From a virus, in the IMG/VR virus record IMGVR_UViG_3300032893_000017, positions 1-64,000 of that record: a stretch of DNA of 64,000 nt. One strand, given 5' to 3'. The translations under genes and the position numbers were made by a program. Of the stretch, positions 1 through 64,000 are shown piece by piece. The notes beneath the pieces are model-generated. The model was not told the DNA's origin and did not search any database. It saw only the letters and a program-made list of their open reading frames with translations. The first letter of the stretch is position 1. Each line of letters begins with the position of its first letter.

Positions 1-767
1 ATTTCTTGTACTGAAGTGCTTGTTCCTGCAACAAGATATATGGCAGGTGTATTTACAGTTCTAATATCCTGAATTGATGCATTTGCCAATTTAGCAATAG
101 TAACACTCAAATTAGGATGATCTAGAGTTGCATTTGTTCTATGCTGTTGCAAAGAATTTATTATAATAACTGTATTTTGTTCTTGTGTCCATCCCGTGTT
201 ATTTTCTCCAAAAGCAGAAACAACATTGTAGATGTTTGCGTTTGCTATCCCTCCATTTACCGGTACAGCTATTTCACATAGTTTCAATTTTCCTGTGTCT
301 GCTAAAGGTGCGCTTCCACTTCCCTCTGCCCCCTGTTTTACTGTTATTGTCATATCTATTAAATATTCTACAGTTGTGCTCAAGGAAGATACTATTTGAG
401 AACCTGGATCTATAAAATACCTGCTCTGCGATGTCTGAGCTGTGTATGTAAAATCTGCTTGCAGTATATCTATTCTTATACTGGATACTGGCTGTGCAAT
501 CGCTATGGTTTGCATGGCGGGGTTTATTAATACAGTCCCATCCGTTTTTATTCCTAAGTGAGGATAAACTCTAACATTGTAGTCTGATCCTGTATTCTGG
601 GTTACTATATTTTGTCCTGCTGTTGTAGGTATAATGCTTGCTTGTGCATTTGCTATACAATGAGTAACAAGATCTTTCAATAATGTTTCATAAATGAATT
701 TCGATATATTGACCATATCAGAATCTGTTGCTTGCTGATATTGACTCACTTTAACTATTTTTGCCAT
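1..767 (-). CDS. distal tail / baseplate-associated protein, C-terminus cut by window edge
   Basis: An open reading frame starts MAKIVKVSQYQQATD at 767 and stays open for 255 codons to the left edge, so the C-terminus is missing. A very good ribosome site (AGGAGG, 7 bases upstream) fixes the start, and the ATG overlaps the stop of the baseplate gene by one base (TAATG). The residues are rich in T, N, Q, A and I with little charge, typical of beta-structured virion proteins. Its place directly after baseplate J and the propeller protein suggests a tail-fibre or baseplate-periphery protein. I do not recognise the family, so the role rests on position. Confidence 0.75.
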   Translation of the reverse strand, partial: MAKIVKVSQYQQATDSDMVNISKFIYETLLKDLVTHCIANAQASIIPTTAGQNIVTQNTGSDYNVRVYPHLGIKTDGTVLINPAMQTIAIAQPVSSIRIDILQADFTYTAQTSQSRYFIDPGSQIVSSLSTTVEYLIDMTITVKQGAEGSGSAPLADTGKLKLCEIAVPVNGGIANANIYNVVSAFGENNTGWTQEQNTVIIINSLQQHRTNATLDHPNLSVTIAKLANASIQDIRTVNTPAIYLVAGTSTSVQE

Positions 768-2464
768 TAACTGCCTCCTAAGAAATCTCTAGTAATAATT
801 GGGCTGGATCCCATGTTTTCACCATTCCATCCAAAGTAAAATGTTCCAAAAAATGCAGACGTTAATTGATACTGTTCCAGTATTTCTATCCTGTATCTTA
901 CTCCTGCTACTCTAAAGTCATCACATATAGATACCATCTTGATATAGTTTTCTGATATTATTGTATCAACTAATATTCTAAAGAAAAAGGGTAATCCATT
1001 AGAAGCTCCACAAAAAGCTTCTTTAACAATATTAGAATTCATTTTATATATGTTTAAATAAGGTGACGAATCACTGCCTGCAATCAAGTAATTTCTGTTA
1101 TGCGAAAAAATAGCAATCTCACTAGCACCTAAAGGCAATACATCTGGATCACTCAATTGAGTATAGACTTCTCCACTTCTTTGCCAAGTATATACATAAG
1201 GTGAGTCATCATAGGATATTGCTAAAAATATCCCATCAGACGAATAGGAAGTATAATAAGAACCTGAGGTTGTTGGTAATCCTGTAATATCTGCTATCTT
1301 TGTAAAAGTATCATTTACTCTTCTATAAACTCTTAATGGAGTCGTAGTCTCGTTAGATGCTATTGCTAAATATCCACTGTCTGGTGTGAAGGAACATCCT
1401 TCTCCTGCTCCTGTTGGAAGAGATAATGGATCTGCCAGTTTTGTGAAAGTGTCACCTGTTCTTTTGTATATAACAAAATAAGGTGCTGAATTGCAAGTGA
1501 ATACTAAATAAGTTCCACTAGGATCAAAACAGCAATTGGTGCATCCTCCAGCTGGGAGACTTACTGGATTAGTAAGCAATGTAAATACATCCCCTACTCT
1601 TTTGTAAATAGCTACCTGAGGATTTGTTTCTAAAGCAAAAGCTAAATAAGTCCCATCTGGACTCCAAGCACATCTGTATGCTGAAGCTGGAAGGGTCAAG
1701 GGATTTATCATTGCTGTAAATACATCTTGATTTCTTTTATAAATAAAAACTTCTGGACTGTTTCCGTTGTTCACTAACACTAAATAACTATTGTCTGGTG
1801 AAAATTGACAATCATAAGAACTTCCAATAGTAGGAATGCTTGTTGGGTCTGCCAGTTTTGTGAAAGTGTCACCTGTTCTTTTATAGATAATCAATTGAGG
1901 ATTTCCTGTAGATACAACTGCCAAATAAGTGTCATCAGAACTAAAGGAACATCCTACTACTCCATTTGCAGGAACATCTATTGGGTCTGTTAATCTTGTA
2001 AAAGTAAAGTTTTGGAAATAAGTGATATTATCACAAAAGGTTACATCGCAAAATGCCCCATAATTTACTCCCTCTTGCAATCTTACATTTGTTCCCAGAT
2101 CCTTTATTGCTTCGTATATTATCAAAGGTGAACATTTTAAAGCAAATATCTGTAATATAATTCTAGCATAAAATTCATCGTCTGTTTCTCCTACTTGTCT
2201 TGTTATTCCATAAAAATTCTGTGCAATATAATCTAAGTAGGTGCTTTTTGTTTTGCTTAGATCTAGTTGATCTACCAGGAAACTAGCAAAATCCATTTCA
2301 TATTGAAGCAGATTTGAAATTGAACCTTTGTTGTAATCATTTATTTTTACCAGTCCGTCTACAATTACATCTATTTTGCTTTCATCTCCAATCAGATTTA
2401 AGTATTCCCCTTCTTCTCGATTGAAAATCTGTAAAAAATCATTTAACTTCTCGAGTGAGTTCAT
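767..2464 (-). CDS. baseplate protein with inserted seven-bladed beta-propeller
   Basis: A 565-residue protein in three parts. Residues 1-153 are a mostly helical baseplate segment (motif VGETDDEFYARI near 91-102), like the tail-protein-I or gp6-type proteins that follow baseplate J. Residues 154-478 hold seven consecutive repeats of about 46 residues, each with a core like C.FSPD..YL followed by IYKR.GD.FT, which is WD40/YVTN-like beta-propeller chemistry with exactly seven blades. Residues 479-565 (starting IVKEAFCGASNG) read like the continuation of the baseplate fold. It overlaps baseplate J by 4 bases (ATGA). The propeller may bind the host surface or another tail protein; that function is inference. 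Confidence 0.8.
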   Translation of the reverse strand: MNSLEKLNDFLQIFNREEGEYLNLIGDESKIDVIVDGLVKINDYNKGSISNLLQYEMDFASFLVDQLDLSKTKSTYLDYIAQNFYGITRQVGETDDEFYARIILQIFALKCSPLIIYEAIKDLGTNVRLQEGVNYGAFCDVTFCDNITYFQNFTFTRLTDPIDVPANGVVGCSFSSDDTYLAVVSTGNPQLIIYKRTGDTFTKLADPTSIPTIGSSYDCQFSPDNSYLVLVNNGNSPEVFIYKRNQDVFTAMINPLTLPASAYRCAWSPDGTYLAFALETNPQVAIYKRVGDVFTLLTNPVSLPAGGCTNCCFDPSGTYLVFTCNSAPYFVIYKRTGDTFTKLADPLSLPTGAGEGCSFTPDSGYLAIASNETTTPLRVYRRVNDTFTKIADITGLPTTSGSYYTSYSSDGIFLAISYDDSPYVYTWQRSGEVYTQLSDPDVLPLGASEIAIFSHNRNYLIAGSDSSPYLNIYKMNSNIVKEAFCGASNGLPFFFRILVDTIISENYIKMVSICDDFRVAGVRYRIEILEQYQLTSAFFGTFYFGWNGENMGSSPIITRDFLGGS

Positions 2465-3573
2465 ACTCTAGTGACTCCAATTGTTATACTGTTTGTTTTT
2501 GCTTCTTCGTTTGCTAATACTGAAACATTTCCAGTAGGTGTACTTACCTGGAAGTCATAAATATCTCTATGTGAATTCATTGCAACTGTGATTGCTTCAC
2601 TTAATATCCATTGCTTTCCTATCTTTAAGGAATTTGTATATGTCTGAATTGCTGATGATGCTAAGGAAATGTACTGTGCATCGGTTAATTGTCCTGAACT
2701 TAATATGTATAGTTGACCTGTAATATTTATTTGATGTACTGTTGGTGCTGTTACTACCAAGCTTATTCCTGCAGCTCTGTAACCTGGGTAATTTGCAAAA
2801 TCATTTTGATCTCCATTTATTATTTTTTCTATCAATGTTTGCTTGTCTGGAGGAAGTGTTCCTGTTCCATCATCTGCATATATTGTTATCCATCCATAAT
2901 CTGGAAGATTTTCTACCAATGAAACACTTTTTATTCCTTCTACAGAAAGAGCTGCGTATAATACTCCTTTTACTGTGCTTCTCGCTAATGAGTTGATAAA
3001 AAGTAGGAATCTTTGAGCCCTTGCTGCATCTGATTCCTCGTCTGTTCCATTTGTAAATGCAGTAACATTTGAACAAGATTCAACTCCAGCTGGTTGATTT
3101 ATAAAACTACCCTGTCCTACTAGAGTATCTATTGCTCCCATTGAAATATTACCTTGAGTTCCAACTATTGTGCATTGAGTTGCTATAGGTGCTGAGTCGG
3201 TTGCACCATTTAAAATAGAACCTACTGCAATTGTTTCAAACTTTATTCCATTCAATATTATTTGAGTTCCTATTGCTATTGGATAATCTTGTGTTGCTGC
3301 TGTTGATCTAGAGAATACTAAGTATCCAGATGCTTTTATTCCTGGGAGTCTTGCGAAGTTAAAACCAGCATATATGGCTATCGGTATTGCTTTCAGCAAT
3401 CCTTGATAAAAATCATTCTGAGTTTCTGATGACACAAGTGAAACACCTTCCAAAATAGTTGCTAGTCTGCTTCCTGTATTAAAATTATTAAGTGCTGAAT
3501 TATTTGCTACAAGATATCTCTTAAGAGCATCGAATATCTGATCATTAGTCTTAGGTTGATATATTGCTGACAT
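2461..3573 (-). CDS. baseplate J-like protein
   Basis: This 370-residue protein is recognisable as the baseplate J / gp47 family that forms the baseplate wedge of contractile tails. The N-terminus has the usual TGSRLATILEGVS segment (near 32-45). The middle has the GTDEESDAARAQRF signature (about 176-189) followed by RSTVKGVLYAAL, and the C-terminal part is beta-rich. Length fits the family. It lies between the LysM/gp25-like gene and the propeller-bearing baseplate gene, the order expected for a wedge cluster. Confidence 0.93.
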   Translation of the reverse strand: MSAIYQPKTNDQIFDALKRYLVANNSALNNFNTGSRLATILEGVSLVSSETQNDFYQGLLKAIPIAIYAGFNFARLPGIKASGYLVFSRSTAATQDYPIAIGTQIILNGIKFETIAVGSILNGATDSAPIATQCTIVGTQGNISMGAIDTLVGQGSFINQPAGVESCSNVTAFTNGTDEESDAARAQRFLLFINSLARSTVKGVLYAALSVEGIKSVSLVENLPDYGWITIYADDGTGTLPPDKQTLIEKIINGDQNDFANYPGYRAAGISLVVTAPTVHQINITGQLYILSSGQLTDAQYISLASSAIQTYTNSLKIGKQWILSEAITVAMNSHRDIYDFQVSTPTGNVSVLANEEAKTNSITIGVTRV

Positions 3574-3584
3574 TCTTTTCTCCT

Positions 3585-5411
3585 TTATGTTTGTATGCTT
3601 GCATTACTTAATAGATTTCCTACATCAAGCACGTTTTCACTTCCAGAATAAGGTTTATATCTTAAATTGATTTTTATTGTATCTCCTATTTTTGTTACAT
3701 CTTTCTTATTTATGTAGCAAAAATTAGTTCTTGGGTCTAATGATACCTGCTTTGTTACTGCATCTATTAATTTAGACAGAATTACTGCTGATGGAACATT
3801 ACCTATATAAAGATTGATACCCCATTCTGGATGCAGTGGATTAAGTGAATTTGTTTGATATATTATTCTATCGAAGATATTAGCTTCATAGCAATCTTGT
3901 CCATATACCATTCCAAAATCTCCTGTTCCATCTACAACAAATTCTCTATTTGAATCCAAGTCCAAATCACTTCCAAGAACTTGAAGCTGTCTTTCTTGTG
4001 GAGTAGATATTTCTAATCTTTTGGTATAGACTAGATTTTTTGTAAGTGTGGTATAATTGATAACTGTTTGCTGTGGTATCATTATATTCTGACCTACTAT
4101 AGCATCATTTATAAAACTTTCTGTAGTTAATCCATTTGCATCTAGGATTAAATTGTATTGTGAATAGTCTCCATAAAATTTCCTTGTTATCTTGGATAAT
4201 GTATCACCAGACTGGATTGTATAATATACTGAATCTTTATAGACATAACCCCTTTGTACTGTATCAGAAGCAACAAAGTTATTAGGTATATTCTTCTCAA
4301 ACTGTTCTGCTGTTAATACTAAATCTGAAACTGATATTTCTTTCTTCTGTAAGTTATTCACAAATTTATCTATTGCTATTACTAAGGATAAAGCTAAATT
4401 CATTCCAGATATTCCTGCTAGAACATTTATATAATTTTGGTTTGTGATTAAATAGTTTGGATCTTCCTCTCTGTATTTTGTTAATATGCTGTCTATACTC
4501 TCACTAATCTTATCTGAAAATATTACTTTTGTAATATTGTAAGCAATATTAACTAATTGATCTCTTGTATTAAGTGCATTGGTAATTATTTGAGTGTAGT
4601 CTGTTATAGTATTGTCTACCAAACTCTGTACTCCTGCTATCATGTCATTTGCAAAAGATACAACCTGATTCCAGTCATCTGATATTTCTGAAGGCAGACT
4701 GGATAACTGCTGACTTATTGCTATTACATTATAGAATTGATCTCTTGCTGCTGTTAATATGTCACTCAAAGATTCTTTCTTTAATACTCTTCCTAGTCCA
4801 AGAGAATAGATTCCTGAATATTCTCTTATTGTTTTCATTTCTATAGTATAGTTTATTGTCCATGGATCTGCTTTACTTCTTGACATTGTAAAGTTGGTGA
4901 ATATTACTTCGTAATGATTATTATCATCGTAGTCGTGATAGACTATACCTATATTTTCATAAGTTGCTTTTGAACTTCCTATCAAAGCCATCAAAGCATT
5001 TATTTCTGGAAATACTGATTTTAATTCTGAATGATTATCTGTTCCATTTGGATCTCTGAATCTTGAAACTATATATCTTAATTTAAAAAATTCATCTAAA
5101 CCAGATATGCCTGTATTGACTGGAATGTTTTCTGAATTGAATATATTTCCTACATAGTAAGAATATAAAGAACCTGTTAATTTTATTACCTTAATGTCAT
5201 TTCCAAAATCATCTACCCACGCATCGCTCATTGTCTTGGTAACAGTTGCTTTATATCCTTCTTGAATTGTATATTCTTCTGGTGGGAGTAAGAAAAATAA
5301 TTCTGTCAGCCATCCTCCAAGTTGACTTGTTTGAGGATTTCTGCTAAAGAATTCAAATGAAAAAATACCTGTGAAACTGAAAGCATCACTCAAAATATCC
5401 AAAAGATTCAT
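3585..5411 (-). CDS. LysM-containing baseplate wedge protein with gp25/GPW-like C-terminal domain
   Basis: A 608-residue protein that seems to join two wedge components. Residues 396-447 are a LysM domain (YTIQSGDTLSKITRKFYG, then GQNIMIP), as in gp53-type proteins. Residues 482-600 resemble the gp25/GPW family: DLDLDSNREFVVDGTGD, then a helix, then NPLHPEWGINL, close to the HPEYG motif of those proteins. Residues 1-210 are beta-rich and 211-380 helical. In T4-like phages gp53 and gp25 are separate, so this would be a fusion. A near-consensus promoter lies about 20 bases upstream of its start. Confidence 0.8.
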   Translation of the reverse strand: MNLLDILSDAFSFTGIFSFEFFSRNPQTSQLGGWLTELFFLLPPEEYTIQEGYKATVTKTMSDAWVDDFGNDIKVIKLTGSLYSYYVGNIFNSENIPVNTGISGLDEFFKLRYIVSRFRDPNGTDNHSELKSVFPEINALMALIGSSKATYENIGIVYHDYDDNNHYEVIFTNFTMSRSKADPWTINYTIEMKTIREYSGIYSLGLGRVLKKESLSDILTAARDQFYNVIAISQQLSSLPSEISDDWNQVVSFANDMIAGVQSLVDNTITDYTQIITNALNTRDQLVNIAYNITKVIFSDKISESIDSILTKYREEDPNYLITNQNYINVLAGISGMNLALSLVIAIDKFVNNLQKKEISVSDLVLTAEQFEKNIPNNFVASDTVQRGYVYKDSVYYTIQSGDTLSKITRKFYGDYSQYNLILDANGLTTESFINDAIVGQNIMIPQQTVINYTTLTKNLVYTKRLEISTPQERQLQVLGSDLDLDSNREFVVDGTGDFGMVYGQDCYEANIFDRIIYQTNSLNPLHPEWGINLYIGNVPSAVILSKLIDAVTKQVSLDPRTNFCYINKKDVTKIGDTIKINLRYKPYSGSENVLDVGNLLSNASIQT

Positions 5412-5431
5412 TCTTGTTATTCCCCTTACAT

Positions 5432-5460
5432 ATTATATATAAAAAAAGCAATTTTGTAAA
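5432..5460 (-). promoter_or_regulatory. sigma70-type promoter before the distal baseplate genes
   Basis: On the minus strand TTTACA (5460-5455), a 17-base spacer, then a perfect TATAAT (5437-5432). It sits in the short gap between the spike gene and the LysM wedge gene. The same TTTACA-17-TATAAT arrangement occurs before the portal gene (43427-43455), which supports it being real in an AT-rich genome. Confidence 0.65.
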
Positions 5461-5467
5461 TTACTTC

Positions 5468-6400
5468 TTATCCTGTTTTTGCCTTCTGTGATTGTGAAGC
5501 AGATATATCCAATGTCATTGGGGTTGCCGGAGATCCGGATGTTCCTGAACCTGTTGTAACCCCCGTATGAGTATGAGCATTCAGTAAAGCCAAGAAGGTG
5601 CTCAATGCTGTATTTAATTCTGTATAAGTAACAAATGATTTATTGCTTCCATTTACATCTACTTCACCGTTTTTTATAGTTATATAATCTCCATTCTTTG
5701 CAGTCAATTTTATATTTTCTGTTCCTGGTGTGGAATCCATTTTTACAGTTTGACCTGCTTTGTCAATTAATTCTACATATTCCTCACTGTCTTTTGAGTG
5801 CATTATAAATTGCTGATTTTTCTTATCTACAATTGTTACATCTTCCCCTGTTATTGTTATTACCAAATTATTATCAACATCGGTTATTACTTTTTTTCGT
5901 AAACTGCCTTCATACTTTATTTCTAATCTAAGAGTATGATTGACAAAATTGTTTGGAGTCTCCTCTATTCTCTTTTGAGTTTCTATACTTCCATTTGCTC
6001 TCATTATTTGTCTTGTGCCTGAGTAGTGGTAGATTCCCAAATCGTCAACACTCTCAACAATATTATAGAACAATTGTTTGTATTGATCATCATTATCATA
6101 GTTATAAGGAAGAGGTATTGCTGCAACTGGATTCTCATGGTTAGCCTTTACAAAAAGAATTAGAATCATTTGTTTCTGTCTGGGTAAATTAAATAATCCA
6201 TGAGGAAACTTTGTTAAATAGTCCATTGTTCCTCCCCATAAAGGAACTTCGGTAAATTCTCCTGAAGGAAACAAAGTAATGTCGCAGTAGATTCTCAGAT
6301 CTGCTGGATTGTTTTTGCTTCCTATATATACATTATTTACTATTCCAATTCTTGCATCATATAGTTTATCTAAAGCATCTTCATTAGATTCTATATTCAT
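5468..6400 (-). CDS. baseplate spike / assembly protein V-like (cell-puncturing tip)
   Basis: This 310-residue protein has an N-terminal OB-fold-like region (about 12-105, DARIGIVNNVYIG onwards). A repetitive beta-strand stretch rich in short ITI, VTI and IKL segments follows (about 165-255), the pattern of a triple-stranded beta-helix. The C-terminus has AHTHTG near 275-280. That HxH at the tip is characteristic of P2 gpV-type spikes, where the histidines hold a metal ion at the apex. It lies next to the hub gene. The role is membrane piercing at the centre of the baseplate. Confidence 0.85.
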   Translation of the reverse strand: MNIESNEDALDKLYDARIGIVNNVYIGSKNNPADLRIYCDITLFPSGEFTEVPLWGGTMDYLTKFPHGLFNLPRQKQMILILFVKANHENPVAAIPLPYNYDNDDQYKQLFYNIVESVDDLGIYHYSGTRQIMRANGSIETQKRIEETPNNFVNHTLRLEIKYEGSLRKKVITDVDNNLVITITGEDVTIVDKKNQQFIMHSKDSEEYVELIDKAGQTVKMDSTPGTENIKLTAKNGDYITIKNGEVDVNGSNKSFVTYTELNTALSTFLALLNAHTHTGVTTGSGTSGSPATPMTLDISASQSQKAKTG

Positions 6401-6409
6401 AATTTCTCC

Positions 6410-7999
6410 TTATACACTCTCTATAACTCCAAATTCTTTTTTGGATACTCCTCTTTCTACTGTTGCAAGTGTTGTATAATTCTGTCCATATATCCATCTA
6501 TTAGTTACCCCTACAATATAGTAATATCCCTCATGATATGTTTCTTCTATTTCTCCAAAGTCTGTTCTTTCATATTTTAGAACATGACCAATTCTTATTG
6601 TTTCATCTCCTTTAAGAACTATAGATCCTCTAAGGAATCTATCTAAGTTTCTGTACCACATATAGGCTTTATTCTGGAATGCTTGACATACTTGTACCAT
6701 TCCTGCTTGATCTGTTTCTTGTGGAACATTAAAATTGATAGCATTAAGATTAAACTGCATTGGATTGTATCCATATTTTCTTAATGCTATATCATCATAC
6801 AAAGGAGGTATCATTGCTTTACCTTGCAGTGCTGTTACTACTCCACCAGAAGGCATCGCATAATAAGTAGAAGGCTTCATATTCCTTCCCATTCCTAAAT
6901 CTTTTTCTATCCAGTCATCGTCTGTAATAACATGACAAGTAAGTGGATTATCTATTAGATCATTCATAGAAACTAAAGAAGGAATATTATAAGGATCACT
7001 TATAACTTTTGTTGCTGTTGTAGAGGTGTTATCATTGTTCTTCATAGCGTCTGGAACTATTACATTAGAGTCCAGATTTCTATCATCAAAAGGTGTGGGT
7101 CTTAAAACTAAGTATACTTTTCCTTGAGCTAATTGTGCTACTGAGCCACTTGTTAATACATGAGTTGTATCTCCTGTATCAACAAATAATTCATTAAAAG
7201 GAGCATTCAAAAGATGTTTTAAATAATTGTACAGATCGCATTGAGTAGACAACATAGAAAACTGCATAAGAAAATTATCATTATTACAAGTATGAGAAAT
7301 TGCTCCCTTTCCTACCAAAGATACTCCAGTTGGAACTAATTGATCTGTTCCTTCACCTAATATAACTGTATAAGATGTATTTGTGTCTTGCAATGCAACA
7401 AACTTATCTTGAATCTTGCTTCCATCTGCAAATTGAAATGGCTTTACATTAAGACTAGCACTATTTTGATTTATTACACCTATTATCCAAACATTTATTA
7501 TCTTTTCCATTAGTTGAGCTGTAGTAAGGTTCATTAAAGTTCCAAATGAACTTAATCCAGCTAATATTGAATTTTGATAAGTTCTGTTTATATTCAAATT
7601 ATCATCATACCATATTTTGTGGTCTATAAGAATAGCTCCTAAATCTCTTCCAGTAATAACCCAATTTCTAGCAGGTTTTCCATCTTGCCCAATAGATACC
7701 TTTTTTCTCACATCATCTACCATTCCAAGCATTATTTCTTTATTATTGATGTAGATGTCTACAAGTCCTGCTGGTCTGAATATCTCATAAGCTGTTTTAT
7801 CTGGTTTTGGAATATTAAAAAGATATGAAAAGTCTTTTCTGCCTATCAAGGTTATAGTAAATGTTCCCGCTGGTTGATCTATTGTTTTTGTTGTCTCTAC
7901 TGCTAAGATATCTCCTCCAAATTCTGCAGATATTAATTCTATTCTGTCTCCCGAAACTGAAGTATATGTTACATTTATTCTAGGAGATCTAGTTCTCAT
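6410..7999 (-). CDS. baseplate hub protein (gp27 / late-control-D-like)
   Basis: A 529-residue protein with the layout of a contractile-tail hub. The N-terminal beta-barrel region ends in NWVITGRDLGAILIDHKI (about 122-139), the typical place where hub proteins carry a (V/I)xGRDL motif. The C-terminal barrel ends in a short segment about vicinal frames (HVLKYERTDFGEIEETYHEGYYYI). It lies directly before the spike gene, which it would hold in the baseplate, and after the tape measure. Family membership is judged from motif and order only. Confidence 0.8.
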   Translation of the reverse strand: MRTRSPRINVTYTSVSGDRIELISAEFGGDILAVETTKTIDQPAGTFTITLIGRKDFSYLFNIPKPDKTAYEIFRPAGLVDIYINNKEIMLGMVDDVRKKVSIGQDGKPARNWVITGRDLGAILIDHKIWYDDNLNINRTYQNSILAGLSSFGTLMNLTTAQLMEKIINVWIIGVINQNSASLNVKPFQFADGSKIQDKFVALQDTNTSYTVILGEGTDQLVPTGVSLVGKGAISHTCNNDNFLMQFSMLSTQCDLYNYLKHLLNAPFNELFVDTGDTTHVLTSGSVAQLAQGKVYLVLRPTPFDDRNLDSNVIVPDAMKNNDNTSTTATKVISDPYNIPSLVSMNDLIDNPLTCHVITDDDWIEKDLGMGRNMKPSTYYAMPSGGVVTALQGKAMIPPLYDDIALRKYGYNPMQFNLNAINFNVPQETDQAGMVQVCQAFQNKAYMWYRNLDRFLRGSIVLKGDETIRIGHVLKYERTDFGEIEETYHEGYYYIVGVTNRWIYGQNYTTLATVERGVSKKEFGVIESV

Positions 8000-8008
8000 C
8001 TTCTATCC

Positions 8009-9748
8009 TTAATGTGATATCTTGTGTGAAGTAGTAGGCATTGATTTTGAAAGTCCTGTTAGTTTTCCAATCCAGTCTGAGATTCCTTTAATTGTATTTT
8101 CTAGTGCATTTCTGAATTCGTTTACTGCTGCCGCACAAAGTTTATTTGCATCTATAAGAGTATTTGCACTTTCTCTTACATCCTGGAATTGAGTGTAATA
8201 CATTGATTCTCTTTGTGTTTTTAATCTATCACTAATTTCTGCTCCAACGTATCCTTTCGTTCCAGTAACAGGTGCTCCTGTTTTTATATTTTCTGCTTCT
8301 TTTAATATCTGTCTTGGATCTGTAAACTTTTCAAAACCTGGAACAACTCTTTGCATCATCATTGCTGCATTTCTTGTTCCTTTACCCATTAACTGTTCTA
8401 CTGCATCTATTGTCATTTGCTGAGTTTCTAATAAATGATCATTTAATTCGTCTTGTACATCTGATAATCCAGCTCTCATTCCTTTTTTCTGCATTCCTCT
8501 TTGTACTGCTTGGAAGACAAAACTTTCTTTTGATCCACCTTCCATCATCGCAGCTTGTCCAGTTGTCTGCATTGCTGATTGTAGTATTTCTGGACCCATA
8601 GCTTTTAATCTTTCATCTGAAGTTTTCATTAAAGCACCCAGGGATTTATCTAAGTCATCAACTGATCTTTGACTTCCTTGCATAACTGCTTGAGTAAGTG
8701 CTTCTTGCATATCTCTTATAAATTCTTCTGATCTAGCTCCACCCATTCCTACATCTTTTGCTGTCTGCATTGTCTTCATTAAAGTTGATACACCGTTTTG
8801 TCCTTGTCCAAATCTTTGATAGTTTCCAGCCCACTCACCTAATTGTCCAGGTCCAAATCCATAAGCATTTTGTAACTGTGCTAATTGATTAACAATTCCT
8901 TCTGTTTGTTTTCTTCCTCCACCCGTTTGTTTAGCATAGGAACTCATCATCTCTACTTGCTGTGAACCTGTTAATCCATAATAGGCATTCCTTGCATCTA
9001 CAACATCCTGTCCTTTCTGATTCCTCATAAATCCTCTGTAAAAACCTGCTGGACCTGTTGTACTGCCAAATCCCATTTGTTGGATTCCCTGCATTTGTGC
9101 ATTACCTGCTGTTCTGAATGCTTCTGCCCTGGCTGATAGAATACCATAAACTGCACCTATAGTTGCCATTATAATTGCACCAGCAATTCCTGCTTTACCT
9201 AAAGCTCCTCCTCCACCACCTGTTTTTCCTGTACCTGAAACATCTTTCATTTCTTCTCTTAATTTATCCTGTGCAGTTAATCCAGTTCCTCCACCTTGTA
9301 TTTTTGCTCCTGTTATTTTTGAAACAGTTAATTCCGTTGCTGTAATGGTTCTGAATTTTGCTTGTCTGGATTGTCCTCTTATATCTGAAGATGATTCATC
9401 TCCAAAACCTGTTCCACTTTTTTCTTTTCTTCTTTGCTGGAGATCTTCTTTTAAGGATTTACCTTTTTCTTTCATTGCTTGCATTAAAGCAACATCTTCT
9501 CTATTTACAGATTCTAGAACATGAGTAACACCTTCTCCTACTCCTCGTCCTTTTTTAAACTTTTTAGATTCTGTGTTTAGTGTCTTGTAGTATTTTTCTA
9601 CATCTTTTGATGCTTTTCCAAAATCTGTTTTTGAAGACCCAGAAATATTCTTAAAGAAAGTTTTAAAGTTGTCTTTTGCTCGAGCAAGATTCTTTTTGGT
9701 TTCATCAATAATATTAATCTTGAATTTAAATTCATCCATATTAAACAT
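8009..9748 (-). CDS. tape measure protein
   Basis: This 579-residue protein starts with a charged helical region (ETKKNLARAKDNFKTFFKN) typical of tape measure N-termini. One glycine/alanine-rich hydrophobic segment (AGIAGAIIMATIGAVYGILS, about 192-211) could cross a membrane during ejection. The remainder is predicted helical and rich in Q, M and G. It follows the two overlapping tail-assembly chaperone frames, the conserved position of the tape measure. At about 0.15 nm per helical residue it would specify a tail under 90 nm. The start is 8 bases inside the previous gene. Confidence 0.85.
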   Translation of the reverse strand: MFNMDEFKFKINIIDETKKNLARAKDNFKTFFKNISGSSKTDFGKASKDVEKYYKTLNTESKKFKKGRGVGEGVTHVLESVNREDVALMQAMKEKGKSLKEDLQQRRKEKSGTGFGDESSSDIRGQSRQAKFRTITATELTVSKITGAKIQGGGTGLTAQDKLREEMKDVSGTGKTGGGGGALGKAGIAGAIIMATIGAVYGILSARAEAFRTAGNAQMQGIQQMGFGSTTGPAGFYRGFMRNQKGQDVVDARNAYYGLTGSQQVEMMSSYAKQTGGGRKQTEGIVNQLAQLQNAYGFGPGQLGEWAGNYQRFGQGQNGVSTLMKTMQTAKDVGMGGARSEEFIRDMQEALTQAVMQGSQRSVDDLDKSLGALMKTSDERLKAMGPEILQSAMQTTGQAAMMEGGSKESFVFQAVQRGMQKKGMRAGLSDVQDELNDHLLETQQMTIDAVEQLMGKGTRNAAMMMQRVVPGFEKFTDPRQILKEAENIKTGAPVTGTKGYVGAEISDRLKTQRESMYYTQFQDVRESANTLIDANKLCAAAVNEFRNALENTIKGISDWIGKLTGLSKSMPTTSHKISH

Positions 9749-10076
9749 TGTTGAATTTCCCCTTCTCTAATTTTTCTATCTCTGCTTTCTTTAAAGTTGC
9801 AGCATATTTTTTAATCTCTAGTTCTATTTGTTCATTTGACATATTCTGTTTCTTAAATACTGTTCTCATTGTTCTGATTCTATCTTTTGGAACTAGATCT
9901 AAAGGATTCTTTCCTTTTACTTCTTCTATCTGGGTATTTATTGTAATAATTCTTTTCATTACTGCCAAATCTGGCATATCATTCAAACCCAGAAATATTG
10001 CTTCTTTTTGTTCCTCTTCTAAATCCAAAAACCTTCTATCTGTAGGAAGGATATTGAATTTATCCATTATCCACAA
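9741..10076 (-). CDS. tail assembly chaperone, downstream frame (probably made by frameshift)
   Basis: This frame encodes 111 residues of charged helical sequence ending in KKAEIEKLEKGKFNNV. It can start at TTG 10076 or at the ATG four codons on (MDKFNILPTD). Neither has a well-spaced ribosome site, and the frame stays open upstream to about 10129, through the end of the preceding gene. Together with its place just before the tape measure, this fits the second half of a gpG/gpGT-type chaperone pair made by ribosomal frameshifting. Independent initiation cannot be excluded. Confidence 0.75.
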   Translation of the reverse strand: MWIMDKFNILPTDRRFLDLEEEQKEAIFLGLNDMPDLAVMKRIITINTQIEEVKGKNPLDLVPKDRIRTMRTVFKKQNMSNEQIELEIKKYAATLKKAEIEKLEKGKFNNV

Positions 10077-10092
10077 ATCCAGAAAGTTCTCT

Positions 10093-10132
10093 TCATCCTT
10101 CCATCTTTTTTGCGTTACTATTTTTTTTTAAA
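10093..10132 (-). promoter_or_regulatory. candidate programmed frameshift window (-2 or +1) in tail chaperone genes
   Basis: Zero-frame codons read AAT TTA AAA AAA AAT AGT AAC GCA AAA AAG ATG GAA GGA TGA. They contain T TTA AAA (10132-10126) inside a run of nine A, and A AAA AAG (10111-10105). A -1 slip at T TTA AAA meets TAG within three codons, but a -2 or +1 shift anywhere here enters the downstream chaperone frame, which is open across the whole window. Phage Mu is a known case of a -2 shift at this position. Confidence 0.6.
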
Positions 10133-10464
10133 TTTTCCTGAAATTGTCTTTCGGAATCTATGTAGAATTTATATAGTTCCCAAAGCAAGCCTTCATCGGG
10201 ACACTTATCAGCCCCATCCCACCAATCAGGCTTTGCTACTATAACAGCATTAAGAGTGATTATCATTGTAATATAATCATAATCTTCAGGCTTAAATGAA
10301 TTTACATCCATTCCACCTGTAGCTCTCGCTATCCTTGTTATAATTTGGGATTTTTCTATAGGTAGAGGTATCTTAACTGAAAAAGTATCCTCACCTTTTG
10401 TTGTTTGAAATTCTCTTTCTGCGTTTGTAATTATAAGTTTTCTAAATTTAATTGTCTCTTCCAT
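10093..10464 (-). CDS. tail assembly chaperone, upstream frame
   Basis: A 123-residue protein between the tail tube gene and the tape measure, the position of phage lambda gpG-type chaperones. It begins MEETIKFRKLIITNAEREF and ends in a lysine/asparagine-rich tail coded by A-rich DNA. The tail codons include two heptamers of the X XXY YYZ slippery type. The TGA stop lies inside a stretch that is also open in the frame of the next gene. Confidence 0.8.
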   Translation of the reverse strand: MEETIKFRKLIITNAEREFQTTKGEDTFSVKIPLPIEKSQIITRIARATGGMDVNSFKPEDYDYITMIITLNAVIVAKPDWWDGADKCPDEGLLWELYKFYIDSERQFQENLKKNSNAKKMEG

Positions 10465-10485
10465 TTCATGCTCCTTGGTTTATTA

Positions 10486-10968
10486 TTAACTTACTTCCAT
10501 GGGTTTCACATTCTTGCATCTCCATCTAGTTGCTTTTGTAGCTAGTGCATTAGCATCCAAAGTTGTTGCTTTTCCTCCACATTTACATCCTTGAAGAATA
10601 TAAAGTGTTTTTCCTGTTGCCAGGTCTATTACTTCAAATTCTGTCAATTTTGTGGTTAGTATAGTTGCTCTTTCTGGTGTTGGTAAAGCTCCTTCTATCT
10701 GTCCACCGGACAAAACAAAGGATCCAACATTAAAAGATGCTGTATAACCCATAGATTTAAAATCTCTATCCCCATGAAAACCTAGCGTCCTGATTCCTTG
10801 CAGCTCAAAATCTTCGTCCCAATCTATACCGGTTGCGTAGGCTATTATCTTTCCCTGAAAGCGAACTACTGCATCCAGACCTGCCATTACTGGTGTATCT
10901 GATGCATATTTAAACTTTCCAAAAAGTATTCCAATTATCAATTGAAAAAATATCTTTAAAAATTTCAT
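10486..10968 (-). CDS. tail tube protein
   Basis: A 160-residue protein directly downstream of the sheath, with the beta-rich sequence expected of a contractile-tail tube subunit (GLDAVVRFQGKII, TASFNVGSFVLSGG, FEVIDLATGKTLY). A strong AAAGGAGGT site fixes the start at 10968. The first 27 residues, MKFLKIFFQLIIGILFGKF and following, are therefore translated and are unusually hydrophobic for a tube protein. The extension may be removed, may line the tube, or may be an assembly signal. Two cysteines lie in a CKCGG turn near 129-133. Confidence 0.8.
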   Translation of the reverse strand: MKFLKIFFQLIIGILFGKFKYASDTPVMAGLDAVVRFQGKIIAYATGIDWDEDFELQGIRTLGFHGDRDFKSMGYTASFNVGSFVLSGGQIEGALPTPERATILTTKLTEFEVIDLATGKTLYILQGCKCGGKATTLDANALATKATRWRCKNVKPMEVS

Positions 10969-10995
10969 CTTTACCTCCTTTCTATATTAAAGACT

Positions 10996-12993
10996 TTATG
11001 ATGGTATTTGTCCAATTACCACAAAGTTTGCTGTGGTAAGTATAAAGTTGATTGTAATTACTATGGTTGCTTCATAAGTTATTTTGAAAACATCTCCAGT
11101 AATAGTGAATTGAACATTCCTGTAAGCATTTCCAAATTGAGGATCTACTACAAAATATCCTTGTTCTACATAATAATCAAGTCTTGAAATTGCTGCATTC
11201 TTTAAGCTTTCTAATGCAGTTGCATCTCCGGGTTCCCCTATTCTTGATTCTACATATTGTCTATGATCCTTTGTTATGAACAATGACAGTCTTACTCCCT
11301 GCCATTCGTTTAATATTAGATCTGCTGTTTGGTATGTTGTTATTGCTCTTACTGTTCTTATTCCTCCTTGATTTGAGGATTCTGCTACCATTACTCCTGC
11401 TCTTATAAATGCTATCTTTTCTGGTGGAGTATATTTTCTTGTTGCTTTAATTGCATTTATCATTTTGTTTGTTGGAGAGAATGTTACCAAATTACCTGCT
11501 GCCATTCCTAAAATCTCGCAAGCCTTATAGTAAGCATCCCATGTTTGAAGAATTCCATTTTTGTCATACCTTTGGATTCCTGTACCACAATATCCTGCTA
11601 ATGAATTGTTTATTGCTTGTGCATTTGATTTTATTGTATCATCTGGATCTGTTAATCCACACCCAAAACATGCTTGTCTTTCATTTCTTCCTATTATACC
11701 TGACATATAGGTACAATGTGCTGATACAGCTGATTGAATTCCTAAATCACTTGTCATAACTCCTAGTAATGAAAGATCTACTGCCATACATATTTGATCT
11801 AATGCATCTTGGTAATCTTGTGTTACTGGAGTATTTCCTTCCACTCCTCCTGTTAAGAAAACATAATCAGCATCTGCTGTTGGAAGTCTTCTTACTGCTG
11901 CTGTATGTAAAGTAGCAACTAGGATTGAGGAATTAGCATTTATTTGATCTATAATTTCTTGCAGTGTTGCACATATTGTCTTTTGAGTTTTGATACTTAA
12001 TGCATCTGCTACTAGAATTTTATCTAGTTTTGAAACTAATTTTGTACCGTCGCCTATAAGTGCAACAGAATATTTTGTAAGTGTTTGTAGATAAGCTACC
12101 AAGTTTCCTACTGTATCATATCCAGTTAAATCTACTCCTATATTGTCTGCTGGAGTATCTGCTGAAGACATTGTCAACATTCCACTCTTGAAAAAGAAAG
12201 TCTTGCCTGAATTAGCATTCGTTATATGTTGATCTATTGTAATACTGGTATCTGTTACTATAGAAACAACTACACCAACAACAGGTCCAGTTATGTCTGC
12301 TGTTCCTCCTGCATATAATACCATTCCTGGTACTATTCCAGTGGTACTTGTTGTAGTTATTGTAGGAGAATCTCCACTGTTAGCTCCTGTTATTGTTACC
12401 AATACTTGAGTGCCTGGATCTAAAGCTACAACACAAGCAGCACCATTACCCGTATATTGTATTGAAAACATCTGATCAATAATGTCGTCAATAGTAATTG
12501 TAGTATCTTCTATTTTTGCTACTACTTTATAGCTGTTAGCAACATTTGTTCCTGCTGATATTTTTGTCCTGATTTGATTTGTATACAACCCATAATCTTT
12601 AGATTTAATATCTAAAACTGCTGCTGATTCTGTGTTAAGAACAGTCCTTGATGACTGTGTTGCCTTGTTGACTCTTATAACCCCTACCTGTGAAGGTCCA
12701 TTTACACCTTCTTGATTGGATGGAGTAAGAGCAAATAATGCTCCATAGTAAGCAGGTCCATCTCTAAGAATTGCATTTAATTCTAGAGTATTACTTACCC
12801 AATTTATTCTATCCTCTGGGTTTGGATAATCTGTTGTTGCATTGAATGGAATACCTGCTCTGCATTCCCCTATCAATACTATACCTGAACTTGTTGCTCC
12901 TCCAGTTGCATTTCCTTTGGTATTACGCTTAGAATAGGCGCCTGGAATATATAGATCTTGTCCTTCCCATGAGACTGCTAATACACCTGACAT
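10996..12993 (-). CDS. tail sheath protein
   Basis: At 665 residues this is the contractile sheath subunit. The C-terminal third carries the conserved sheath features: VRAITTYQT (about 547-555), then LFITKDHRQYVESRIGEP, then a final beta region with ITYEATIVITINFI. Residues 177-340 hold an inserted domain (SIQYTGNGAACVVALDP ... LTGYDTVGNLVAYLQTL ... ALSIKTQK) that recurs in the neck protein at 14812-16284. In the sheath copy an extra segment of about 80 residues interrupts it. A strong ribosome site precedes the ATG. Confidence 0.93.
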   Translation of the reverse strand: MSGVLAVSWEGQDLYIPGAYSKRNTKGNATGGATSSGIVLIGECRAGIPFNATTDYPNPEDRINWVSNTLELNAILRDGPAYYGALFALTPSNQEGVNGPSQVGVIRVNKATQSSRTVLNTESAAVLDIKSKDYGLYTNQIRTKISAGTNVANSYKVVAKIEDTTITIDDIIDQMFSIQYTGNGAACVVALDPGTQVLVTITGANSGDSPTITTTSTTGIVPGMVLYAGGTADITGPVVGVVVSIVTDTSITIDQHITNANSGKTFFFKSGMLTMSSADTPADNIGVDLTGYDTVGNLVAYLQTLTKYSVALIGDGTKLVSKLDKILVADALSIKTQKTICATLQEIIDQINANSSILVATLHTAAVRRLPTADADYVFLTGGVEGNTPVTQDYQDALDQICMAVDLSLLGVMTSDLGIQSAVSAHCTYMSGIIGRNERQACFGCGLTDPDDTIKSNAQAINNSLAGYCGTGIQRYDKNGILQTWDAYYKACEILGMAAGNLVTFSPTNKMINAIKATRKYTPPEKIAFIRAGVMVAESSNQGGIRTVRAITTYQTADLILNEWQGVRLSLFITKDHRQYVESRIGEPGDATALESLKNAAISRLDYYVEQGYFVVDPQFGNAYRNVQFTITGDVFKITYEATIVITINFILTTANFVVIGQIPS

Positions 12994-13005
12994 TTTTTAC
13001 CTCCT

Positions 13006-13278
13006 TTATTTGTTAATTGGTCTTGTCAAATATGTTTGAAGAAGTTGTTCCCAATTAGAAATTGTTCTTTTTTCTGCTGGGTCGTTCTTCTGCATGTGAA
13101 TATGCCATGCTTTAAATCCGGCTCTCATTGATACACTGGATTTTGTTTTTGCATTTTCTTCCAGAAATGTTTCCATCATATATTTAGTTTCTGGTTTCAA
13201 CTGTATAACTGGTTCTTGTTTTACTTCCTCTTTAGGATTTATATCCACAGAGGAGTTATCTAAATCTTTCTTTGCCAT
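13006..13278 (-). CDS. small protein before the sheath, unknown
   Basis: Ninety residues: an acidic disordered N-terminus (about 1-28), then a helical region with ETKYMMETFLEE, RAGFKAWHIHMQKN and NWEQLLQTYLTRP. It is the only gene between the presumed tail terminator and the sheath. The compact C-terminal region rich in W, H and Q resembles small neck-zone proteins of contractile phages, but I do not recognise a family. Confidence 0.7.
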   Translation of the reverse strand: MAKKDLDNSSVDINPKEEVKQEPVIQLKPETKYMMETFLEENAKTKSSVSMRAGFKAWHIHMQKNDPAEKRTISNWEQLLQTYLTRPINK

Positions 13279-13279
13279 T

Positions 13280-14050
13280 CTATCCTCCTATTGACTTAAA
13301 AATTGGTTTTGATTCTGGATAAGGAGACTTTATAGACTCCTCTACAGATTTTATTGTATCCAAAGAATCGTCTACAATTATTTGATGATGGGTGTTGATG
13401 AAAGTAATTGTGAATTCTCCTCCATAGAGTGTGGTATTGAATTCAAAATTATAAATCGCTCCTGTTCCCTTTATTTTTAGATTCTTTACTCCATCTTTTG
13501 ATATATCATGTTTGATTCTTTTTAATAGATCTCTTACTACCACATAAAGTATTCTTGTAATCTCCCAATGATCTGACCAAATACTTATTGCTAATTGAAC
13601 GTCTTCTAAGTAAGACATTTTCTTACTCCAAAGCTTGTCTGTTCCTTTAGCTGTTTTCATTGCTTGGAGATTTGTTAAGTTTGTTTTTGATAAAATACTT
13701 CCTTGAGAAAACCTGTTTTTTATATCTATTGCTGATTCATTGTTTATAAAATCCTGTGTAATTTCTTCATTTCTATTTCCTGAACCCAAGAATTGCTGTC
13801 CTGCCTCGTCATCACTTGTAAGTTCTACACCTATTGCTGGCAATATAGAAGTATAGTTTCCTTGTTCATCTGCATTAAGCATATTACCATATTCTAGAGC
13901 TAAAGGATGGCAATTTTGAATGGAGGGAATATCCCCCATATAGTTATTGGTTAATTCAGATAATCCATATTCAGCAATATGGTCTACCATATACTTGATG
14001 AAGTAATTGATTTCTTCCACTGCGAATTTTACAATAGGAATTGTTGCCAT
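13280..14050 (-). CDS. probable tail terminator / sheath-completion protein
   Basis: A 256-residue protein with no motif I can name. It has an N-terminal helix, a long middle loop region and a C-terminal beta region (GAIYNFEFNTTLYGGEFTITF). Terminator proteins that cap the tail usually lie exactly here, between the HK97 gp10-like neck protein and the sheath. It starts one base into the stop of the preceding gene. The call is from position only. Confidence 0.6.
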   Translation of the reverse strand: MATIPIVKFAVEEINYFIKYMVDHIAEYGLSELTNNYMGDIPSIQNCHPLALEYGNMLNADEQGNYTSILPAIGVELTSDDEAGQQFLGSGNRNEEITQDFINNESAIDIKNRFSQGSILSKTNLTNLQAMKTAKGTDKLWSKKMSYLEDVQLAISIWSDHWEITRILYVVVRDLLKRIKHDISKDGVKNLKIKGTGAIYNFEFNTTLYGGEFTITFINTHHQIIVDDSLDTIKSVEESIKSPYPESKPIFKSIGG

Positions 14051-14802
14051 TATCCTGCCTCTTTCATCAATCTTTTTAAACCTACTTCTATTGTTTCTAT
14101 AGAAACTTTCTTTACTCTTCCAGGTATCATTTGTCCAACTGATGGATATATTTCTACAGCTTTAGAGCCTGGGTAAAACCATCCTTTACTTCTTTGAGTT
14201 ACTACTCTAAACGTTCCGTATCCACCAAACTTGGATTTTCCTAGTCCTTCATAATGCCCTGCTAAAATATCTTGCTTTTCTTTCTTTGTTGTATTTTTAT
14301 CTGGTTTTATATTTTGTGTATTTATTAGGAATTTACCTATTGGAAGCTGTTTTACCTTTGCATATAGTACACTGGGTATAGGAGTTCCCATGTGCTGAGT
14401 TCCTGGAGTTCCTTTTCTCATAAATATTACTCTATATAGTTCTCCAGTCTCTTCATTCCTTTTTGCTCCCTTTCCTAACAATCCACCTTTAGGTCCTTTA
14501 TTTTGTTTCATGTCAAATCTTTTAATTCCTTTTTCTATCCAAAAAGCATATTTAGAATCAGTAAATATCTCTGATGTTAATTCTGCTCCTTTTGCATCTC
14601 TTATTTGTATTGAACTTGCATATTGTCTTTTCCATCCCATTTTAGCATTAGACTTCAAAATCTGTTGCATCCATACTGATCTGATGTCATTACTTAAAGC
14701 TCTTAATAGAAATCTGGCATATAATTTAAAATTTTGTGGAGACATCTTTTTAAACATCTTATCTAGCTCTTTACTATCTTGTGATAGTTTATATAGCATC
14801 AT
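14050..14802 (-). CDS. HK97 gp10-like neck / tail completion protein
   Basis: A 250-residue protein. The central segment YASSIQIRDAKGAELTSEIF followed by YAFWIEKGIKRFDM resembles the part of HK97 gp10-type proteins where a conserved Y..YVE.GT-like loop occurs. The basic GPKGGLLGKGAKRN loop and the helical N-terminus also fit a ring protein that joins head to tail. It overlaps the next gene by one base. The assignment is moderate and supported by order: adaptor, neck, terminator, sheath. Confidence 0.65.
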   Translation of the reverse strand: MMLYKLSQDSKELDKMFKKMSPQNFKLYARFLLRALSNDIRSVWMQQILKSNAKMGWKRQYASSIQIRDAKGAELTSEIFTDSKYAFWIEKGIKRFDMKQNKGPKGGLLGKGAKRNEETGELYRVIFMRKGTPGTQHMGTPIPSVLYAKVKQLPIGKFLINTQNIKPDKNTTKKEKQDILAGHYEGLGKSKFGGYGTFRVVTQRSKGWFYPGSKAVEIYPSVGQMIPGRVKKVSIETIEVGLKRLMKEAG

Positions 14803-14811
14803 TTTCTATTC

Positions 14812-16284
14812 CTATGGATTTATTTCTAAATCCTTTAAAGTTAATTTGTTACATAAACGAGCATAAGCTCTAAAAGGATAACGACGATTTCCTACATTGA
14901 CATTTTGAGTCTCTGCTCTGTATATCATGTAAGTAGGACGATATAAATAATTCACTCCATATTTCTTTCCTGCTGCTGGTTTTGTATTTGTTGTCCATAC
15001 CAAATTATTGTATTCTCTCAATTCAAATTGGGTAGGAGTATAAACATTACCGTCTTCATCTTCTATCTTGTCTACAATTTCTGTTACATCAAAAGCAGGA
15101 AGTTCATCAAAATCTGCACGTCCTCGAATAATAAGTGCTTGTCCTTTTAAGATAGTGGACATTACACTAAACAAATCTCCTCTAGATACAAACATAGAAC
15201 CTAGAAGAGTTAACATAACATCACCTATCTTAATATCCTCTGCCATCTTTTCTAAAGGATTGTCCAACTTTACTCTTGCTACCATAGCAAGAACTGGTTT
15301 GACATATATATAATCTACTTCCAATACATCAGTAATAAGAGGAGGGGTTTCTGTAGCCTTTAGATTCTTAACTGTTTTGATGTCTAAATTATCTCCGGAA
15401 GTTATTGCATTCAGCTTTGTTGTCAATATCCCTGTAGCACCTAATAATGTTGCTGAATAAGAAGAAATCGTGTTAATGTAATTTACAAGATCTCCTATTG
15501 TCATGTAACCAGACAAAGTAATATTTAAATTCTCCCCTCCAGGTCCTCCCATCACAGTTGTAGCAAGGCTTCCAACTGGGTTTATAGTTAAATTGCAGGC
15601 TGTTCCTGTTCCTGTATATTGTATTGAAAGAACATTTCCTAAATCACTTTGTATTGCTATAAGACTTTTATTAAAATAATCTAATGTATAAGTAAGATCT
15701 TGAGTTTTATTATATATTCTAGAAACAGAAATTATATCCCCGTAGATTTGTAAGGGGTTTGATGTTTCTTTTGTTGTATCTATTTCTGATGCTAGAGTAT
15801 ATAATAAGTAATCCAATCCCAGGTGCATTGAATTTTCATTTGTTACCTGTTCACTGTTCTGATATTTATAGGTTACTTTTAATGGTTCAAAATAATGTGC
15901 TAATTTTCCATTGTCTACAAGTTTAATTGAATTACTGCTGATTGCTTCCACATCATAGAAAACATTTCCTCCATAAGCTGGAGCCAAAAACTTCTGAACT
16001 TTTTCTACTGATGAAACAGGAACCCAATAAGGGTATACATAACCATCATCATAGTGCGGTGAATTTTCTTCCAATACTTGTATATCACTCTGGAAGAAAG
16101 TCCTGTAGCCCTTGCCTTTGCAAAGACTACAGAACAAATCTGCTTTACCATTTTTAATGCAGGCACATTTTCTAGCATGAAGCAATCTTACAAACTGTCC
16201 TTGACGATTGAGGGTTTGTTCATGTAGATCAGGACGTCCTCTGATGATTATAGCATCTGTTCCTGCATTCCTGTTAGTAGCCAT
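14812..16284 (-). CDS. neck protein with zinc-knuckle N-terminus and sheath-like inserted domain
   Basis: A 490-residue protein. The N-terminus has a four-cysteine cluster CACIKNGKADLFCSLCKGKG (40-59), a likely zinc knuckle. Residues 219-305 (SIQYTGTGTACNLTINP ... LSGYMTIGDLVNYINTI ... NLDIKTVK) closely match residues 177-340 of the tail sheath, minus the sheath's extra loop. The flanking parts read as one structural protein, with a C-terminal GRADFDELPAFDVTEIVD and YRPTYMIYRAETQ. Its place among neck genes suggests a head-tail joining or neck-decorating role. I do not recognise the core family. Confidence 0.65.
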   Translation of the reverse strand: MATNRNAGTDAIIIRGRPDLHEQTLNRQGQFVRLLHARKCACIKNGKADLFCSLCKGKGYRTFFQSDIQVLEENSPHYDDGYVYPYWVPVSSVEKVQKFLAPAYGGNVFYDVEAISSNSIKLVDNGKLAHYFEPLKVTYKYQNSEQVTNENSMHLGLDYLLYTLASEIDTTKETSNPLQIYGDIISVSRIYNKTQDLTYTLDYFNKSLIAIQSDLGNVLSIQYTGTGTACNLTINPVGSLATTVMGGPGGENLNITLSGYMTIGDLVNYINTISSYSATLLGATGILTTKLNAITSGDNLDIKTVKNLKATETPPLITDVLEVDYIYVKPVLAMVARVKLDNPLEKMAEDIKIGDVMLTLLGSMFVSRGDLFSVMSTILKGQALIIRGRADFDELPAFDVTEIVDKIEDEDGNVYTPTQFELREYNNLVWTTNTKPAAGKKYGVNYLYRPTYMIYRAETQNVNVGNRRYPFRAYARLCNKLTLKDLEINP

Positions 16285-16306
16285 TCAATAACTCCTTTAA
16301 ATAAGT

Positions 16307-16324
16307 GGGGGAATTTCTTCCCCC
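16307..16324 (-). other. very stable GAAA-tetraloop hairpin between neck and decoration genes
   Basis: On the minus strand GGGGGAA-GAAA-TTCCCCC, a perfect 7-bp stem with a GNRA-type loop, lies 12 bases before the ribosome site of the 490-residue neck gene. No T run follows, so it is not a classical terminator. It may block 3' exonucleases or mark a processing site. A second weaker pairing (CTCCT/AGGAG) lies just upstream. Confidence 0.7.
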
Positions 16325-16364
16325 TACTCCTGAGACATGGAAAGAAAACCAAGGAGCTATGAAA

Positions 16365-16814
16365 CTATCGCTTTACAGCTAATATTGTCACGAGAGCAAT
16401 AGTATTACCTATTGTATCTCCTGCACATACTATTTCTAAAGTACCACCTTTAGCAATAGAAGAATATGCATTATCAATTGTTCCTGCTCTAGCCATTGTT
16501 TTATCAGTAGCACAGGTTATTGCATTTGTGATGTCATTTGTTCCATCAGTTATCTTTATGGTACCATTTGTTGAAGCACCTCTTGGTTGTATAATAACAT
16601 CAACAACTTCAAATGCATAAGGGGCTGCTGCATCAAATATTTTTATTGCAGCTGCACCTATAGTAACGTCATAAACAAAAGCTACTGGAATTGCTTTATA
16701 GTCTGTTGCTATACCAACCATTCTTGATTCTAATACTGCATTTGGAACGTTTTTTGGATCCACGATTCCTAAATTAGGACCTGGGTTGTTTAAATCATAA
16801 GTTGATTCACTCAT
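16365..16814 (-). CDS. probable head decoration or fibre protein
   Basis: A 149-residue protein with the composition of a capsid surface protein: few charges and many A, T, I and V in alternating strands (AIPVAFVYDVTIGAAAIKIF, VVDVIIQPRGAS, GTIKITDGTNDITNAI). It lies among head genes, between the beta-helix protein and the neck genes. Similar small beta proteins serve as head decoration or head fibres in other phages. The call is from composition and position. Confidence 0.55.
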   Translation of the reverse strand: MSESTYDLNNPGPNLGIVDPKNVPNAVLESRMVGIATDYKAIPVAFVYDVTIGAAAIKIFDAAAPYAFEVVDVIIQPRGASTNGTIKITDGTNDITNAITCATDKTMARAGTIDNAYSSIAKGGTLEIVCAGDTIGNTIALVTILAVKR

Positions 16815-17031
16815 TTAATCCTCCTTCTTTATTTTGTGAAGCTTCTGCTTCTAATCCAGATTTTACATCTGAATTTATTTGTTCTTTGAAATTCTCTTTT
16901 TCTTCTTTTGAAGCTTCTACTTTCAATAAAGGCTCTTCTAGAATCAATTCGAATTTCGTTGAATTACATTTTTCACATATATCATGTGTATCTGGTTGAA
17001 CTGTCATACAATTAAGACATTTTTTATTCAT
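16807..17031 (-). CDS. small zinc-ribbon protein
   Basis: Seventy-four residues. C5-x2-C8 and C19-x2-C22 (KCLNCM, ICEKCN) form a four-cysteine zinc ribbon. The acidic, lysine-rich remainder (about 30-74) is probably disordered or coiled. It overlaps the next gene by 8 bases. The function is unknown; small zinc ribbons in head operons may act as assembly adaptors. Confidence 0.75.
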   Translation of the reverse strand: MNKKCLNCMTVQPDTHDICEKCNSTKFELILEEPLLKVEASKEEKENFKEQINSDVKSGLEAEASQNKEGGLNE

Positions 17032-17042
17032 ATACTTTCCTT

Positions 17043-18044
17043 TTATTCTCTTGTGATCAATCCACCTTCTGAATAGTTTCTGCTCATCAATACAGTTGTT
17101 GGTACCTTTGCCTTTGCTTTTGCTGCTCCATAACCTGTAGATGTACCTGTATCAGCAAAGTTATTTCCTTCAAGTGTTCCAATACAACCTGTAAGATCTG
17201 CAAACCTTACAACAGAACCTGCTCCAATTGCTGGGAATGCTGTAAATGAATTATTTCTAATAATTACACCATTCATTCCACTACCTCCAGCAAGATATAA
17301 ATTACAATCTACACTTGCTGCTGGACCTGAAAAGATATTATCTTCTATAATAACATCTTGTGGTACTGAACCTCCAGTCCCTAACAACACAATATCCCCT
17401 ACATTTTTGTAGAATCTATTTCCTTGTATAAGAACCTGCCAAGCATTTCCCTGTGCTGACCACATAATTGCTCCACCTGTTCTTGCATCTGTTGCTGTTG
17501 TTCCTTTACAATTCTTAAAATGGTTGTTGACAATTGTAGTTCCAAATGCTACTTTGGTAGAACCATCATCGTCTAAAAGGATTCCTCCTCCGGTCGAACC
17601 TGCACCATTAAATCCTAAATTAGCTATTAGACAACCCGGTGCCCTTACTGTAAGTAATGGAGAACTTCCGGATCCTTTTTTAATTTCAGGTAATCCACCT
17701 TGAGTCCTACCCTTGTTATCTCCTATCAATGCTAATCCAAATTTTGCTGCTGGGATAATAAGGTTCTCTGCATAATCTACTGGGTCTGTTCCTCCTGCTG
17801 CTACAGTTGCTGCTTTAATAATAATAACATCTCTTGCACTAGCTGCATTTATTGCTGCTTGTATTGTAGCAAAAGGACTTAAAGCATCTCCTGCATTTGT
17901 ATCTGATCCATTTGTTTTATCTACATACCACTTGGTTACAAATAAACCAACTAGATTATTGTTTACTTGATCTATCCAGCTTCCAAGTTGTTCCAGCTTT
18001 AATGCAGGACAGCAATTATTTAATGATTTTAAAGTATCATTCAT
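17043..18044 (-). CDS. right-handed beta-helix protein in the head cluster
   Basis: A 333-residue protein. After an N-terminal linker, the segment KWYVDKTNGSDTNAGDALSP then FATIQAAINAA is the start typical of pectate-lyase-like parallel beta-helices. Repeating coils with N-ladders follow (VIIRNNSFTAF, VLIQGNRFYKN, VIIEDNIFSGP). No catalytic site is apparent. In the head cluster it is more likely a decoration or fibre trimer that binds glycans or stabilises the capsid than a depolymerase. It has a good AAAGGAGG ribosome site. Confidence 0.8.
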   Translation of the reverse strand: MNDTLKSLNNCCPALKLEQLGSWIDQVNNNLVGLFVTKWYVDKTNGSDTNAGDALSPFATIQAAINAASARDVIIIKAATVAAGGTDPVDYAENLIIPAAKFGLALIGDNKGRTQGGLPEIKKGSGSSPLLTVRAPGCLIANLGFNGAGSTGGGILLDDDGSTKVAFGTTIVNNHFKNCKGTTATDARTGGAIMWSAQGNAWQVLIQGNRFYKNVGDIVLLGTGGSVPQDVIIEDNIFSGPAASVDCNLYLAGGSGMNGVIIRNNSFTAFPAIGAGSVVRFADLTGCIGTLEGNNFADTGTSTGYGAAKAKAKVPTTVLMSRNYSEGGLITRE

Positions 18045-18086
18045 TTATTTATCCTCCTTTATTATATATTAATATGAATCAACGAT
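18045..18086 (-). promoter_or_regulatory. possible weak promoter overlapping a small hairpin
   Basis: Between two head genes the minus strand reads TTGAAT, 18 bases, then TATAAT just before AAAGGAGG. A 5-bp hairpin GAATC-GTT-GATTC overlaps the -35. The spacing is slightly long and the ribosome site is very close, so this may be chance in AT-rich DNA. Confidence 0.3.
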
Positions 18087-18329
18087 TCAATTTTTATTCT
18101 TTTTTTTCTCTTCCTTTAATTTCTTTAATCTTGCTTCTGCTTTTTTCTTTTCATCTTCTGATCCATGATGTTGTAAATCAGTTAATTTTCCCAGATCTGT
18201 TTCTTTATAGATATATTTGTTTCCTTCCTTGCGAAGATACTTATGACTTCTTGCTTTTAGCATTCCTTGATCATCTAATCCAAAAGACTTGAAGAAGTTG
18301 TTATCTTCATTTAAAAATGGCTGTTCCAT
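18087..18329 (-). CDS. small HKY-module protein (head cluster)
   Basis: An 80-residue protein. Its first 45 residues (FFKSFGLDDQGMLKA, then SHKYLRKEGNKYIYKE) are nearly the same as the start of the 109-residue protein at 37600-37929. The rest is a charged helix (DEKKKAEARLKKLKEEKKK). The HKYLRKEG..YIY.E motif recurs in the giant polyproteins at 35184-40564, and an FIKSF.DD..LKT stretch occurs in the prohead protease. It is probably an internal head or scaffold-associated protein. Confidence 0.75.
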   Translation of the reverse strand: MEQPFLNEDNNFFKSFGLDDQGMLKARSHKYLRKEGNKYIYKETDLGKLTDLQHHGSEDEKKKAEARLKKLKEEKKKNKN

Positions 18330-18339
18330 TAAAAACCTC

Positions 18340-19542
18340 CTAAAATGCTGCTAATTGCAACCCACTGTATTTCCATCTATTAGCTTTCATAAAGTCTGAA
18401 ACTATTTTTTGGTGATTGCGAACTTCACTCCCGTAAAAAATGTTCTCGGGCGACATGGTGGTACTATAGCTCTCCGTTATCCCCTCCATGCTTATACTCT
18501 GACTTGCTATTCCGCTTGCTCTTCCTATACTAGCATACAGTAATGCCTGAATTGCTGTTATTGAACCTATAATAGCAAACAGCTCTGGATATTTCTTTCT
18601 CATGTGTAAAACAGAATCTAACCCAGCATCATAATCTATGTAAAAAGCATCCGGATATTTTTCTGTTTGATTAATAAAATTTCCCATTACAAACCAACTG
18701 GATTGCAAGAACATCATGTTTAGATTTCCATATTGAGGAAAGAATTCAACACTTCCTCTTTCGTAATTAGGTTTACACCATGTAGTTATGTCTGCTACTG
18801 TATTGTTTAATGGATCTCTAAATATTACTTGATATACTTTGTTTATAGGTCTGTTTCTTAACTTGATGTACATGAATTTATTATTAAAGATTTCTCTATC
18901 AAAATCATAAGGTTCGTCATATTCATAATCTATTCCCGGAGTTCCTGATATTTCTGGTCTACTGTCCATATTGGGTCCTCTAGCAATAAACTTCTTTTTT
19001 ATGAGTTTGATATTTAATTCTCTTTCAACTAATCCCACTGCATTATCTATCATAACCTGTAATGCATCATCTTGTAATGCTTCTCCATTTGGAGCTACTA
19101 TTGGATTACCAAATATATAAATTAGTCTTACTTCGTCTGGTGTTATTATATTTCCCCATCCTCCATTATAGTCTAAGTCTGGATTGTTGAAACTAAAACC
19201 TTTCTTCTTTCTTACTACTCCCTCGTCTACAGCAAGTCTTACTTTTGTAGAATTATATTCTATCTGTGTTATTCCATCCCAATCTATGTAGATTTGTTTA
19301 TCATAGTATGTTTTTGGAAGTGTTACTGCATCCATTATAGCTTGATATTCACCTGTGCTTATTCTTATTATATCTGCTGGTAGAATAGTTTGAACAATAT
19401 TAGCAGATAAATTGATTCTAGGATCATCATCGTATATTTCTATTTTTGTCCAGCTAGAAACATCTATAGGATTTCCATTACTGAAGAATGTATATGTGAA
19501 TAAAATATCTTCATTTATTATCGCATAGTTTCTAGACTTCAA
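18340..19542 (-). CDS. head-tail adaptor / connector protein
   Basis: A 400-residue protein. Its middle segment ITPDEVRLIYIFGNP then VMIDNAVGLVERELNIKL has the helical look of gp6/gp15-type adaptor subunits that bind under the portal. The N-terminal 100 residues are beta-rich. The C-terminus ends in helices with SMEGITESYSTTMSPENIFYG. It lies directly after the capsid gene and before the neck genes. The assignment is moderate. Confidence 0.65.
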   Translation of the reverse strand: MKSRNYAIINEDILFTYTFFSNGNPIDVSSWTKIEIYDDDPRINLSANIVQTILPADIIRISTGEYQAIMDAVTLPKTYYDKQIYIDWDGITQIEYNSTKVRLAVDEGVVRKKKGFSFNNPDLDYNGGWGNIITPDEVRLIYIFGNPIVAPNGEALQDDALQVMIDNAVGLVERELNIKLIKKKFIARGPNMDSRPEISGTPGIDYEYDEPYDFDREIFNNKFMYIKLRNRPINKVYQVIFRDPLNNTVADITTWCKPNYERGSVEFFPQYGNLNMMFLQSSWFVMGNFINQTEKYPDAFYIDYDAGLDSVLHMRKKYPELFAIIGSITAIQALLYASIGRASGIASQSISMEGITESYSTTMSPENIFYGSEVRNHQKIVSDFMKANRWKYSGLQLAAF

Positions 19543-19551
19543 TGTTAGCTC

Positions 19552-19842
19552 CTATAACCAGAAATATGTGACATAAGCAGTTGCACTAGCTGATAATTGA
19601 AATCCTCCATCTACTCTAATAGGAGTATAAAAGGAAATTGAACTAGGTACTACCATAATTGCACTTCCATCTTTGTCAGCTAGGGTAACAGTGGTTCCTA
19701 TAATAGAAGTTATAAAAAAACTACTTTCAGCATTTCCACTGTCTTTTACCGTTAATGAAGTACCTGATAATGTGTTTTGACGATTTACACTTGCTTGCTG
19801 AATGTCTTGTGGTGATATATTTCTTCTTTGTGTTTGACTCAT
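19552..19842 (-). CDS. small virion protein next to the capsid gene, unknown
   Basis: Ninety-six residues. The N-terminus is polar (QTRRNISPQDIQQASVNRQN region). The rest is a compact beta pattern with GTSLTVKDSGNAES and TSIIGTTVTLADKDGS, which reads as a small beta-barrel. Lying between the major capsid protein and the adaptor, it could be a capsid cement or decoration protein. No family is recognised. Confidence 0.6.
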   Translation of the reverse strand: MSQTQRRNISPQDIQQASVNRQNTLSGTSLTVKDSGNAESSFFITSIIGTTVTLADKDGSAIMVVPSSISFYTPIRVDGGFQLSASATAYVTYFWL

Positions 19843-19862
19843 TGTTAGTTCCTTATTTTAAT

Positions 19863-19893
19863 ATAACAGGGAGAATTTTTAACTCCCTGTTAT
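19863..19893 (-). other. 11-bp hairpin just downstream of the major capsid gene
   Basis: ATAACAGGGAG and CTCCCTGTTAT form a perfect 11-bp stem around a 9-base AT loop, starting 14 bases after the capsid stop codon. Only a short mixed AT tail follows, so termination would be partial. Such hairpins after capsid genes often protect the upstream mRNA or lower downstream expression. Confidence 0.65.
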
Positions 19894-19906
19894 TAAATAT
19901 AAAATC

Positions 19907-21400
19907 CTACAAATCTATTAATTGATTTCGGATTAATTTGTTGACGCCAATATTTCGGAATACAACAAACCTCAAGGGCGCATAAAATTTTGGCACGCAA
20001 TAAAAATTGACCGTCCCCCATCTGTATGGACCTATTTTTGCATATTCAACTTTGTGAATAGGAGCTAATTGAGCTAAGCTTACGGTTCTCAATTCTCCTG
20101 TTGCAGTCAAGTCCATCAATACAGCCTGTGAAGTTCCAGGAAGGTCTCCATTTAGATCTGTATAAGTTGTCGTTGCTCCTGTTCCCTTCTTTATTGAACC
20201 CATATAAAGAATACTGTCTCCAGTTACATTTGGTGTAGTTCCTCTATATACTTCATAGCCTGTAGGTGCATAAGCCCCACCACCTGAAGTAATTACTATA
20301 GAAATACTTCCACCTGCTGCTACTGCGACAGATTGTGCTGCAGCTGCCATTGATTTCCCATACTGGTTAACAGCAACTACTCTGTAGTAGTATGTTCCTG
20401 CAACTGCCCCACCTGAATCTCCTGATACTGAAGACCACAAAGATCCAATAACGCCTGTATTTGCTGATAGAGTAAATGTTGGAGTTGCTGGTGCTTTTAC
20501 TGAGCTTGCCCCTTCTACAAATGAACCTGGGTTTGAAGTGTCTTTTATCTTTGGAACCCCTTGTGATTCTGGATTTATAAAAATATCTGGCTCTAGTGCA
20601 AAGTCTCCATAGGCGGTTTTTACACCTTTGATTGCATGTCCTAAATCAAAAGCTCCTCCAACTTCTTGCTGGATAAGTCTTTGTTTTGAGGAATCCAATA
20701 TATTTGTAATAGTAGACATAACAGAAAGTGAAGTGTACATCTTGGTTGGTGTACCATAGTTAGCAGCTATTACTTCTGCTCCTAACTTCATGTTGTATTC
20801 TGTTATATTTGCACCTCTTAAATCAAATATATTATTCGGTGCCAGGTTTTTGACTGTAGCTATTACTCCATCAAATGCTGAAGGAATTATAGTAGAATCG
20901 CCAAAGAACAATTGTCTTTCTGTTGTTCTTAATGCTCTCATCATAGATGCCTGAACGTTGATTACTTCTGCATCTGTAATAAGTCTAGCATACTGTAATA
21001 CATCTGAAACTCTCCACAAGGTTCTGATATATTTCATAACAGCATATTTTCTTTGAAATTCTGCATCGTCTTCTTCTGGGTTTTCCATCTGTCCTACAAA
21101 CCCACCTTCTGTTCCATAGCCATCTTGTACAGAATATTCTTCCAATGTACTGAATGCTTTATGAACACCAATGTCTTTGAAGAACTTAAGATGCTTTTCT
21201 TGGAATGTCAACATAGCTAACTGAGTTTCCAAACTCTGTGGTTGTAAGGCACCACCTGCAGCTAAATTAGCTATGTCAGTAACACCCTCTTGAGCTTGTA
21301 ATGCTTTTACAATATCAAGAATTTCTTTCTGCCCTGCCTCTCCGTAATGATTGGACATCAAGCCAATATCATTAAAAAGTTCATTTCCTGCTAAGTTCAT
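19907..21400 (-). CDS. major capsid protein (HK97 fold) with Ig/FnIII-like insertion
   Basis: A 497-residue protein directly after the protease and scaffold. The core segments fit an HK97-fold capsid protein: LWRVSDVLQYARLITDAEV (128-146), then FGDSTIIPSAFDGVI, and a C-terminal P-loop/A-domain end with YAPLRFVVFRN. Residues about 301-423 form an inserted beta-sandwich (GTYYYRVVAVNQYGKS, GYEVYRGTTPNVTGDSILYM), typical of Ig or fibronectin-type domains displayed on capsids. It overlaps the scaffold gene by 4 bases. Confidence 0.9.
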   Translation of the reverse strand: MNLAGNELFNDIGLMSNHYGEAGQKEILDIVKALQAQEGVTDIANLAAGGALQPQSLETQLAMLTFQEKHLKFFKDIGVHKAFSTLEEYSVQDGYGTEGGFVGQMENPEEDDAEFQRKYAVMKYIRTLWRVSDVLQYARLITDAEVINVQASMMRALRTTERQLFFGDSTIIPSAFDGVIATVKNLAPNNIFDLRGANITEYNMKLGAEVIAANYGTPTKMYTSLSVMSTITNILDSSKQRLIQQEVGGAFDLGHAIKGVKTAYGDFALEPDIFINPESQGVPKIKDTSNPGSFVEGASSVKAPATPTFTLSANTGVIGSLWSSVSGDSGGAVAGTYYYRVVAVNQYGKSMAAAAQSVAVAAGGSISIVITSGGGAYAPTGYEVYRGTTPNVTGDSILYMGSIKKGTGATTTYTDLNGDLPGTSQAVLMDLTATGELRTVSLAQLAPIHKVEYAKIGPYRWGTVNFYCVPKFYAPLRFVVFRNIGVNKLIRNQLIDL

Positions 21401-22164
21401 CTTTTACCTCCTATCCCTCTTTCTATAACTGACAATGCTTTTGGGGAAAGTGCTTGCATATTGTAGTTATACATCTCCCATTTTGAAATCTCCATAGAAG
21501 ATAATTCTCCATCTTGTACAGATTTTAACAGGATGCTCTTAACTGATTCTAAATCTCCTCGTGATGGAACCATTGAACCTGTTTCTTCTCCAAAAGACTT
21601 ATTTAGAATTTGCTCTTTGCTAATCTTACCTTTTACTGGTAATGGTTGCTTTGCTATTTTTTCTACTTCGTCACTTATTGATTTAATAAGTTTAGATTCA
21701 TCCAAAGCAACTTTAGCAAGTGATTTCTGAAAGTCATTATTCTCCTCCAGTGATTTCTGGAGTTGTTCTACTGTATTGGTCAATCCTTCCAATACTTTTA
21801 CAAAGGATTTCAAAACTGGAACTGCGTCGATGATTTCTTCATTTTCTGATACTACATCGTCCAATGATTTTTTCATCTTTCCTTTACCTTTCTCCTCTTT
21901 TTCATCCTCATCATCCTCTCCTTCATCCTCTCCTTCGTCTGTCATTTTTTCTGCCTTCTCTATCATGTTCTTCATTTTTGCTCGCCATTTAGGATCTTTC
22001 ATTTTCTCCTCGTAATCGTCTGACCTTGCTTTAAGGATATCATCAAGATCGTTAATATTTTGTTCTAAAGATTTCTGAAGTTCAGCTTTAGGATCCAATT
22101 GAGCTTGTGTTGAATCTACATTCTGATTCTGAGTTCCTTTAGAATTTGTATTTTGCTCTGCCAT
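21397..22164 (-). CDS. capsid scaffolding protein
   Basis: A 255-residue, very acidic and helical protein with a run of D and E at 77-92 and a long coiled-coil region (about 120-180, with repeated (L/F)QKSL.. steps). It lies between prohead protease and major capsid protein with 1- and 4-base overlaps, the classic scaffold position. Repeated KS-L motifs (MKKSLDD, LKSFVKV, LQKSLEE, LIKSISD) may be protease-processing or capsid-contact sites. Confidence 0.85.
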   Translation of the reverse strand: MAEQNTNSKGTQNQNVDSTQAQLDPKAELQKSLEQNINDLDDILKARSDDYEEKMKDPKWRAKMKNMIEKAEKMTDEGEDEGEDDEDEKEEKGKGKMKKSLDDVVSENEEIIDAVPVLKSFVKVLEGLTNTVEQLQKSLEENNDFQKSLAKVALDESKLIKSISDEVEKIAKQPLPVKGKISKEQILNKSFGEETGSMVPSRGDLESVKSILLKSVQDGELSSMEISKWEMYNYNMQALSPKALSVIERGIGGKR

Positions 22165-23132
22165 TATATACCTCCATTTAATTTTATTTTTATCAATTGT
22201 GCCTTATTATTAGACAGCAATCGTATAATTTCAAGAGCTTCTGGTTTATTAAACCCTCTAGCAATTAAATAGTTATAATATGATTTTACATCGTTCATAG
22301 AGTTATTCTCAACGAGATCTCTTAGAATCGATGGAAGCATCCTCATTAATTTTTCATAGCTAACTCCTGTAAAGGTTTGTTTTGCAATCCCTCCTTCTAA
22401 TGATTGAGTTTGTATATTCTGTCCACCGGACATCCCTTGAATAGAAGTGGATGTACCAGCTTCTAATGTTTTTAGTATTGAATCGTCTTCAAATGATTTT
22501 ATAAAAGAATTGAAAGAATCAAATTGATATGTATATTTACAGTCACAATTTTTGCATTTAGTTCCTTCTTTACATTGCCCGTTATTGGAACAAGACTTTC
22601 TAAGTGATACTAAAGTATTTTGGTGTATAGCTGTCTGTCTTTTTGTAATTGCAATATGACGCAATGATATTTTAGATATGTTATTTATTTTATTTTTAGT
22701 TATTGGATCTTCTTCAATAGACTTTTGAAGTATTTTTCCTCCAACAGAAGCTCCAAAAACATTACTTCCAGCTTCTAATGCAGGTAGAATAGCTTTCATT
22801 ACATAAGGATTTTTAGCAAAAAGAAAAGCATTACAAATGGGTAACTGTCTGATGTTGTCTATAAATAATTCTTCGGGTTGTCCTATTATAGCTTCACTTT
22901 TTTCCAATTCAGTTTTACCTAAAATCGATTTATGGTCCCAGTCGATATAGCCATCATGCAGAAATGCTTCAATACATTCATTATTAAAAGCTTTTAATAA
23001 TATTCTATCATTTACTCTATCTTTTGTTGGTTCATTGGGAATTATTTCTATTGGGATACGTCCATTCTTTTCTTCTCCTGATTTTCTGAAATTAACTGGA
23101 TATGTATAACTTATATCAATAAATTCTATCAT
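22164..23132 (-). CDS. prohead (maturation) protease
   Basis: A 322-residue serine protease of the phage prohead type. H67 in GYIDWDHKS, S129 in FGASVGGK and H159 in SLRHIAIT give the expected His/Ser/His layout. It would cut scaffold and capsid during maturation. A cysteine-rich loop (C181-C198, seven Cys) after the protease core may bind zinc. The segment FIKSFEDDSILKT (210-222) resembles the FFKSF..D..LKA stretch of the HKY-module proteins. The gene precedes the scaffold with a 1-base overlap. Confidence 0.88.
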   Translation of the reverse strand: MIEFIDISYTYPVNFRKSGEEKNGRIPIEIIPNEPTKDRVNDRILLKAFNNECIEAFLHDGYIDWDHKSILGKTELEKSEAIIGQPEELFIDNIRQLPICNAFLFAKNPYVMKAILPALEAGSNVFGASVGGKILQKSIEEDPITKNKINNISKISLRHIAITKRQTAIHQNTLVSLRKSCSNNGQCKEGTKCKNCDCKYTYQFDSFNSFIKSFEDDSILKTLEAGTSTSIQGMSGGQNIQTQSLEGGIAKQTFTGVSYEKLMRMLPSILRDLVENNSMNDVKSYYNYLIARGFNKPEALEIIRLLSNNKAQLIKIKLNGGI

Positions 23133-24000
23133 GTAAAATCACCACATAATTTTTTAATTTATTTATTCTTTTTGTTTTAATTCCTTTATTTATAGCTTCT
23201 TGAGATAATTTTTTGCCTTTCTTTTTTTCACTCATTCTTCTAATACTTTCGTCGGTTTCTTTTGTAAGACCTTTTCTTGATGAAGGCATTCCAATAGCAT
23301 TATGACCAGCAATATATAGTCGACCACAAATTTGATTACATCCGCAAAGGCAGGTTTCTTGGGTTTTACCTATTTTTTGCCAGTATTGCTCTTTGGACAT
23401 TCTTGTTCCAGTTCTCCAGGTAGGTTTTCCTTTTTTTGATATACTAAGATTATTTCTATGAATTTCAGATTTTGGTTTACCTTTAAGAGATTTACTTATT
23501 TTATCTCCCCAAGTAACTATTATATTTTTTTTCAATTTACTCATTTTTAGTCTATATTCTTTAGACTCCATAGTTATTTTTCTTTTTTCATTTGCTTCTG
23601 CTCCAAGATTGCCACCTTGACCACCATCAGTAATATTATATAAATCATATCCAGAATTTCTGAAAAGTTTAATAAAATATTTTTCCATAAAATCAGCTTC
23701 TTGTTTTGTTTCTGCTCTTAATATAAGTCTTCTTGAAAAATTTTCTCTTCCATATTTTTTAATAGCATTATTTATTCTAACGCCTGAACCAAGATAATTG
23801 ATATTATCAGCTTTTGTAGTTTGCCCAATATATATTTTTCTATTTGTTTTATTTTCAATTTTATAGATTTTATATTTAAATACTTTTTCTTGTCTTTCTA
23901 TTTCATTTAAACATTGAGACATTTTATTTTCTTCTCTTTCTGATTTGATTAATTCTGCTGGAAAAGAATAAAAAAAAGGCATTGACAAGTCATCTAACAT
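23116..24000 (-). CDS. GIY-YIG homing endonuclease with NUMOD3-type repeats
   Basis: A 294-residue protein. YKIYKI (43-48) and IYIG (56-59), followed by an arginine helix, an E in EADFMEKYF and an N in YNITDGG, make the GIY-YIG nuclease. Repeated KISKSLKGKPKSEIHRNN-type segments are NUMOD3 DNA-binding motifs, followed by a cysteine cluster CLCGCNQIC and GHNAIG. Residues 1-28 resemble the N-terminus of the adjacent prohead protease, as if an insertion copied or captured that gene start. An alternative start is Met27 (MSQCLNE). Confidence 0.9.
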   Translation of the reverse strand: MLDDLSMPFFYSFPAELIKSEREENKMSQCLNEIERQEKVFKYKIYKIENKTNRKIYIGQTTKADNINYLGSGVRINNAIKKYGRENFSRRLILRAETKQEADFMEKYFIKLFRNSGYDLYNITDGGQGGNLGAEANEKRKITMESKEYRLKMSKLKKNIIVTWGDKISKSLKGKPKSEIHRNNLSISKKGKPTWRTGTRMSKEQYWQKIGKTQETCLCGCNQICGRLYIAGHNAIGMPSSRKGLTKETDESIRRMSEKKKGKKLSQEAINKGIKTKRINKLKNYVVILHDRIY

Positions 24001-24049
24001 TATTCATCCTTTTTAAAACGAATAAAATTATAGGCTTATCAATGCCTTT
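23975..24049 (-). promoter_or_regulatory. long hairpin enclosing the endonuclease ribosome site and start codon
   Basis: AAAGGCATTGATAAG (24049-24035) pairs with CTTGTCAATGCCTTT (23989-23975) through 15 bp including one wobble pair. The 45-base loop contains the Shine-Dalgarno and the ATG at 24000, and a run of T follows the 3' arm. It could attenuate transcription or control translation of the endonuclease. The T4 I-TevI gene is a known case of structured control of a homing nuclease. Confidence 0.6.
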
Positions 24050-24071
24050 AGCTTAAGTTATTCAAAATATT

Positions 24072-24099
24072 GCAACTTCTCGGGTAAATAAAAAGTTGC
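24072..24099 (-). other. 5' leader hairpin of the structural-gene transcript
   Basis: GCAACTT and AAGTTGC, a perfect 7-bp stem with a 14-base loop, start only a few bases after the predicted transcription start from the promoter at 24113-24141. A similar 5' hairpin follows the promoter near 30265. Such hairpins commonly shield 5' ends from decay. Confidence 0.55.
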
Positions 24100-24112
24100 T
24101 AATTTAGTCTTA

Positions 24113-24141
24113 ATTATAAATTATTTTAGAGGAAAAGTAAA
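24113..24141 (-). promoter_or_regulatory. promoter for the capsid operon
   Basis: TTTACT (24141-24136), 17-base spacer, perfect TATAAT (24118-24113) on the minus strand. It sits in the largest noncoding gap of this region, just after a strong terminator, and reads into the endonuclease, protease, scaffold and capsid genes. Confidence 0.7.
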
Positions 24142-24177
24142 TAACTTTTTACTATTTTTTTGAAAATTATTTAGAGA

Positions 24178-24206
24178 CAAAAAAAGCTAGGCAATTTAGC
24201 CTAGCT
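24178..24206 (-). terminator. rho-independent terminator ending the small-gene island
   Basis: On the minus strand AGCTAGGC-TAAATT-GCCTAGCT, a perfect 8-bp stem, is followed directly by a run of six or more T. It lies 24 bases after the stop of the last island gene and upstream of the capsid promoter, so it separates two transcription units. Confidence 0.92.
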
Positions 24207-24229
24207 GATTTTCTTTATTTTGTTTCTGT

Positions 24230-24574
24230 TTATGCAATTAAATATTCAATAGCTTCCTTTTCTGTATTAAAAGCTATTTTCTTTTTTTGTGCAAACATGT
24301 TGTATGTTGCCAGCATTATCTTTTTTGGCAGATCTAATCCAATTACACAGGTTTTAATTGCCTGTCTGTCAAAAATAGGCGCATACTTTTTTACTTTTTC
24401 TCTATACTCCTGATTTGCCACTGCTCCGGTAACATTTGTGAGAACTAAAAATCTCTCACATGGATTTTTTAAAAAATGATTTTTTGCTTCTTCAATTACT
24501 TTCACAGAACTTTCACCTTTTGAATAATCAATTACAAATATACTTTTCATTCTTGCTGTAATATAATATATCAT
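24230..24574 (-). CDS. SpoIIAA/STAS-like small protein
   Basis: A 114-residue protein with the pattern of the SpoIIAA-like STAS fold: an alternating beta/alpha start, then RFLVLTNVTGAVANQEY (beta then helix), AIKTCVIGLDLPKKIML, and a closing AFNTEKEAIEYLIA like the F.(T/D)E.EA..WL end of that family. In bacteria such domains act in signalling or lipid-linked regulation; a phage role is unknown. It is the last gene before the terminator and has a perfect AAAGGAGG site. Confidence 0.6.
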   Translation of the reverse strand: MIYYITARMKSIFVIDYSKGESSVKVIEEAKNHFLKNPCERFLVLTNVTGAVANQEYREKVKKYAPIFDRQAIKTCVIGLDLPKKIMLATYNMFAQKKKIAFNTEKEAIEYLIA

Positions 24575-24586
24575 AGATTACCTCCT

Positions 24587-24793
24587 TTATGCAAGATCTC
24601 TATTTGGATTCAACCAAAATTCAGTATTGTCTAACTTATCGTAAACAATTACTTCTTTTACCATTTCTGGAATTTCTGTTTCCTGTAAACTATTATACAC
24701 TTTTTTTACTCTCAAGGTAAAAGCCTTTGAATTTTTATTTTCATCTTCTTCCATTTTTTTAATTGCTTTCAAGATATCTTCTTTTTTTATCAT
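24587..24793 (-). CDS. small hypothetical protein
   Basis: Sixty-eight residues, charged: an N-terminal lysine/glutamate helix, then TLRVKKVYNSLQETEIPEM and a short C-terminal beta region with VIVYDKLDNTEFWL. It has a strong AAAGGAGG ribosome site. No family is recognised. Confidence 0.7.
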   Translation of the reverse strand: MIKKEDILKAIKKMEEDENKNSKAFTLRVKKVYNSLQETEIPEMVKEVIVYDKLDNTEFWLNPNRDLA

Positions 24794-24831
24794 TTTTATT
24801 TCCTCCTTTTTCTACTCAAATTATTATACAA

Positions 24832-24966
24832 TTAAAACCAACATCTTTTATTAAGACGTTTGATAATAAAATAGCTTATTATCTTACAAAACAGATGTCT
24901 TCTTTTTTTAGAAGGCTTATTACAAAATTCACATTTTATATCTTTTTCTTTTGCTTTCTCAATCAT
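24832..24966 (-). CDS. 44-residue zinc-finger-like microprotein
   Basis: A short frame starts MIEKAKEKDIKCEFCNK. CEFC (12-15) and a later H-x3-C give a possible metal site, followed by a hydrophobic/basic tail FCKIISYFIIKRLNKRCWF. A strong AGGAGG site and an ATGA overlap with the upstream gene support translation. Confidence 0.65.
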   Translation of the reverse strand: MIEKAKEKDIKCEFCNKPSKKRRHLFCKIISYFIIKRLNKRCWF

Positions 24967-25163
24967 AATATTATCCTCCTAACTATTTTCCCTCGATCTT
25001 CTAAAGGTAAATTATTAATTACTTCAATTAAGCGATAAGTAACTGTTTCATTATCCGGCATATTTTTTATAGTTTCATCACTTGCACTATCATCCAGAGT
25101 TTTCCAAAGTGCATAAAAAATACTTGCTCTAAAATTAGAATTTAAACATCTATTTTCTTTCAT
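24963..25163 (-). CDS. small hypothetical protein
   Basis: Sixty-six residues, helical, with ASIFYALWKTLDDSASDE and RLIEVINNLPLEDRGKIV. It begins within the stop region of the next gene (4-base overlap) and has a GGAGG site. No family is recognised. Confidence 0.68.
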   Translation of the reverse strand: MKENRCLNSNFRASIFYALWKTLDDSASDETIKNMPDNETVTYRLIEVINNLPLEDRGKIVRRIIL

Positions 25164-25312
25164 ATATTACCTCCTTTCTTTACTAAATCTTTTCTAATTT
25201 TTTCGTAGGAATAACATTCCTGAAAAAGTTTAAGATTTGATACCCTATCAATTGTATCTTCTAATACTTTTAAATTTTTCTGAAATTCTCCAAACCAATT
25301 AATCCTTTGCAT
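25160..25312 (-). CDS. small hypothetical protein (50 residues)
   Basis: I place the start at ATG 25312 (MQRINWFGEFQKN) because AAAGGAG lies 6 bases upstream. A longer reading to 25363 has no ribosome site. The protein is one or two amphipathic helices (NLKVLEDTIDRVSNLKLF). It overlaps the end of the frameshifted gene upstream. Confidence 0.65.
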   Translation of the reverse strand: MQRINWFGEFQKNLKVLEDTIDRVSNLKLFQECYSYEKIRKDLVKKGGNI

Positions 25313-25530
25313 AGTTTTCTCCTTTAAAATATTTTTCAAATTCCTCTTCTTTAAAATTCTCATGAAGAAAAATTTTATTTATATAATTTAAGTGTTCTAT
25401 ACTTTCTTTATCTAATTTTCCTTCCTCTACAATTTCTTTTCTTTCATGTCTTAACTTTAGTAACCACTGCTCTTTCTGACGTTTTTTTATCTTTACTTTC
25501 TAGATCTGAATGTTTTAAATACAGATCCAT
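25299..25530 (-). pseudogene. small gene interrupted by a +1 frame change at an A7 run
   Basis: A strong AAAGGAGG site precedes ATG 25530 (MDLYLKHSDLESKDKK), but this frame stops after 28 codons. A second frame runs from the A7 tract (25488-25482) to a TAA at 25299 and reads like normal protein (RQKEQWLLKLRHERKEIV, then IEHLNYINKIFLHENF). The total of 232 bases is one base more than 77 codons, so one extra A would explain it. It may be a real mutation, a sequencing or assembly error, or +1 slippage. Confidence 0.55.
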
Positions 25531-25541
25531 AGTTACCTCCT

Positions 25542-25751
25542 TTAAATTATTTTTCTAAAACTATTAATATTTCCTGTTTGAAGATATTTATTTCCTTGAT
25601 AATGACATAAAACTAATTCAGCATATTCAAATGCATCTTTGAACAACCAAAGAGTTTTATAAGGAAAAGACTTACACGAGTCTATTACTTCTCTTTCTGT
25701 TTTTTCTTTAATTAAATCTAATGAGATTGTATTCATAATTATCATTTTCAT
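25542..25751 (-). CDS. small hypothetical protein
   Basis: Sixty-nine residues: a helical start (LDLIKEKTEREVIDSCKSF) and a WLFKDAFEYAELVLCHYQG segment. It is read from an AAGGAGA site and follows the first of three related intercistronic hairpins. No family is recognised. Confidence 0.68.
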   Translation of the reverse strand: MKMIIMNTISLDLIKEKTEREVIDSCKSFPYKTLWLFKDAFEYAELVLCHYQGNKYLQTGNINSFRKII

Positions 25752-25783
25752 CTCCTTGTAAAATAATTATAATTTAGAATCTT

Positions 25784-25830
25784 AAAGATTCAATTAAAGG
25801 CTCTATGTTTCAAGAGCCTAAAATTTAATC
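25784..25830 (-). repeat. intercistronic stem-loop element, copy 1
   Basis: Directly after the stop codon of the 123-residue gene, the minus strand has AGGCTCT and AGAGCCT (7-bp stem) followed by TTTAATTGAATCTTT. The last 15 bases are identical in copies 2 and 3, while the stem sequence differs but stays complementary in each copy. The outer AAGATT/AATCTT bases can pair as well. The T run is too short for a good terminator. Confidence 0.75.
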
Positions 25831-26202
25831 TTAAATTATTTCTCCAGCTTCAATTTCATTCTCTGTAAGATCACTTTCTTTGATCTTTCTTTGTAACCAA
25901 TATTTGAATTCTAAAGCAACTTCCTCTGATACAGCTCCAATATGCCAATCATAAGATTTCTGATTTCTAAACTCTTCGACAGAAGGATAACCTCCATGAT
26001 ATAATTTAGTTTCTTTATAATCATATAAGGTTACAACATGACCTTTTTCAGATTCCAGTATCCATTTTGTACTTACTTTATATCCATCTGATACAGGTAA
26101 ACAACTTCCTAAAATTTTTGTCAAAATTGAATAAGAATTTTTATAATTTGTTTGGAAACTTGTTCCACAAGCATCTGCTTTTAAATTCACTTTAAATTCC
26201 AT
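25831..26202 (-). CDS. hypothetical protein
   Basis: A 123-residue protein. A beta-rich first half (SILTKILGSCLPVSDGYK, then HVVTLYDYKETKLYHGGYPS) and a helical C-terminus (EVALEFKYWLQRKIKESDL). It ends in an acidic tail and is flanked on both sides by the intercistronic hairpin family. No family is recognised. Confidence 0.7.
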   Translation of the reverse strand: MEFKVNLKADACGTSFQTNYKNSYSILTKILGSCLPVSDGYKVSTKWILESEKGHVVTLYDYKETKLYHGGYPSVEEFRNQKSYDWHIGAVSEEVALEFKYWLQRKIKESDLTENEIEAGEII

Positions 26203-26242
26203 AAAATCCTCCTTTTAAAATAATTTAGTTTTAGAATCCATA

Positions 26243-26289
26243 AAAGATTCAATTAAAGCCTTCAGTTGTTTGAAGGCTGAAATTCAATC
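26243..26289 (-). repeat. intercistronic stem-loop element, copy 2
   Basis: Stem AGCCTTC/GAAGGCT (7 bp, 8-base loop), followed by the same 15-base TTTAATTGAATCTTT tail as copies 1 and 3. It lies between the stop of the 71-residue gene and the next ribosome site. Confidence 0.75.
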
Positions 26290-26291
26290 TT

Positions 26292-26507
26292 CTAAACTAT
26301 ATCATTTACAATAGCATCTACCTTAATGATTATTACTTTTGTCTCATACAAATTAGTAACTGGCTGCAATACTACATAGCATTCATTGTCTTGTAAGTTA
26401 TAAGTATAATCTAGTTCTTTATTTCTATCAAAGATTTTTATCTCTTTATAGTCTCTACTTATTTCTCCTACATAATAATCTTCTCCTTTAAACTTAATTT
26501 TTTCCAT
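26292..26507 (-). CDS. small beta-rich hypothetical protein
   Basis: Seventy-one residues in an almost all-beta pattern (KIKFKGEDYYVGEIS, CYVVLQPVTNLYETKVIII), perhaps a small barrel. It overlaps the upstream 56-residue gene by 14 bases and is followed by hairpin copy 2. No family is recognised. Confidence 0.7.
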   Translation of the reverse strand: MEKIKFKGEDYYVGEISRDYKEIKIFDRNKELDYTYNLQDNECYVVLQPVTNLYETKVIIIKVDAIVNDIV

Positions 26508-26664
26508 TTAATATTTTCCTCCTTTTAATATCTTTTCTAACATCTGAATAATCTCCGCATTTTTTGAATGAACAGGTTTTATCTTTATTACTTTTATCTT
26601 CTAATTTCAATACACAGCAATCATCTGTTGTTATGAATACACATAATCTTTTTGATCTTCTCAT
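26494..26664 (-). CDS. 56-residue cysteine-containing microprotein
   Basis: The frame begins MRRSKRLCVFITTDDCC and ends at 26494. Five cysteines (LCVF, DCC, TCSFKKCG) and many lysines suggest a metal-binding microprotein. AAAGGAG lies well spaced upstream, and the ATGA overlaps the stop of the previous gene. It fills what would otherwise be a noncoding gap. Confidence 0.65.
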   Translation of the reverse strand: MRRSKRLCVFITTDDCCVLKLEDKSNKDKTCSFKKCGDYSDVRKDIKRRKILNGKN

Positions 26665-26843
26665 GTTTTATCTCCTTTAAGATACAATTTATTTTTATTT
26701 TTTAAAATTGCCAAACATTTTGAGCATAAAAATTTTTTATTTTCTATCTTTAAAAAACTTTCTACTTCTATACTATTTCCATTTCCATTATGACATCTGC
26801 AAATTATACTATTTGTTCTTATACTGAAAGCATGTGTTTTCAT
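26661..26843 (-). CDS. small zinc-ribbon-like protein
   Basis: Sixty residues with CRC (15-17 region) and CSKC (38-41 region), probably a four-cysteine metal site. It is read from TTAAAGGAA. The function is unknown. Confidence 0.65.
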   Translation of the reverse strand: MKTHAFSIRTNSIICRCHNGNGNSIEVESFLKIENKKFLCSKCLAILKNKNKLYLKGDKT

Positions 26844-26865
26844 CTTTATTTCCTTTAAGTTTTAT

Positions 26866-27237
26866 CTAATCTTTCTTCTTTTTATATTTCAAAATAATTT
26901 CTAAAGCATTGTATATCTCTTCATAATTATTTTCATTTACTTCGATCAAATTTGCAAGACTATTTATTTTTGATTTAACAGTTTCAATGTTTTTCTGTTT
27001 TATTATTTCTGGAGTTACTTCACCAAAATAAATAGAATCAAAACTTCCAAATCTTCCAGAGCTTCTTGAACCATACTGGTATCCTGAATTTTTTTCAATT
27101 TTATATTCTTTTTCTCTTACAACTACAATATGAAATTTTTCAGTTTGTCTTACTATCGTATAGATTCTTATATTTCCAGAATATTTTTCAGTAGTATAAA
27201 CTTTGTCTCCAATTTTTAAATGACTTAAATCTCTCAT
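26866..27237 (-). CDS. hypothetical protein with SH3/KOW-like start
   Basis: A 123-residue protein. Residues 1-50 (LKIGDKVYTTEKYSGNIRIY, then FHIVVVREKEYKI) look like a small beta-barrel of the GDKV type. A serine/glycine-rich YGSRSSGRFGSFDSIYFG loop and a C-terminal helix follow. No specific family is recognised. Confidence 0.7.
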   Translation of the reverse strand: MRDLSHLKIGDKVYTTEKYSGNIRIYTIVRQTEKFHIVVVREKEYKIEKNSGYQYGSRSSGRFGSFDSIYFGEVTPEIIKQKNIETVKSKINSLANLIEVNENNYEEIYNALEIILKYKKKKD

Positions 27238-27294
27238 TCAATTCACCTCCTTATTTTAAAATCATTATACAATCTAAAAAATAAAAATTAACCT

Positions 27295-27486
27295 TCAAAT
27301 AATAATATCTTTTTTCATGTTATATTTTTTGTAGATATGTTTCATAACTTCACTTTGCTCTGTGTTGGGTTGTTCATCTCTTTTGGCGTTACATAAAGGA
27401 CATTCATTATATATAGAAGACTTTACATAATTTTCTTTGCACTTGCAATTCCAAAAATTAGGATTAAGTTCAATTCTCTTTTTCAT
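27295..27486 (-). CDS. small zinc-ribbon protein
   Basis: Sixty-three residues with CKC (14-16) and CPLC (29-32), a likely zinc ribbon, followed by a helix (EQSEVMKHIYKKYN). It is one of many such small Cys proteins in this window. The function is unknown. Confidence 0.7.
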   Translation of the reverse strand: MKKRIELNPNFWNCKCKENYVKSSIYNECPLCNAKRDEQPNTEQSEVMKHIYKKYNMKKDIII

Positions 27487-27499
27487 ATATCTTGTCTCC

Positions 27500-27826
27500 T
27501 TAATTATATAAAGTTTTTATCCAGCATCTTTTGTTTGTATCTCCCCAATCATAAAGTTCTTCCATTAAATAATTAAACTCTTCTACTGCTTCTCTATTTT
27601 CTTTGTAATAATCTGGATTACAGTTTTCTTTCAGTTCTTCAAATTCAATAATTAAATTATCAATCTTATCTTCATCATTTAATGGTTTTATTTTCTTCAA
27701 TCCTGTAATAACACAATCACAAAGTTTTGAAGTTTCTTCAAAAGTAATTTCATCTTCATCTTTGTCTTTTGTTAATTCCCAAACTCCATGAATGTCTAAA
27801 GTAGCTTTCCAATTTAAATTTTTCAT
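27500..27826 (-). CDS. hypothetical acidic protein downstream of a hammerhead ribozyme
   Basis: A 108-residue protein, acidic and helical (DEDEITFEETSKLCDCVI, EDKIDNLIIEFEELKEN). Its ribosome site AAAGGAG lies directly after the 3' end of the type II hammerhead, so ribozyme cleavage or folding could affect its translation. No family is recognised. Confidence 0.72.
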   Translation of the reverse strand: MKNLNWKATLDIHGVWELTKDKDEDEITFEETSKLCDCVITGLKKIKPLNDEDKIDNLIIEFEELKENCNPDYYKENREAVEEFNYLMEELYDWGDTNKRCWIKTLYN

Positions 27827-27846
27827 TTGTTTTCTCCTTTGATCTA

Positions 27847-27901
27847 TCTCATCAGTTGCAAGTGATCAATCTTGCAAGACTCCCAGTTAAGGGAGTTTCG
27901 A
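27847..27901 (-). ncRNA. hammerhead ribozyme, type II (stem II open)
   Basis: The minus strand reads GAAA (27899-27896), stem III CUCCC/GGGAG with a six-base loop and the A-U closing pair, then the cleavage triplet GUC (cut between 27878 and 27877). A perfect 7-bp stem I UUGCAAG/CUUGCAA with an 8-base loop follows, then CUGAUGA (27855-27849). All conserved core residues are present. Open stem II is weak: only two adjacent pairs (GA/UC). Six bases of the stem I loop can also pair with GAUCAA at 27844-27839, overlapping the next ribosome site. Confidence 0.8.
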
Positions 27902-27903
27902 AT

Positions 27904-28056
27904 TTATTTAACTTTCTTTTCCAATATCTTTTTCATATCAGGACTTATTACTGCATCTGGATCAAGTAAATCTTTTATGATCTGCTGTTTTTCAGTTTCA
28001 TTGTTTGCACTGTGTAATAATACTGCAACTTCAAGGTCATTGTAATAATATTTCAT
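27904..28056 (-). CDS. 50-residue microprotein upstream of the type II hammerhead
   Basis: The frame starts MKYYYNDLEVAVLLHSANNE with AAGGAGG well spaced upstream, and its TAA lies three bases before the ribozyme. It is helical, with a DLLDPDAVISPDMKK segment. No family is recognised. Confidence 0.7.
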   Translation of the reverse strand: MKYYYNDLEVAVLLHSANNETEKQQIIKDLLDPDAVISPDMKKILEKKVK

Positions 28057-28057
28057 A

Positions 28058-28234
28058 CTATTCCTCCTTATATATTTCTGATAAATATTTTATTTCTGCA
28101 CAATAACCACAATGTGCATCATAATATTTATCATTTGGAGCAAGGTATGGTTTATATCTTTTATCAATTTTTTCTTCTGGCTTTGCTCCAACTACTTTCC
28201 TATAATTTTTTAAAAATTCTTTACAAGTATTCAT
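28058..28234 (-). CDS. 58-residue microprotein
   Basis: The frame starts MNTCKEFLKNYRKVVG, with AAAGGAGG upstream. A CGYC pair near residue 42-45 plus an early cysteine may bind metal. Its TAG is next to the start of the 50-residue gene. No family is recognised. Confidence 0.7.
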   Translation of the reverse strand: MNTCKEFLKNYRKVVGAKPEEKIDKRYKPYLAPNDKYYDAHCGYCAEIKYLSEIYKEE

Positions 28235-28449
28235 AAGGCTCCTCCTTTATACTTTACATGGTGCATTATTGAAAAACTTGAATATTTTAATATTTCATCA
28301 AATTTTTCTTTTTCTAAAACATAACAGGGATTTACTTTATAACCATTTCTTCTTATTTCTGAAATAAAATTACTTTTTGTTTTACAGTCTCGTTCTAAAA
28401 ATAATTTCTCTTTAGTTTTTTTATCTGTAACCATTGCTTTGAAAATCAT
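28231..28449 (-). CDS. small hypothetical protein
   Basis: Seventy-two residues: a beta/alpha pattern starting MIFKAMVTDKKTKEKLFLER, then RRNGYKVNPCYVLEKEKFDE, as in small DUF proteins that modify or mimic nucleic-acid binders. It overlaps the next gene by 4 bases and has a TAGGAGG site just after hairpin copy 3. Confidence 0.7.
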   Translation of the reverse strand: MIFKAMVTDKKTKEKLFLERDCKTKSNFISEIRRNGYKVNPCYVLEKEKFDEILKYSSFSIMHHVKYKGGAL

Positions 28450-28463
28450 AAAATCCTCCTATA

Positions 28464-28512
28464 AAAGATTCAATTAAATCCACTCAATTAAGAGTGGACA
28501 AAGTTTAATCTT
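28464..28512 (-). repeat. intercistronic stem-loop element, copy 3
   Basis: Stem TCCACTC/GAGTGGA (7 bp, 6-base loop) with the shared TTTAATTGAATCTTT tail. The outer AAAGATT/AATCTTT arms extend the pairing into the stop codon of the 63-residue gene upstream. Confidence 0.75.
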
Positions 28513-28696
28513 TTATAAACTTAATTATTTCCATTCTGATGTTCTCATGCATTTCATGGCTTGTTGTTTCTATTGCTGTATTCTCTTTTTCATTCCACAC
28601 TACAAATGTTCCTTTTTCTCTGTCATGCTTTAGAACCTTGAATGTCTCCATTGGATCGCTTATAAAATAAAATCTAGCTCCAACTAAATCTTCCAT
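28505..28696 (-). CDS. small hypothetical protein
   Basis: Sixty-three residues, mostly beta (VGARFYFISDPMETFKVL, TFVVWNEKENTAIE) with a C-terminal helix. The start overlaps the previous stop by one base (TAATG-type). It reads like a small SH3-type barrel. No family is recognised. Confidence 0.7.
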   Translation of the reverse strand: MEDLVGARFYFISDPMETFKVLKHDREKGTFVVWNEKENTAIETTSHEMHENIRMEIIKFIKD

Positions 28697-28887
28697 TATT
28701 CAACTCCTTTTGACTGATAAATTAAAATACCTTTATTGATACATTCTTGTAAATCTTCTTCTTTTTCACTTTTATATGCTATTCCACCAATTATATGTAT
28801 CTCATACATTAGCTTCATTACTTTATGTTTACTAATTGATATTTTATTACCTGAAGGTACATGCAAATAAATTCCTGTTTTTATCAT
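28696..28887 (-). CDS. small hypothetical protein downstream of the structured RNA element
   Basis: I place the start at ATG 28887 (MIKTGIYLHVPSGNKIS) because AAGGAGGAG is well spaced there. A longer frame to 29124 runs through a structured intergenic RNA and the upstream gene, so I reject it. The protein has 63 residues in an alpha/beta pattern. No family is recognised. Confidence 0.72.
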   Translation of the reverse strand: MIKTGIYLHVPSGNKISISKHKVMKLMYEIHIIGGIAYKSEKEEDLQECINKGILIYQSKGVE

Positions 28888-28898
28888 AATCTCCTCCT

Positions 28899-28964
28899 TA
28901 TTTATTGCTGACTTTGAACAGCTTGTTTTCACAAGTGCATTACAGGGATTGCTCCCTGTCATCT
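28899..28964 (-). ncRNA. structured intergenic RNA, possibly a diverged hammerhead
   Basis: Between a TAG stop and an AAGGAGG site the minus strand folds into three consecutive hairpins: ACAGGGA-GCAA-UCCCUGU, CUUGU-GAAA-ACAAG and GCUG-(8)-CAGC. The 3' end has AGTCAGCAATAAATA, a 15-base exact repeat of the cleavage-site and stem I region of the hammerhead at 29193-29244. However CUGAUGA is replaced by CAGAUGA and the second core GAAA is missing, so self-cleavage is doubtful. Confidence 0.5.
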
Positions 28965-28966
28965 GC

Positions 28967-29158
28967 CTAGGCATATTTAAGATCATTAAGTAACCACATA
29001 GCTTCTGATTTTTTTTCAAAATAATCTTTATACTCATCATATTCTTCTTTTTTATCATAAGAACTTGCTGGTTTTTCAAAAGCTTGTATTTCTTGTAATT
29101 CACCCTTAACTTTTCCATTGTCAAAAAATTTAGATATAACCAAAAAATATGTTTTCAT
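28967..29158 (-). CDS. small hypothetical protein downstream of the type I hammerhead
   Basis: I choose ATG 29158 (MKTYFLVISKFFDNGKVKG) with AAGGAG six bases upstream, over the longer reading to 29188, which would begin inside the ribozyme flank. It has 63 residues: a beta start and an acidic helix (YDEYKDYFEKKSEAMWLL). No family is recognised. Confidence 0.72.
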   Translation of the reverse strand: MKTYFLVISKFFDNGKVKGELQEIQAFEKPASSYDKKEEYDEYKDYFEKKSEAMWLLNDLKYA

Positions 29159-29192
29159 ATTTCTCTCCTTGATCATTTCTGATCTCATATTT

Positions 29193-29244
29193 ATTGCTGA
29201 CTCCCTTTCGGGAGTTTCGTCTATTTAAGACTCATCAGAGCAAC
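29193..29244 (-). ncRNA. hammerhead ribozyme, type I (stem I open)
   Basis: Minus strand, 5' to 3': stem I GUUGCU, CUGAUGA (29238-29232), stem II GUCU-UAAAU-AGAC, GAAA (29218-29215), stem III CUCCC-GAAA-GGGAG closed by an A-U pair, cleavage triplet GUC, then AGCAAU closing stem I. Stems II and III are perfect, and stem I has five Watson-Crick pairs plus one G-U. Cleavage is predicted between 29199 and 29198. It begins in the stop codon of the 318-residue gene and ends before the next ribosome site. Confidence 0.93.
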
Positions 29245-30200
29245 TATTTTTCTAAAATCTTTATTATTTCTTTTGCTTGTTCAATATTTACTTTCAATCC
29301 ATTTATAGATATTTCATAATCTAATTTATCTTCTTCAACAGGCTTTATTAAATCAACTTTTATTTTTTGGTCTTTAATAGTAATACTATATTCGTCTATC
29401 TCATAACCTGATCTTTCATGTCTTCTTCCTCTATAATAAGGATTTAATTTATATTCTTTTTTGTGTTCTACTGTAATATTTAAAATCTCTTCAAGCTTTG
29501 TTTTTGTAGAATCAATATTTTTTAAGTTATCTACTTCTTCTTTTTTCTTTTCTTTTTCTTTCGCAATTTTATCATCTACCAATTTTTTGAACGAAGAAAT
29601 TAAAGACTCTAACTTCGTAAATCTTTTTGTTTTATAATCTGATATAGAATCATTGAAACTGTATCCTGCAAAATGTGAATCCATTGACCATTTACTATTC
29701 GAAACATAATGCTCTGATACATATATTTTATTATTCTTGTATTCAACAATTACTCTATAACCTCTTAAAAAGTTATCTTCATTAAAACTTTCAACTGAAG
29801 TTTTAATTCCACTTTCCTGTAAATTATCGATTAATTTTTTTACATTATGTATCCAACATTTATCATAAGCTTTTTTTGCTTTTTCTAGTTTTACTTTTCT
29901 ATCATTTTCTTTTTTAGCTTCTAATAATGATTTATATTCTTCATACAGTACAGTTAGATCCAATTCAATTCCTAATTCTTTTAATGATTTTTCAAAAGAC
30001 TCATCAAGGAATTTTGAATTTATAAAATTACTTTTTTCTGAATTCCAATCCATAAAAAATTTAATTTCTTTTACTGCATTATTAATCTTAACACTAATAA
30101 GTGCATTGTCTGTAACATATTCCTCATTTATTCTTTTAGAAACAATAAATTCAAATTCGTTCACTTTAGAAGGTTTTAAAATTTGTTTTGTAGTATCCAT
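29244..30200 (-). CDS. hypothetical protein, first gene of the small-gene island
   Basis: A 318-residue charged protein, the largest in the island. It is helical in the middle, with coiled-coil segments (about 80-120 and 205-240), and has alternating beta stretches such as YRVIVEYKNNKIYVSEHY. A tyrosine/arginine-rich YYRGRRHERSGYEID loop lies near 260. It is read from the promoter near 30265, and its stop codon touches the type I hammerhead. I do not recognise it. Confidence 0.75.
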   Translation of the reverse strand: MDTTKQILKPSKVNEFEFIVSKRINEEYVTDNALISVKINNAVKEIKFFMDWNSEKSNFINSKFLDESFEKSLKELGIELDLTVLYEEYKSLLEAKKENDRKVKLEKAKKAYDKCWIHNVKKLIDNLQESGIKTSVESFNEDNFLRGYRVIVEYKNNKIYVSEHYVSNSKWSMDSHFAGYSFNDSISDYKTKRFTKLESLISSFKKLVDDKIAKEKEKKKEEVDNLKNIDSTKTKLEEILNITVEHKKEYKLNPYYRGRRHERSGYEIDEYSITIKDQKIKVDLIKPVEEDKLDYEISINGLKVNIEQAKEIIKILEK

Positions 30201-30230
30201 AATATTCTCCTGTTAAATAATCTAATTAAA

Positions 30231-30248
30231 AAGATTCATACGAATCTT
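30231..30248 (-). other. 5' leader hairpin of the island transcript
   Basis: AAGATTC-GTAT-GAATCTT, a perfect 7-bp stem with a 4-base loop and a short T run after it, lies about 10-25 bases after the predicted start of transcription. It may stabilise the 5' end or attenuate. Its arms echo the AAGATT/AATCTT ends of the three intercistronic hairpins. Confidence 0.6.
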
Positions 30249-30262
30249 CCCTTTGTAATAAT

Positions 30263-30291
30263 ATTATACAAATGAGATTGGATTAATTAAC
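30263..30291 (-). promoter_or_regulatory. promoter of the small-gene island with overlapping palindrome
   Basis: Perfect TATAAT at 30268-30263, 17 bases after a weak GTTAAT. The -10 lies inside an imperfect palindrome with TTTGTA and TACAAA arms (30253-30273), a possible repressor operator. The gap 30201-30320 holds no gene. Promoter strength is uncertain because of the poor -35. Confidence 0.5.
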
Positions 30292-30320
30292 CAGAAAATA
30301 AAGAAATTTTTCCCACTATA

Positions 30321-30554
30321 TTATAGGTCTAAAATTGAGGTTTTCTTTGAAATGCTTAAATTGGAATAGACATATTGTAAAGGTAAAGTAACAAGGGTTT
30401 TGCAGGAAAGACACCTGCATAATACTTTTGAGTCCTTATTGAGAAATACAAGACGACTCTTGATGATGATGTCATCATTCTTAGAAATGTTCTTTAGATT
30501 TTTTTCTACTATTGTTTTGCCACACTTTGGGCATAGGAACTTATCTTCGTTCAT
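30321..30554 (-). CDS. small zinc-ribbon protein
   Basis: Seventy-seven residues. C8-x2-C11 (FLCPKCGKT) and C48-x-C-x2-C (CRCLSC) give a zinc ribbon, with a basic middle and a short C-terminal helix. It is the last gene of the head-effector operon before the island promoter. The function is unknown. Confidence 0.72.
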   Translation of the reverse strand: MNEDKFLCPKCGKTIVEKNLKNISKNDDIIIKSRLVFLNKDSKVLCRCLSCKTLVTLPLQYVYSNLSISKKTSILDL

Positions 30555-30921
30555 CTATTATCTCCACTTCCAAGTCTTGAATCTTGTTATTTACTTTCTT
30601 GTACACAAAAAAATCAAAGTTGTAAACTATCATATATAGAAAGTCTTGAAACATATTACCATAATCTGTGAGGGATAAATCTTTAAAGTTGCTATGACAA
30701 TGACAGAAGCAAACACAAGAATAATTTCCAAACAGTATTATCATAGAAAATAATAACAGTGAAAAGAACTCTACTTCATATTTATCCTCTCCACATCTTT
30801 TGGTACTGCAATGATATATTTTATTGAAGTTTTCTTTTCCATATATAAAGCAAGATTCTTCTTCTTTTAATTTCCTAAGTTCTTTTGCTATCCTCTTTGT
30901 TATTCTTATTTTACTGTTCAT
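30541..30921 (-). CDS. hypothetical protein with hydrophobic segment
   Basis: A 126-residue protein. A basic N-terminus is followed by ESCFIYGKENFNKIYHCSTK and a strongly hydrophobic stretch FFSLLLFSMIILFGNYSCVC (about 50-69) that may span a membrane. Cysteines and histidines (CFCHCH) follow it directly. No family is recognised. Confidence 0.65.
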   Translation of the reverse strand: MNSKIRITKRIAKELRKLKEEESCFIYGKENFNKIYHCSTKRCGEDKYEVEFFSLLLFSMIILFGNYSCVCFCHCHSNFKDLSLTDYGNMFQDFLYMIVYNFDFFVYKKVNNKIQDLEVEIIDERR

Positions 30922-31234
30922 ACATCCCTCTTACAAGATTCAAATCATTTGCTTTTATTTTATCTATATCAGACTCTAATAATTTTTGCTGTGTTCTTAG
31001 TTCATCATGTCTTACAATTAGATCCTTCATTTTGTTCATGTTATCTTCTGTAAAGAATCCAATATTTAACATATCAAAAAAGATGTCTAAATAGAAACTT
31101 CTTCTGCAAAAGTCTCTAGGTCTGTATTGCTTAATGGTTTCTTTTCTTATTACTACTTTGAATAGATCCTGTATTTCTTTTTCTATTTGCTTTATCTGGG
31201 TTAGTATTACTGAATAGTTGTTTAATTCATTCAT
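30911..31234 (-). CDS. coiled-coil hypothetical protein
   Basis: A 107-residue helical protein (ILTQIKQIEKEIQDLFKVV, DELRTQQKLLESDIDKI) with a CRRSFYLDIFFDMLN loop. It overlaps both neighbours by a few bases. Together with the next coiled-coil protein it may form a complex in or near the head. No family is recognised. Confidence 0.68.
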   Translation of the reverse strand: MNELNNYSVILTQIKQIEKEIQDLFKVVIRKETIKQYRPRDFCRRSFYLDIFFDMLNIGFFTEDNMNKMKDLIVRHDELRTQQKLLESDIDKIKANDLNLVRGMYEQ

Positions 31235-31460
31235 TTATAGTCTCCTTGCCAAAATCTAAATATTCTTGATGAGAATATTCTAAATCTTCTATCATTTGAT
31301 CTATCTCGTCAAGATCATTTTGCAGATTCAACAAAGCCTCCCCGTCAAGCTTCTTTTGTAACTGTAGCATTTTCTTTTTTTGTTCTTTTAGATGTTCCAT
31401 TTGCTTTTCTATCTCTGAATGATTCAACAATGCTAAATCTTTTATATGTTTCACTGTCAT
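31227..31460 (-). CDS. small coiled-coil protein
   Basis: Seventy-seven residues, almost entirely a charged coiled coil (IEKQMEHLKEQKKKMLQLQK, LDEIDQMIEDLEYSH). It has a GAAGGAG site and a 4-base overlap with the helicase gene. No family is recognised. Confidence 0.7.
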   Translation of the reverse strand: MTVKHIKDLALLNHSEIEKQMEHLKEQKKKMLQLQKKLDGEALLNLQNDLDEIDQMIEDLEYSHQEYLDFGKETINE

Positions 31461-34400
31461 GCTCCTTCTAATGAAGTATCTATGGATGCTAATGTTCTTT
31501 TATATTTTTGTAATTTTTTATTTAGATTTTCTTCATATATATTCGAGAATTTATATGATATAATGTTTGCGTCTTCTTTACGATTACCCCTTGTTATTCT
31601 GCCATCTACCTGTATATCTCCCATCCCGTCAAATAGAGTTCCTACTTTATGGAGGGTGTTTGCCTTCTGAAGGTTATGCCCCGCTACTTGCCCTTTAGAA
31701 ATAAATAACAATCCTGGATTTTCAGAATCATTCCAGTTAAGCTTGTTTTGTATTGCTTCTTTCTTTTTACCTAACATCGAGAATAGTTGTTCTTTAGGAT
31801 ATCCTTTATCTAGCAATACTTTTGTGATATGTTCTTGATGATTTATATCATCAACATATATTACATGCTTCTCATTTATTTTATCAAATATGTTTTTTAC
31901 TAATTGTTTTGTCTTTGGGTTTTTTATTCCATCATATTTATTAGATTCTTTTATTTGTTCTGCTACTAGGTTGTTGATAAATGTTTGCTTTCTTCTTTCT
32001 TCCCAGCTCCCTGGATAAGATTCTTTAAAATATTGAGGAGTGTTTTTTATAAACTTTTTCATCTCTGATTCTGCATTACTTATTTTCTTCTTAAGGTATA
32101 CATTCATTTCAGGAAGCATCTTTGTCTTTTCTAACTTCTTGTTTATTTTATATCCTCTCTTTGTTAGCTGGTCATTAGTAACATAATTGTCTATTATATC
32201 CCTGTAATATTCCTTCATTAGATTTTGTTGTCCAAGATTCATATCTATAAAACTGTAATTTTCCGTCTTTAACATTCCATTGATGTCATACTTTTCTTTA
32301 TCTCCAAATTGTAGTTTAAAGTTTCCTCTTTTTCCAACCCCATCAGGATCGACCCAATTTATAAGATTATATACATCACTTGGATTCTCTTGTATTGGAG
32401 TTGCTGTTAATGCTATTTTATGCTTTGTTTTTAATCCACTTATTATTTCTCTTCCTTTTGTTTTGATGTCTCCATTCTTATCAAAGAATATTTCATGTGG
32501 TTCATCTATAGTAAGATTGTCTATTTTCTTTTTTGATAGTATATCTGTATTGTTTACTAGGTCAGTATGTGAAATTACAAATATATTTCCATTTGCTGAT
32601 GTGTTTTGTAATAGCTTTCTTTTTTGATTCCTGTCCATATCTTCTGGAATTTCTGTTACCTTTAAGTTTGTGTATTTCTTTATCTCATCTACCTGCTGTT
32701 TGACATTCTTATCAGGAATAACCATTACAGTAGAATACTTTGGATCTTTTACTAATTGAGTTGCATGAAATCCTACAGCAATCATTGTCTTACCTGTTCC
32801 TACTCCTCTGCTGATTATACCCTTGCCTCCATTACTGTTTAGAAATTGAACATCATTTCTTTGGTGGGGTTTGAATTTGAATTCAGATTTGAATCCATGA
32901 ATTTTATAATTTGTGTATTCATTACCTTGTTTATCTATTAATACACCTGTGGAATTATTTTTTATTTTATTAAGTTTATCTTTCCTTTCTTTGTCTATCT
33001 TATTTATCTTGATGTAATTTGATAATAAATTAGAACTAAGTACCACTCTATTTTTGAATGGATGTAATTCTAGCTTAGCATTATTCCTGTCTGTGGAGAA
33101 TATCATATTTTTATATTCTATCTTTGCTTTGTCCGGGTCTTTTGAAAGTTCTATATCTACATGGCTTATATCTTTTTCATTTTTTATCTTCTTTAATGAA
33201 TTTAAAAGTTCACTGGTTGACTTTAATAAACCCAAAGAACTTCCAAGGATATTACGCTGCTCTATAAGATTGTCTACTAAAGATCTTTCAGCTTCTTTGT
33301 TGAATACTTTTACTTGAGTAATTTTTGTTCTTAGATTCTGTGCTTCTTTCTTTAAACCTTTTATCTTATCTAGTGCATTATTTTCTATATGTTCTACTTC
33401 ACTTTCAAAATAGGATTCTATATTATCAATGAATTTTTCATATTTGTTCTTATCTAGTGTATTTCTTAAGTGCATAGCCAATAGATTCATAGACTTCTCT
33501 AATCCTATTCCTTCTATAAGTCGCTTGAAGTCCATGTTAATATCTAAGAATTTATTTGTCAGTGCATTTACTTGTCTTGTTCCTGCTTTATTGATAAGTA
33601 AGTTTATATTTGCTAAAGAATCTCCATCACTGAGTTTTGATAATACAGTGTATAATGATTCTGAATTATTTTTATAGCTTATTTTATCAAACCGTTTTCC
33701 TATTTCCTCTACATCTTCTTTTGAAACTTCTAAGCCTTCTATTTTAATGTTCATTAGGTTCTCATATTTTTCTTTGTTTACTTTTTTATATTCCTTTTCA
33801 AATGATTCTTTTTTAGCAAGATTGTCTATATATTGTTTTGTTTTCTTTCTTATTTCACTTTTATTTTCTAATGCTTGTTTGTCTAATCCAGAATTGAATG
33901 TTATTTTTATTCCTTCTTCATTATTAAGTTCATTCTTTACATCATTAACAAGTTCCAATCCATAATGATATTCATTTGGGATGTTTACATATAGTTCGTC
34001 CTTCTTATCTGTCTGTACTTCTTTGTAGTTTGCCAGTTTGTTGCAGTCTTTTATTTTACTTTGTTTCTTTCTTCTTAATACTTCTGATAATACTGTTTGT
34101 ATAGTTTGTTCCTTTTGCTCTTCAGATAGTTTATCATTCTTGTCTAGATTTGTTTTTAATTTTGTAGCAATGGATTCTAGTTCTTTATTTTCCTTTTCTT
34201 TGTTTGTTACTTCTTTTAACACTGCTCTTCTAGAGTCTTTTATTGATTTGTCTATTTCTTTTCTGGTTTCTTTTTTCTTTGTTTTTATCTCTTCTTTAAT
34301 TCTTACTTTTTCTAATTGTCTTTCTGTAAGCTGTTTTTCTTCTTTGGGTTTTTCCAATTTGTCTTTCTTAGCATTTACTTTGAAAGTAAGATGTGATTTT

Positions 34401-35191
34401 GTTTTATCAAATTGAATATTATAACCTGCATTTCTAGCTGCTTGAAAGTCTACTGCAAATTTCTCACTACTATATCTTGTAATAGGAATATGTCTTCCTT
34501 CAATTGTCACCCATACTGTTGCCCCTATTGGAATAGAATGAAAGTCTATTCTTCCTTCTGCTGTTAATTTAGGTTTAATAAAAGCTTTCAATAATGTCAT
34601 TGATCTAGGGTTAAAGGATTTCTTTATATTCTCTCTTGCTACATCATCAATCAATTTAAATCCACAAGCACAATTATTTCTCAGCATCTCTAAATAACTC
34701 TTGTCAATTATCATTCCTTCTATATACCATTTGAATATGGTTGCAAACACCTCTTTTATATTGCTGCTTGTATGCTCATTTAAAAATAAATGATTCTTTT
34801 CTTTTCTTATTTGTATTCTCAATTTATCCAGCTTAACTTTTACAATTGTATTGTTGTCTAATCCCCATTTATGAAACATCATGTGACCCAACTCATGTAA
34901 GCAGTCTGATCTAAAGTCTGGAGAGTGTTCATACAATATAATTATATTTTCATCCAACTGTGCTCTGTCTAATTTATTGTCTTCTTTATTCTTGTATAAG
35001 TGTATTATTATAGGTTGCTTTAAATTAAGAAATGATTTTATTTTTGTAAGTAAAGGTTCCAATTCTTGTTTTACTCTGTTACCTTCTTGCCGTTTCCATT
35101 CTATATTGTCTATGTGAATGTTTTGAGATTTCTGCAATTTATTTTTATTTAATATTTTTATATCTTTTTCTTTCCAAAGAAATTTATTCAT
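31457..35191 (-). CDS. zincin metallopeptidase fused to an SNF2-like helicase
   Basis: A 1244-residue protein. Residues 1-200 are a zincin: H99-E-L-G-H103 with a likely third ligand E147 (IKEVFA). Residues 210-290 are a beta region with EGRHIPI. A long charged coiled coil runs to about 780. Residues 789-1244 are a superfamily 2 helicase of the SNF2 type: GVGTGKT (796-802), DEPH (896-899), TATP (929-932) and QVDGRITRGNR (1194-1204). It lies in the head operon next to MuF, so it is probably packaged and injected, as with the P1 Dar proteins; that is inference. Confidence 0.85.
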   Translation of the reverse strand: MNKFLWKEKDIKILNKNKLQKSQNIHIDNIEWKRQEGNRVKQELEPLLTKIKSFLNLKQPIIIHLYKNKEDNKLDRAQLDENIIILYEHSPDFRSDCLHELGHMMFHKWGLDNNTIVKVKLDKLRIQIRKEKNHLFLNEHTSSNIKEVFATIFKWYIEGMIIDKSYLEMLRNNCACGFKLIDDVARENIKKSFNPRSMTLLKAFIKPKLTAEGRIDFHSIPIGATVWVTIEGRHIPITRYSSEKFAVDFQAARNAGYNIQFDKTKSHLTFKVNAKKDKLEKPKEEKQLTERQLEKVRIKEEIKTKKKETRKEIDKSIKDSRRAVLKEVTNKEKENKELESIATKLKTNLDKNDKLSEEQKEQTIQTVLSEVLRRKKQSKIKDCNKLANYKEVQTDKKDELYVNIPNEYHYGLELVNDVKNELNNEEGIKITFNSGLDKQALENKSEIRKKTKQYIDNLAKKESFEKEYKKVNKEKYENLMNIKIEGLEVSKEDVEEIGKRFDKISYKNNSESLYTVLSKLSDGDSLANINLLINKAGTRQVNALTNKFLDINMDFKRLIEGIGLEKSMNLLAMHLRNTLDKNKYEKFIDNIESYFESEVEHIENNALDKIKGLKKEAQNLRTKITQVKVFNKEAERSLVDNLIEQRNILGSSLGLLKSTSELLNSLKKIKNEKDISHVDIELSKDPDKAKIEYKNMIFSTDRNNAKLELHPFKNRVVLSSNLLSNYIKINKIDKERKDKLNKIKNNSTGVLIDKQGNEYTNYKIHGFKSEFKFKPHQRNDVQFLNSNGGKGIISRGVGTGKTMIAVGFHATQLVKDPKYSTVMVIPDKNVKQQVDEIKKYTNLKVTEIPEDMDRNQKRKLLQNTSANGNIFVISHTDLVNNTDILSKKKIDNLTIDEPHEIFFDKNGDIKTKGREIISGLKTKHKIALTATPIQENPSDVYNLINWVDPDGVGKRGNFKLQFGDKEKYDINGMLKTENYSFIDMNLGQQNLMKEYYRDIIDNYVTNDQLTKRGYKINKKLEKTKMLPEMNVYLKKKISNAESEMKKFIKNTPQYFKESYPGSWEERRKQTFINNLVAEQIKESNKYDGIKNPKTKQLVKNIFDKINEKHVIYVDDINHQEHITKVLLDKGYPKEQLFSMLGKKKEAIQNKLNWNDSENPGLLFISKGQVAGHNLQKANTLHKVGTLFDGMGDIQVDGRITRGNRKEDANIISYKFSNIYEENLNKKLQKYKRTLASIDTSLEGA

Positions 35192-37592
35192 TAATTACCT
35201 CAACTTCCAATATTGTTCTTCCTTTTTTACTTTTATATTTTTTTTTAATTTTAAATTTCATTCCATCTATTGCTAAAAATTCCATTTCTATACTATTAAA
35301 TCCCATTGAAACTATTCCACTATCATTTATCCTTCTTAATGCAGGAGCAACTTTACTTCCTTTAGGAAAAGTAATCTCCATTAAAGCCCCATTTTCTGAT
35401 TCATGTTTTGCAAAAGTAAAAGCAATAAATTTATCTCCTGTCCAAGAACTAAAAGATGGAGATTGAAAAATATCTCCCTCTTTTAAATCTTCTGTAAATA
35501 ATTTTCCCATTACTCCTCTATAAACAATAATATTATTTTTTAGTGGGTTATTATTTATATAATTTCTAATATTTTTTATTTGTTTATCAACAATTTTATT
35601 TGTTTCTTCTAAATCTTTTCCTTTGAATAATTTTCTATCTTTTACATTTAAAAATCTTTCTCTTACATAATCATAAGAATTTCCAGAGTAAGAAGATACG
35701 TCTTCTAAAATCTCTTTATTTTTAATATAAAATTCATCAATATACTTTTTATAATTTTCATTAACCCATTTATCATAATCTTCTTCAGTTCCTAAAAATA
35801 CAGGTTCTTTTTTTATTTCTTTATAAATGTATTCTGCATTCTTGCCTTCACCTATCTTTTTGATATATTTGTGATTTAATCTGCTTGATTTTCTTAATTC
35901 TTTCTTCTTAAAATAGAACTTCATCTCGTCTTTGAACTTCTTCAATGACATTGGTATTATTCCACCAAACATTTCTTTTGTCATTGTTTTTATGTATTTA
36001 CTTTCAAATTCCTGTGCTGTCCCAAATCCTATTCCAAACTTTAATTCATCAAACTTTCCATCTAGCTTTTGAATAAGCATGTAGATTGTACTGTATTGCT
36101 TAATAGGTCTATTGATACATACATCTATATCTTCCCCGTCTGGACTGTCTGTGTTTTTGATATATCCATAATCATATTCCATTAAATTTTTATATGGACT
36201 GCCTGGATATTCCCTTGTTTCTCCTTTTCTCCATTCTATAGCAATATCTAATCCTTTGAAGTTTATTGTTTCTTTTGTTGAATCATTTTTTAATAGGTCT
36301 AATTTTTTATCTCTAAAAGACTTCTCTACTTTCCATTCTATTGCATTTATTTCTGGGTTGTATTGCTGAAACTCTGGATGAAACTCAGACCAAAAATGCG
36401 TGCAGTGAGGATGGCTGGGAATTGCTATCCATTTCTTGCCTATTGCATCCTTTCCTACCCATATATAGTATTCTGCAAATTCGTCATTTGCTATATCTGA
36501 GTTTCTAGACTTTGGAACAAGTAAGCAAACCTTTCCTATCCACTTATTGCATGGCTGATCTGGCTTTTCTTGTTTGTTATATTCACCACTGTATATGAAG
36601 TATTTCTTTTCACCTGTTTTTAAGCTGTCCTGTAACCCTGCTGCTAAATAACCATTGTTCATTGCCATAGATGTTTCTGTTAAGATGATCCTTCTAAGAT
36701 CCCTTTCATATGCCTGCTTTGTTTCGTTTGTTAAGTCTTTTCCTAACTCGTCTTCTAAGTCTACATGGTATAATCTACTTATCATTTCTTGTTTTGACAA
36801 TCCATCTTCCAGCCCACTTACTATATTTTTTCTTACTATGTCTCTTATCTTTGTATAAGCATCTCCCTGTATTGATAGATACTTCGCTGCATTTTCTTTT
36901 GCGAACTTAATTGCTTGTGATAACTGTTCATTTCTATCTATTTCTTTTTTTATGTAGTTTTTGTCATTTATTCTCTCTCCATACTTGTCTACTATATTGT
37001 CATAAGACATTCTTTTCTGTTCTTCTTTGTCAATTCCTTCTTCATCCATCCATTTTAATAGTAATCCAAATAATCCTGCTCTTACTATTGTTTCATCCTC
37101 TAGATCAATATTGTCTTTAAAGTAGTTTACAACATCTTTATTGAAAGACTCCCACTCTGCATTGGTCATTAACTGTTTTGTCTCTGGGTTGTAGATTACT
37201 TTTCCTTTAAATTGAATTGGTTCTAACTTTTTCTTTTTTCCTATTCCAAAGGATTGAAACTTATCTATTGCTTTTTTATACTTGTCTCTAAGTTCTGTCC
37301 ACAAGGATTTCATTAGCAATGCTTCTTCTGTTATTTCACCTTGACTAGCTTTCAATAAATCATACATTGGAAAAGAATAAGACTTTCTTACTGACGAAGG
37401 ATCTACTTCCAATTTTAAACATAGTCCTATCATTATTCCTTCTGTAAGTTCATGAAGATATTCTAACAATGCTAATTGGTATTCTTGTATAAAACGAAAT
37501 TGAGAGAATTCATATTCATCTAGATTCTTTATTGCCTTCTCTAGAATATCAAAAAAGTTATTATTGTATTTTGTAGGAATTCTTAGTTTCAT
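35184..37592 (-). CDS. MuF-like head protein with pyrophosphatase-like and ADP-ribosyltransferase domains
   Basis: An 802-residue protein. Residues 1-415 are MuF-type (RRIILTETSMAMNNGY at 300-315, SHPHCTHFW at 393-401). Residues 446-545 look like the phage inorganic-pyrophosphatase-like domain (RKGETREYPGSPYKN, then YGYIKNTDSPDGEDIDVCI). An HKY module sits at 574-591. Residues 680-800 are an ADP-ribosyltransferase with the R-S-E layout: YRG (R692), SPSFSSWT (711-718) and ExE (E769, E771). MuF proteins sit inside heads and can carry toxins, so the ART may modify host protein after ejection. The start overlaps nothing and has an AGGAAAG site. Confidence 0.85.
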   Translation of the reverse strand: MKLRIPTKYNNNFFDILEKAIKNLDEYEFSQFRFIQEYQLALLEYLHELTEGIMIGLCLKLEVDPSSVRKSYSFPMYDLLKASQGEITEEALLMKSLWTELRDKYKKAIDKFQSFGIGKKKKLEPIQFKGKVIYNPETKQLMTNAEWESFNKDVVNYFKDNIDLEDETIVRAGLFGLLLKWMDEEGIDKEEQKRMSYDNIVDKYGERINDKNYIKKEIDRNEQLSQAIKFAKENAAKYLSIQGDAYTKIRDIVRKNIVSGLEDGLSKQEMISRLYHVDLEDELGKDLTNETKQAYERDLRRIILTETSMAMNNGYLAAGLQDSLKTGEKKYFIYSGEYNKQEKPDQPCNKWIGKVCLLVPKSRNSDIANDEFAEYYIWVGKDAIGKKWIAIPSHPHCTHFWSEFHPEFQQYNPEINAIEWKVEKSFRDKKLDLLKNDSTKETINFKGLDIAIEWRKGETREYPGSPYKNLMEYDYGYIKNTDSPDGEDIDVCINRPIKQYSTIYMLIQKLDGKFDELKFGIGFGTAQEFESKYIKTMTKEMFGGIIPMSLKKFKDEMKFYFKKKELRKSSRLNHKYIKKIGEGKNAEYIYKEIKKEPVFLGTEEDYDKWVNENYKKYIDEFYIKNKEILEDVSSYSGNSYDYVRERFLNVKDRKLFKGKDLEETNKIVDKQIKNIRNYINNNPLKNNIIVYRGVMGKLFTEDLKEGDIFQSPSFSSWTGDKFIAFTFAKHESENGALMEITFPKGSKVAPALRRINDSGIVSMGFNSIEMEFLAIDGMKFKIKKKYKSKKGRTILEVEVINE

Positions 37593-37599
37593 TGCTTTC

Positions 37600-37929
37600 C
37601 TAATATTGCATTATTGGTTGCATTAATCCATGATTTCTCATCCATACTTCCCTGAATTTTTTACTAAACAGTTTTATCCACTTATGATAGATTCCTTCAC
37701 CTGGATCTGTACCTATTTTCTTTGCTATAGCTTCCCTGTATTGTTTCATAGCAGTAATTTGGTCTTGCATGAATCGATGGAAGGTTTCCTGATCCATATC
37801 TTTTTCTTTATAGATGTATCTATTTCCTTCCTTCCTTAGATACTTATGTGATAGTGCTTTTAATAATCCATTATCTTCTAGAGTAAATGACTTAAAGAAA
37901 TATTCATCGAATAAAAAAGGTTGATTCAT
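37600..37929 (-). CDS. small HKY-module protein next to the polyproteins
   Basis: A 109-residue protein. FFKSFTLEDNGLLKA then SHKYLRKEGNRYIYKE match the 80-residue protein at 18087-18329 almost residue for residue. After the module comes a helical tail (FMQDQITAMKQYREAIAKKI) and a W-rich end. It sits between MuF and the sigma-like polyprotein with gaps of 1-7 bases. It is probably an internal head protein. Confidence 0.75.
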   Translation of the reverse strand: MNQPFLFDEYFFKSFTLEDNGLLKALSHKYLRKEGNRYIYKEKDMDQETFHRFMQDQITAMKQYREAIAKKIGTDPGEGIYHKWIKLFSKKFREVWMRNHGLMQPIMQY

Positions 37930-37930
37930 T

Positions 37931-40564
37931 CTATTCTCCTTTTTCTATACACTGTAATAATTTATCATAATATTGCTGATCTTTAATTATCCCTTTCTTT
38001 ACTTTATCTTCTGTGTCCCATCTTTTTTTTGTTATTTGTTTTCCCAAAACAAGTTCTTTATCTGAAGTAGACTTAAAAACTAAAGACTTTTGCATCTCCT
38101 GCTTAAATGCTCTCATAAATATATCTTTTAATTTTTCTAAATCACTTTTTGTAAAGTCTGAAAGGCTACCTGTAGGAGCATCTGTTACTCTTACTTCTGT
38201 TTTTTTGTTTTTTAGCAATACATCATGCAATAGCTGATTCCCAAATCTTGCTACCATTTCAGAATCATCCGCGTAATATTTACTATTACTGCTGCTTAAA
38301 AACTTTTGATAAGACTTTGTTTTCTTAACTTCTTTTACAAAAAGAACACGATCTTGATTCCAGATAGGGTTGCCGTCTTTATATCCTAATACTCTTTCTG
38401 TGTAGAACAAATGATGAAAGTATTCGTGAACAAAAGAATTCTTGAATTTAGATCCTATTGTTATACTTTTATTTGAGGGACTGTAAAAAGCTCGTGCTAC
38501 CTTATTATAAGAAATCTGTGCATAATCTTTTTGAAAAGATATTGATAAATTAGTGTGATTTGCAAAACCTAAATCTTTTAAAAGTTCTAATTGATACATA
38601 ATATTACACCATGCTTTTTTATTTTCAGGTGTAATATTATTTTGGATGCTTACTTTGAAGTTCTTATTAGCATAATCATACATTTCCTCTATTTTCATTT
38701 TCTCAAATTTTTTTATAGAAATCATTTTTTCAATATTCTCTAGAGTTTCATTTTCTTTCTTATCTGTCTCTTCATAAATATATTTTGCATTCTTGCCTTC
38801 ACCTATCTTTTTAATATACTTATGATTTATCTTTGATTTAAAGAATACTATTTGAGTTCCAATTGACTTAATTAGTATATCTATCTTTTCCATAATTGCA
38901 TTTATTGGTTGATCACTCTTAATCATTTCTGAATACTTGCTTCCTATTTCTTTTATCTTTTTGAGTATTTTATGCACCATTACTGGAGATATTTTTATTG
39001 CTGTTGCTATTTCTTTTCCTGTTTGCTTCTTTGTTAAAAGATCTACTACTTTCTTTTCATTCTTTGTTTTTAATTCTGATTTTATTTTACTTAAAAAGTC
39101 TTTTACGTTTTTAGTTCTTTCCTTCTGTTCTTGTTCATACTGTTCATTTGTTTTGTATTCCTTTGATATTAAATCTATTTTATCAATATCACTTTCTACA
39201 TTCTCGTCTAATGCAGGTGTATTAAGAATCTTTTCAAAACGTTTGTCTAGAATGTTGTCTCTGTCCACTCCCTGTATACCTACATACTCTCCAGTTTTAG
39301 GGTCTTTTATTTCTCCATGCTTCATATATCCTTTTATGTAAGTGTATAAGTAAGTAGAAAAAGTATTTGGAGGATATTTTTTAAGATTGAAATTTCTTAT
39401 TGCATGTATCATTCCCAAATTGCCATTTTGATATGCATCCTCTACATCTATCTTTCCCGTTTCATAATCCATAAGAAGATTTTTATTACGCTGAATTACT
39501 GCTGTGATATATTTTTGATTCTCTACAATAAAATTAGCTCTTGTTGCCCTATCTTCTTTTAACGTATTTATTTGTTCTGCTGATATATTGCCTATATTTA
39601 TTCCTGTTCTAAGTGTATATGATTTTCCTTCCTTTGTTATTCCTTCTACTATCTTTCCACTTTCATCTCTATACCAATATCTGTAATTTCCTTTACCTCC
39701 CTGTCTACGAATGTATTTATGTCCAGATTTCATTATTCCAGTAATATTTTTGATAAGATTGAAAAATCCTAGTTTAATTGACTTTGCCATCTCCAAAGCA
39801 TGTTGTTTTACTACAAACTCTTTTCCTGCTTCGTCTACTAATTTTACTATCCCGTCTTTTATTTCTTTTATTGTAGCAACTAATCCTCTTCCTTGGTGTT
39901 GATGAATACCTTCTTTTGATTTTGCATCTGGTTTGATTCTAACTTTTGCTCCTATTTTAATTTCTGGTTTTTGTTCCCCGTCTTTCTTTTGTGTTGTTTT
40001 CTTTTCTGCATACTGTTTTGCTTTTTCATAGTCATTTGTGATTTTTGTTTTGCCATCCCAATAGAAACCATCTTTGAATTCCAATCCTTCTATTCGTTTG
40101 GGTTCTTGTTTAGCCTTAGGCTGGTCACCTTTAGCTTCTTCATAAATATATTTATCACCTTCCTTACGAAGATATTTATGAGACATTATATTTTTAAAAA
40201 AGACTAAATTAACTTTTTTTTTTAAGTCTGTTAAAGATTTTAAGAAGCCTATTATTACATTTGGTTTAGATTTTTTTGTTAGTCCTGCTTCTGAAAGTGC
40301 AATCGCAATAGCCTGCTTTCTATTCGTAACTTTATCACCACTTCCAGACCTTAGTTTCTTTCTTTTAAATTCCCCCATGACAACATGCACCTTGTCTTGT
40401 TTGTTTTTTAGCTTTTTTCTTTTCTTAGCTCCAGCACCTAATTTATCTGGGTGCTTGTATGCTTCTTCTACTGTCATTTTTTCTGCAGCATCTACAATAT
40501 ACTTTGGAAGTGCTTCCTGTTCGTTTCCTATTTTGGATTTAATTAAAAAAACTAATTTCGTCAT
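37931..40564 (-). CDS. polyprotein: DUF6496-like, KOW-like, sigma70-like and zincin domains joined by HKY modules
   Basis: An 877-residue protein in beads. Residues 28-95 match a small basic family (EFKRKKLRSGSGDKVTNRKQ). HKY module 1 lies at 129-143. A KOW-like barrel spans 200-257. HKY module 2 lies at 282-298. Residues 340-418 are sigma70 region-2-like (VEDAYQNGNLGMIHAIRNFN, FSTYLYTYIKGYMKH), and 500-545 form a region-4-like helix-turn-helix. HKY module 3 lies at 581-599. Residues 700-790 are a zincin (H713-E-x-x-H717, with E769 a likely ligand). Each HKY follows an FFK-like helix. It is probably packaged and processed; a delivered sigma factor could redirect host polymerase. Function is inferred. 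Confidence 0.8.
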   Translation of the reverse strand: MTKLVFLIKSKIGNEQEALPKYIVDAAEKMTVEEAYKHPDKLGAGAKKRKKLKNKQDKVHVVMGEFKRKKLRSGSGDKVTNRKQAIAIALSEAGLTKKSKPNVIIGFLKSLTDLKKKVNLVFFKNIMSHKYLRKEGDKYIYEEAKGDQPKAKQEPKRIEGLEFKDGFYWDGKTKITNDYEKAKQYAEKKTTQKKDGEQKPEIKIGAKVRIKPDAKSKEGIHQHQGRGLVATIKEIKDGIVKLVDEAGKEFVVKQHALEMAKSIKLGFFNLIKNITGIMKSGHKYIRRQGGKGNYRYWYRDESGKIVEGITKEGKSYTLRTGINIGNISAEQINTLKEDRATRANFIVENQKYITAVIQRNKNLLMDYETGKIDVEDAYQNGNLGMIHAIRNFNLKKYPPNTFSTYLYTYIKGYMKHGEIKDPKTGEYVGIQGVDRDNILDKRFEKILNTPALDENVESDIDKIDLISKEYKTNEQYEQEQKERTKNVKDFLSKIKSELKTKNEKKVVDLLTKKQTGKEIATAIKISPVMVHKILKKIKEIGSKYSEMIKSDQPINAIMEKIDILIKSIGTQIVFFKSKINHKYIKKIGEGKNAKYIYEETDKKENETLENIEKMISIKKFEKMKIEEMYDYANKNFKVSIQNNITPENKKAWCNIMYQLELLKDLGFANHTNLSISFQKDYAQISYNKVARAFYSPSNKSITIGSKFKNSFVHEYFHHLFYTERVLGYKDGNPIWNQDRVLFVKEVKKTKSYQKFLSSSNSKYYADDSEMVARFGNQLLHDVLLKNKKTEVRVTDAPTGSLSDFTKSDLEKLKDIFMRAFKQEMQKSLVFKSTSDKELVLGKQITKKRWDTEDKVKKGIIKDQQYYDKLLQCIEKGE

Positions 40565-40576
40565 ATTGTTTTATCC

Positions 40577-40777
40577 TTAATTTATTTTTTCTGGTTCTTC
40601 TACTATCTCTTTAATTAGCACTTGGTTACGAATTAAATTATCTTCTATAATTGTTACTACACTAAATCTACAATTATATTTTTTCATCAATTCGTTTACC
40701 TTTTCGCAGCATTCCTTTGCATTAGGTTCTGCTGCTTCTTTGTTTTCTTTTGGATCTATGACCTGCATTTCATCCAT
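40577..40777 (-). CDS. small hypothetical protein
   Basis: Sixty-six residues. An acidic start (PKENKEAAEPNAKECCEKVN) is followed by a beta pair (CRFSVVTIIEDNLIRNQVLI) reminiscent of small phage proteins that overlay lambda-type accessory folds. It has a good AAGGAGAT site and overlaps the next gene by 8 bases. No family is recognised. Confidence 0.68.
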   Translation of the reverse strand: MDEMQVIDPKENKEAAEPNAKECCEKVNELMKKYNCRFSVVTIIEDNLIRNQVLIKEIVEEPEKIN

Positions 40778-40982
40778 GGTTTATCTCCTTGTCTTTCATA
40801 TTTGAACTACAAGAAGGACAATAGTTGTGCCATAAGTTATTTATCTTTTTGGCTGTCCATCCCTGCTTTTTTAGTTCCCTCATTAAAAAATTCCAATTGT
40901 TATCTGCCCAAATTTCTTTCCTGCATCCACAGTTATTGTCACAGATTATTTCATAATCGCCATCTCCAATATTTGTTATCAT
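40770..40982 (-). CDS. small zinc-finger protein
   Basis: Seventy residues. CDNNCGC near the start and CPSC near the end enclose a W-rich helix (IWADNNWNFLMRELKKQGW). This looks like a small four-cysteine zinc fold that handles nucleic acid or protein contacts. The function is unknown. Confidence 0.7.
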   Translation of the reverse strand: MITNIGDGDYEIICDNNCGCRKEIWADNNWNFLMRELKKQGWTAKKINNLWHNYCPSCSSNMKDKEINHG

Positions 40983-40991
40983 TTAACACTC

Positions 40992-41267
40992 CTATATTAA
41001 ATGTTTAGTTACTTCTAGAAGTAAAGTTTCTATTTCTTCTGTTGTCTTTAATGAAAATACTTCTCTATACCAATACTTGCTCTCTACTGGAATATATGTC
41101 AATGTCAACAGATATCCATTGCTTATCATTTCTAAGGTAAAACTGAACCAGTTTATTTTGATACTATCGTCTTTAAATACTTTTATTCCCATCTCCTCTA
41201 TCATTTTTCTGTGCTTAGCTGGTATTTGTATTGGTTCTGGTTTTACTTCTATTTTCTTCTTTTCCAT
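40992..41267 (-). CDS. small hypothetical protein
   Basis: Ninety-one residues: a lysine/proline-rich N-terminus, a short helix (KHRKMIEEMGIKVFKD), then beta strands (INWFSFTLEMISNGYLLTLT) and a closing helix. It follows the 139-residue gene by 9 bases. No family is recognised. Confidence 0.68.
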   Translation of the reverse strand: MEKKKIEVKPEPIQIPAKHRKMIEEMGIKVFKDDSIKINWFSFTLEMISNGYLLTLTYIPVESKYWYREVFSLKTTEEIETLLLEVTKHLI

Positions 41268-41276
41268 TGTAGTTCC

Positions 41277-41696
41277 TTAAAGCTTTAAAATGTTTTTTGT
41301 CTTTAGTATGATATATATTTTCTCTTTTGCATTTGATTTGTCATGTGCTGGTTCATACTGTAATCCTTTTTCCATCATCTCATCTACTGCTTCAGTTGTC
41401 TCATGCAATAGAACATGATAGTAAGTAACTGTTTGTAAGTTGTTGTCTATCCATACTTCATATTCTGGGATATATTTCTTTGCCATCCAGTTTCCAGCTT
41501 CATCAAAGTCCATATCATGGTTTCTTTTTACATAAGTTCCATTTACTGTAAAGACTTTTATCTTTACTTTTTTGTAGACAAGTGTTCCTATAAAGAGTTT
41601 TTGTAAACTCCCATCCATTTTTTCTTCATTGAATTTTTCTATGATATCTACTAGAGTTTTGAAGTCTTGCGCATCTTGTTTTAAATTATCTTCCAT
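41277..41696 (-). CDS. hypothetical protein, possible HExxx peptidase-like fold
   Basis: A 139-residue protein. A helical start is followed by beta strands (YVKRNHDMDFDEAGNW, YEVWIDNNLQTVTYYHVLLH) and HETTEAVDEMMEKGLQYEPAH. H-E followed by a later H is suggestive of a metal site, but a proper HExxH is absent. It lies in the head operon directly after portal. No family is recognised. Confidence 0.68.
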   Translation of the reverse strand: MEDNLKQDAQDFKTLVDIIEKFNEEKMDGSLQKLFIGTLVYKKVKIKVFTVNGTYVKRNHDMDFDEAGNWMAKKYIPEYEVWIDNNLQTVTYYHVLLHETTEAVDEMMEKGLQYEPAHDKSNAKEKIYIILKTKNILKL

Positions 41697-41800
41697 TATT
41701 TTATCCTACTAGTAAAGATCTGTTTTTGAATTCTTCTATTATGGCCTTGCAGAAAAGTATTTTTACATTCTTGACCACAATTACAGGCGCATAAGTTCAT
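41696..41800 (-). CDS. 34-residue Cys-rich microprotein
   Basis: The frame starts MNLCACNCGQECKNTFLQGHNRR, with an AAGGA site, and its stop overlaps the next start by one base. The C-x-C-x-CG...F..GHN pattern matches the cysteine cluster after the GIY-YIG nuclease domain at 23116-24000, so it may be a free-standing copy of that zinc motif. It fills the gap after the portal gene. Confidence 0.6.
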   Translation of the reverse strand: MNLCACNCGQECKNTFLQGHNRRIQKQIFTSRIK

Positions 41801-41812
41801 ATAATTTCCTTC

Positions 41813-43390
41813 TTATATTATAATAGTAATATATTCCTTTTTACTTTTTTCTAATTCTTCCTCATTTATTTCAAATTGAGGTTCTTCATTTTCTTCTTTT
41901 TTATCATTTCCAAATTGCTCTTGCTGGCTTTGTTGTTGGGACATTTGATCTTGTTGTATCTTCATCTGGCGTGCTTGTAGAAAAGTAGGGTCTAATATTA
42001 TCTTTCCTTCTCCATCTGGAAGAGGAGGAAGATCTTTTTCTGCCCGTAATTCATCAATAAGTAAATAACTTTTTACTCGTTTATCGTCGATTGCAACTTC
42101 CTCAGTCTGATTCCTTGCTTCTAGTCCAGCAGGTTCTATAATGAATTTGTCCCATTCTTTATCTTTGTTTTGCTTTGCTAATACTTTATTATATACTTCA
42201 CATAGATTTGACATTATATATTTCAATCCACGATCATGACTAAATGCTATCTTCTTGTCTGCATTTTCATTCATAACATTTTGTGACTGTACTAGCCTTA
42301 TTCCTAATTCTTGACTGTCTGTTCCATGTATTGCAAATATCCAACTTGCTAGCATCTGTATATATTGATTGAATTCCATGTCCCTGTTTGATGGAGCTAT
42401 GCTTTGCCACTTTGCATTGTACTGCAAGAATGGAGTCTTCCACATTCCTTTTATCCCTCTAAACATGGATATCCATTCTCTTTGCAGTTCTTCTAAATCT
42501 TTTCTATCTAAATTCTGTCCATCAAATGTTAATATCCCTTTTGGCTGGCTTGAAGTATTAAAGAACTCTTTATTGTATGACATTCCAAATAGCCAGCTTG
42601 TTATTATGTCTATACACATTTCTATAAAGCTGTATCCGTAATCTCTTTTCCTTATGTCTGCTCTCATATTTGAACAGTAAAATACCATTTCCTCTTCTGT
42701 AAATGTTTCTGTTATCTTACTGTCTATCTCCTGAACATACTTTATTTCTTTATCACCCAGGTATCCTGTCTTCTTAACTGTCTTCTTTATTGTAGTTCCG
42801 TCTAACAGCCAGTAGTCTATCATTTCTCCTTTTCTGTTTCTTCTAGGTGTAATTGCTACTTGATCTATTGTAAGTATTTCCCTTACCATCATCTCATTCA
42901 TTCCAACTAAATGATCTTTCCTTTCTTCTGCTTCTGGAAAATCTATATAACCACTATATAGGATAAACTGTCCTATCTCTTCTGCTATTTTTTGTTCTTT
43001 CTTGTCTGGGGTTCTTTTTCTGTCTTTTAGTTTTACTACAAATCCTAATTCATCGTCGTTGTATGATATTCTTGCTGCATTTCTTATTTGCATACTTCTC
43101 AAGTTGTGAATAGATGCTATAGGACCTACTTTCTGTGCTATGTCTCTTAATACTTCAAAACTTAAATTGAAGAATCTTTCTCTTATTCCTCTGGCATTGA
43201 TGCTCCATCTAAAGAATGTTGGATCTGGTTCATAAATTCCCTGTGGTGGATTTATACTTCCTCCAGACTTAGACTTTCTTAGTATCTCTGTGTCTATACT
43301 TTTTTTGAATTCTTCTAAATCCCTGTCTATATCTATTGGAGTTGGTTCTAAATAGTCTTTTAATTTGTTTAATTCGGAAAGGTTAGCCAT
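41813..43390 (-). CDS. portal protein
   Basis: A 525-residue protein with the arrangement of a dodecameric portal: an N-terminal region with LRSMQIRNAARIS, a stem/wing region with YWLLDGTTIKK and EIDSKITETFTEEEMVFY, and clip-to-crown helices with GYSFIEMCIDIITSWLFG and FFNTSSQPKGILTFDG. LGIRLVQSQNV follows, and the C-terminus is Q/E-rich (MSQQQSQQEQFGN). It lies first in the head operon below its own promoter. Portal length and order are as expected. Confidence 0.9.
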   Translation of the reverse strand: MANLSELNKLKDYLEPTPIDIDRDLEEFKKSIDTEILRKSKSGGSINPPQGIYEPDPTFFRWSINARGIRERFFNLSFEVLRDIAQKVGPIASIHNLRSMQIRNAARISYNDDELGFVVKLKDRKRTPDKKEQKIAEEIGQFILYSGYIDFPEAEERKDHLVGMNEMMVREILTIDQVAITPRRNRKGEMIDYWLLDGTTIKKTVKKTGYLGDKEIKYVQEIDSKITETFTEEEMVFYCSNMRADIRKRDYGYSFIEMCIDIITSWLFGMSYNKEFFNTSSQPKGILTFDGQNLDRKDLEELQREWISMFRGIKGMWKTPFLQYNAKWQSIAPSNRDMEFNQYIQMLASWIFAIHGTDSQELGIRLVQSQNVMNENADKKIAFSHDRGLKYIMSNLCEVYNKVLAKQNKDKEWDKFIIEPAGLEARNQTEEVAIDDKRVKSYLLIDELRAEKDLPPLPDGEGKIILDPTFLQARQMKIQQDQMSQQQSQQEQFGNDKKEENEEPQFEINEEELEKSKKEYITIII

Positions 43391-43426
43391 ATTTTATCCT
43401 CAAGGTTTGGACTTTAATATGACTAC

Positions 43427-43455
43427 ATTATAATATTTTTTTGATTGATTGTAAA
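43427..43455 (-). promoter_or_regulatory. promoter for the portal operon
   Basis: TTTACA (43455-43450), 17-base spacer, TATAAT (43432-43427) on the minus strand, 37 bases before the portal start and just after the stop of the coiled-coil gene. It is nearly consensus and identical in boxes and spacing to the promoter at 5432-5460. Confidence 0.7.
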
Positions 43456-43472
43456 TTAATATTTATAGATAA

Positions 43473-44108
43473 TTATTTCTTTTTGTCATCTATTACTCCA
43501 AAATATTTTAATAATCTTTCCACTATATTAAAATCATGTCCTGCTAAAACAGTTCTGGTATCCAATTTTTTATTTCCAAAAATTCTTTTCAGCCATTCAA
43601 TTATATCATCATCTGGCTTTTGTGATTTCAATTTTTCTATTTCTTCAGCCTTTTCTTTTATTTCTTTTCTTAACTTCTTTCTATCATCAAAATATTCTCT
43701 TGATAAAGTTCTAATTGTATCATAATTACAGTCCATTTGATTTTCAAACAAGTCTCTTTCTTTAATTATCTGTTCTATTGCTGATTCATAATTATCAACT
43801 GTCAAATTATAAATATCTATACACATGTCATTATAATTTTCGTTTATTTTTTCAGCTTCTTTTCTTGCTTTATCCAGCATTTTTTCGCCTTTGCTTTTTT
43901 CTTTCCTATTATGAATTTCATCATAATCCTTTTTTAATTGCTCGTCTATTTCTGCTTTTGGTGGAATATAATCATTATATGAAGGGTGCATCAAATTTAA
44001 ATTATTTAGCACTTCAATTATTTCATTGATTTTATCCCATATTATAGCAAATTTTTCGATATTCCCTGGTCTTTTTCTATCATCTAATCTTTCAATCTGC
44101 TTGCTCAT
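43473..44108 (-). CDS. coiled-coil hypothetical protein
   Basis: A 211-residue helical protein with a long charged coiled coil (about 80-175: EKMLDKARKEAEKINENY, then REYFDDRKKLRKEIKEKAEE). It begins with a short region IWDKINEIIEVLNNLNLMH. It overlaps the next gene by 17 bases. A structural or scaffolding role is possible; no family is recognised. Confidence 0.7.
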   Translation of the reverse strand: MSKQIERLDDRKRPGNIEKFAIIWDKINEIIEVLNNLNLMHPSYNDYIPPKAEIDEQLKKDYDEIHNRKEKSKGEKMLDKARKEAEKINENYNDMCIDIYNLTVDNYESAIEQIIKERDLFENQMDCNYDTIRTLSREYFDDRKKLRKEIKEKAEEIEKLKSQKPDDDIIEWLKRIFGNKKLDTRTVLAGHDFNIVERLLKYFGVIDDKKK

Positions 44109-44343
44109 TTTTTATCTCCTTTATTTCTTTTATCATCTCATCTATTAACATAATACATCTTCCGTAGCCTTTTATTAACATATTATTACTTCCATAAGCG
44201 TGATCTATTAACTTTTTCTTATCTGCTAATATCCTTCTTTTAAGTTCTACAAGTATTGCTTTATCTGGAATTGAATTTCTAATCATTTGTATTCCTTTAT
44301 TTAGTAAATCAATTTCTTCATTATATTTCTTATTAAAATTCAT
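44092..44343 (-). CDS. small helical hypothetical protein
   Basis: Eighty-three residues, helical throughout (EEIDLLNKGIQMIRNSI, ILVELKRRILADKKKLI). It is probably an adaptor or regulator. No family is recognised. Confidence 0.65.
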   Translation of the reverse strand: MNFNKKYNEEIDLLNKGIQMIRNSIPDKAILVELKRRILADKKKLIDHAYGSNNMLIKGYGRCIMLIDEMIKEIKEIKNEQAD

Positions 44344-44351
44344 CTGTCATT

Positions 44352-44819
44352 TTATTTCCCTTCTAAATAATATTCTCTTTCATTAATCTGTGTACTATTA
44401 CATTGTCTAATAAAAGAATATTTAATTACACCTTTAACAAAGTATTTCTCTATATTCATTTCTTCATAAACTTGTTTGTCAATGTAGATCTTACTTGGGT
44501 TTTCCCAATCTTCTTTTTCTTTTATCTTTAAAAGCTTATTGTTCTTGTCTATCTTACAGTTATCAGCTATAAAGTAATATGCTTCTGGATAATCGTTTCT
44601 GTAATATCTGTATCCATCAAAAACATCTTCACATCGAGTTGTATAATATCCACTTCTACCTTTATATCCAGAAACATAAACTGGATAGCATTCTTGATGG
44701 TAATGATTCCTTTTTTCATACTCTACCTTTTGTTTTTCTATTCCTTTCTTAATAATAAAATACCCATTGTAACAATTTAAAAATAATACTGTCATTAAAA
44801 TTAAAATTAGTCTTTTCAT
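44352..44819 (-). CDS. putative lipoprotein
   Basis: A 155-residue protein. The N-terminus MKRLILILMTVLFLNC is a lipoprotein-type signal with a relaxed box (LFLN-C16) rather than the usual L-x-(A/G)-C. The mature part is rich in Y, R and K with scattered cysteines and reads as secreted. Phage lipoproteins often block superinfection at the membrane. No family is recognised, so that role is inference. Confidence 0.65.
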   Translation of the reverse strand: MKRLILILMTVLFLNCYNGYFIIKKGIEKQKVEYEKRNHYHQECYPVYVSGYKGRSGYYTTRCEDVFDGYRYYRNDYPEAYYFIADNCKIDKNNKLLKIKEKEDWENPSKIYIDKQVYEEMNIEKYFVKGVIKYSFIRQCNSTQINEREYYLEGK

Positions 44820-45073
44820 TTATTTACATCCTTTAATTTCTCAATTTCTTCTTCTTGTTTATCAAGGCACTCGTTACATATTCTTACACTCCAAACTTTT
44901 CCATTTATTTCTCTAAATACATCCCAGCCACTATCATTATCTTTATTGAATAATACATTACAATCAAAACATTTATTTAATTTCCATCTATTAGGTAATT
45001 TTAATTCTTCTGAAGATAAACCATATTTCAAATTATTTATAAACTTAATCAATTTATTATAAATCCTTTTCAT
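44816..45073 (-). CDS. small zinc-knuckle protein
   Basis: Eighty-five residues. CFDCNVLF (near 35-42) and CNECLDKQ (near 69-76) provide four cysteines around a DSGWDVFREINGKVWSVRI beta hairpin, a treble-clef-like layout. It overlaps both neighbours by 4 bases. The function is unknown. Confidence 0.7.
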   Translation of the reverse strand: MKRIYNKLIKFINNLKYGLSSEELKLPNRWKLNKCFDCNVLFNKDNDSGWDVFREINGKVWSVRICNECLDKQEEEIEKLKDVNK

Positions 45074-45180
45074 AATTCCTCCATTTTTATTTTACAGCTT
45101 TCACATATCCCTTCTAAGTATTCATTGTTTTTTAATTCTCTTCCACAACTTTCACATCTTATCTCTTCGTAATTTTTCAT
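45070..45180 (-). CDS. 36-residue zinc-ribbon microprotein
   Basis: A short frame MKNYEEIRCESCGRELKN with two CESC pairs (9-12 and about 26-29) is a minimal zinc ribbon. Its ATGA end overlaps the next gene, and an AAAGGGAAAG site precedes it. Confidence 0.65.
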   Translation of the reverse strand: MKNYEEIRCESCGRELKNNEYLEGICESCKIKMEEL

Positions 45181-45225
45181 GTCTTTCCCTTTTCCCACTT
45201 GTTTATTATTTATTATATAACTTAT

Positions 45226-45543
45226 TTACTTTACTTGTTCTTTTATTTCTCGTTCTAATTTTGCTCTCCTTTCGTCTGTAAGTATATAGGATTCATTTAA
45301 TCTTATTTTACTCATATTCAGCATTCCACATTTATAACATTTTAATTTTGTCTGAGAATCGTCTATTTTTATTTCTTTAAAAAAGATATACTTTTCTGAT
45401 GTGTTTGTCATTATTCTAAAAGGTATTGTATCTATTGTTATTGTATCTAATGCTTTCCATTTGATTCTTAATGAATCTTCCATTGCTAAATCTTTTGTTT
45501 CCCTGCTTATTTTAATTTGAGATGTCTTGCTGATTAAAATCAT
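45226..45543 (-). CDS. hypothetical protein, paralogue of 55400-55690
   Basis: A 105-residue beta-rich protein with LRIKWKALDTITIDTIPF, then RIMTNTSEKYIFFKEIKID and KCYKCG. The 96-residue protein at 55400-55690 follows the same track (IKWVYLGHIYIDNEMFDI, TNSAKKYIYF, KCYK). The pair may have arisen by duplication. The function is unknown. Confidence 0.7.
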   Translation of the reverse strand: MILISKTSQIKISRETKDLAMEDSLRIKWKALDTITIDTIPFRIMTNTSEKYIFFKEIKIDDSQTKLKCYKCGMLNMSKIRLNESYILTDERRAKLEREIKEQVK

Positions 45544-45830
45544 TTCTTTATCCCCTGTTCTTTCTGTATTTCAATGTCTATTTCGGATAAAATCCAATTT
45601 AATTCTTCTAGTTTTTCAGAATTATTACAAAACATAAGACCATCATGATATTTTGATCTTTCTTTAGTATCTTTATTTATTTCCTTTTTTCTATTTTCAA
45701 TTTTTTCTTTTAAATTTTCAAGTGCTGTCATAGTATTATTATATTTATCTTTCCAGTAACAAACATCACATAACCTATCATCCTTGTCTATATTAATAGC
45801 ATAACTTCCACATTTACATACACTCTTCAT
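45540..45830 (-). CDS. small zinc-finger protein with helical tail
   Basis: Ninety-six residues. CKCG (5-8) and CDVCYWKD (21-28 region) form a zinc ribbon, followed by a coiled coil (ALENLKEKIENRKKEINKD). It is read from GAGGAAG and overlaps its neighbours. The function is unknown. Confidence 0.7.
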   Translation of the reverse strand: MKSVCKCGSYAINIDKDDRLCDVCYWKDKYNNTMTALENLKEKIENRKKEINKDTKERSKYHDGLMFCNNSEKLEELNWILSEIDIEIQKEQGIKK

Positions 45831-46077
45831 TTATCTTCCTCCATGATGTTTCTCTTTTTACTATTTCATCTATTTTCTTTTTAACTTCATCTTTATTGAA
45901 AACATTTTCTACTGCTTTTCTCACAGCCTCATCAAAATGCTTTATATCACAGTAATGCTTAAATAGACTATTATCAAAATCCTTATTACATATTTCACAA
46001 ATACCTTTATATCTTGTTAATATTTTGTCTTCTTTTTCTATTCTTTCTATTAGATTATAATAGTCTTTATTTGTCAT
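45814..46077 (-). CDS. small C2H2-like protein
   Basis: Eighty-seven residues from ATG 46077, chosen because AGGAGG is nine bases upstream. CEICNKDFDNSLFKHYCDIKH resembles a C2H2-type finger or a small HNH-like knuckle, followed by a charged helix. The function is unknown. Confidence 0.68.
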   Translation of the reverse strand: MTNKDYYNLIERIEKEDKILTRYKGICEICNKDFDNSLFKHYCDIKHFDEAVRKAVENVFNKDEVKKKIDEIVKRETSWRKINEECM

Positions 46078-46080
46078 CAA

Positions 46081-46232
46081 TTTTATCCTCCTCTAAAGGA
46101 ATAATTCCTAATATTACTATCTCAATTGATTCGCGTAAATATCTTTCACTAAGAAGTGTTTTTTACATTCTTTTTCTAACCACTTCAATTCTGAAACCGT
46201 TTTTATAGAAGATATAGACAATAATAAACTAT
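46081..46232 (-). other. 152-base gap with a possible decayed reading frame
   Basis: No ribosome site or ATG supports a gene here. One minus frame from a TTG reads SISSIKTVSELKWLEKECKK and ends at a TAG, which looks protein-like. This may be a gene remnant or chance. Confidence 0.3.
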
Positions 46233-46460
46233 TTATCCCTCCAACACCTTCTGAAAAACTTTTCCATATTTATTCCAGTCCGTTTTAGAATTTAACATCA
46301 CATTAGTTATAATTTCTAATCTTACTAAACCATTTATTTCTGCTTCCTTTTGTGTATCATATTGAAAATCATCATATATTCTTTTATCCTTTTCTTCTGT
46401 TGTTATTGCATAACTAAATCTATGTCCGACTTTTATTATTTCTAATTTAATTACTTCCAT
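46233..46460 (-). CDS. small hypothetical protein
   Basis: Seventy-five residues with a beta-hairpin start (EVIKLEIIKVGHRFSYAIT) and a helical end (LRLEIITNVMLNSKT region). It has a TAGGAAT site. No family is recognised. Confidence 0.68.
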   Translation of the reverse strand: MEVIKLEIIKVGHRFSYAITTEEKDKRIYDDFQYDTQKEAEINGLVRLEIITNVMLNSKTDWNKYGKVFQKVLEG

Positions 46461-46469
46461 TTTTTATTC

Positions 46470-47423
46470 CTATTTCACTTTATTTATATCTAGCAAAATA
46501 GAAAGCCCTTTGTCTGTTGCACAGTAAATGCTATCACCCAGCATAAATACTTTATTTACTTTATTTGATAATATATCACTATTAAATGTAGTAAAGTTTT
46601 TCCAAATTAAAGCACCTTCTGTTGCTATATATAACCCTGCATTTGTAGCTACACAGATTATATTTCCTGATACATATACTCCATTTATTATCCCTGTCAA
46701 GAAACTATCTGTTGTCAATGATACAGGATTTATTAATGATGTTCTCAATCCTCCATTAGATGCCAGATATATTTTTGTTGCTGTAACAAACATTCCATTC
46801 AATTGATTTTCTATTCCAGAACACGTATAGCTATTCCATGTAGATCCATTATTTGATGAAGTTAATAATCCATTAGCTGTAGCCAGATAAATTATCCCTC
46901 CAGTCACATAAACATCTTTTACTTTCTGAGAAGTAACGTACGTATTATAACTTGTGTAATTATTGCTTGATATTGAAAGTCCGTATTCGCTTGCTACATA
47001 AATCATATTATTGACTGTAAAGACATTATTGCAAGTATATCCATATCCCGAATTCTGAAAGTTATAATTATTCCATGTAACTCCATCGTCAATAGAGATA
47101 CTCACAACATAAAAATTAGCCAAATAAATATTATTTCCTACTGCACTGATTCCACTTATCTTCTTTCCACTTGAACCGTTATTAACAAAAGAACTTATCC
47201 ATGTTTTTCCTTTGTCTTTCGAGATCGAATATCCACTATCTGTAGCAAGATAAATTCTATCCCCTGTAACATCTACAGAATTTACAGAATAACTATTTCC
47301 CAATTCATCTACTGTTGAATAATTTTTCCATAAATTTTCTGTAATAATTTCTTTCTTATTGCTCTCTAATAAAGAACAACAGAATAAAATAAAAATAAAT
47401 AATAAACAAAGTAATTTTTTCAT
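46470..47423 (-). CDS. lipoprotein with BNR/Asp-box beta-propeller
   Basis: A 317-residue protein. A hydrophobic leader MKKLLCLLFIFILFCCS with C15/C16 looks like a relaxed lipobox. Repeats of about 40 residues then run to the end, each with a V.(V/I).G..IYLAT..G step and a following S.(D/N).G.TW Asp-box (SKDKGKTW, SIDDGVTWNNY, SSNNGSTWNSY). This is a secreted or surface beta-propeller. Similar repeats are common in cell-surface proteins of spirochaetes and other bacteria, so it may have come from a host and act in exclusion or adhesion. Function is inferred. Confidence 0.75.
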   Translation of the reverse strand: MKKLLCLLFIFILFCCSLLESNKKEIITENLWKNYSTVDELGNSYSVNSVDVTGDRIYLATDSGYSISKDKGKTWISSFVNNGSSGKKISGISAVGNNIYLANFYVVSISIDDGVTWNNYNFQNSGYGYTCNNVFTVNNMIYVASEYGLSISSNNYTSYNTYVTSQKVKDVYVTGGIIYLATANGLLTSSNNGSTWNSYTCSGIENQLNGMFVTATKIYLASNGGLRTSLINPVSLTTDSFLTGIINGVYVSGNIICVATNAGLYIATEGALIWKNFTTFNSDILSNKVNKVFMLGDSIYCATDKGLSILLDINKVK

Positions 47424-47527
47424 TTTGCCCTCCTTCTGTATTTCAATTTATAAGCCAAATGTGCTATACCGCTTGCAGTCATCATTACTGCAAACATAAT
47501 AGCTAAATGAATCAAAAAGCTTTTCAT
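47420..47527 (-). CDS. 35-residue membrane microprotein
   Basis: MKSFLIHLAIMFAVMMTASG then IAHLAYKLKYRRRAK is one hydrophobic helix with a basic end. AAGGAGGT precedes the ATG, and the stop overlaps the lipoprotein start. Lying between the M23 peptidase and a lipoprotein, it could be a holin- or spanin-like helper, but there is no direct evidence. Confidence 0.65.
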   Translation of the reverse strand: MKSFLIHLAIMFAVMMTASGIAHLAYKLKYRRRAK

Positions 47528-47536
47528 GTTACCTCC

Positions 47537-48340
47537 TTATATCTCAGTATTATCTTTTTTATATATTATCTTTCCATAACTAGAATCCTTAAATGGATTA
47601 TAATATCTTTTATGTTTATCTTCTATTTTAAATAATCCAAAATGCAAATGAGTGCCAGGTTTCCCTAATACAAAACCTGTATTGCCTACAATTCCTATTA
47701 TCCCACCTCTTGCAGTTGCCTGCTTTTCTTTTATCAATATCTTTTTTAAATGCCCATAATAGCTATAAAAATATTTATGTTGAATTATAATATAATTTCC
47801 TTCATAACTATCATATCCAGTCTTTATTACTATTCCATCTTGGCAAGCATGTACTTTTTCATCTTTTGAATTTTCTTTCACATAAGCATCTACTCCCAAA
47901 TGGAAATCTAATTTCCTTCTTATCCATCTATACCCAAATTCACTTGTTATTATTGCATTATTAACTGGAAAAGAATAATCAAAAGTAAAAGTATATTTAC
48001 CTGGACTATGCTCTTTTCTCATATACTCATAATACAGATCTCCCCAGCTATCTGGTAGTTCTATCTCTTCACTTTGCTCATACTGTGCTAAAGCAAATAA
48101 TGTTCTTTCTTTTATTCCAAACCAATTTGCATATTGATCTACTTTTAACTCTATTTTACTTATCTTCTGTTCTATCTTATTTACTTTTTTTAAATTCTCT
48201 TTTAAACATATATTCTGATATTTTAATTTCTCATTTTGTATCTTTATTATAAACCAATCAATAACAAATAAAAATAGCATTATCATCACACATAAAATAA
48301 ATACCTCTTTTTCTTTAGAAATACATTTAAATTTTTTCAC
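47537..48340 (-). CDS. membrane-anchored M23 peptidase (probable cell-wall hydrolase)
   Basis: I place the start at GTG 48340 (VKKFKCISKEKEV) because GAAAGGAGG sits seven bases before it; the longer ATG reading to 48388 lacks a site. The result is 267 residues with one N-terminal membrane helix, a short coiled coil, and a C-terminal M23 domain. The domain has H-x3-D (HLGVD) and HLHFG zinc ligands plus the YYGHL catalytic histidine. M23 enzymes cut peptidoglycan cross-links, so this is a candidate lysis or entry enzyme. Confidence 0.88.
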   Translation of the reverse strand: MKKFKCISKEKEVFILCVMIMLFLFVIDWFIIKIQNEKLKYQNICLKENLKKVNKIEQKISKIELKVDQYANWFGIKERTLFALAQYEQSEEIELPDSWGDLYYEYMRKEHSPGKYTFTFDYSFPVNNAIITSEFGYRWIRRKLDFHLGVDAYVKENSKDEKVHACQDGIVIKTGYDSYEGNYIIIQHKYFYSYYGHLKKILIKEKQATARGGIIGIVGNTGFVLGKPGTHLHFGLFKIEDKHKRYYNPFKDSSYGKIIYKKDNTEI

Positions 48341-48353
48341 GTTTATCCTCCTT

Positions 48354-48803
48354 TCAAAATCTATATTTTTTGAAAGTTTCATTGTCACATGGTACTAATT
48401 CCCTAATTATCTCTTCTTTTGTAATCTTTGCACCATAATTAAGAGTATAATCTATGTCTTCAGATATTGAAAAATAAATAGCCCAATCTTGTATTCCTCC
48501 TTTTCTAGCTATCCAAAATATTTCTTGTATAGAGCATAATTCACTTATATATTTCTTTCCTGAACAAAGTATAGCATAAGGTTTAATATAAGAAAATTCC
48601 TTTAATGTAAGAATATCATTATGTATCCCTTTTAATTGTGATTCCAATTCCTGTATTAACTTAATATTTTCTAAAAAATGTTTCTTGGCTTGTTCTATGT
48701 CTTTATTTTCTTCGTTATGAGATGCTAATATTATAGATGTTAAAATTGTATATCCACAAATACTGTTCTGTTTTATTTCATTTATTATTTTTTTCATTGT
48801 CAT
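48354..48803 (-). CDS. hypothetical protein
   Basis: A 149-residue alpha/beta protein (ICGYTILTSIILASHNEEN, YAILCSGKKYISELCS, IARKGGIQDWAIYF). It lies just upstream of the M23 gene with its GTG start and ends 13 bases before it. No family is recognised. Confidence 0.7.
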   Translation of the reverse strand: MTMKKIINEIKQNSICGYTILTSIILASHNEENKDIEQAKKHFLENIKLIQELESQLKGIHNDILTLKEFSYIKPYAILCSGKKYISELCSIQEIFWIARKGGIQDWAIYFSISEDIDYTLNYGAKITKEEIIRELVPCDNETFKKYRF

Positions 48804-49057
48804 TCACTTCCTCCATCTAATAACTTTTTCTCTTTTTCTTTTATCTCTATTTCAGATTCTTCTAACTTTAAAAAAATATCTCTTGATTCTTCTAAAAGCT
48901 TTTTTGTTTTTCTTGGAAGTCTTTCTAATTTTGTTGTTGCTTTGTGTATCTGCTGACATTCTAAATTTTGACAAGTTTCTACGTCTGTAAATAAGGTAAT
49001 GAAAGGTTTTTCACAGACTTTGCATATTCTTTTGAATAGTTTTCTTTTCATATTCAT
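48800..49057 (-). CDS. small zinc-finger protein
   Basis: Eighty-five residues. CKVCEKPF and a later CQNLECQQIH resemble the short phage finger that starts C-x2-C and ends C-x4-C-x3-H, followed by a charged helix (LEESRDIFLKLEESEIEIKE). The function is unknown. Confidence 0.7.
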   Translation of the reverse strand: MNMKRKLFKRICKVCEKPFITLFTDVETCQNLECQQIHKATTKLERLPRKTKKLLEESRDIFLKLEESEIEIKEKEKKLLDGGSE

Positions 49058-49066
49058 TACTACTAA

Positions 49067-49339
49067 TTATATTATATTTTTTGTTTCTTTTAAATCATTA
49101 TTTTTATCGTTTTCTTCTTTGCACTTACACCAATAGGTTTTGTTATTTATATTTATCAATTTCACATCCTCTTTTTTACCATCAAAAGGCTTTCCACAAA
49201 TAACACATCTATATTCATTTATATTAATTTCCTCTTCTTTAAATAAATCACTTCCACAAAGTAAACAAGTTCTTCTTTTTGTTGAAGAACTATAATAAAA
49301 ACAATTACCACTACAATTTATACAAACAATTATCTTCAT
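49067..49339 (-). CDS. small protein with several CxxC zinc knuckles
   Basis: Ninety residues. Eight or more cysteines in pairs (CINCSGNC, CLLCGSD, CVICGKPF, CKC) suggest two stacked zinc ribbons. It overlaps the next gene by 4 bases. The function is unknown. Confidence 0.72.
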   Translation of the reverse strand: MKIIVCINCSGNCFYYSSSTKRRTCLLCGSDLFKEEEININEYRCVICGKPFDGKKEDVKLININNKTYWCKCKEENDKNNDLKETKNII

Positions 49340-49635
49340 ATCTTTTTAACTAAGTAGAAATGAAAAATTAAACTGTCATCCATAAAACTTAATGTATTTA
49401 AGTATTCTAATTTATCATATTCATCATCATATATTGAATCTCCTGTTCTGACTATTCTAAATTCTACAATATCAAAAGTATTAGTCTTAGTTAAATCAAC
49501 TTCATACCAAACACAAACAGTATCTTTCTGCATTCCTATTTTTAGAATTTTAATAAATCCATACATATTTAAATAAACATAATCTCGAACTTCACTTATA
49601 TTATCAAATATAATTTGTTTATGAACTGATTTCAT
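49336..49635 (-). CDS. small beta-rich hypothetical protein
   Basis: Ninety-nine residues, largely beta (GFIKILKIGMQKDTVCVWYE, TFDIVEFRIVRTGDSIYDD). It overlaps both neighbours by 4 bases. No family is recognised. Confidence 0.7.
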   Translation of the reverse strand: MKSVHKQIIFDNISEVRDYVYLNMYGFIKILKIGMQKDTVCVWYEVDLTKTNTFDIVEFRIVRTGDSIYDDEYDKLEYLNTLSFMDDSLIFHFYLVKKI

Positions 49636-50060
49636 TTTATATCTCCTTTTTCTATAAAAATAAGTAATTTTATTAAAATATCTAATTGTTTATTTCGTAT
49701 CATCCCTTCATTTGATATAGCTTCCATACGTATAGGTAAAGGTTTTCCTTTAATATCATCAATAAAAATTTTTATTTTTTCAATAATTTTTAATTTTACA
49801 AATTCTTTTTCTTGTTCTACTGCTAATTCATATAAATCTATTTTATCTGTTACATCTTGGGTATCATATCCTATTTCATAACTTTGATTATCTCTTAATA
49901 TATGTCCTCTTGCTTCTTCTAATTTAGTCTTTATTCTTTCTTCTACCACATAACCTTTATCTTTTAATATTTTCATTACTTCTTCTTCTTTATAACTTAT
50001 TCTGCCAGGATGAATTATTGCCTCACTGATATCTTTAACTATTTGATTTGTTATTATCAT
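49632..50060 (-). CDS. hypothetical protein
   Basis: A 142-residue helical protein (EEEVMKILKDKGYVVEERIK, ELAVEQEKEFVKLKIIEKIK). The ATG lies after AAAGGAGATAGC, inside the end of the 55-residue gene. No family is recognised. Confidence 0.7.
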   Translation of the reverse strand: MIITNQIVKDISEAIIHPGRISYKEEEVMKILKDKGYVVEERIKTKLEEARGHILRDNQSYEIGYDTQDVTDKIDLYELAVEQEKEFVKLKIIEKIKIFIDDIKGKPLPIRMEAISNEGMIRNKQLDILIKLLIFIEKGDIK

Positions 50061-50202
50061 TTGCTATCTCCTTTAATGCTTCTTTTAAAGTTTTTCTATT
50101 TACTCCAACATATTCTATATCACATATTGAATAGGAATATTTTTTTATTCCATCTATTAATCCTTGTCTATATCCTTTTTCATATTCACTTTTAATTTCC
50201 AT
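50035..50202 (-). CDS. 55-residue microprotein
   Basis: The frame MEIKSEYEKGYRQGLIDGIK runs to a TAA at 50035, overlapping the next gene by 26 bases. GYRQGLIDG is the small Y..G..DG-type motif often seen in phage microproteins. It has an AAGGAGTT site upstream. Confidence 0.65.
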   Translation of the reverse strand: MEIKSEYEKGYRQGLIDGIKKYSYSICDIEYVGVNRKTLKEALKEIANDNNKSNS

Positions 50203-50645
50203 TATTCAACTCCTTGACTTATTTGTTGGTCTAAAATAGCATCATAATCCAAGTCTCCATTTTTATTTTCTATCTTTCCTGTTTCAATACTTTTAATCTT
50301 AAAATTATTTTCTTTCTCTTCCTTAAATACCTCTACTTGTTCTTTTGGTCTTTGTATTACAGGAATCTCTCCACCTAAGGAACTTCCAATAATTGTTATA
50401 TTCTTACCTGCATGTATCTTTAATAATCCAAATAGTTCTTTTTCCAAATTACTAAATTCTTCTCTACATGCCTGCTTTTCTTTTTCTTTATATACTTTAT
50501 AGATATTCATTATTCTTTCTGTTCTGTCAAACTTGTTTATTCTTTTTAATATCTCATAAAGTTCTTTTTCTTGTTTATTTTTTAAATCAAAACTAAGAAA
50601 TACTTTTCTTCTAATTATTTTTTTCTTTTCCAATTTTTTATCCAA
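50202..50645 (-). CDS. possible ParR-like adaptor downstream of a ParM-like ATPase
   Basis: A 147-residue protein: a basic N-terminus (KKIIRRKVFLSFDLKNKQEK), then two helices and an acidic C-terminal tail (EKENNFKIKS ... DLDYDAILDQQI). A basic DNA-binding head with an acidic tail fits ParR-type adaptors that couple ParM filaments to DNA. It lies two genes after the ParM-like ATPase. The call is tentative. Confidence 0.5.
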   Translation of the reverse strand: MDKKLEKKKIIRRKVFLSFDLKNKQEKELYEILKRINKFDRTERIMNIYKVYKEKEKQACREEFSNLEKELFGLLKIHAGKNITIIGSSLGGEIPVIQRPKEQVEVFKEEKENNFKIKSIETGKIENKNGDLDYDAILDQQISQGVE

Positions 50646-50931
50646 AATATTTCTTAATATTTAATAATTTATTTTTTAGAGTAACTACTTTTAATTCTAA
50701 TTGATCTCCGGAATCTTTATACACTTCTTTCAATATCATTTCACTTTTATTTTTAGCATCTAATATCTCTGTATCTGACATCTTTTTCATCTCTTCTGGA
50801 CTTTTATAAAATGCTCCTAACATCATTCCAGTTATAGATAGCATTCTAAACTTTCTAGCTGATTCAATACCTTCCAAACCTTCCATCAACAAATCAAAAT
50901 CTTCTTTAGTAAAATTTAAATCACCTGCCAT
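50638..50931 (-). CDS. small helical protein of the ParM-like cassette
   Basis: The start is placed at ATG 50931 (MAGDLNFTKEDFDLL) with AAGGA upstream, giving 97 residues; a longer reading to 50958 lies inside the ATPase gene. It is helical, with SITGMMLGAFYKSPEEMKKM. It may partner the ATPase. No family is recognised. Confidence 0.65.
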   Translation of the reverse strand: MAGDLNFTKEDFDLLMEGLEGIESARKFRMLSITGMMLGAFYKSPEEMKKMSDTEILDAKNKSEMILKEVYKDSGDQLELKVVTLKNKLLNIKKYFG

Positions 50932-50932
50932 A

Positions 50933-51982
50933 TTAAAGTCCTTTTTTATTCCATACAAACTTTCTCATAAGCAATTTTATTATTCCTCTAGCATTACTAA
51001 AAACTGGATCCTCAATTACTTCTAGAGTAGAAAAAAGCTTTTTCATTGTTTCTCCAAACAAATAAGTTCCACCACCTGTATACAAAATCTTATCAGGAGT
51101 ATAATCTCCAAAATCTTCCATTATCTTATTTTTCAAATTCTCTAATATCTTTACCAAGGCATCTTGAACAAGATAACTTAAATCTATATTCACTCCATTC
51201 TTATTTATTGATTTATTGTGCTGGATTATATCTTCTATCTCTAAAGTTGTTTTTTTTATATTGTATTGTCTATATAATTGCTCTTTAACATATTTATAGA
51301 ATTTTTCTGTTCCTACTTCATAAGCATAGTTCTTAAGAATTCCTAATTGATTTATCAATAATGTATTTGTTGTCTTTCTCCCTGTTCCAACAATTAAGTA
51401 TTGCAATTTTACTTTCTCTTTAATGATATCAAACTTATTGTCTATACAGCTATCCATTAGTGATACCCACTCTTGGTACCATATACCTACTTTTACTATT
51501 TCAAATTTCTTTGTTGAAACTATTTTTCCAGCAGTATTATAAAAATCAACTGTCCATTTCTTTTTAAGTATATTTCTTATTTCTTCTTCTTTATGTATAT
51601 TATCTGCTGTTAGATCTAACCCTACTATTATTTCTTCATTCTCGTCTTTAACAAATCTAGCAACAGAAATTAAAGTATAATTTATACTATGCTCCAGATA
51701 TACTTCATCTACAGTAGCATATTGAATTTCTTCTGGAGGAAATAATTTATCACAACTTTCTCCATAAGCAATTGGTCTTCCTTTATTTATTGCTGCTATT
51801 ATATCATCGTCTTTTATCCAATTTAATGTTGGTGAATATTTTAAGTATCTAAAATCCACATTTGCATATTTAGCATCAAATCTTTTTCTTTCTAATTTAT
51901 CATTCAAATTTTTGCTCTTACAATTCTCATTATAATAAATAGATTTTATTCCATCTCGACCACAGTCTACAGCAATTAACAT
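50933..51982 (-). CDS. ParM/Alp-like actin-family ATPase
   Basis: A 349-residue protein with the actin-superfamily nucleotide motifs in order: phosphate 1 (AVDCGRDGIKS, 3-13), phosphate 2 (LIVGTGRKTTNT), and adenosine (ILYTGGGTYLFG near the end). Such proteins polymerise to segregate plasmids or to position phage DNA and heads. Two small genes follow closely and could be the DNA adaptor. It may mean the phage is maintained as a plasmid, or has a cytoskeleton used during infection. Confidence 0.8.
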   Translation of the reverse strand: MLIAVDCGRDGIKSIYYNENCKSKNLNDKLERKRFDAKYANVDFRYLKYSPTLNWIKDDDIIAAINKGRPIAYGESCDKLFPPEEIQYATVDEVYLEHSINYTLISVARFVKDENEEIIVGLDLTADNIHKEEEIRNILKKKWTVDFYNTAGKIVSTKKFEIVKVGIWYQEWVSLMDSCIDNKFDIIKEKVKLQYLIVGTGRKTTNTLLINQLGILKNYAYEVGTEKFYKYVKEQLYRQYNIKKTTLEIEDIIQHNKSINKNGVNIDLSYLVQDALVKILENLKNKIMEDFGDYTPDKILYTGGGTYLFGETMKKLFSTLEVIEDPVFSNARGIIKLLMRKFVWNKKGL

Positions 51983-52257
51983 TTTCTTTCTCTCCTTATC
52001 TTAACTAACAAATCAATATTGTTTCCACAATTATCACATTCAATTTGTTTATCTAATTTATCCTTATCTAGTAAATTTCCTATCTCAGTATAGGATAAAT
52101 CCAAAATTACTTTATGATTTTCTGTTTTCTCAAAAAGTCTACATTCTTTCTGTGTAAGTAAACTACATGCTTTTCCACAAATAGTGCTTTCAATATTTGT
52201 GCAAATTCCATTTATTTCTTTTTCCCATTTACAATCATAGGATTTCATTTTAGCCAT
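51976..52257 (-). CDS. small cysteine-rich protein
   Basis: Ninety-three residues with C-x2-C (CDNCGNN, near the C-terminus) and several earlier cysteines (ICTNIESTICGKACSLLTQK). It probably binds metal. It is read from TAGGAGAAT and overlaps the ATPase start by a few bases. The function is unknown. Confidence 0.7.
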   Translation of the reverse strand: MAKMKSYDCKWEKEINGICTNIESTICGKACSLLTQKECRLFEKTENHKVILDLSYTEIGNLLDKDKLDKQIECDNCGNNIDLLVKIRRERKC

Positions 52258-52274
52258 TTTATTCTCCTATTTAT

Positions 52275-52709
52275 TTAAAATAAAATCTTTTTTAATTTAT
52301 CTTCTATCTTCGGAAAAGTTTTTAATATTAAATCTTTATATTCTTTGCTTGTTTCTTTTAGTTTATTTTTCATAATAAGTTCAACATCATTTTTATATTT
52401 TTCTGGAACTTTAAAGCTGAATGTACAATAAGTAGAATCAAAATCATCATCTATTCTACTTATACAATTTTCTTGATTCTCAATCTCATTTGCTTGACAT
52501 GCAGGACAATCACATTCTGCTTTTGCTGCTTCCCAGCATTCTCTATTCCCACCACCCATTCTACTATAAACTTTAATTGTCTTTTCATCTTCACTCACAA
52601 AACAATCTCTGAATCTTGGAAAACTATCAGGGTGATTTTCAAATAATGTAGGATAAATTAAAAATGTAGCTATATTAGCTCCAAAAAGCATATTATACAT
52701 ATTTCCCAT
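52275..52709 (-). CDS. conserved phage protein of unknown function (FRDC...GGGNRE family)
   Basis: A 144-residue protein that I recognise as a widespread phage family: MGNMYNMLFG at the start, FPRFRDCFV, VYSRMGGGNREC, then DDDFDSTYCTFSFKVPE. Members occur in many phages and metagenomes. No enzyme role is known to me. A CDCPACQ cluster in the middle may be specific to this member. It follows the large terminase and a promoter. Confidence 0.8.
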   Translation of the reverse strand: MGNMYNMLFGANIATFLIYPTLFENHPDSFPRFRDCFVSEDEKTIKVYSRMGGGNRECWEAAKAECDCPACQANEIENQENCISRIDDDFDSTYCTFSFKVPEKYKNDVELIMKNKLKETSKEYKDLILKTFPKIEDKLKKILF

Positions 52710-52726
52710 TTTTATTCTCCTATTTA

Positions 52727-52755
52727 ATTATATAACCTTTATTAACAATTTGTAA
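52727..52755 (-). promoter_or_regulatory. promoter after the terminase gene
   Basis: TTACAA (52755-52750), 17-base spacer, TATAAT (52732-52727). The wider TTGTTACAAA and TATATAATTA blocks match the ssb promoter at 61978-62006, which suggests a shared class of phage promoter. Confidence 0.65.
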
Positions 52756-52764
52756 CAAGAAATT

Positions 52765-54696
52765 TTAATTATTATCAAGTCCATGGATATTTTTGTAAAC
52801 ATCCTCCAATAAATCCTCATTAAAATTCTTCTCTGTATTATGTATAACTCCAGGGATTCTATCACTTATTGTATTAATCAATTTCTGGAATCCAATAAGG
52901 GAATAATTACAAGCATGTAAATAATGATCTGCTCCTGTCTTTCCTACTATTTCATATATTGCACCTGTAGTTTCATCTTCAAACTTTTCTATAACAATAT
53001 TGCTTCCATGCTTTATGAATTCTTCTATTTCTGGATCTAGTCTGGGTAATTCGAATCTCCTCTCTGCAAATTCTTGCAATACTGTTTTTATTGTTGATAG
53101 TCTGCTTACAGTTACTACTCTTGCAGCCTCATTCCATTTTGGTATTATCAATTTCATTTTTCTTCTTTGCTTTTCATTCTCTCCTGTATCATAAAAACAT
53201 CCATAACTCTTTGTTGGAAACCTTCTAGCTAAATAACTATTTCTATCTATTCCTATTCCATTAGCATCATTTATAATTATCTTAGCATTAAAAAATTCTG
53301 CTATCTGTTCCACTCTTTTTACATGATCTGTTTGGATACCTGGAAACCCATAAAGCTTTAATGAGGAGGAATCTATTCTTTCTATATAAAATATTTTTGC
53401 TTTATTCCTGTCTGTAAAACTTCTGCACATACAAACAACCCAACTAACAACACCCCAATCCACTCCTATACTAACATTTCTCATTCCACCTATTTTCTGA
53501 TATTGATTAACAAAAGATAAATCTATACATTGTTCAAATATGTCTCTGCTTACTTCTGAATCCTTTGTAACATAAGCAACTCCGACTACCTCATTGAAGA
53601 ATTGATTTATAAATCTAAATGTATGATATTTATAAGTTATCTCTTTCCCTGTTTTCCAGGGAAGCATAAAATATGAAACTCTATAAGAACTTTTTATGGG
53701 TATTAAACTTTCTTTTCTTGCTATCCATCTAGAGGATTTTAAATAATGTTCACTTACTTTATTTATATAAGTCCCACAGTGTTTGCAACCTATATATACT
53801 TTATCCAATTTTTTATTGTAGTTCTCTGTTCCTATATCATTTGGACTACTTATCTCAAAGAAATTAATAAGATTATCTGGAAATGTCATTATTTGTTCTC
53901 TTTTACATTTTGGACAAGTTATATGCCATTCAAATTGACATCCTCTATTAAACATCAAATCAATTCCACTTCCTGGAAACTTTGGAGTAGATATTCTTGT
54001 TCTCCTACCCATTTCACTATGCGAAGTTGATTCTGAAAATATTTCTTCTATTTGTGGATTCTGTGTTTCATATTCATCAAAAGTTAATTTATCTGAACTA
54101 GGTCCTCTTCCTTGATAGTCTGTCCAGCTAGAATCTATTGTATAAAAACTTCCATTTTTAAATTCCTTAGATCTTAAATTAAAAGGTCTAACTACATTCT
54201 CTACAATTTTTGGGCTTTGTTCTATTGCTGGACTTATTTTTTCTTTTGATATTTGATTTGCTAATCCTGCTGTTGGAAATATATGTCTGATATTTGTAAA
54301 TGGTCTACTTACACAAAGATATATATTTTCATTTATCTCGGATTCTGTAAATTCGCTCTGTCTGCATTTTATACACGTCTTCTCTTTTGCAACATCATTT
54401 ATATATTGTCTCAAATAAACTCTTGGAGCTTTTTTTAATTTTTCGTCTTTCTCTCCAAGCATCATTGCTACTTGAGCATCTTCATAACTAAATGGTCTTC
54501 CTTGTATTATTCTATTTTCACTTATCCATTTTTGAACATCGCTTATTCCCTTTTTAAAATTAAGATAAAAAGAAATTTGCTTTCTCATGCTATCAAAGAT
54601 TTCGTATTCAGCTTCTTTTGTTTTATTTTCATATTCTAAAAGTCCCTGAATATCTGAAATTACTTTAGATACTTGATTCTTAGATATTTCTTTCAT
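52765..54696 (-). CDS. terL: terminase large subunit
   Basis: A 643-residue GpA-like large terminase. The ATPase half has CRQSEFTESE (111-120), the position of the phosphate loop in this family, and KLTFDEYETQNP (203-214) as Walker B. A zinc ribbon (CPKC 261-264, CKHCG 304-308) lies between ATPase and nuclease. The RNase-H-like nuclease follows (SIGVDWGVVSWVV), ending GADHYLHACNYSLIGF. It packages DNA through the portal. It overlaps the probable small subunit by 4 bases. Confidence 0.88.
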   Translation of the reverse strand: MKEISKNQVSKVISDIQGLLEYENKTKEAEYEIFDSMRKQISFYLNFKKGISDVQKWISENRIIQGRPFSYEDAQVAMMLGEKDEKLKKAPRVYLRQYINDVAKEKTCIKCRQSEFTESEINENIYLCVSRPFTNIRHIFPTAGLANQISKEKISPAIEQSPKIVENVVRPFNLRSKEFKNGSFYTIDSSWTDYQGRGPSSDKLTFDEYETQNPQIEEIFSESTSHSEMGRRTRISTPKFPGSGIDLMFNRGCQFEWHITCPKCKREQIMTFPDNLINFFEISSPNDIGTENYNKKLDKVYIGCKHCGTYINKVSEHYLKSSRWIARKESLIPIKSSYRVSYFMLPWKTGKEITYKYHTFRFINQFFNEVVGVAYVTKDSEVSRDIFEQCIDLSFVNQYQKIGGMRNVSIGVDWGVVSWVVCMCRSFTDRNKAKIFYIERIDSSSLKLYGFPGIQTDHVKRVEQIAEFFNAKIIINDANGIGIDRNSYLARRFPTKSYGCFYDTGENEKQRRKMKLIIPKWNEAARVVTVSRLSTIKTVLQEFAERRFELPRLDPEIEEFIKHGSNIVIEKFEDETTGAIYEIVGKTGADHYLHACNYSLIGFQKLINTISDRIPGVIHNTEKNFNEDLLEDVYKNIHGLDNN

Positions 54697-55403
54697 TTTC
54701 TCTCGTCGTGTTCTTTTTTTGTCTCTAATATAATTAGCTGAAGATCATCAGCAATTTGCTGTAATAACACATCATCTTTAATTCTTTTAATTAAAACATT
54801 TTTAAACTTTAAAAACATTGTTTCAACTGCATCTCTTGAAAATACTACTTTAGGTGAATAAACTATATCATGGTGAGTTTTTTTCAACTGCATTAAACAA
54901 GATAATATTCCATCTCTTCCTACTAACAGCCATGGTTTCTTTTTTATTTCTCTATCTGAATAATTCTCAAGAACATATCTAAAATATGCTAGTATTACTT
55001 TTATTTCATCTTCTAAAGTTTCTAACTTCTCTCTAGGAAGTTGCTCCATTTGTTCTATTTCGTTTTTAAATAATTTTAAATTCTCTTTTCTTAGAATTCC
55101 AAATTGTTGATATAATTGAATCTCTTTTTCAACTTTTTTTTGAGGAGTATGTTTACCAAAATGTTTACCACAAAATAATTTACCTCTTATTGCTTCTTTT
55201 GAACATTGCTGATTTTTTTCTCCTACTTTTAAAATTGCCTGACATCTTATCCCTATACCTTTTTTATTAGATAATAATTTTTCCCATTTCATATTCTGCA
55301 ATCTATAGATTATTTGTTCTTTAGATTGTTTATTATTCTCTAGTAGTTCATCAAATTCTTTTTCTTTTTGTTGAATCTTTTTTTTATTGTTTTTATCTGT
55401 CAT
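54693..55403 (-). CDS. probable terminase small subunit
   Basis: A 236-residue protein. A basic, helical N-terminus is followed by a cysteine/histidine motif C..I......CSKEAIRGKLFCGKHFGKHT, which occurs in phage terminase-small or packaging-associated proteins. The C-terminal half is helical. The direct 4-base overlap with the large subunit supports packaging. I am less sure of the family than of the position. Confidence 0.6.
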   Translation of the reverse strand: MTDKNNKKKIQQKEKEFDELLENNKQSKEQIIYRLQNMKWEKLLSNKKGIGIRCQAILKVGEKNQQCSKEAIRGKLFCGKHFGKHTPQKKVEKEIQLYQQFGILRKENLKLFKNEIEQMEQLPREKLETLEDEIKVILAYFRYVLENYSDREIKKKPWLLVGRDGILSCLMQLKKTHHDIVYSPKVVFSRDAVETMFLKFKNVLIKRIKDDVLLQQIADDLQLIILETKKEHDERK

Positions 55404-55690
55404 TTCTCTTTTCTTTCTATAGTTAATGTATAGAACTCTCTATTTTCAATTTTATCTACATTGTTATATATCGTTTTATAACATTTTTTATCATCACTTG
55501 AATTTTGTATAAAATAGATATACTTCTTAGCTGAGTTAGTAACAATATCAAACATTTCATTATCAATATAAATATGTCCCAAATAAACCCATTTTATTTT
55601 TTTACTGGATTCCAATGTAGGTTTCTCAGAAGATTGTATTTTAATAAATATATTATTTCTATTTATTTTCATTTTTTGTTTTCTAACCAA
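55400..55690 (-). CDS. hypothetical protein, paralogue of 45226-45543
   Basis: A 96-residue beta-rich protein (NNIFIKIQSSEKPT, IKWVYLGHIYIDNEMFDI, TNSAKKYIYF). The same track of strands occurs in the protein at 45226-45543. An alternative start is Met7 (MKINRNN). The function is unknown. Confidence 0.68.
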   Translation of the reverse strand: MVRKQKMKINRNNIFIKIQSSEKPTLESSKKIKWVYLGHIYIDNEMFDIVTNSAKKYIYFIQNSSDDKKCYKTIYNNVDKIENREFYTLTIERKEK

Positions 55691-55935
55691 AGAACATAAT
55701 GAGGGATAAAATCAACAATACATTTCAAACCTGCTTTTTCTTGAATGTAAGCATCTTGTCCTGTTTCTTTTTTGTACTGTTCTCTTTTATCCTGACTGTC
55801 TTTTGTTATTTTTTCAAAAATACAATCGGTAACATTACATCCTTTAATTTTATCTTTGCATACATATTCTTCTAGACTTTCATTGTTGTTTATTTTTATC
55901 ATATTTTTGCATTTTAATTTCTTCTTCTCTGTCAT
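55669..55935 (-). CDS. small cysteine-containing protein
   Basis: Eighty-eight residues with four cysteines around CKDKIKGCNVTDCIF, then a helix and a C-terminal CIVDFIPHYVLWLEN. It has an AAAGGAGT site. No family is recognised. Confidence 0.68.
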   Translation of the reverse strand: MTEKKKLKCKNMIKINNNESLEEYVCKDKIKGCNVTDCIFEKITKDSQDKREQYKKETGQDAYIQEKAGLKCIVDFIPHYVLWLENKK

Positions 55936-55938
55936 AAT

Positions 55939-56583
55939 TTACTCCTTTATTAATAAATTAAAATATGGTAACTTCTCAATATATTCACAAAATTGTGACC
56001 AATAGAACATTTTATGATTTTTCCTTGTATTATAAATATTTCTTAATACCTCATAATTTGCTGTCCAATGAGATTCTAAAAGATAACCAGATGGAAGATT
56101 AGCATCTATAAGTTCAAATAAAACTTTTATATCTCCAGCTTCATTTGGTAACTTATTATATTTTCTAATAAGCTCGTTTAGTTTATTCAACATTTCAGGC
56201 AATATATTTCTTTCAAAATCATCCTGAGTAACCTCGCCTTTAGTTAGACAGTGCATAGTAGACTCAGAATTTCTAACTGTTCCTATTTTAAAAGTATCCA
56301 TTTGAGCCCAAAACTTAATAGATCCTTTAATATCCATTGAAACTAAAATCTGTCTAAGAAACTTTCTCTCTGCTGAAGTCTTCAATAATTTTTTAATAAG
56401 CTTTTCATCTTCTTCGCCTATTTCACAATGATTAAAAGATTCCCATAATATAGGTTCAGTTGCTATTTGACTAGAATAATATTTGGATTGAATACTATCA
56501 CTTTTATCTTTTGATTTAAAACTATTCCTTATTCCCAGAATTGCTGGATACATATTATAGATAGCTATATTTTTTACCTGCAT
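55939..56583 (-). CDS. hypothetical protein
   Basis: A 214-residue helical protein (HCEIGEEDEKLIKKLLKTS, AERKFLRQILVSMDIKGS). The central IKFWAQMDTFKIGTVRNSES then THCLTKGEVTQ-like stretch matches a phage family that resembles thymidylate-synthase-complementing proteins, but the key RHR residues are not present. I therefore do not assign it. It has a good AGGAGG site. Confidence 0.65.
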   Translation of the reverse strand: MQVKNIAIYNMYPAILGIRNSFKSKDKSDSIQSKYYSSQIATEPILWESFNHCEIGEEDEKLIKKLLKTSAERKFLRQILVSMDIKGSIKFWAQMDTFKIGTVRNSESTMHCLTKGEVTQDDFERNILPEMLNKLNELIRKYNKLPNEAGDIKVLFELIDANLPSGYLLESHWTANYEVLRNIYNTRKNHKMFYWSQFCEYIEKLPYFNLLIKE

Positions 56584-56954
56584 ATTTCCTCCTGTATTTC
56601 CACGTTATGTTCTTCCTGTTCTGCAGCTTTAAAATGTTTCTTGGGATGTTCTCCTTTCATAAATTCTAACAACATTAAATTAGCTACATCTACTAGATAT
56701 TCTGTATTTCCTGTAAATAAGTATTCTTGTAATTTACTTTTTGCATATTTCACATAATTATATTTCTTTGCTTTTCCATATCTAAAAAATCCCATTATCA
56801 TTCTATTTTTCATAAGAGTTTCAAATTCAACAGACCAATTTTCTTTTAATATTTCTTTTAAAGATAAAGCTTTTAAATTATTTAATATTGATAATTCATT
56901 TTCTTTCATACTACATTTCCACTTCCATAAATTCTTATAAAATTCTCTTATCAT
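56574..56954 (-). CDS. hypothetical protein, probable partner of 55939-56583
   Basis: A 126-residue protein. The middle MIMGFFRYGKAKKYNYVKYA and the C-terminal EYLVDVANLMLLEFMKGEHPKK resemble the phage proteins seen beside nucleotide-metabolism genes (E-h-FRYG..K-x..Y). It overlaps the next gene by 10 bases and the 43-residue gene by 4. The function is unknown. Confidence 0.68.
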   Translation of the reverse strand: MIREFYKNLWKWKCSMKENELSILNNLKALSLKEILKENWSVEFETLMKNRMIMGFFRYGKAKKYNYVKYAKSKLQEYLFTGNTEYLVDVANLMLLEFMKGEHPKKHFKAAEQEEHNVEIQEEICR

Positions 56955-57082
56955 TTGCTTCTTTTAAATGTTGCTATAATAGGATTTTTCATCCATTCAT
57001 TTATTCTTTTATGAAAAGCATTTAAAGATTGAAATATTTCTATCCATTCTTTGTCTGTTTTAATGTTTTTCTTCTTCTTCAT
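56951..57082 (-). CDS. 43-residue microprotein
   Basis: The frame MKKKKNIKTDKEWIEIFQSL ends AFHKRINEWMKNPIIATFKR in a TGA that overlaps the next ATG (ATGA). It starts inside the end of the 172-residue gene with no strong ribosome site, so it is probably translated by coupling. Confidence 0.55.
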   Translation of the reverse strand: MKKKKNIKTDKEWIEIFQSLNAFHKRINEWMKNPIIATFKRSK

Positions 57083-57578
57083 ATTTTATAAACCCACAGT
57101 TTCTCATAATTCTTTCTTCATGCTCATCTAATAAAGGAAGATTATCTACTAAACAATAATATATATCTATATCTACTTGTTCGTTTAAGAGTTTATTATA
57201 TTCTTGTTGTTTTGTATCCCATTCTTCTTGAGTGGATACTATTCTAGTATCATTGATTTCTATTTTCTCTTCCTTTGCTTCTCCTACTGGAACAGCTTCT
57301 TCTTTTGATTCTGGCTTTTCGTCTTTCGGAATTTCTTTTACTTCTGTATCTTTTAATGTTGGATCTGCTAATTTATGAGTCTGTAACCAAAGACATAATT
57401 CTACAAAAGATTTATTGGCTCTTATTGCTCTAATTAAAACTTCCCTTGTTCTGTCTTTTGCATAAAAGAATTTTGAACTACATTTCCCCCAAGCAGGCAT
57501 TCCTTTAGCGTGTGCTTCTGCTTCCCTTCTGTCAAAAACTTCTAGCAATAAAGTAATAGATAAAAAATTCAATTTCAT
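57060..57578 (-). CDS. hypothetical protein with charged linker
   Basis: A 172-residue protein. The ordered N-terminal part has FDRREAEAHAKGMPAWGKCS and TREVLIRAIRANKSFVELCL, then a K/E/P-rich linker (about 80-115) and an acidic helical end. The N-terminal region may be an enzyme fragment or DNA-binding domain. No family is recognised. Confidence 0.68.
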   Translation of the reverse strand: MKLNFLSITLLLEVFDRREAEAHAKGMPAWGKCSSKFFYAKDRTREVLIRAIRANKSFVELCLWLQTHKLADPTLKDTEVKEIPKDEKPESKEEAVPVGEAKEEKIEINDTRIVSTQEEWDTKQQEYNKLLNEQVDIDIYYCLVDNLPLLDEHEERIMRNCGFIKYEEEEKH

Positions 57579-57596
57579 TTAAAACTCCTTATATAA

Positions 57597-58037
57597 TTAT
57601 TTTTGTAATTCATTAAATATATTTTTCTCTTTTACTAATTCAAATGTTTCTGGTTGCCATTTTTTCTTTCTTCCACATTTCAAAGATTCCTTAATTAAAT
57701 CATATCCTGAGTGTCCTTTAAATTTTATTTCTTCTTCTCTATTTATTTTATAAAACTCATGAGGATCCTTAATATTTATTGAAACAGCATACAATTCAAA
57801 CTCGTCTATAATCCTTACATTCTTTTCTTTATGAAACTTTTTGATTATTCCTATACATTCCATTTTTATTTTATCTTTTAATTTTTTATTATAATAATCT
57901 CTTATCTGCTCTCTTATGAACCTATCAAAAATCATTTCTTGCTTTGTTTTGCATTCTTTATACAGTTCAAAAATAGCTTTAATAAAAAGAGATACAAAAA
58001 TAACTACTAACATAAAAATCAAAAAATTATTTAACAT
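57597..58037 (-). CDS. hypothetical protein with N-terminal membrane helix
   Basis: A 146-residue protein. MLNNFLIFMLVVIFVSLFIK is a clear membrane helix, and the charged helical cytoplasmic part ends GHSGYDLIKESLKCGRKKKW. It is probably anchored in the host membrane. The function is unknown. Confidence 0.7.
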   Translation of the reverse strand: MLNNFLIFMLVVIFVSLFIKAIFELYKECKTKQEMIFDRFIREQIRDYYNKKLKDKIKMECIGIIKKFHKEKNVRIIDEFELYAVSINIKDPHEFYKINREEEIKFKGHSGYDLIKESLKCGRKKKWQPETFELVKEKNIFNELQK

Positions 58038-58049
58038 AATCTTATTTCC

Positions 58050-58457
58050 TTATACAAATTCTGGATTTTCATAAATATCTCCTATAATCTCTATTATTTC
58101 ATTTTCAAAATTCCCAAAAGCTAATCCATTTCTATAATCCTCACCAATTGTAATATAACAAGCCATATTTTCATCATAAGATATATATCCTGTCATAATA
58201 TAATCCAATTTATTTTTACAAGTTTCACATTTACAATTTGGTTTATTATATCTTTTTATAATATCACCCTCATAAATCTCTTTCCCATTTTTATCTTTTA
58301 ATCCGGTATATTGCATAAGTTCAAAATTTTCTTTTTTTAAATCATCATATTCATCCAAATCTAAAATATATAACCTTAATATTCTTAATAATTGAATATC
58401 AGAATACCACATAAATTTATCTATTTTATTCCAAGCACGAAATTTAATTTCTCTCAT
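58050..58457 (-). CDS. YopX-family protein
   Basis: A 135-residue protein with the full YopX signature: MREIKFRAWNKIDKFMWY at the start and ELMQYTGLKDKNGKEIYEGD in the middle, closing EIIGDIYENPE. A CKCETCKN zinc insertion follows the IYEGDIIKRYN segment. YopX proteins are widespread in phages and prophages of low-GC bacteria; their function is not known. Confidence 0.95.
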   Translation of the reverse strand: MREIKFRAWNKIDKFMWYSDIQLLRILRLYILDLDEYDDLKKENFELMQYTGLKDKNGKEIYEGDIIKRYNKPNCKCETCKNKLDYIMTGYISYDENMACYITIGEDYRNGLAFGNFENEIIEIIGDIYENPEFV

Positions 58458-58606
58458 ACCTCTTCCTTCTCAATAAAATCTATACATCCATATTCTTCAT
58501 AAATACATGGACTTAAAAATAATCTCCATCTCCATTTGCCCTTTATATGTCTTTGACATCTTTTGCAACGTTTACTTTTTTTACCATGACAATAAAATAT
58601 TATCAT
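58454..58606 (-). CDS. 50-residue basic Cys-rich microprotein
   Basis: The frame MIIFYCHGKKSKRCKRCQRH, then KWRWRLFLSPCIYEEYGC, has an AAAGGTG site, and its stop overlaps the YopX start by 4 bases. Cysteine pairs (CKRC) and a very basic start suggest a nucleic-acid-binding zinc knuckle. Confidence 0.65.
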   Translation of the reverse strand: MIIFYCHGKKSKRCKRCQRHIKGKWRWRLFLSPCIYEEYGCIDFIEKEEV

Positions 58607-58618
58607 TTTAATCACCTT

Positions 58619-58843
58619 TTATTTTTTAATATAAGCTAGCATTTCATTAATATTCTTTCTAAGAGTATTGTATATATGCCGGTTAAAAAGCCTCTCATTT
58701 ATATCAATAAAATTAACACAGAATCTTTCCATCTTTCCTTTATGATCACATTCTACTTGAAATTCTGATTTCTTTGAATCTTGTATTGGAACAATCTTTA
58801 ATGCTGGAAAATCTTTTCTTAGTCTTTCTATATATACATTCAT
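58619..58843 (-). CDS. small hypothetical protein
   Basis: Seventy-four residues: a beta pair (FPALKIVPIQDSKKSEFQVE) and a helical end (NRHIYNTLRKNINEMLAYI). No family is recognised. Confidence 0.68.
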   Translation of the reverse strand: MNVYIERLRKDFPALKIVPIQDSKKSEFQVECDHKGKMERFCVNFIDINERLFNRHIYNTLRKNINEMLAYIKK

Positions 58844-58844
58844 A

Positions 58845-59078
58845 TTATTTTCCTAACAAATCATTCATCTTCTGCTCTAAATTCTCCGTTACCCTGGAGG
58901 TTCCTATAATTTGTTCATCATATTTAATTTTGCATTTCAAATGAACAAATCCAGTAGGTAGATTTTTTGCTTCTATTGGAATATTTTGTTTTTCAACCTT
59001 ATTTCCTTCTTTATCTATTATAGTATAGATATCTGTAGGTAAAATGGGTTTCCAACAAACTGAACATTTATGATACAT
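58845..59078 (-). CDS. small zinc-knuckle protein
   Basis: I choose ATG 59078 (MYHKCSVCWKPILP) because AAAGGA is well spaced there. The result has 77 residues with CSVC and HLKC giving one zinc site, typical of a treble-clef knuckle. The function is unknown. Confidence 0.68.
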   Translation of the reverse strand: MYHKCSVCWKPILPTDIYTIIDKEGNKVEKQNIPIEAKNLPTGFVHLKCKIKYDEQIIGTSRVTENLEQKMNDLLGK

Positions 59079-59520
59079 TCTTCTTTCCTTTTTTTGTTGC
59101 AAGATTCTTATGTTGTCTTTGATACCCGTTTAGATCCTCTTCTAATAAATCTTCATTTTCTTTAAGTTCTTGTAAATCAGGATCCAGTGGTTCTACTTGT
59201 TCTGGTTCTTCCATTTTCTCTTTTGTTACTTTATCTTCGATTTTCTGTTCTTGTATTACTTCTGATCCTTTTATTTCTCCTGCATTTGTCGCATCCAAAT
59301 AACCTTTTTCATGTGCAGACTTTTCTCTAATTACAAAATTATCCAATATTGTAGAAGCAAATCTTTCAAAGTTACTTCCTTTCCTGAAATCATATTCAGT
59401 AATTGGATCATTCGGATTGAAAGCTTTTCCATATTTAGCTATACCCAAAACTTTCATCAATTCAACTTTTAATAATTCTTCCCCGTCCATCAATTTTAAA
59501 TCTTTGTCTAATTTTAACAT
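59068..59520 (-). CDS. hypothetical protein near recA
   Basis: A 150-residue acidic protein. The ordered N-terminal part has AKYGKAFNPNDPITEYDFRK and SNFERFASTILDNFVIREKS. A long E/K/P linker and an ending of GYQRQHKNLATKKG follow. Its position next to recA suggests a replication or repair accessory role. No family is recognised. Confidence 0.65.
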   Translation of the reverse strand: MLKLDKDLKLMDGEELLKVELMKVLGIAKYGKAFNPNDPITEYDFRKGSNFERFASTILDNFVIREKSAHEKGYLDATNAGEIKGSEVIQEQKIEDKVTKEKMEEPEQVEPLDPDLQELKENEDLLEEDLNGYQRQHKNLATKKGKKNVS

Positions 59521-59533
59521 ATTTATTCTCCTT

Positions 59534-60622
59534 TCATTTTATTTGATTAACTATTTCTTCTTTTAAACTATTATTCTTTTCAAATAGTTCAAAAAAATCA
59601 ACAGTATTATAAGCTTTCTTTTTATATTTTAATTTTGTTCTTTCTTTATTACTGTCTACTATTCCTTTTATAGCAAGAAAATTAGCTAAATCCCAGACTT
59701 CATCAAAACCAAATCCATACAATAATTTCAATTGGCAAGTCTTTTGTGGAATATAAAGTTTATTCTTAACTGTTTTGCAGTTTACTAAAATACCTACTTC
59801 TTCCTTTTCTTTTTTATTCTCTTCTTCGTCTTCTACGGTTTCCTCTTTTGACTCTACTACATCATCTAAAGTTTTAACTTTTGAAACTATTTTATTTGCT
59901 CTTAATGTTTTACATTGTATTCTACACCACTCGAAGAATTTAAGCGATTTTCCCCCTTTCGTATCTTCTGTCTTTCCATATTGTCCTATCACAGAAGATA
60001 GCTGATTTATTAAAATAAAAGCAAATTGTTTTTTATCTGCAAGTTTTGAAAATCTTGTTGATACTTTTCCAAATAATCTAGAATGAACTCCCATATTTTC
60101 TTTACTGTAATTTCCTTCCATTTGACTTCGAGTTCTTGCCCCACCTACACTATCACAAATAAATAAATCAAAATTAAACTTATTTATAAGTTCCTCTGCC
60201 ATATCAAAACCTTGTTCTCCAAAGTCCGGTTTAAAATAATAAAAGTATTCTGGATCTATATTCATTTGACTTGCATAGTATTGATTTAATCCTCTTTCAA
60301 AGTCACCATAAAGAACTCTTGCTCCATTTTTAGCAGCATGTTTTGATATTGATAAAGCTATTGAAGTCTTTCCTACAGATTCACTTCCAAAGAATTCTAT
60401 CATCTTTCCTTTAGGAGCACCACACATCATATCTCCTGTAATAATATAATTAAGATAATAAGAACCTGTATGAATAAAATCTAATGAACTGTATTTCTCA
60501 TTTTTATCTGGGAGTTTAAAAACATAGTTACCAAACTTTTTCTTTGAGTATTCTAGAATGTCGTCTTTTTTCTTATTGGACTTTTTCTTTTTTTCATCTA
60601 TCTCGTTTAAGTTCTTTTTCAT
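59534..60622 (-). CDS. RecA/UvsX-like recombinase
   Basis: A 362-residue RecA-family strand-exchange protein. Walker A GSESVGKTS (79-87) and Walker B DLFICDSVGG (155-164 region) are intact, with the L1/L2 DNA-binding loops between (ARTRSQMEGNYSK, INQLSSVIGQYG). An acidic insertion (SKEETVEDEEENKKEKEEV) near 265-285 is unusual and may be a surface loop. It lies next to the ssDNA-binding protein, its normal partner. Confidence 0.95.
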   Translation of the reverse strand: MKKNLNEIDEKKKKSNKKKDDILEYSKKKFGNYVFKLPDKNEKYSSLDFIHTGSYYLNYIITGDMMCGAPKGKMIEFFGSESVGKTSIALSISKHAAKNGARVLYGDFERGLNQYYASQMNIDPEYFYYFKPDFGEQGFDMAEELINKFNFDLFICDSVGGARTRSQMEGNYSKENMGVHSRLFGKVSTRFSKLADKKQFAFILINQLSSVIGQYGKTEDTKGGKSLKFFEWCRIQCKTLRANKIVSKVKTLDDVVESKEETVEDEEENKKEKEEVGILVNCKTVKNKLYIPQKTCQLKLLYGFGFDEVWDLANFLAIKGIVDSNKERTKLKYKKKAYNTVDFFELFEKNNSLKEEIVNQIK

Positions 60623-60783
60623 TACTTTCTATTCTCCAATACTTTTTGAACTTCTTCTTGACTACATTCTTTCAAAAACTTCTTTCCTTTTCTCCTAAAA
60701 TATTTTGGAGCCAAATCTTCTCCATTTTTATTTCTTCTTATTCCATATATATTTTGCTGTGATTTACTTTTTCCTGCTGCCAT
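60622..60783 (-). CDS. 53-residue basic protein before recA
   Basis: The frame MAAGKSKSQQNIYGIRRNKN has a strong TTAAGGAG site and ends one base into the recA start (TAATG), so recA is probably coupled to it. It is basic throughout (PKYFRRKGKKFLKE). It may bind DNA or RNA. No family is recognised. Confidence 0.7.
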   Translation of the reverse strand: MAAGKSKSQQNIYGIRRNKNGEDLAPKYFRRKGKKFLKECSQEEVQKVLENRK

Positions 60784-60797
60784 TTTATCTCCTTAAT

Positions 60798-60901
60798 AAA
60801 AAAATAGTGTAGATTGGAAGGTAAACAACCAATAACAATTAGTTTCTATTATTTTAAGACATTATAGCTAATTGCTTCTCATCCAACAAGACTACACTAT
60901 T
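60798..60901 (-). ncRNA. structured leader/terminator element between ssb and recA
   Basis: AATAGTGTAG (60901-60892) pairs with CTACACTATT (60812-60803), followed by T5 (T7 with the stem end). Inside are TTGGA/TCCAA and AGCAATTAG/CTAATTGTT (9 bp with one wobble), the latter extended by CTAT/ATAG. The whole is a long interrupted rod ending in a T run, so it can act as a terminator for ssb, or as an attenuator controlled by folding. It sits just before the recA ribosome site. Confidence 0.6.
60861..60889 (-). promoter_or_regulatory. candidate promoter inside the recA leader element
   Basis: TTGTTG (60889-60884), 17-base spacer, perfect TATAAT (60866-60861) on the minus strand. Transcription would start within the hairpin element and carry its 3' half into the recA genes. 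The -35 is weak. Confidence 0.5.
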
Positions 60902-60906
60902 AGATC

Positions 60907-61935
60907 TTAAAACTCATCGTCTTCTTCGTCTTTTTTCTTAGAACTTTTCTTTACTTTTCCTATAGGTTTCTTTTTTCCTTTATCTCTATTAACTTTCTTT
61001 CTTGGTTGCTCTTCTACTTCATCCTCAAATTCATCTTCTACAGAATCTGTTTCGCCATCGTCATCTTGTATTTCTTCTTCTGGCTCATCTTCAAAGTCAT
61101 CGTCCTCAAAATCATTATCCTGTTCTTCCTCAACTTCCTCATCTTCAAACTCTACTTCTCCAGATAAAAATTCCTTCATGATTTTTTTAACTTCAGCATC
61201 TGTTTTATAATAAAATGTTTTATCTATATCAGGTAAGTCTCCTTCTGCTTTAGGACTTTTACTTATCTTATCGCATGGAACAATTTCTACAGGTGTATTC
61301 TGTTTTGTCACTTCACCTTTTGGAGCTTCTTTAACAAACATCAAATTTCTATTAACCAAATCATCCGATGTTTTCATAAAGGAGTATTTCTCAAAGATAC
61401 TTAATGTAAGCTTATCAAACTGTATCTTTGATAACTGTAATATTTTAGGCTGTGTTTCCCATTCTGGAACATACTCTACAATAAAACCTTTCTTTGTTTT
61501 TATCTTTTCTTTTACTGCTTCTCCAGCAACAGCAACAAACTTTGTAGTTTGTTTTGTTATCAACATCTTTCCTTGCTTTTTCATTTCGTCAATTTCCATT
61601 TCAAGTTGCTTTGCTTTTTTAGCATCGTTTTTTTGCTTTAATATTTCTACTTTGTCTTTTAATTCCTTAATTGGATCCCAGAAATGTTCTTTTGCTACTT
61701 GACAAGCAGGACAAGAATCTGGAGCATAACCTTTACTCTCCAATCCCCCTAAACAAACAAAAGAATAAAACTTCTTTCCTATTTCAAAAGAATGAAGAAA
61801 TTCAGAAACAAACTCTTTTCCTAGAAGCCTTACAAAAATCCTTCCTTTTTTAAACTTAATATAGCTGTTCTTCCCTCGATCCCCTGCATGGGAAGTTGAA
61901 TCTATATCTTTTTTATTATCGATTGAACCTTTCAT
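60907..61935 (-). CDS. single-stranded DNA-binding protein (gp32-like)
   Basis: A 342-residue protein of the T4 gp32 type rather than the bacterial SSB type. The core has FKKGRIFVRLLGKEFVSEFL, a CPACQ zinc contact near 73-77, and FVAVAGEAVKEKIKTKKGFI. The C-terminus is a very acidic tail (about 255-320) followed by a basic K-rich end. Acidic tails recruit replication partners. It has a strong AAAGGAGG site and its own promoter. Confidence 0.82.
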   Translation of the reverse strand: MKGSIDNKKDIDSTSHAGDRGKNSYIKFKKGRIFVRLLGKEFVSEFLHSFEIGKKFYSFVCLGGLESKGYAPDSCPACQVAKEHFWDPIKELKDKVEILKQKNDAKKAKQLEMEIDEMKKQGKMLITKQTTKFVAVAGEAVKEKIKTKKGFIVEYVPEWETQPKILQLSKIQFDKLTLSIFEKYSFMKTSDDLVNRNLMFVKEAPKGEVTKQNTPVEIVPCDKISKSPKAEGDLPDIDKTFYYKTDAEVKKIMKEFLSGEVEFEDEEVEEEQDNDFEDDDFEDEPEEEIQDDDGETDSVEDEFEDEVEEQPRKKVNRDKGKKKPIGKVKKSSKKKDEEDDEF

Positions 61936-61977
61936 AAATATATCCTCCTTTATTTTGGTTTCTTTCCTATATAAGTA

Positions 61978-62006
61978 ATTATATACTCTTTTATAAGATT
62001 TTGTAA
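61978..62006 (-). promoter_or_regulatory. promoter of the ssb gene
   Basis: TTACAA (62006-62001), 17-base spacer, TATAAT (61983-61978). It begins immediately after the resolvase stop codon and matches the promoter at 52727-52755 in both blocks and spacing. Confidence 0.65.
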
Positions 62007-62013
62007 CAAAAAT

Positions 62014-62526
62014 TTATATATTTTTTCTTCTAAAGTATTCCCCCATCAATAAACTATCTCCATCTCCATGTTTCTCTATTTCTTTTTTATATTTTGGAAA
62101 TAATCTACTTGCTATATCACAACTAGCTTTTTTTAATTCTCCTTTTTCTAACCCCTTTGGGAGCATTCCTTTTTGCCATTCACGACTATCAACATAATTT
62201 AAAGAAAATCGCATTTGTTCAATTATAATTAGAGTTGCTTCCAACGCCCTTATAGCAGATACAGAAGCCTTCCACCTCATAGGATTTATCATAGGTCTTT
62301 CTAAATATACTTTTACATTGAAATTGTTTTTAGATTCTACTGTTAATGTAAAAGCTGAAAATATAACTTTCAATCTATTTATATCTATTCTAGTAATAAA
62401 TTGTTTCTGTTTCGTATAACTTAATTCTTTTCTTACAGGAGTTAAATGAAAACTATATAACCCATCAAAGAAAATAGCTATACTACCTGAAATTCCGTTA
62501 TCGATAGCAATTATCGTCTCTTTCAT
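62014..62526 (-). CDS. RuvC-like Holliday junction resolvase / RNase H-fold nuclease
   Basis: A 170-residue nuclease. Catalytic acids are visible as D in IAIDNGISGSIA (near 8), E in YLERPMINP and D in HGDGDSLLMGEY, the RuvC layout. It would cut junctions or branches before packaging. It overlaps the methyltransferase by 4 bases. Confidence 0.82.
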   Translation of the reverse strand: MKETIIAIDNGISGSIAIFFDGLYSFHLTPVRKELSYTKQKQFITRIDINRLKVIFSAFTLTVESKNNFNVKVYLERPMINPMRWKASVSAIRALEATLIIIEQMRFSLNYVDSREWQKGMLPKGLEKGELKKASCDIASRLFPKYKKEIEKHGDGDSLLMGEYFRRKNI

Positions 62527-63149
62527 TTTTTATCCTTTGAATTTAAAACATATTTATTATTATCTATCCATTTTATTATTGGAATGCCTACTGGAAGAAC
62601 ACTTTTAAAGTATTTAATATTTTCCCAAATAAACCATGCATATACCATCATTCCTGTTTTATATTTTCCATCTTTCCTTCTTGTTTCTTCCAATAATGGA
62701 TATCTTGTAAAAATATAAATTTTTGTTAATGGATAACTTTCATCAAGAAATATTTTTTGTTCATATCTTTTTTGACCATGCAAATATGAAAGTGGAAGTA
62801 ACATTGCAAATTTTTCTTTTGCTATTTCTTTTGATTTCTGAATAAATTCAAATGCTAACCTAAAAGGTGGATTCGTTATTATATAATCAACGGGTGTAAT
62901 ACAATCATTAGTTAAAAAATTTTGATATTTATGATATAGAATATCACTTGAATAAATATTTTCTTCATTAAAAAATTTTTTTAATATTTTTCTTATTGCT
63001 CCTTTTCCACATGCAGGTTCTCTTATTTTTTTATTATAATCAAATTTTTCATTCTCTAATAATTGTTCTGTCATACTGTAAGGTGTTTGATAAAAATCTG
63101 ATTTATGTCTTTGCCCTCTATTACAAGCACTAAAACATTTACCTTTCAT
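62523..63149 (-). CDS. adenine-specific DNA methyltransferase
   Basis: I place the start at ATG 63149 (MKGKCFSACNRG) because AAAGGA lies six bases upstream; a longer reading to 63167 is possible. Motif I REPACGKGAIRK and the catalytic NPPF (IITNPPFRLA) mark an N6-adenine methyltransferase, with DFYQTP near the start as in orphan phage Dam-like enzymes. It may protect phage DNA. No restriction partner is next to it. Confidence 0.88.
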   Translation of the reverse strand: MKGKCFSACNRGQRHKSDFYQTPYSMTEQLLENEKFDYNKKIREPACGKGAIRKILKKFFNEENIYSSDILYHKYQNFLTNDCITPVDYIITNPPFRLAFEFIQKSKEIAKEKFAMLLPLSYLHGQKRYEQKIFLDESYPLTKIYIFTRYPLLEETRRKDGKYKTGMMVYAWFIWENIKYFKSVLPVGIPIIKWIDNNKYVLNSKDKK

Positions 63150-63159
63150 TTTATTTCCT

Positions 63160-64000
63160 TTAAACATATTTCTTTATTTTTTCTATCAAATGTTTCATTT
63201 CGTAACTTTCTAATTTTTTAAAAAATTCCTTCTTGTTCTTTTTTCTTCTTATACTATTCATTTCGCCATTTAACTCTTGAAATTTAACTAGCTCATAATT
63301 TTCTCTTATCTTATCTATATTATCTATAATAAAATTCTTTAATAAAGATGTTCCATTTGAGAATCTTAAATTATCAATAAATAATAAATCTCCTTTTATT
63401 TCTTCTAGAATAGAAATTAACTCTTTTATTGTTTTCTTATTTTCTGTTTGCTTTGCTCTGAATATCCCATGTATATTATCGCAGGCATCTCCTATAATTG
63501 CTTTAAACAGTGGATAATATTTTATATCCATTCCCAAACTTTCTTCTATCTCCGATTTACAGTAGACTTTATCTTCTATTTGAATTAACTTTTTATCATT
63601 TATAATATTTATAAGCCAGTCATTATCTTTAGAAATAAATAATACATTCCTTTCTTTATATTGCTTAGCAAAATAATATGCTAAATCATCTGCTTCCATT
63701 CCTTCTTTATAATATTGTTCTACATCTAAATAAGATAATAAATTCTCGAGCTCTTTTACTTTTTGTATAAAACTATCTTCAGCAGTTTTTCTGTTTGCTT
63801 TGTATTCTTTTGATATTTTCTTTTTATTACTATTTCTATCCCATAAGAAAATTATTCTTACTTGTTCTCCATATTTCATTTTTAAACCACAATAGAAATT
63901 CAATATCCCATAAAAGATCCCTGTATCTCTTCCTTTACTGTCTTTTAGGTTTCTCATACTCCAATTATAACGGTGTACTAAATTAAGAGCATCTATTATT
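63160..64000 (-). CDS. 5'-3' exonuclease / flap endonuclease, N-terminus cut by window edge
   Basis: The frame is open past ATG 63957 to the right edge, and the extra residues IIDALNLVHRYNWS are a typical start of this family, so the gene continues outside the window. Metal-binding residues are visible: FLWDRNSNKKKISKEYKANR, GMEADDLAYYF, SKDNDWL and IIGDACDNIHG. It would remove RNA primers and flaps in replication, next to methyltransferase and resolvase. Confidence 0.9.
   Translation of the reverse strand, partial: IIDALNLVHRYNWSMRNLKDSKGRDTGIFYGILNFYCGLKMKYGEQVRIIFLWDRNSNKKKISKEYKANRKTAEDSFIQKVKELENLLSYLDVEQYYKEGMEADDLAYYFAKQYKERNVLFISKDNDWLINIINDKKLIQIEDKVYCKSEIEESLGMDIKYYPLFKAIIGDACDNIHGIFRAKQTENKKTIKELISILEEIKGDLLFIDNLRFSNGTSLLKNFIIDNIDKIRENYELVKFQELNGEMNSIRRKKNKKEFFKKLESYEMKHLIEKIKKYV

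Follow-up and report, generated by a model that had tools for sequence, protein, structure and literature searches.

In 2011 Perreault et al. described clusters of hammerhead ribozymes belonging to native polycistronic RNAs of phages and prophages, several of which were active in vitro and, for one set, in E. coli; 4 of 18 hammerheads that fitted the consensus had no activity (PMC3088659). The ribozyme neighbourhoods described by Roth and Weinberg, as cited in PMC10085705, show an enrichment of hammerheads and twisters in the vicinity of phage genes and of one another, for a reason stated there as unknown; the associations were strongest for Mu-like phages. HDV-like theta ribozymes mature the 3' ends of tRNAs in gut phages (PMC10879173). 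An intercistronic phage hammerhead is in itself an element of an already known kind.

The DNA considered here, referred to as the window, is a stretch of 64,000 nucleotides, positions 1 to 64,000 of the IMG/VR virus record IMGVR_UViG_3300032893_000017, which has 97,318 bases. The record comes from a tailed phage whose terminase and capsid are distantly similar to those of SPO1-type phages and of Leptospira phage LE1 (24-30% identity) and whose minus strand carries nearly all genes. Its type I hammerhead (minus strand, 29193-29244) lies in an island of small genes, mostly without match, that is flanked by an SNF2-type helicase gene on one side and by the genes for the head on the other. With the clusters of Perreault et al. 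(2011) it shares the core, the three-stem fold and the clustered, intercistronic location in a phage operon; those clusters consist of hammerheads only, whereas here three ribozyme classes lie on one short transcript with the stop codon fused to the ribozyme edge (PMC3088659). The associations described by Roth and Weinberg were most pronounced in Mu-like phages, in contrast to the SPO1-like terminase and capsid of this phage (PMC10085705). The theta ribozymes are likewise small self-cleaving RNAs serving phage RNA processing, a role that is predicted in the present case, but they have another fold and act at tRNA 3' ends, not on protein-coding cistrons (PMC10879173).

Read on the minus strand from 29244 to 29193, the sequence GUUGCU-CUGAUGA-GUCU UAAAU AGAC-GAA-ACUCCC GAAA GGGAGU-C^AGCAAU is a complete type I hammerhead. 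The elements CUGAUGA, GAAA and GUC are all present in order with every core nucleotide intact, as the original prediction had it. Stem I is open and has 6 bp, stem II has 4 bp, and stem III has 6 bp counting A15.1-U16.1, in agreement with the 5-bp stem plus A-U closure first proposed; loops II and III have 5 and 4 nt. The hammerhead fold is identical to both the minimum free energy and the centroid fold (-17.4 kcal/mol, z = -3.65), and 0 of 200 shuffles were as good. Cleavage is predicted between C29199 and A29198, the site named originally. Stem I starts on the G of the UAG with which a 318-aa open reading frame ends (29244-30200, minus strand), so that the ribozyme does begin within that stop codon, overlapping it by one base. 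With stem I open, no convincing tertiary contact between loops I and II was seen by eye. Hammerheads of minimal form may cleave slowly at the Mg2+ levels found in cells.

A covariance-model search with Rfam, the check suggested with the original prediction, did return the hammerhead family RF00163, at 28.4 bits (E = 0.0025, 20 kb against all families), a score below the gathering cut-off of 34, which is a curation threshold and not a structural feature. A covariance model built from 41 hammerheads of other phages with the window left out (model R1) gave a score of 61.1 bits, with a rough E value of about 4e-18, and this hammerhead was its sole strong match in the entire record. A second phage hammerhead, on a contig designated G117, scored 28.5 bits with RF00163 and 60.1 bits with R1; given these two pairs of scores, the Rfam cut-off looks strict for phage members of the family. 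Chance produced 4 relaxed type I hammerheads in 300 Markov-shuffled 64-kb sequences, and hammerheads with stems as long as those observed in 0 of 1,500 shuffled windows. Matches to RAGATH-1 hammerhead and freshwater-2 at the same sites were rejected, being far below their cut-offs and overlapping better matches.

Two further ribozymes, absent from the original prediction, occupy neighbouring junctions on the same strand. The first is a probable twister-P5 (RF02684) at 28907-28967, which starts on the final G of the upstream gene's UAG. It matches the model over its full length (1-58) with 37.5 bits, marginally under the cut-off of 37.6, and E values of 1e-4 to 3e-4 (1.2e-7 for the whole record); its variant GCAGAUGA is also found in a G117 copy that is over the cut-off (42.5 bits). 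By analogy with twisters already known, the cut is predicted between U28942 and A28941, at U^AA of loop L1. The second is a type II hammerhead (RF02276) at 27838-27903, with 42.6 bits against a cut-off of 37, which abuts the UAA stop codon (27906-27904) of the gene upstream and has a predicted cut between C27878 and U27877. Its loop I, UUGAUC (27869-27864), may form a 6-bp pseudoknot with GAUCAA (27844-27839) just before the Shine-Dalgarno sequence. All three ribozymes are found within 1.4 kb (27838-29244), each between the stop codon and the Shine-Dalgarno sequence of co-directional genes, and the stop codon ends at ribozyme position +1, +1 and 0 in the type I hammerhead, the twister and the type II hammerhead, respectively. 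In the rest of the record outside the window there were no further ribozymes (all Rfam families, E<=1).

The genes separated by these ribozymes are all on the minus strand. The 318-aa frame upstream of the type I hammerhead had no Pfam match and no PHROG match. Between this hammerhead and the twister lies a 63-aa gene (28967-29158), for which the most likely start is the ATG at 29158, and not the first ATG of the frame at 29188; the predicted cut would then lie 40 nt ahead of the start codon. Its Shine-Dalgarno sequence AAGGAGAG (29170-29163) is downstream of 29198, which supports the earlier claim that cleavage leaves the next ribosome site intact. A leader hairpin predicted by folding, GAUCA-GAAA-UGAUC (29171-29184), abuts it in the post-cut 5' leader. 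A second 63-aa gene (28696-28887), with the Shine-Dalgarno sequence AGGAGGAG (28898-28891), follows the twister. The type II hammerhead is preceded by a 50-aa gene (27904-28056) and followed by a 108-aa gene (27500-27826) of phrog_6318, a family with no assigned function.

Upstream of the 318-aa gene, the segment 30262-30290 of the minus strand is the probable promoter of the island. It contains a 25-bp sequence with TGTATAATA, of which an exact second copy is found at 90461-90485 of the record and nowhere else in it. This repeated 25-mer is better evidence for a promoter than a sigma-70 scan, in which the number of sites was no higher than in shuffles. At the end of the island there is a hairpin followed by a T run resembling an intrinsic terminator (24185-24206, minus strand). 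Three other junctions on this strand (28464-28512, 26243-26291 and 25784-25832) carry a long, imperfect intercistronic hairpin, D1, each copy of which begins at a stop codon. The outer stem AAGAUU/AAUCUU is conserved in all three, and the inner stem has changed on both sides and is still paired. RNase III cuts the early polycistronic mRNA of T7-type phages between cistrons and leaves hairpin ends, much like the effect proposed here for the ribozymes, but there a host protein does the cutting. The D1 hairpins could be RNase III sites like those of T7, or possibly an undescribed element. They were rejected as a known or widespread element, since none of 11 pattern matches elsewhere had a real inner stem.

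A search of IMG/VR for homologues of the 318-aa gene found none, and one for the helicase gave one weak match. The terminase has one relative (55% identity) on a 13-kb fragment, in which neither a hammerhead (model R1, E<=10) nor a twister was found. No relatives of the island were found.

Hammerheads in other phages were surveyed with a pattern describing the core and a GUC/GAC stem II, which favours one stem II type and places no constraint on stems I and III. It matched at least 120 phage stretches; a control version in which the GAAA core had been broken matched 2. Stems I and III form at 119 of 130 unselected pattern sites listed, compared with 23 of 1,300 with random flanks. In an alignment of 41 phage hammerheads, 98.2% of pair cells are paired and covariation is 0.748 (0.146 when shuffled); these 41 rows were picked for pairing, and the comparison of 119/130 with 23/1,300 is the cleaner control.

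Among the matches listed there are 87 type I hammerheads on other IMG/VR phage contigs, deduplicated by flank identity only. The stop codon of a frame of at least 40 aa ends within -2 to +10 nt of the 5' edge in 45 of these 87 (52%), compared with 4.3% at random same-strand positions, and exactly at 0 or +1 in 17 (20%), compared with 0.7%; these counts ignore phage lineage and rest on simple open reading frames as gene calls. In 15 of the 87 the first UGA of CUGAUGA serves as the stop, and in 21 the stop overlaps stem I. The UGA class has a partly mechanical origin, since any frame that reaches the core is stopped there; without this class, 30 of the 87 keep a stop at the edge. Among the type III hammerheads listed, none of 25 has a stop codon at the edge (Fisher p = 3e-7 against type I). 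These lie about 18-35 nt past the stop and may have a role of their own.

Similar arrays were found in other phages. A contig designated G059 carries, within 3500-9500, eight consecutive type I hammerheads in 3.7 kb, all at stop codons with an offset of 0, +1 or +6. In most units the UAA stop forms the 3' half of stem I (GATTAA ahead of CTGATGA), and about 15-35 nt past each ribozyme there is an ATG in an AT-rich context without a Shine-Dalgarno sequence. The original prediction had regarded intercistronic use in an island of small genes as the unusual part; this does not hold, since over half of the 87 type I hammerheads listed are similarly placed and one other phage has eight of them in a row. 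The G117 contig, from a GC-richer phage, carries five twister-P5 ribozymes over the cut-off along with a single type I hammerhead, all within 10 kb; five of these six have their stop at offset -1, 0 or +10. On the G067 contig (28000-38000), five type II matches (26-33 bits, below the cut-off) occur at successive gene junctions, and three weak type I-like matches (17-20 bits) are interleaved with them in 3.5 kb. These variant type I-like elements have a CUGACGA core and a long stem II. The window is not unique in mixing ribozyme classes, though such a mixture is uncommon. Co-occurrence with twister-P5 was discarded as a rule, as that ribozyme exceeded its cut-off in just one other hammerhead-bearing record searched.

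In the genomes of named phages there are related elements. The cultured Streptomyces phages R4 (NC_019414), a laboratory phage, and TinaBelcher (MK392365) have Hammerhead_II matches of 51.6 and 60 bits in the gap that separates a stop codon from the start of the following gene; in the local 1.8 kb compared, the stop is 14-16 nt upstream, and not fused to the ribozyme as it is here. The annotated CDS gp60.1 of R4 overlaps its Hammerhead_II (896-979) almost wholly and is probably not a gene. In AP013540 (Votkovvirus S28C10) a hammerhead-like element, GUUGUA CUGAUGA, is present at 907-974, with a weak first stem II pair and a long stem III, and the CDS deposited for the gene upstream extends into this element.

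The parsimonious explanation for three co-oriented ribozymes at successive junctions is a protein-free segmentation and 3'-end formation of a polycistronic phage mRNA, which we consider fairly probable. From the sequence, structure and position of the ribozymes and their recurrence in other phages, we infer cleavage, end protection and any timing by ribosomes as follows. The island would be one transcription unit, from the promoter near 30,260 to the terminator near 24,190, with the three ribozymes within it. Each would fold at the end of its cistron during RNA synthesis and cut once. The upstream message would then end in a GC-rich hairpin directly followed by a 2',3'-cyclic phosphate: ...ACUCCC GAAA GGGAGU C>p for the type I hammerhead, ...ACUCCC UUAACU GGGAGU C>p for the type II hammerhead, and ...ACAGGGA GCAA UCCCUGU>p for the twister. 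The next message would start at a 5'-OH and keep its Shine-Dalgarno sequence intact behind a short leader. Folds of the predicted products agree: each upstream message ends in a hairpin of 6-7 bp that leaves no more than one base unpaired, and the Shine-Dalgarno sequence of each downstream message is intact.

Host exonucleases, and endonucleases dependent on a 5'-monophosphate, would be expected to act poorly on both new ends, so that the ribozymes may work in 3'-end formation and segmentation. As the stop codon is within the ribozyme or touches it, a ribosome terminating there would sit over stem I and some of the core, and the cut may also be timed by translation of the gene upstream. Such resistance to decay and such timing would follow from general RNA biology. 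The upstream product of a type III hammerhead has no hairpin end. That the hairpin-leaving classes (types I and II and twister-P5) are placed at stop codons and type III elsewhere points to 3'-end formation and segmentation. The contrast with type III could, on the other hand, reflect different phage lineages instead of product ends. Short gaps would in any case be favoured in compact phage genomes, irrespective of function. This counts against the processing explanation, as do the result of the search by eye for a loop contact, the possible slowness of minimal hammerheads and the 4 of 18 inactive hammerheads in PMC3088659.

The ribozymes might instead lower expression, the cut exposing ends and destabilizing one or both messages, either as a fixed attenuator or as a switch responsive to translation or to a ligand. 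Regulated cleavage has been raised for phage hammerheads (PMC3088659), and a stop codon that falls within stem I or within the core, as in 36 of the 87 listed, would couple folding to ribosome passage. Hairpin, cyclic-phosphate and 5'-OH ends are, however, expected from established RNA biology to protect a message, not to destabilize it, and there is no aptamer-like domain in the type I hammerhead, whose loops II and III are so short. We regard this explanation as unlikely.

Distinctly unlikely in our estimation are mobile or selfish cassettes, each a ribozyme with a small gene, that would recombine from one phage gene junction to another and do little for the phage itself. On their 3' sides, the type I hammerhead (29202-29188) and the twister (28913-28899) share 15 identical bases, AGTCAGCAATAAATA, which play different structural roles in the two and suggest recombination between junctions. 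Near-identical hammerheads are also repeated inside single phages (L107 and L108), and ribozymes have been linked to selfish elements (PMC3088659). Random insertion, however, would be expected to give neither the registration with stop codons nor the contrast between types I and III; the three ribozymes have no common terminal repeat or endonuclease, and they are of three different classes at equivalent sites. That the type I hammerhead is an inactive relic or a chance resemblance is highly improbable: its Rfam score under the curated cut-off and the lack of close relatives for a conservation test would allow it, but the intact core, the score with the held-out model, the failure of the strict motif to appear in shuffled windows and the two further ribozyme-family matches at adjacent junctions argue against it.

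Docking at the stop codon appears to be little described. Our literature search, which did not include the main twister and RAGATH RNA studies, found no published description of this registration, and no priority is claimed. Beyond segmentation of the mRNA in this island, we offer as a tentative and somewhat doubtful generalization that stop-codon-docked ribozymes may be a general phage device, in which interchangeable classes (type I, type II and twister-P5) fused to stop codons would give each cistron its own protected 3' end, with an upstream product ending in a hairpin and cleavage timed by the ribosome. The survey provides a sharp positional rule, that the edge of a type I hammerhead coincides with a stop codon, and a contrast, that of type III does not. 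This rule makes the role of phage ribozymes directly testable, for example in the cultured Streptomyces phage R4.
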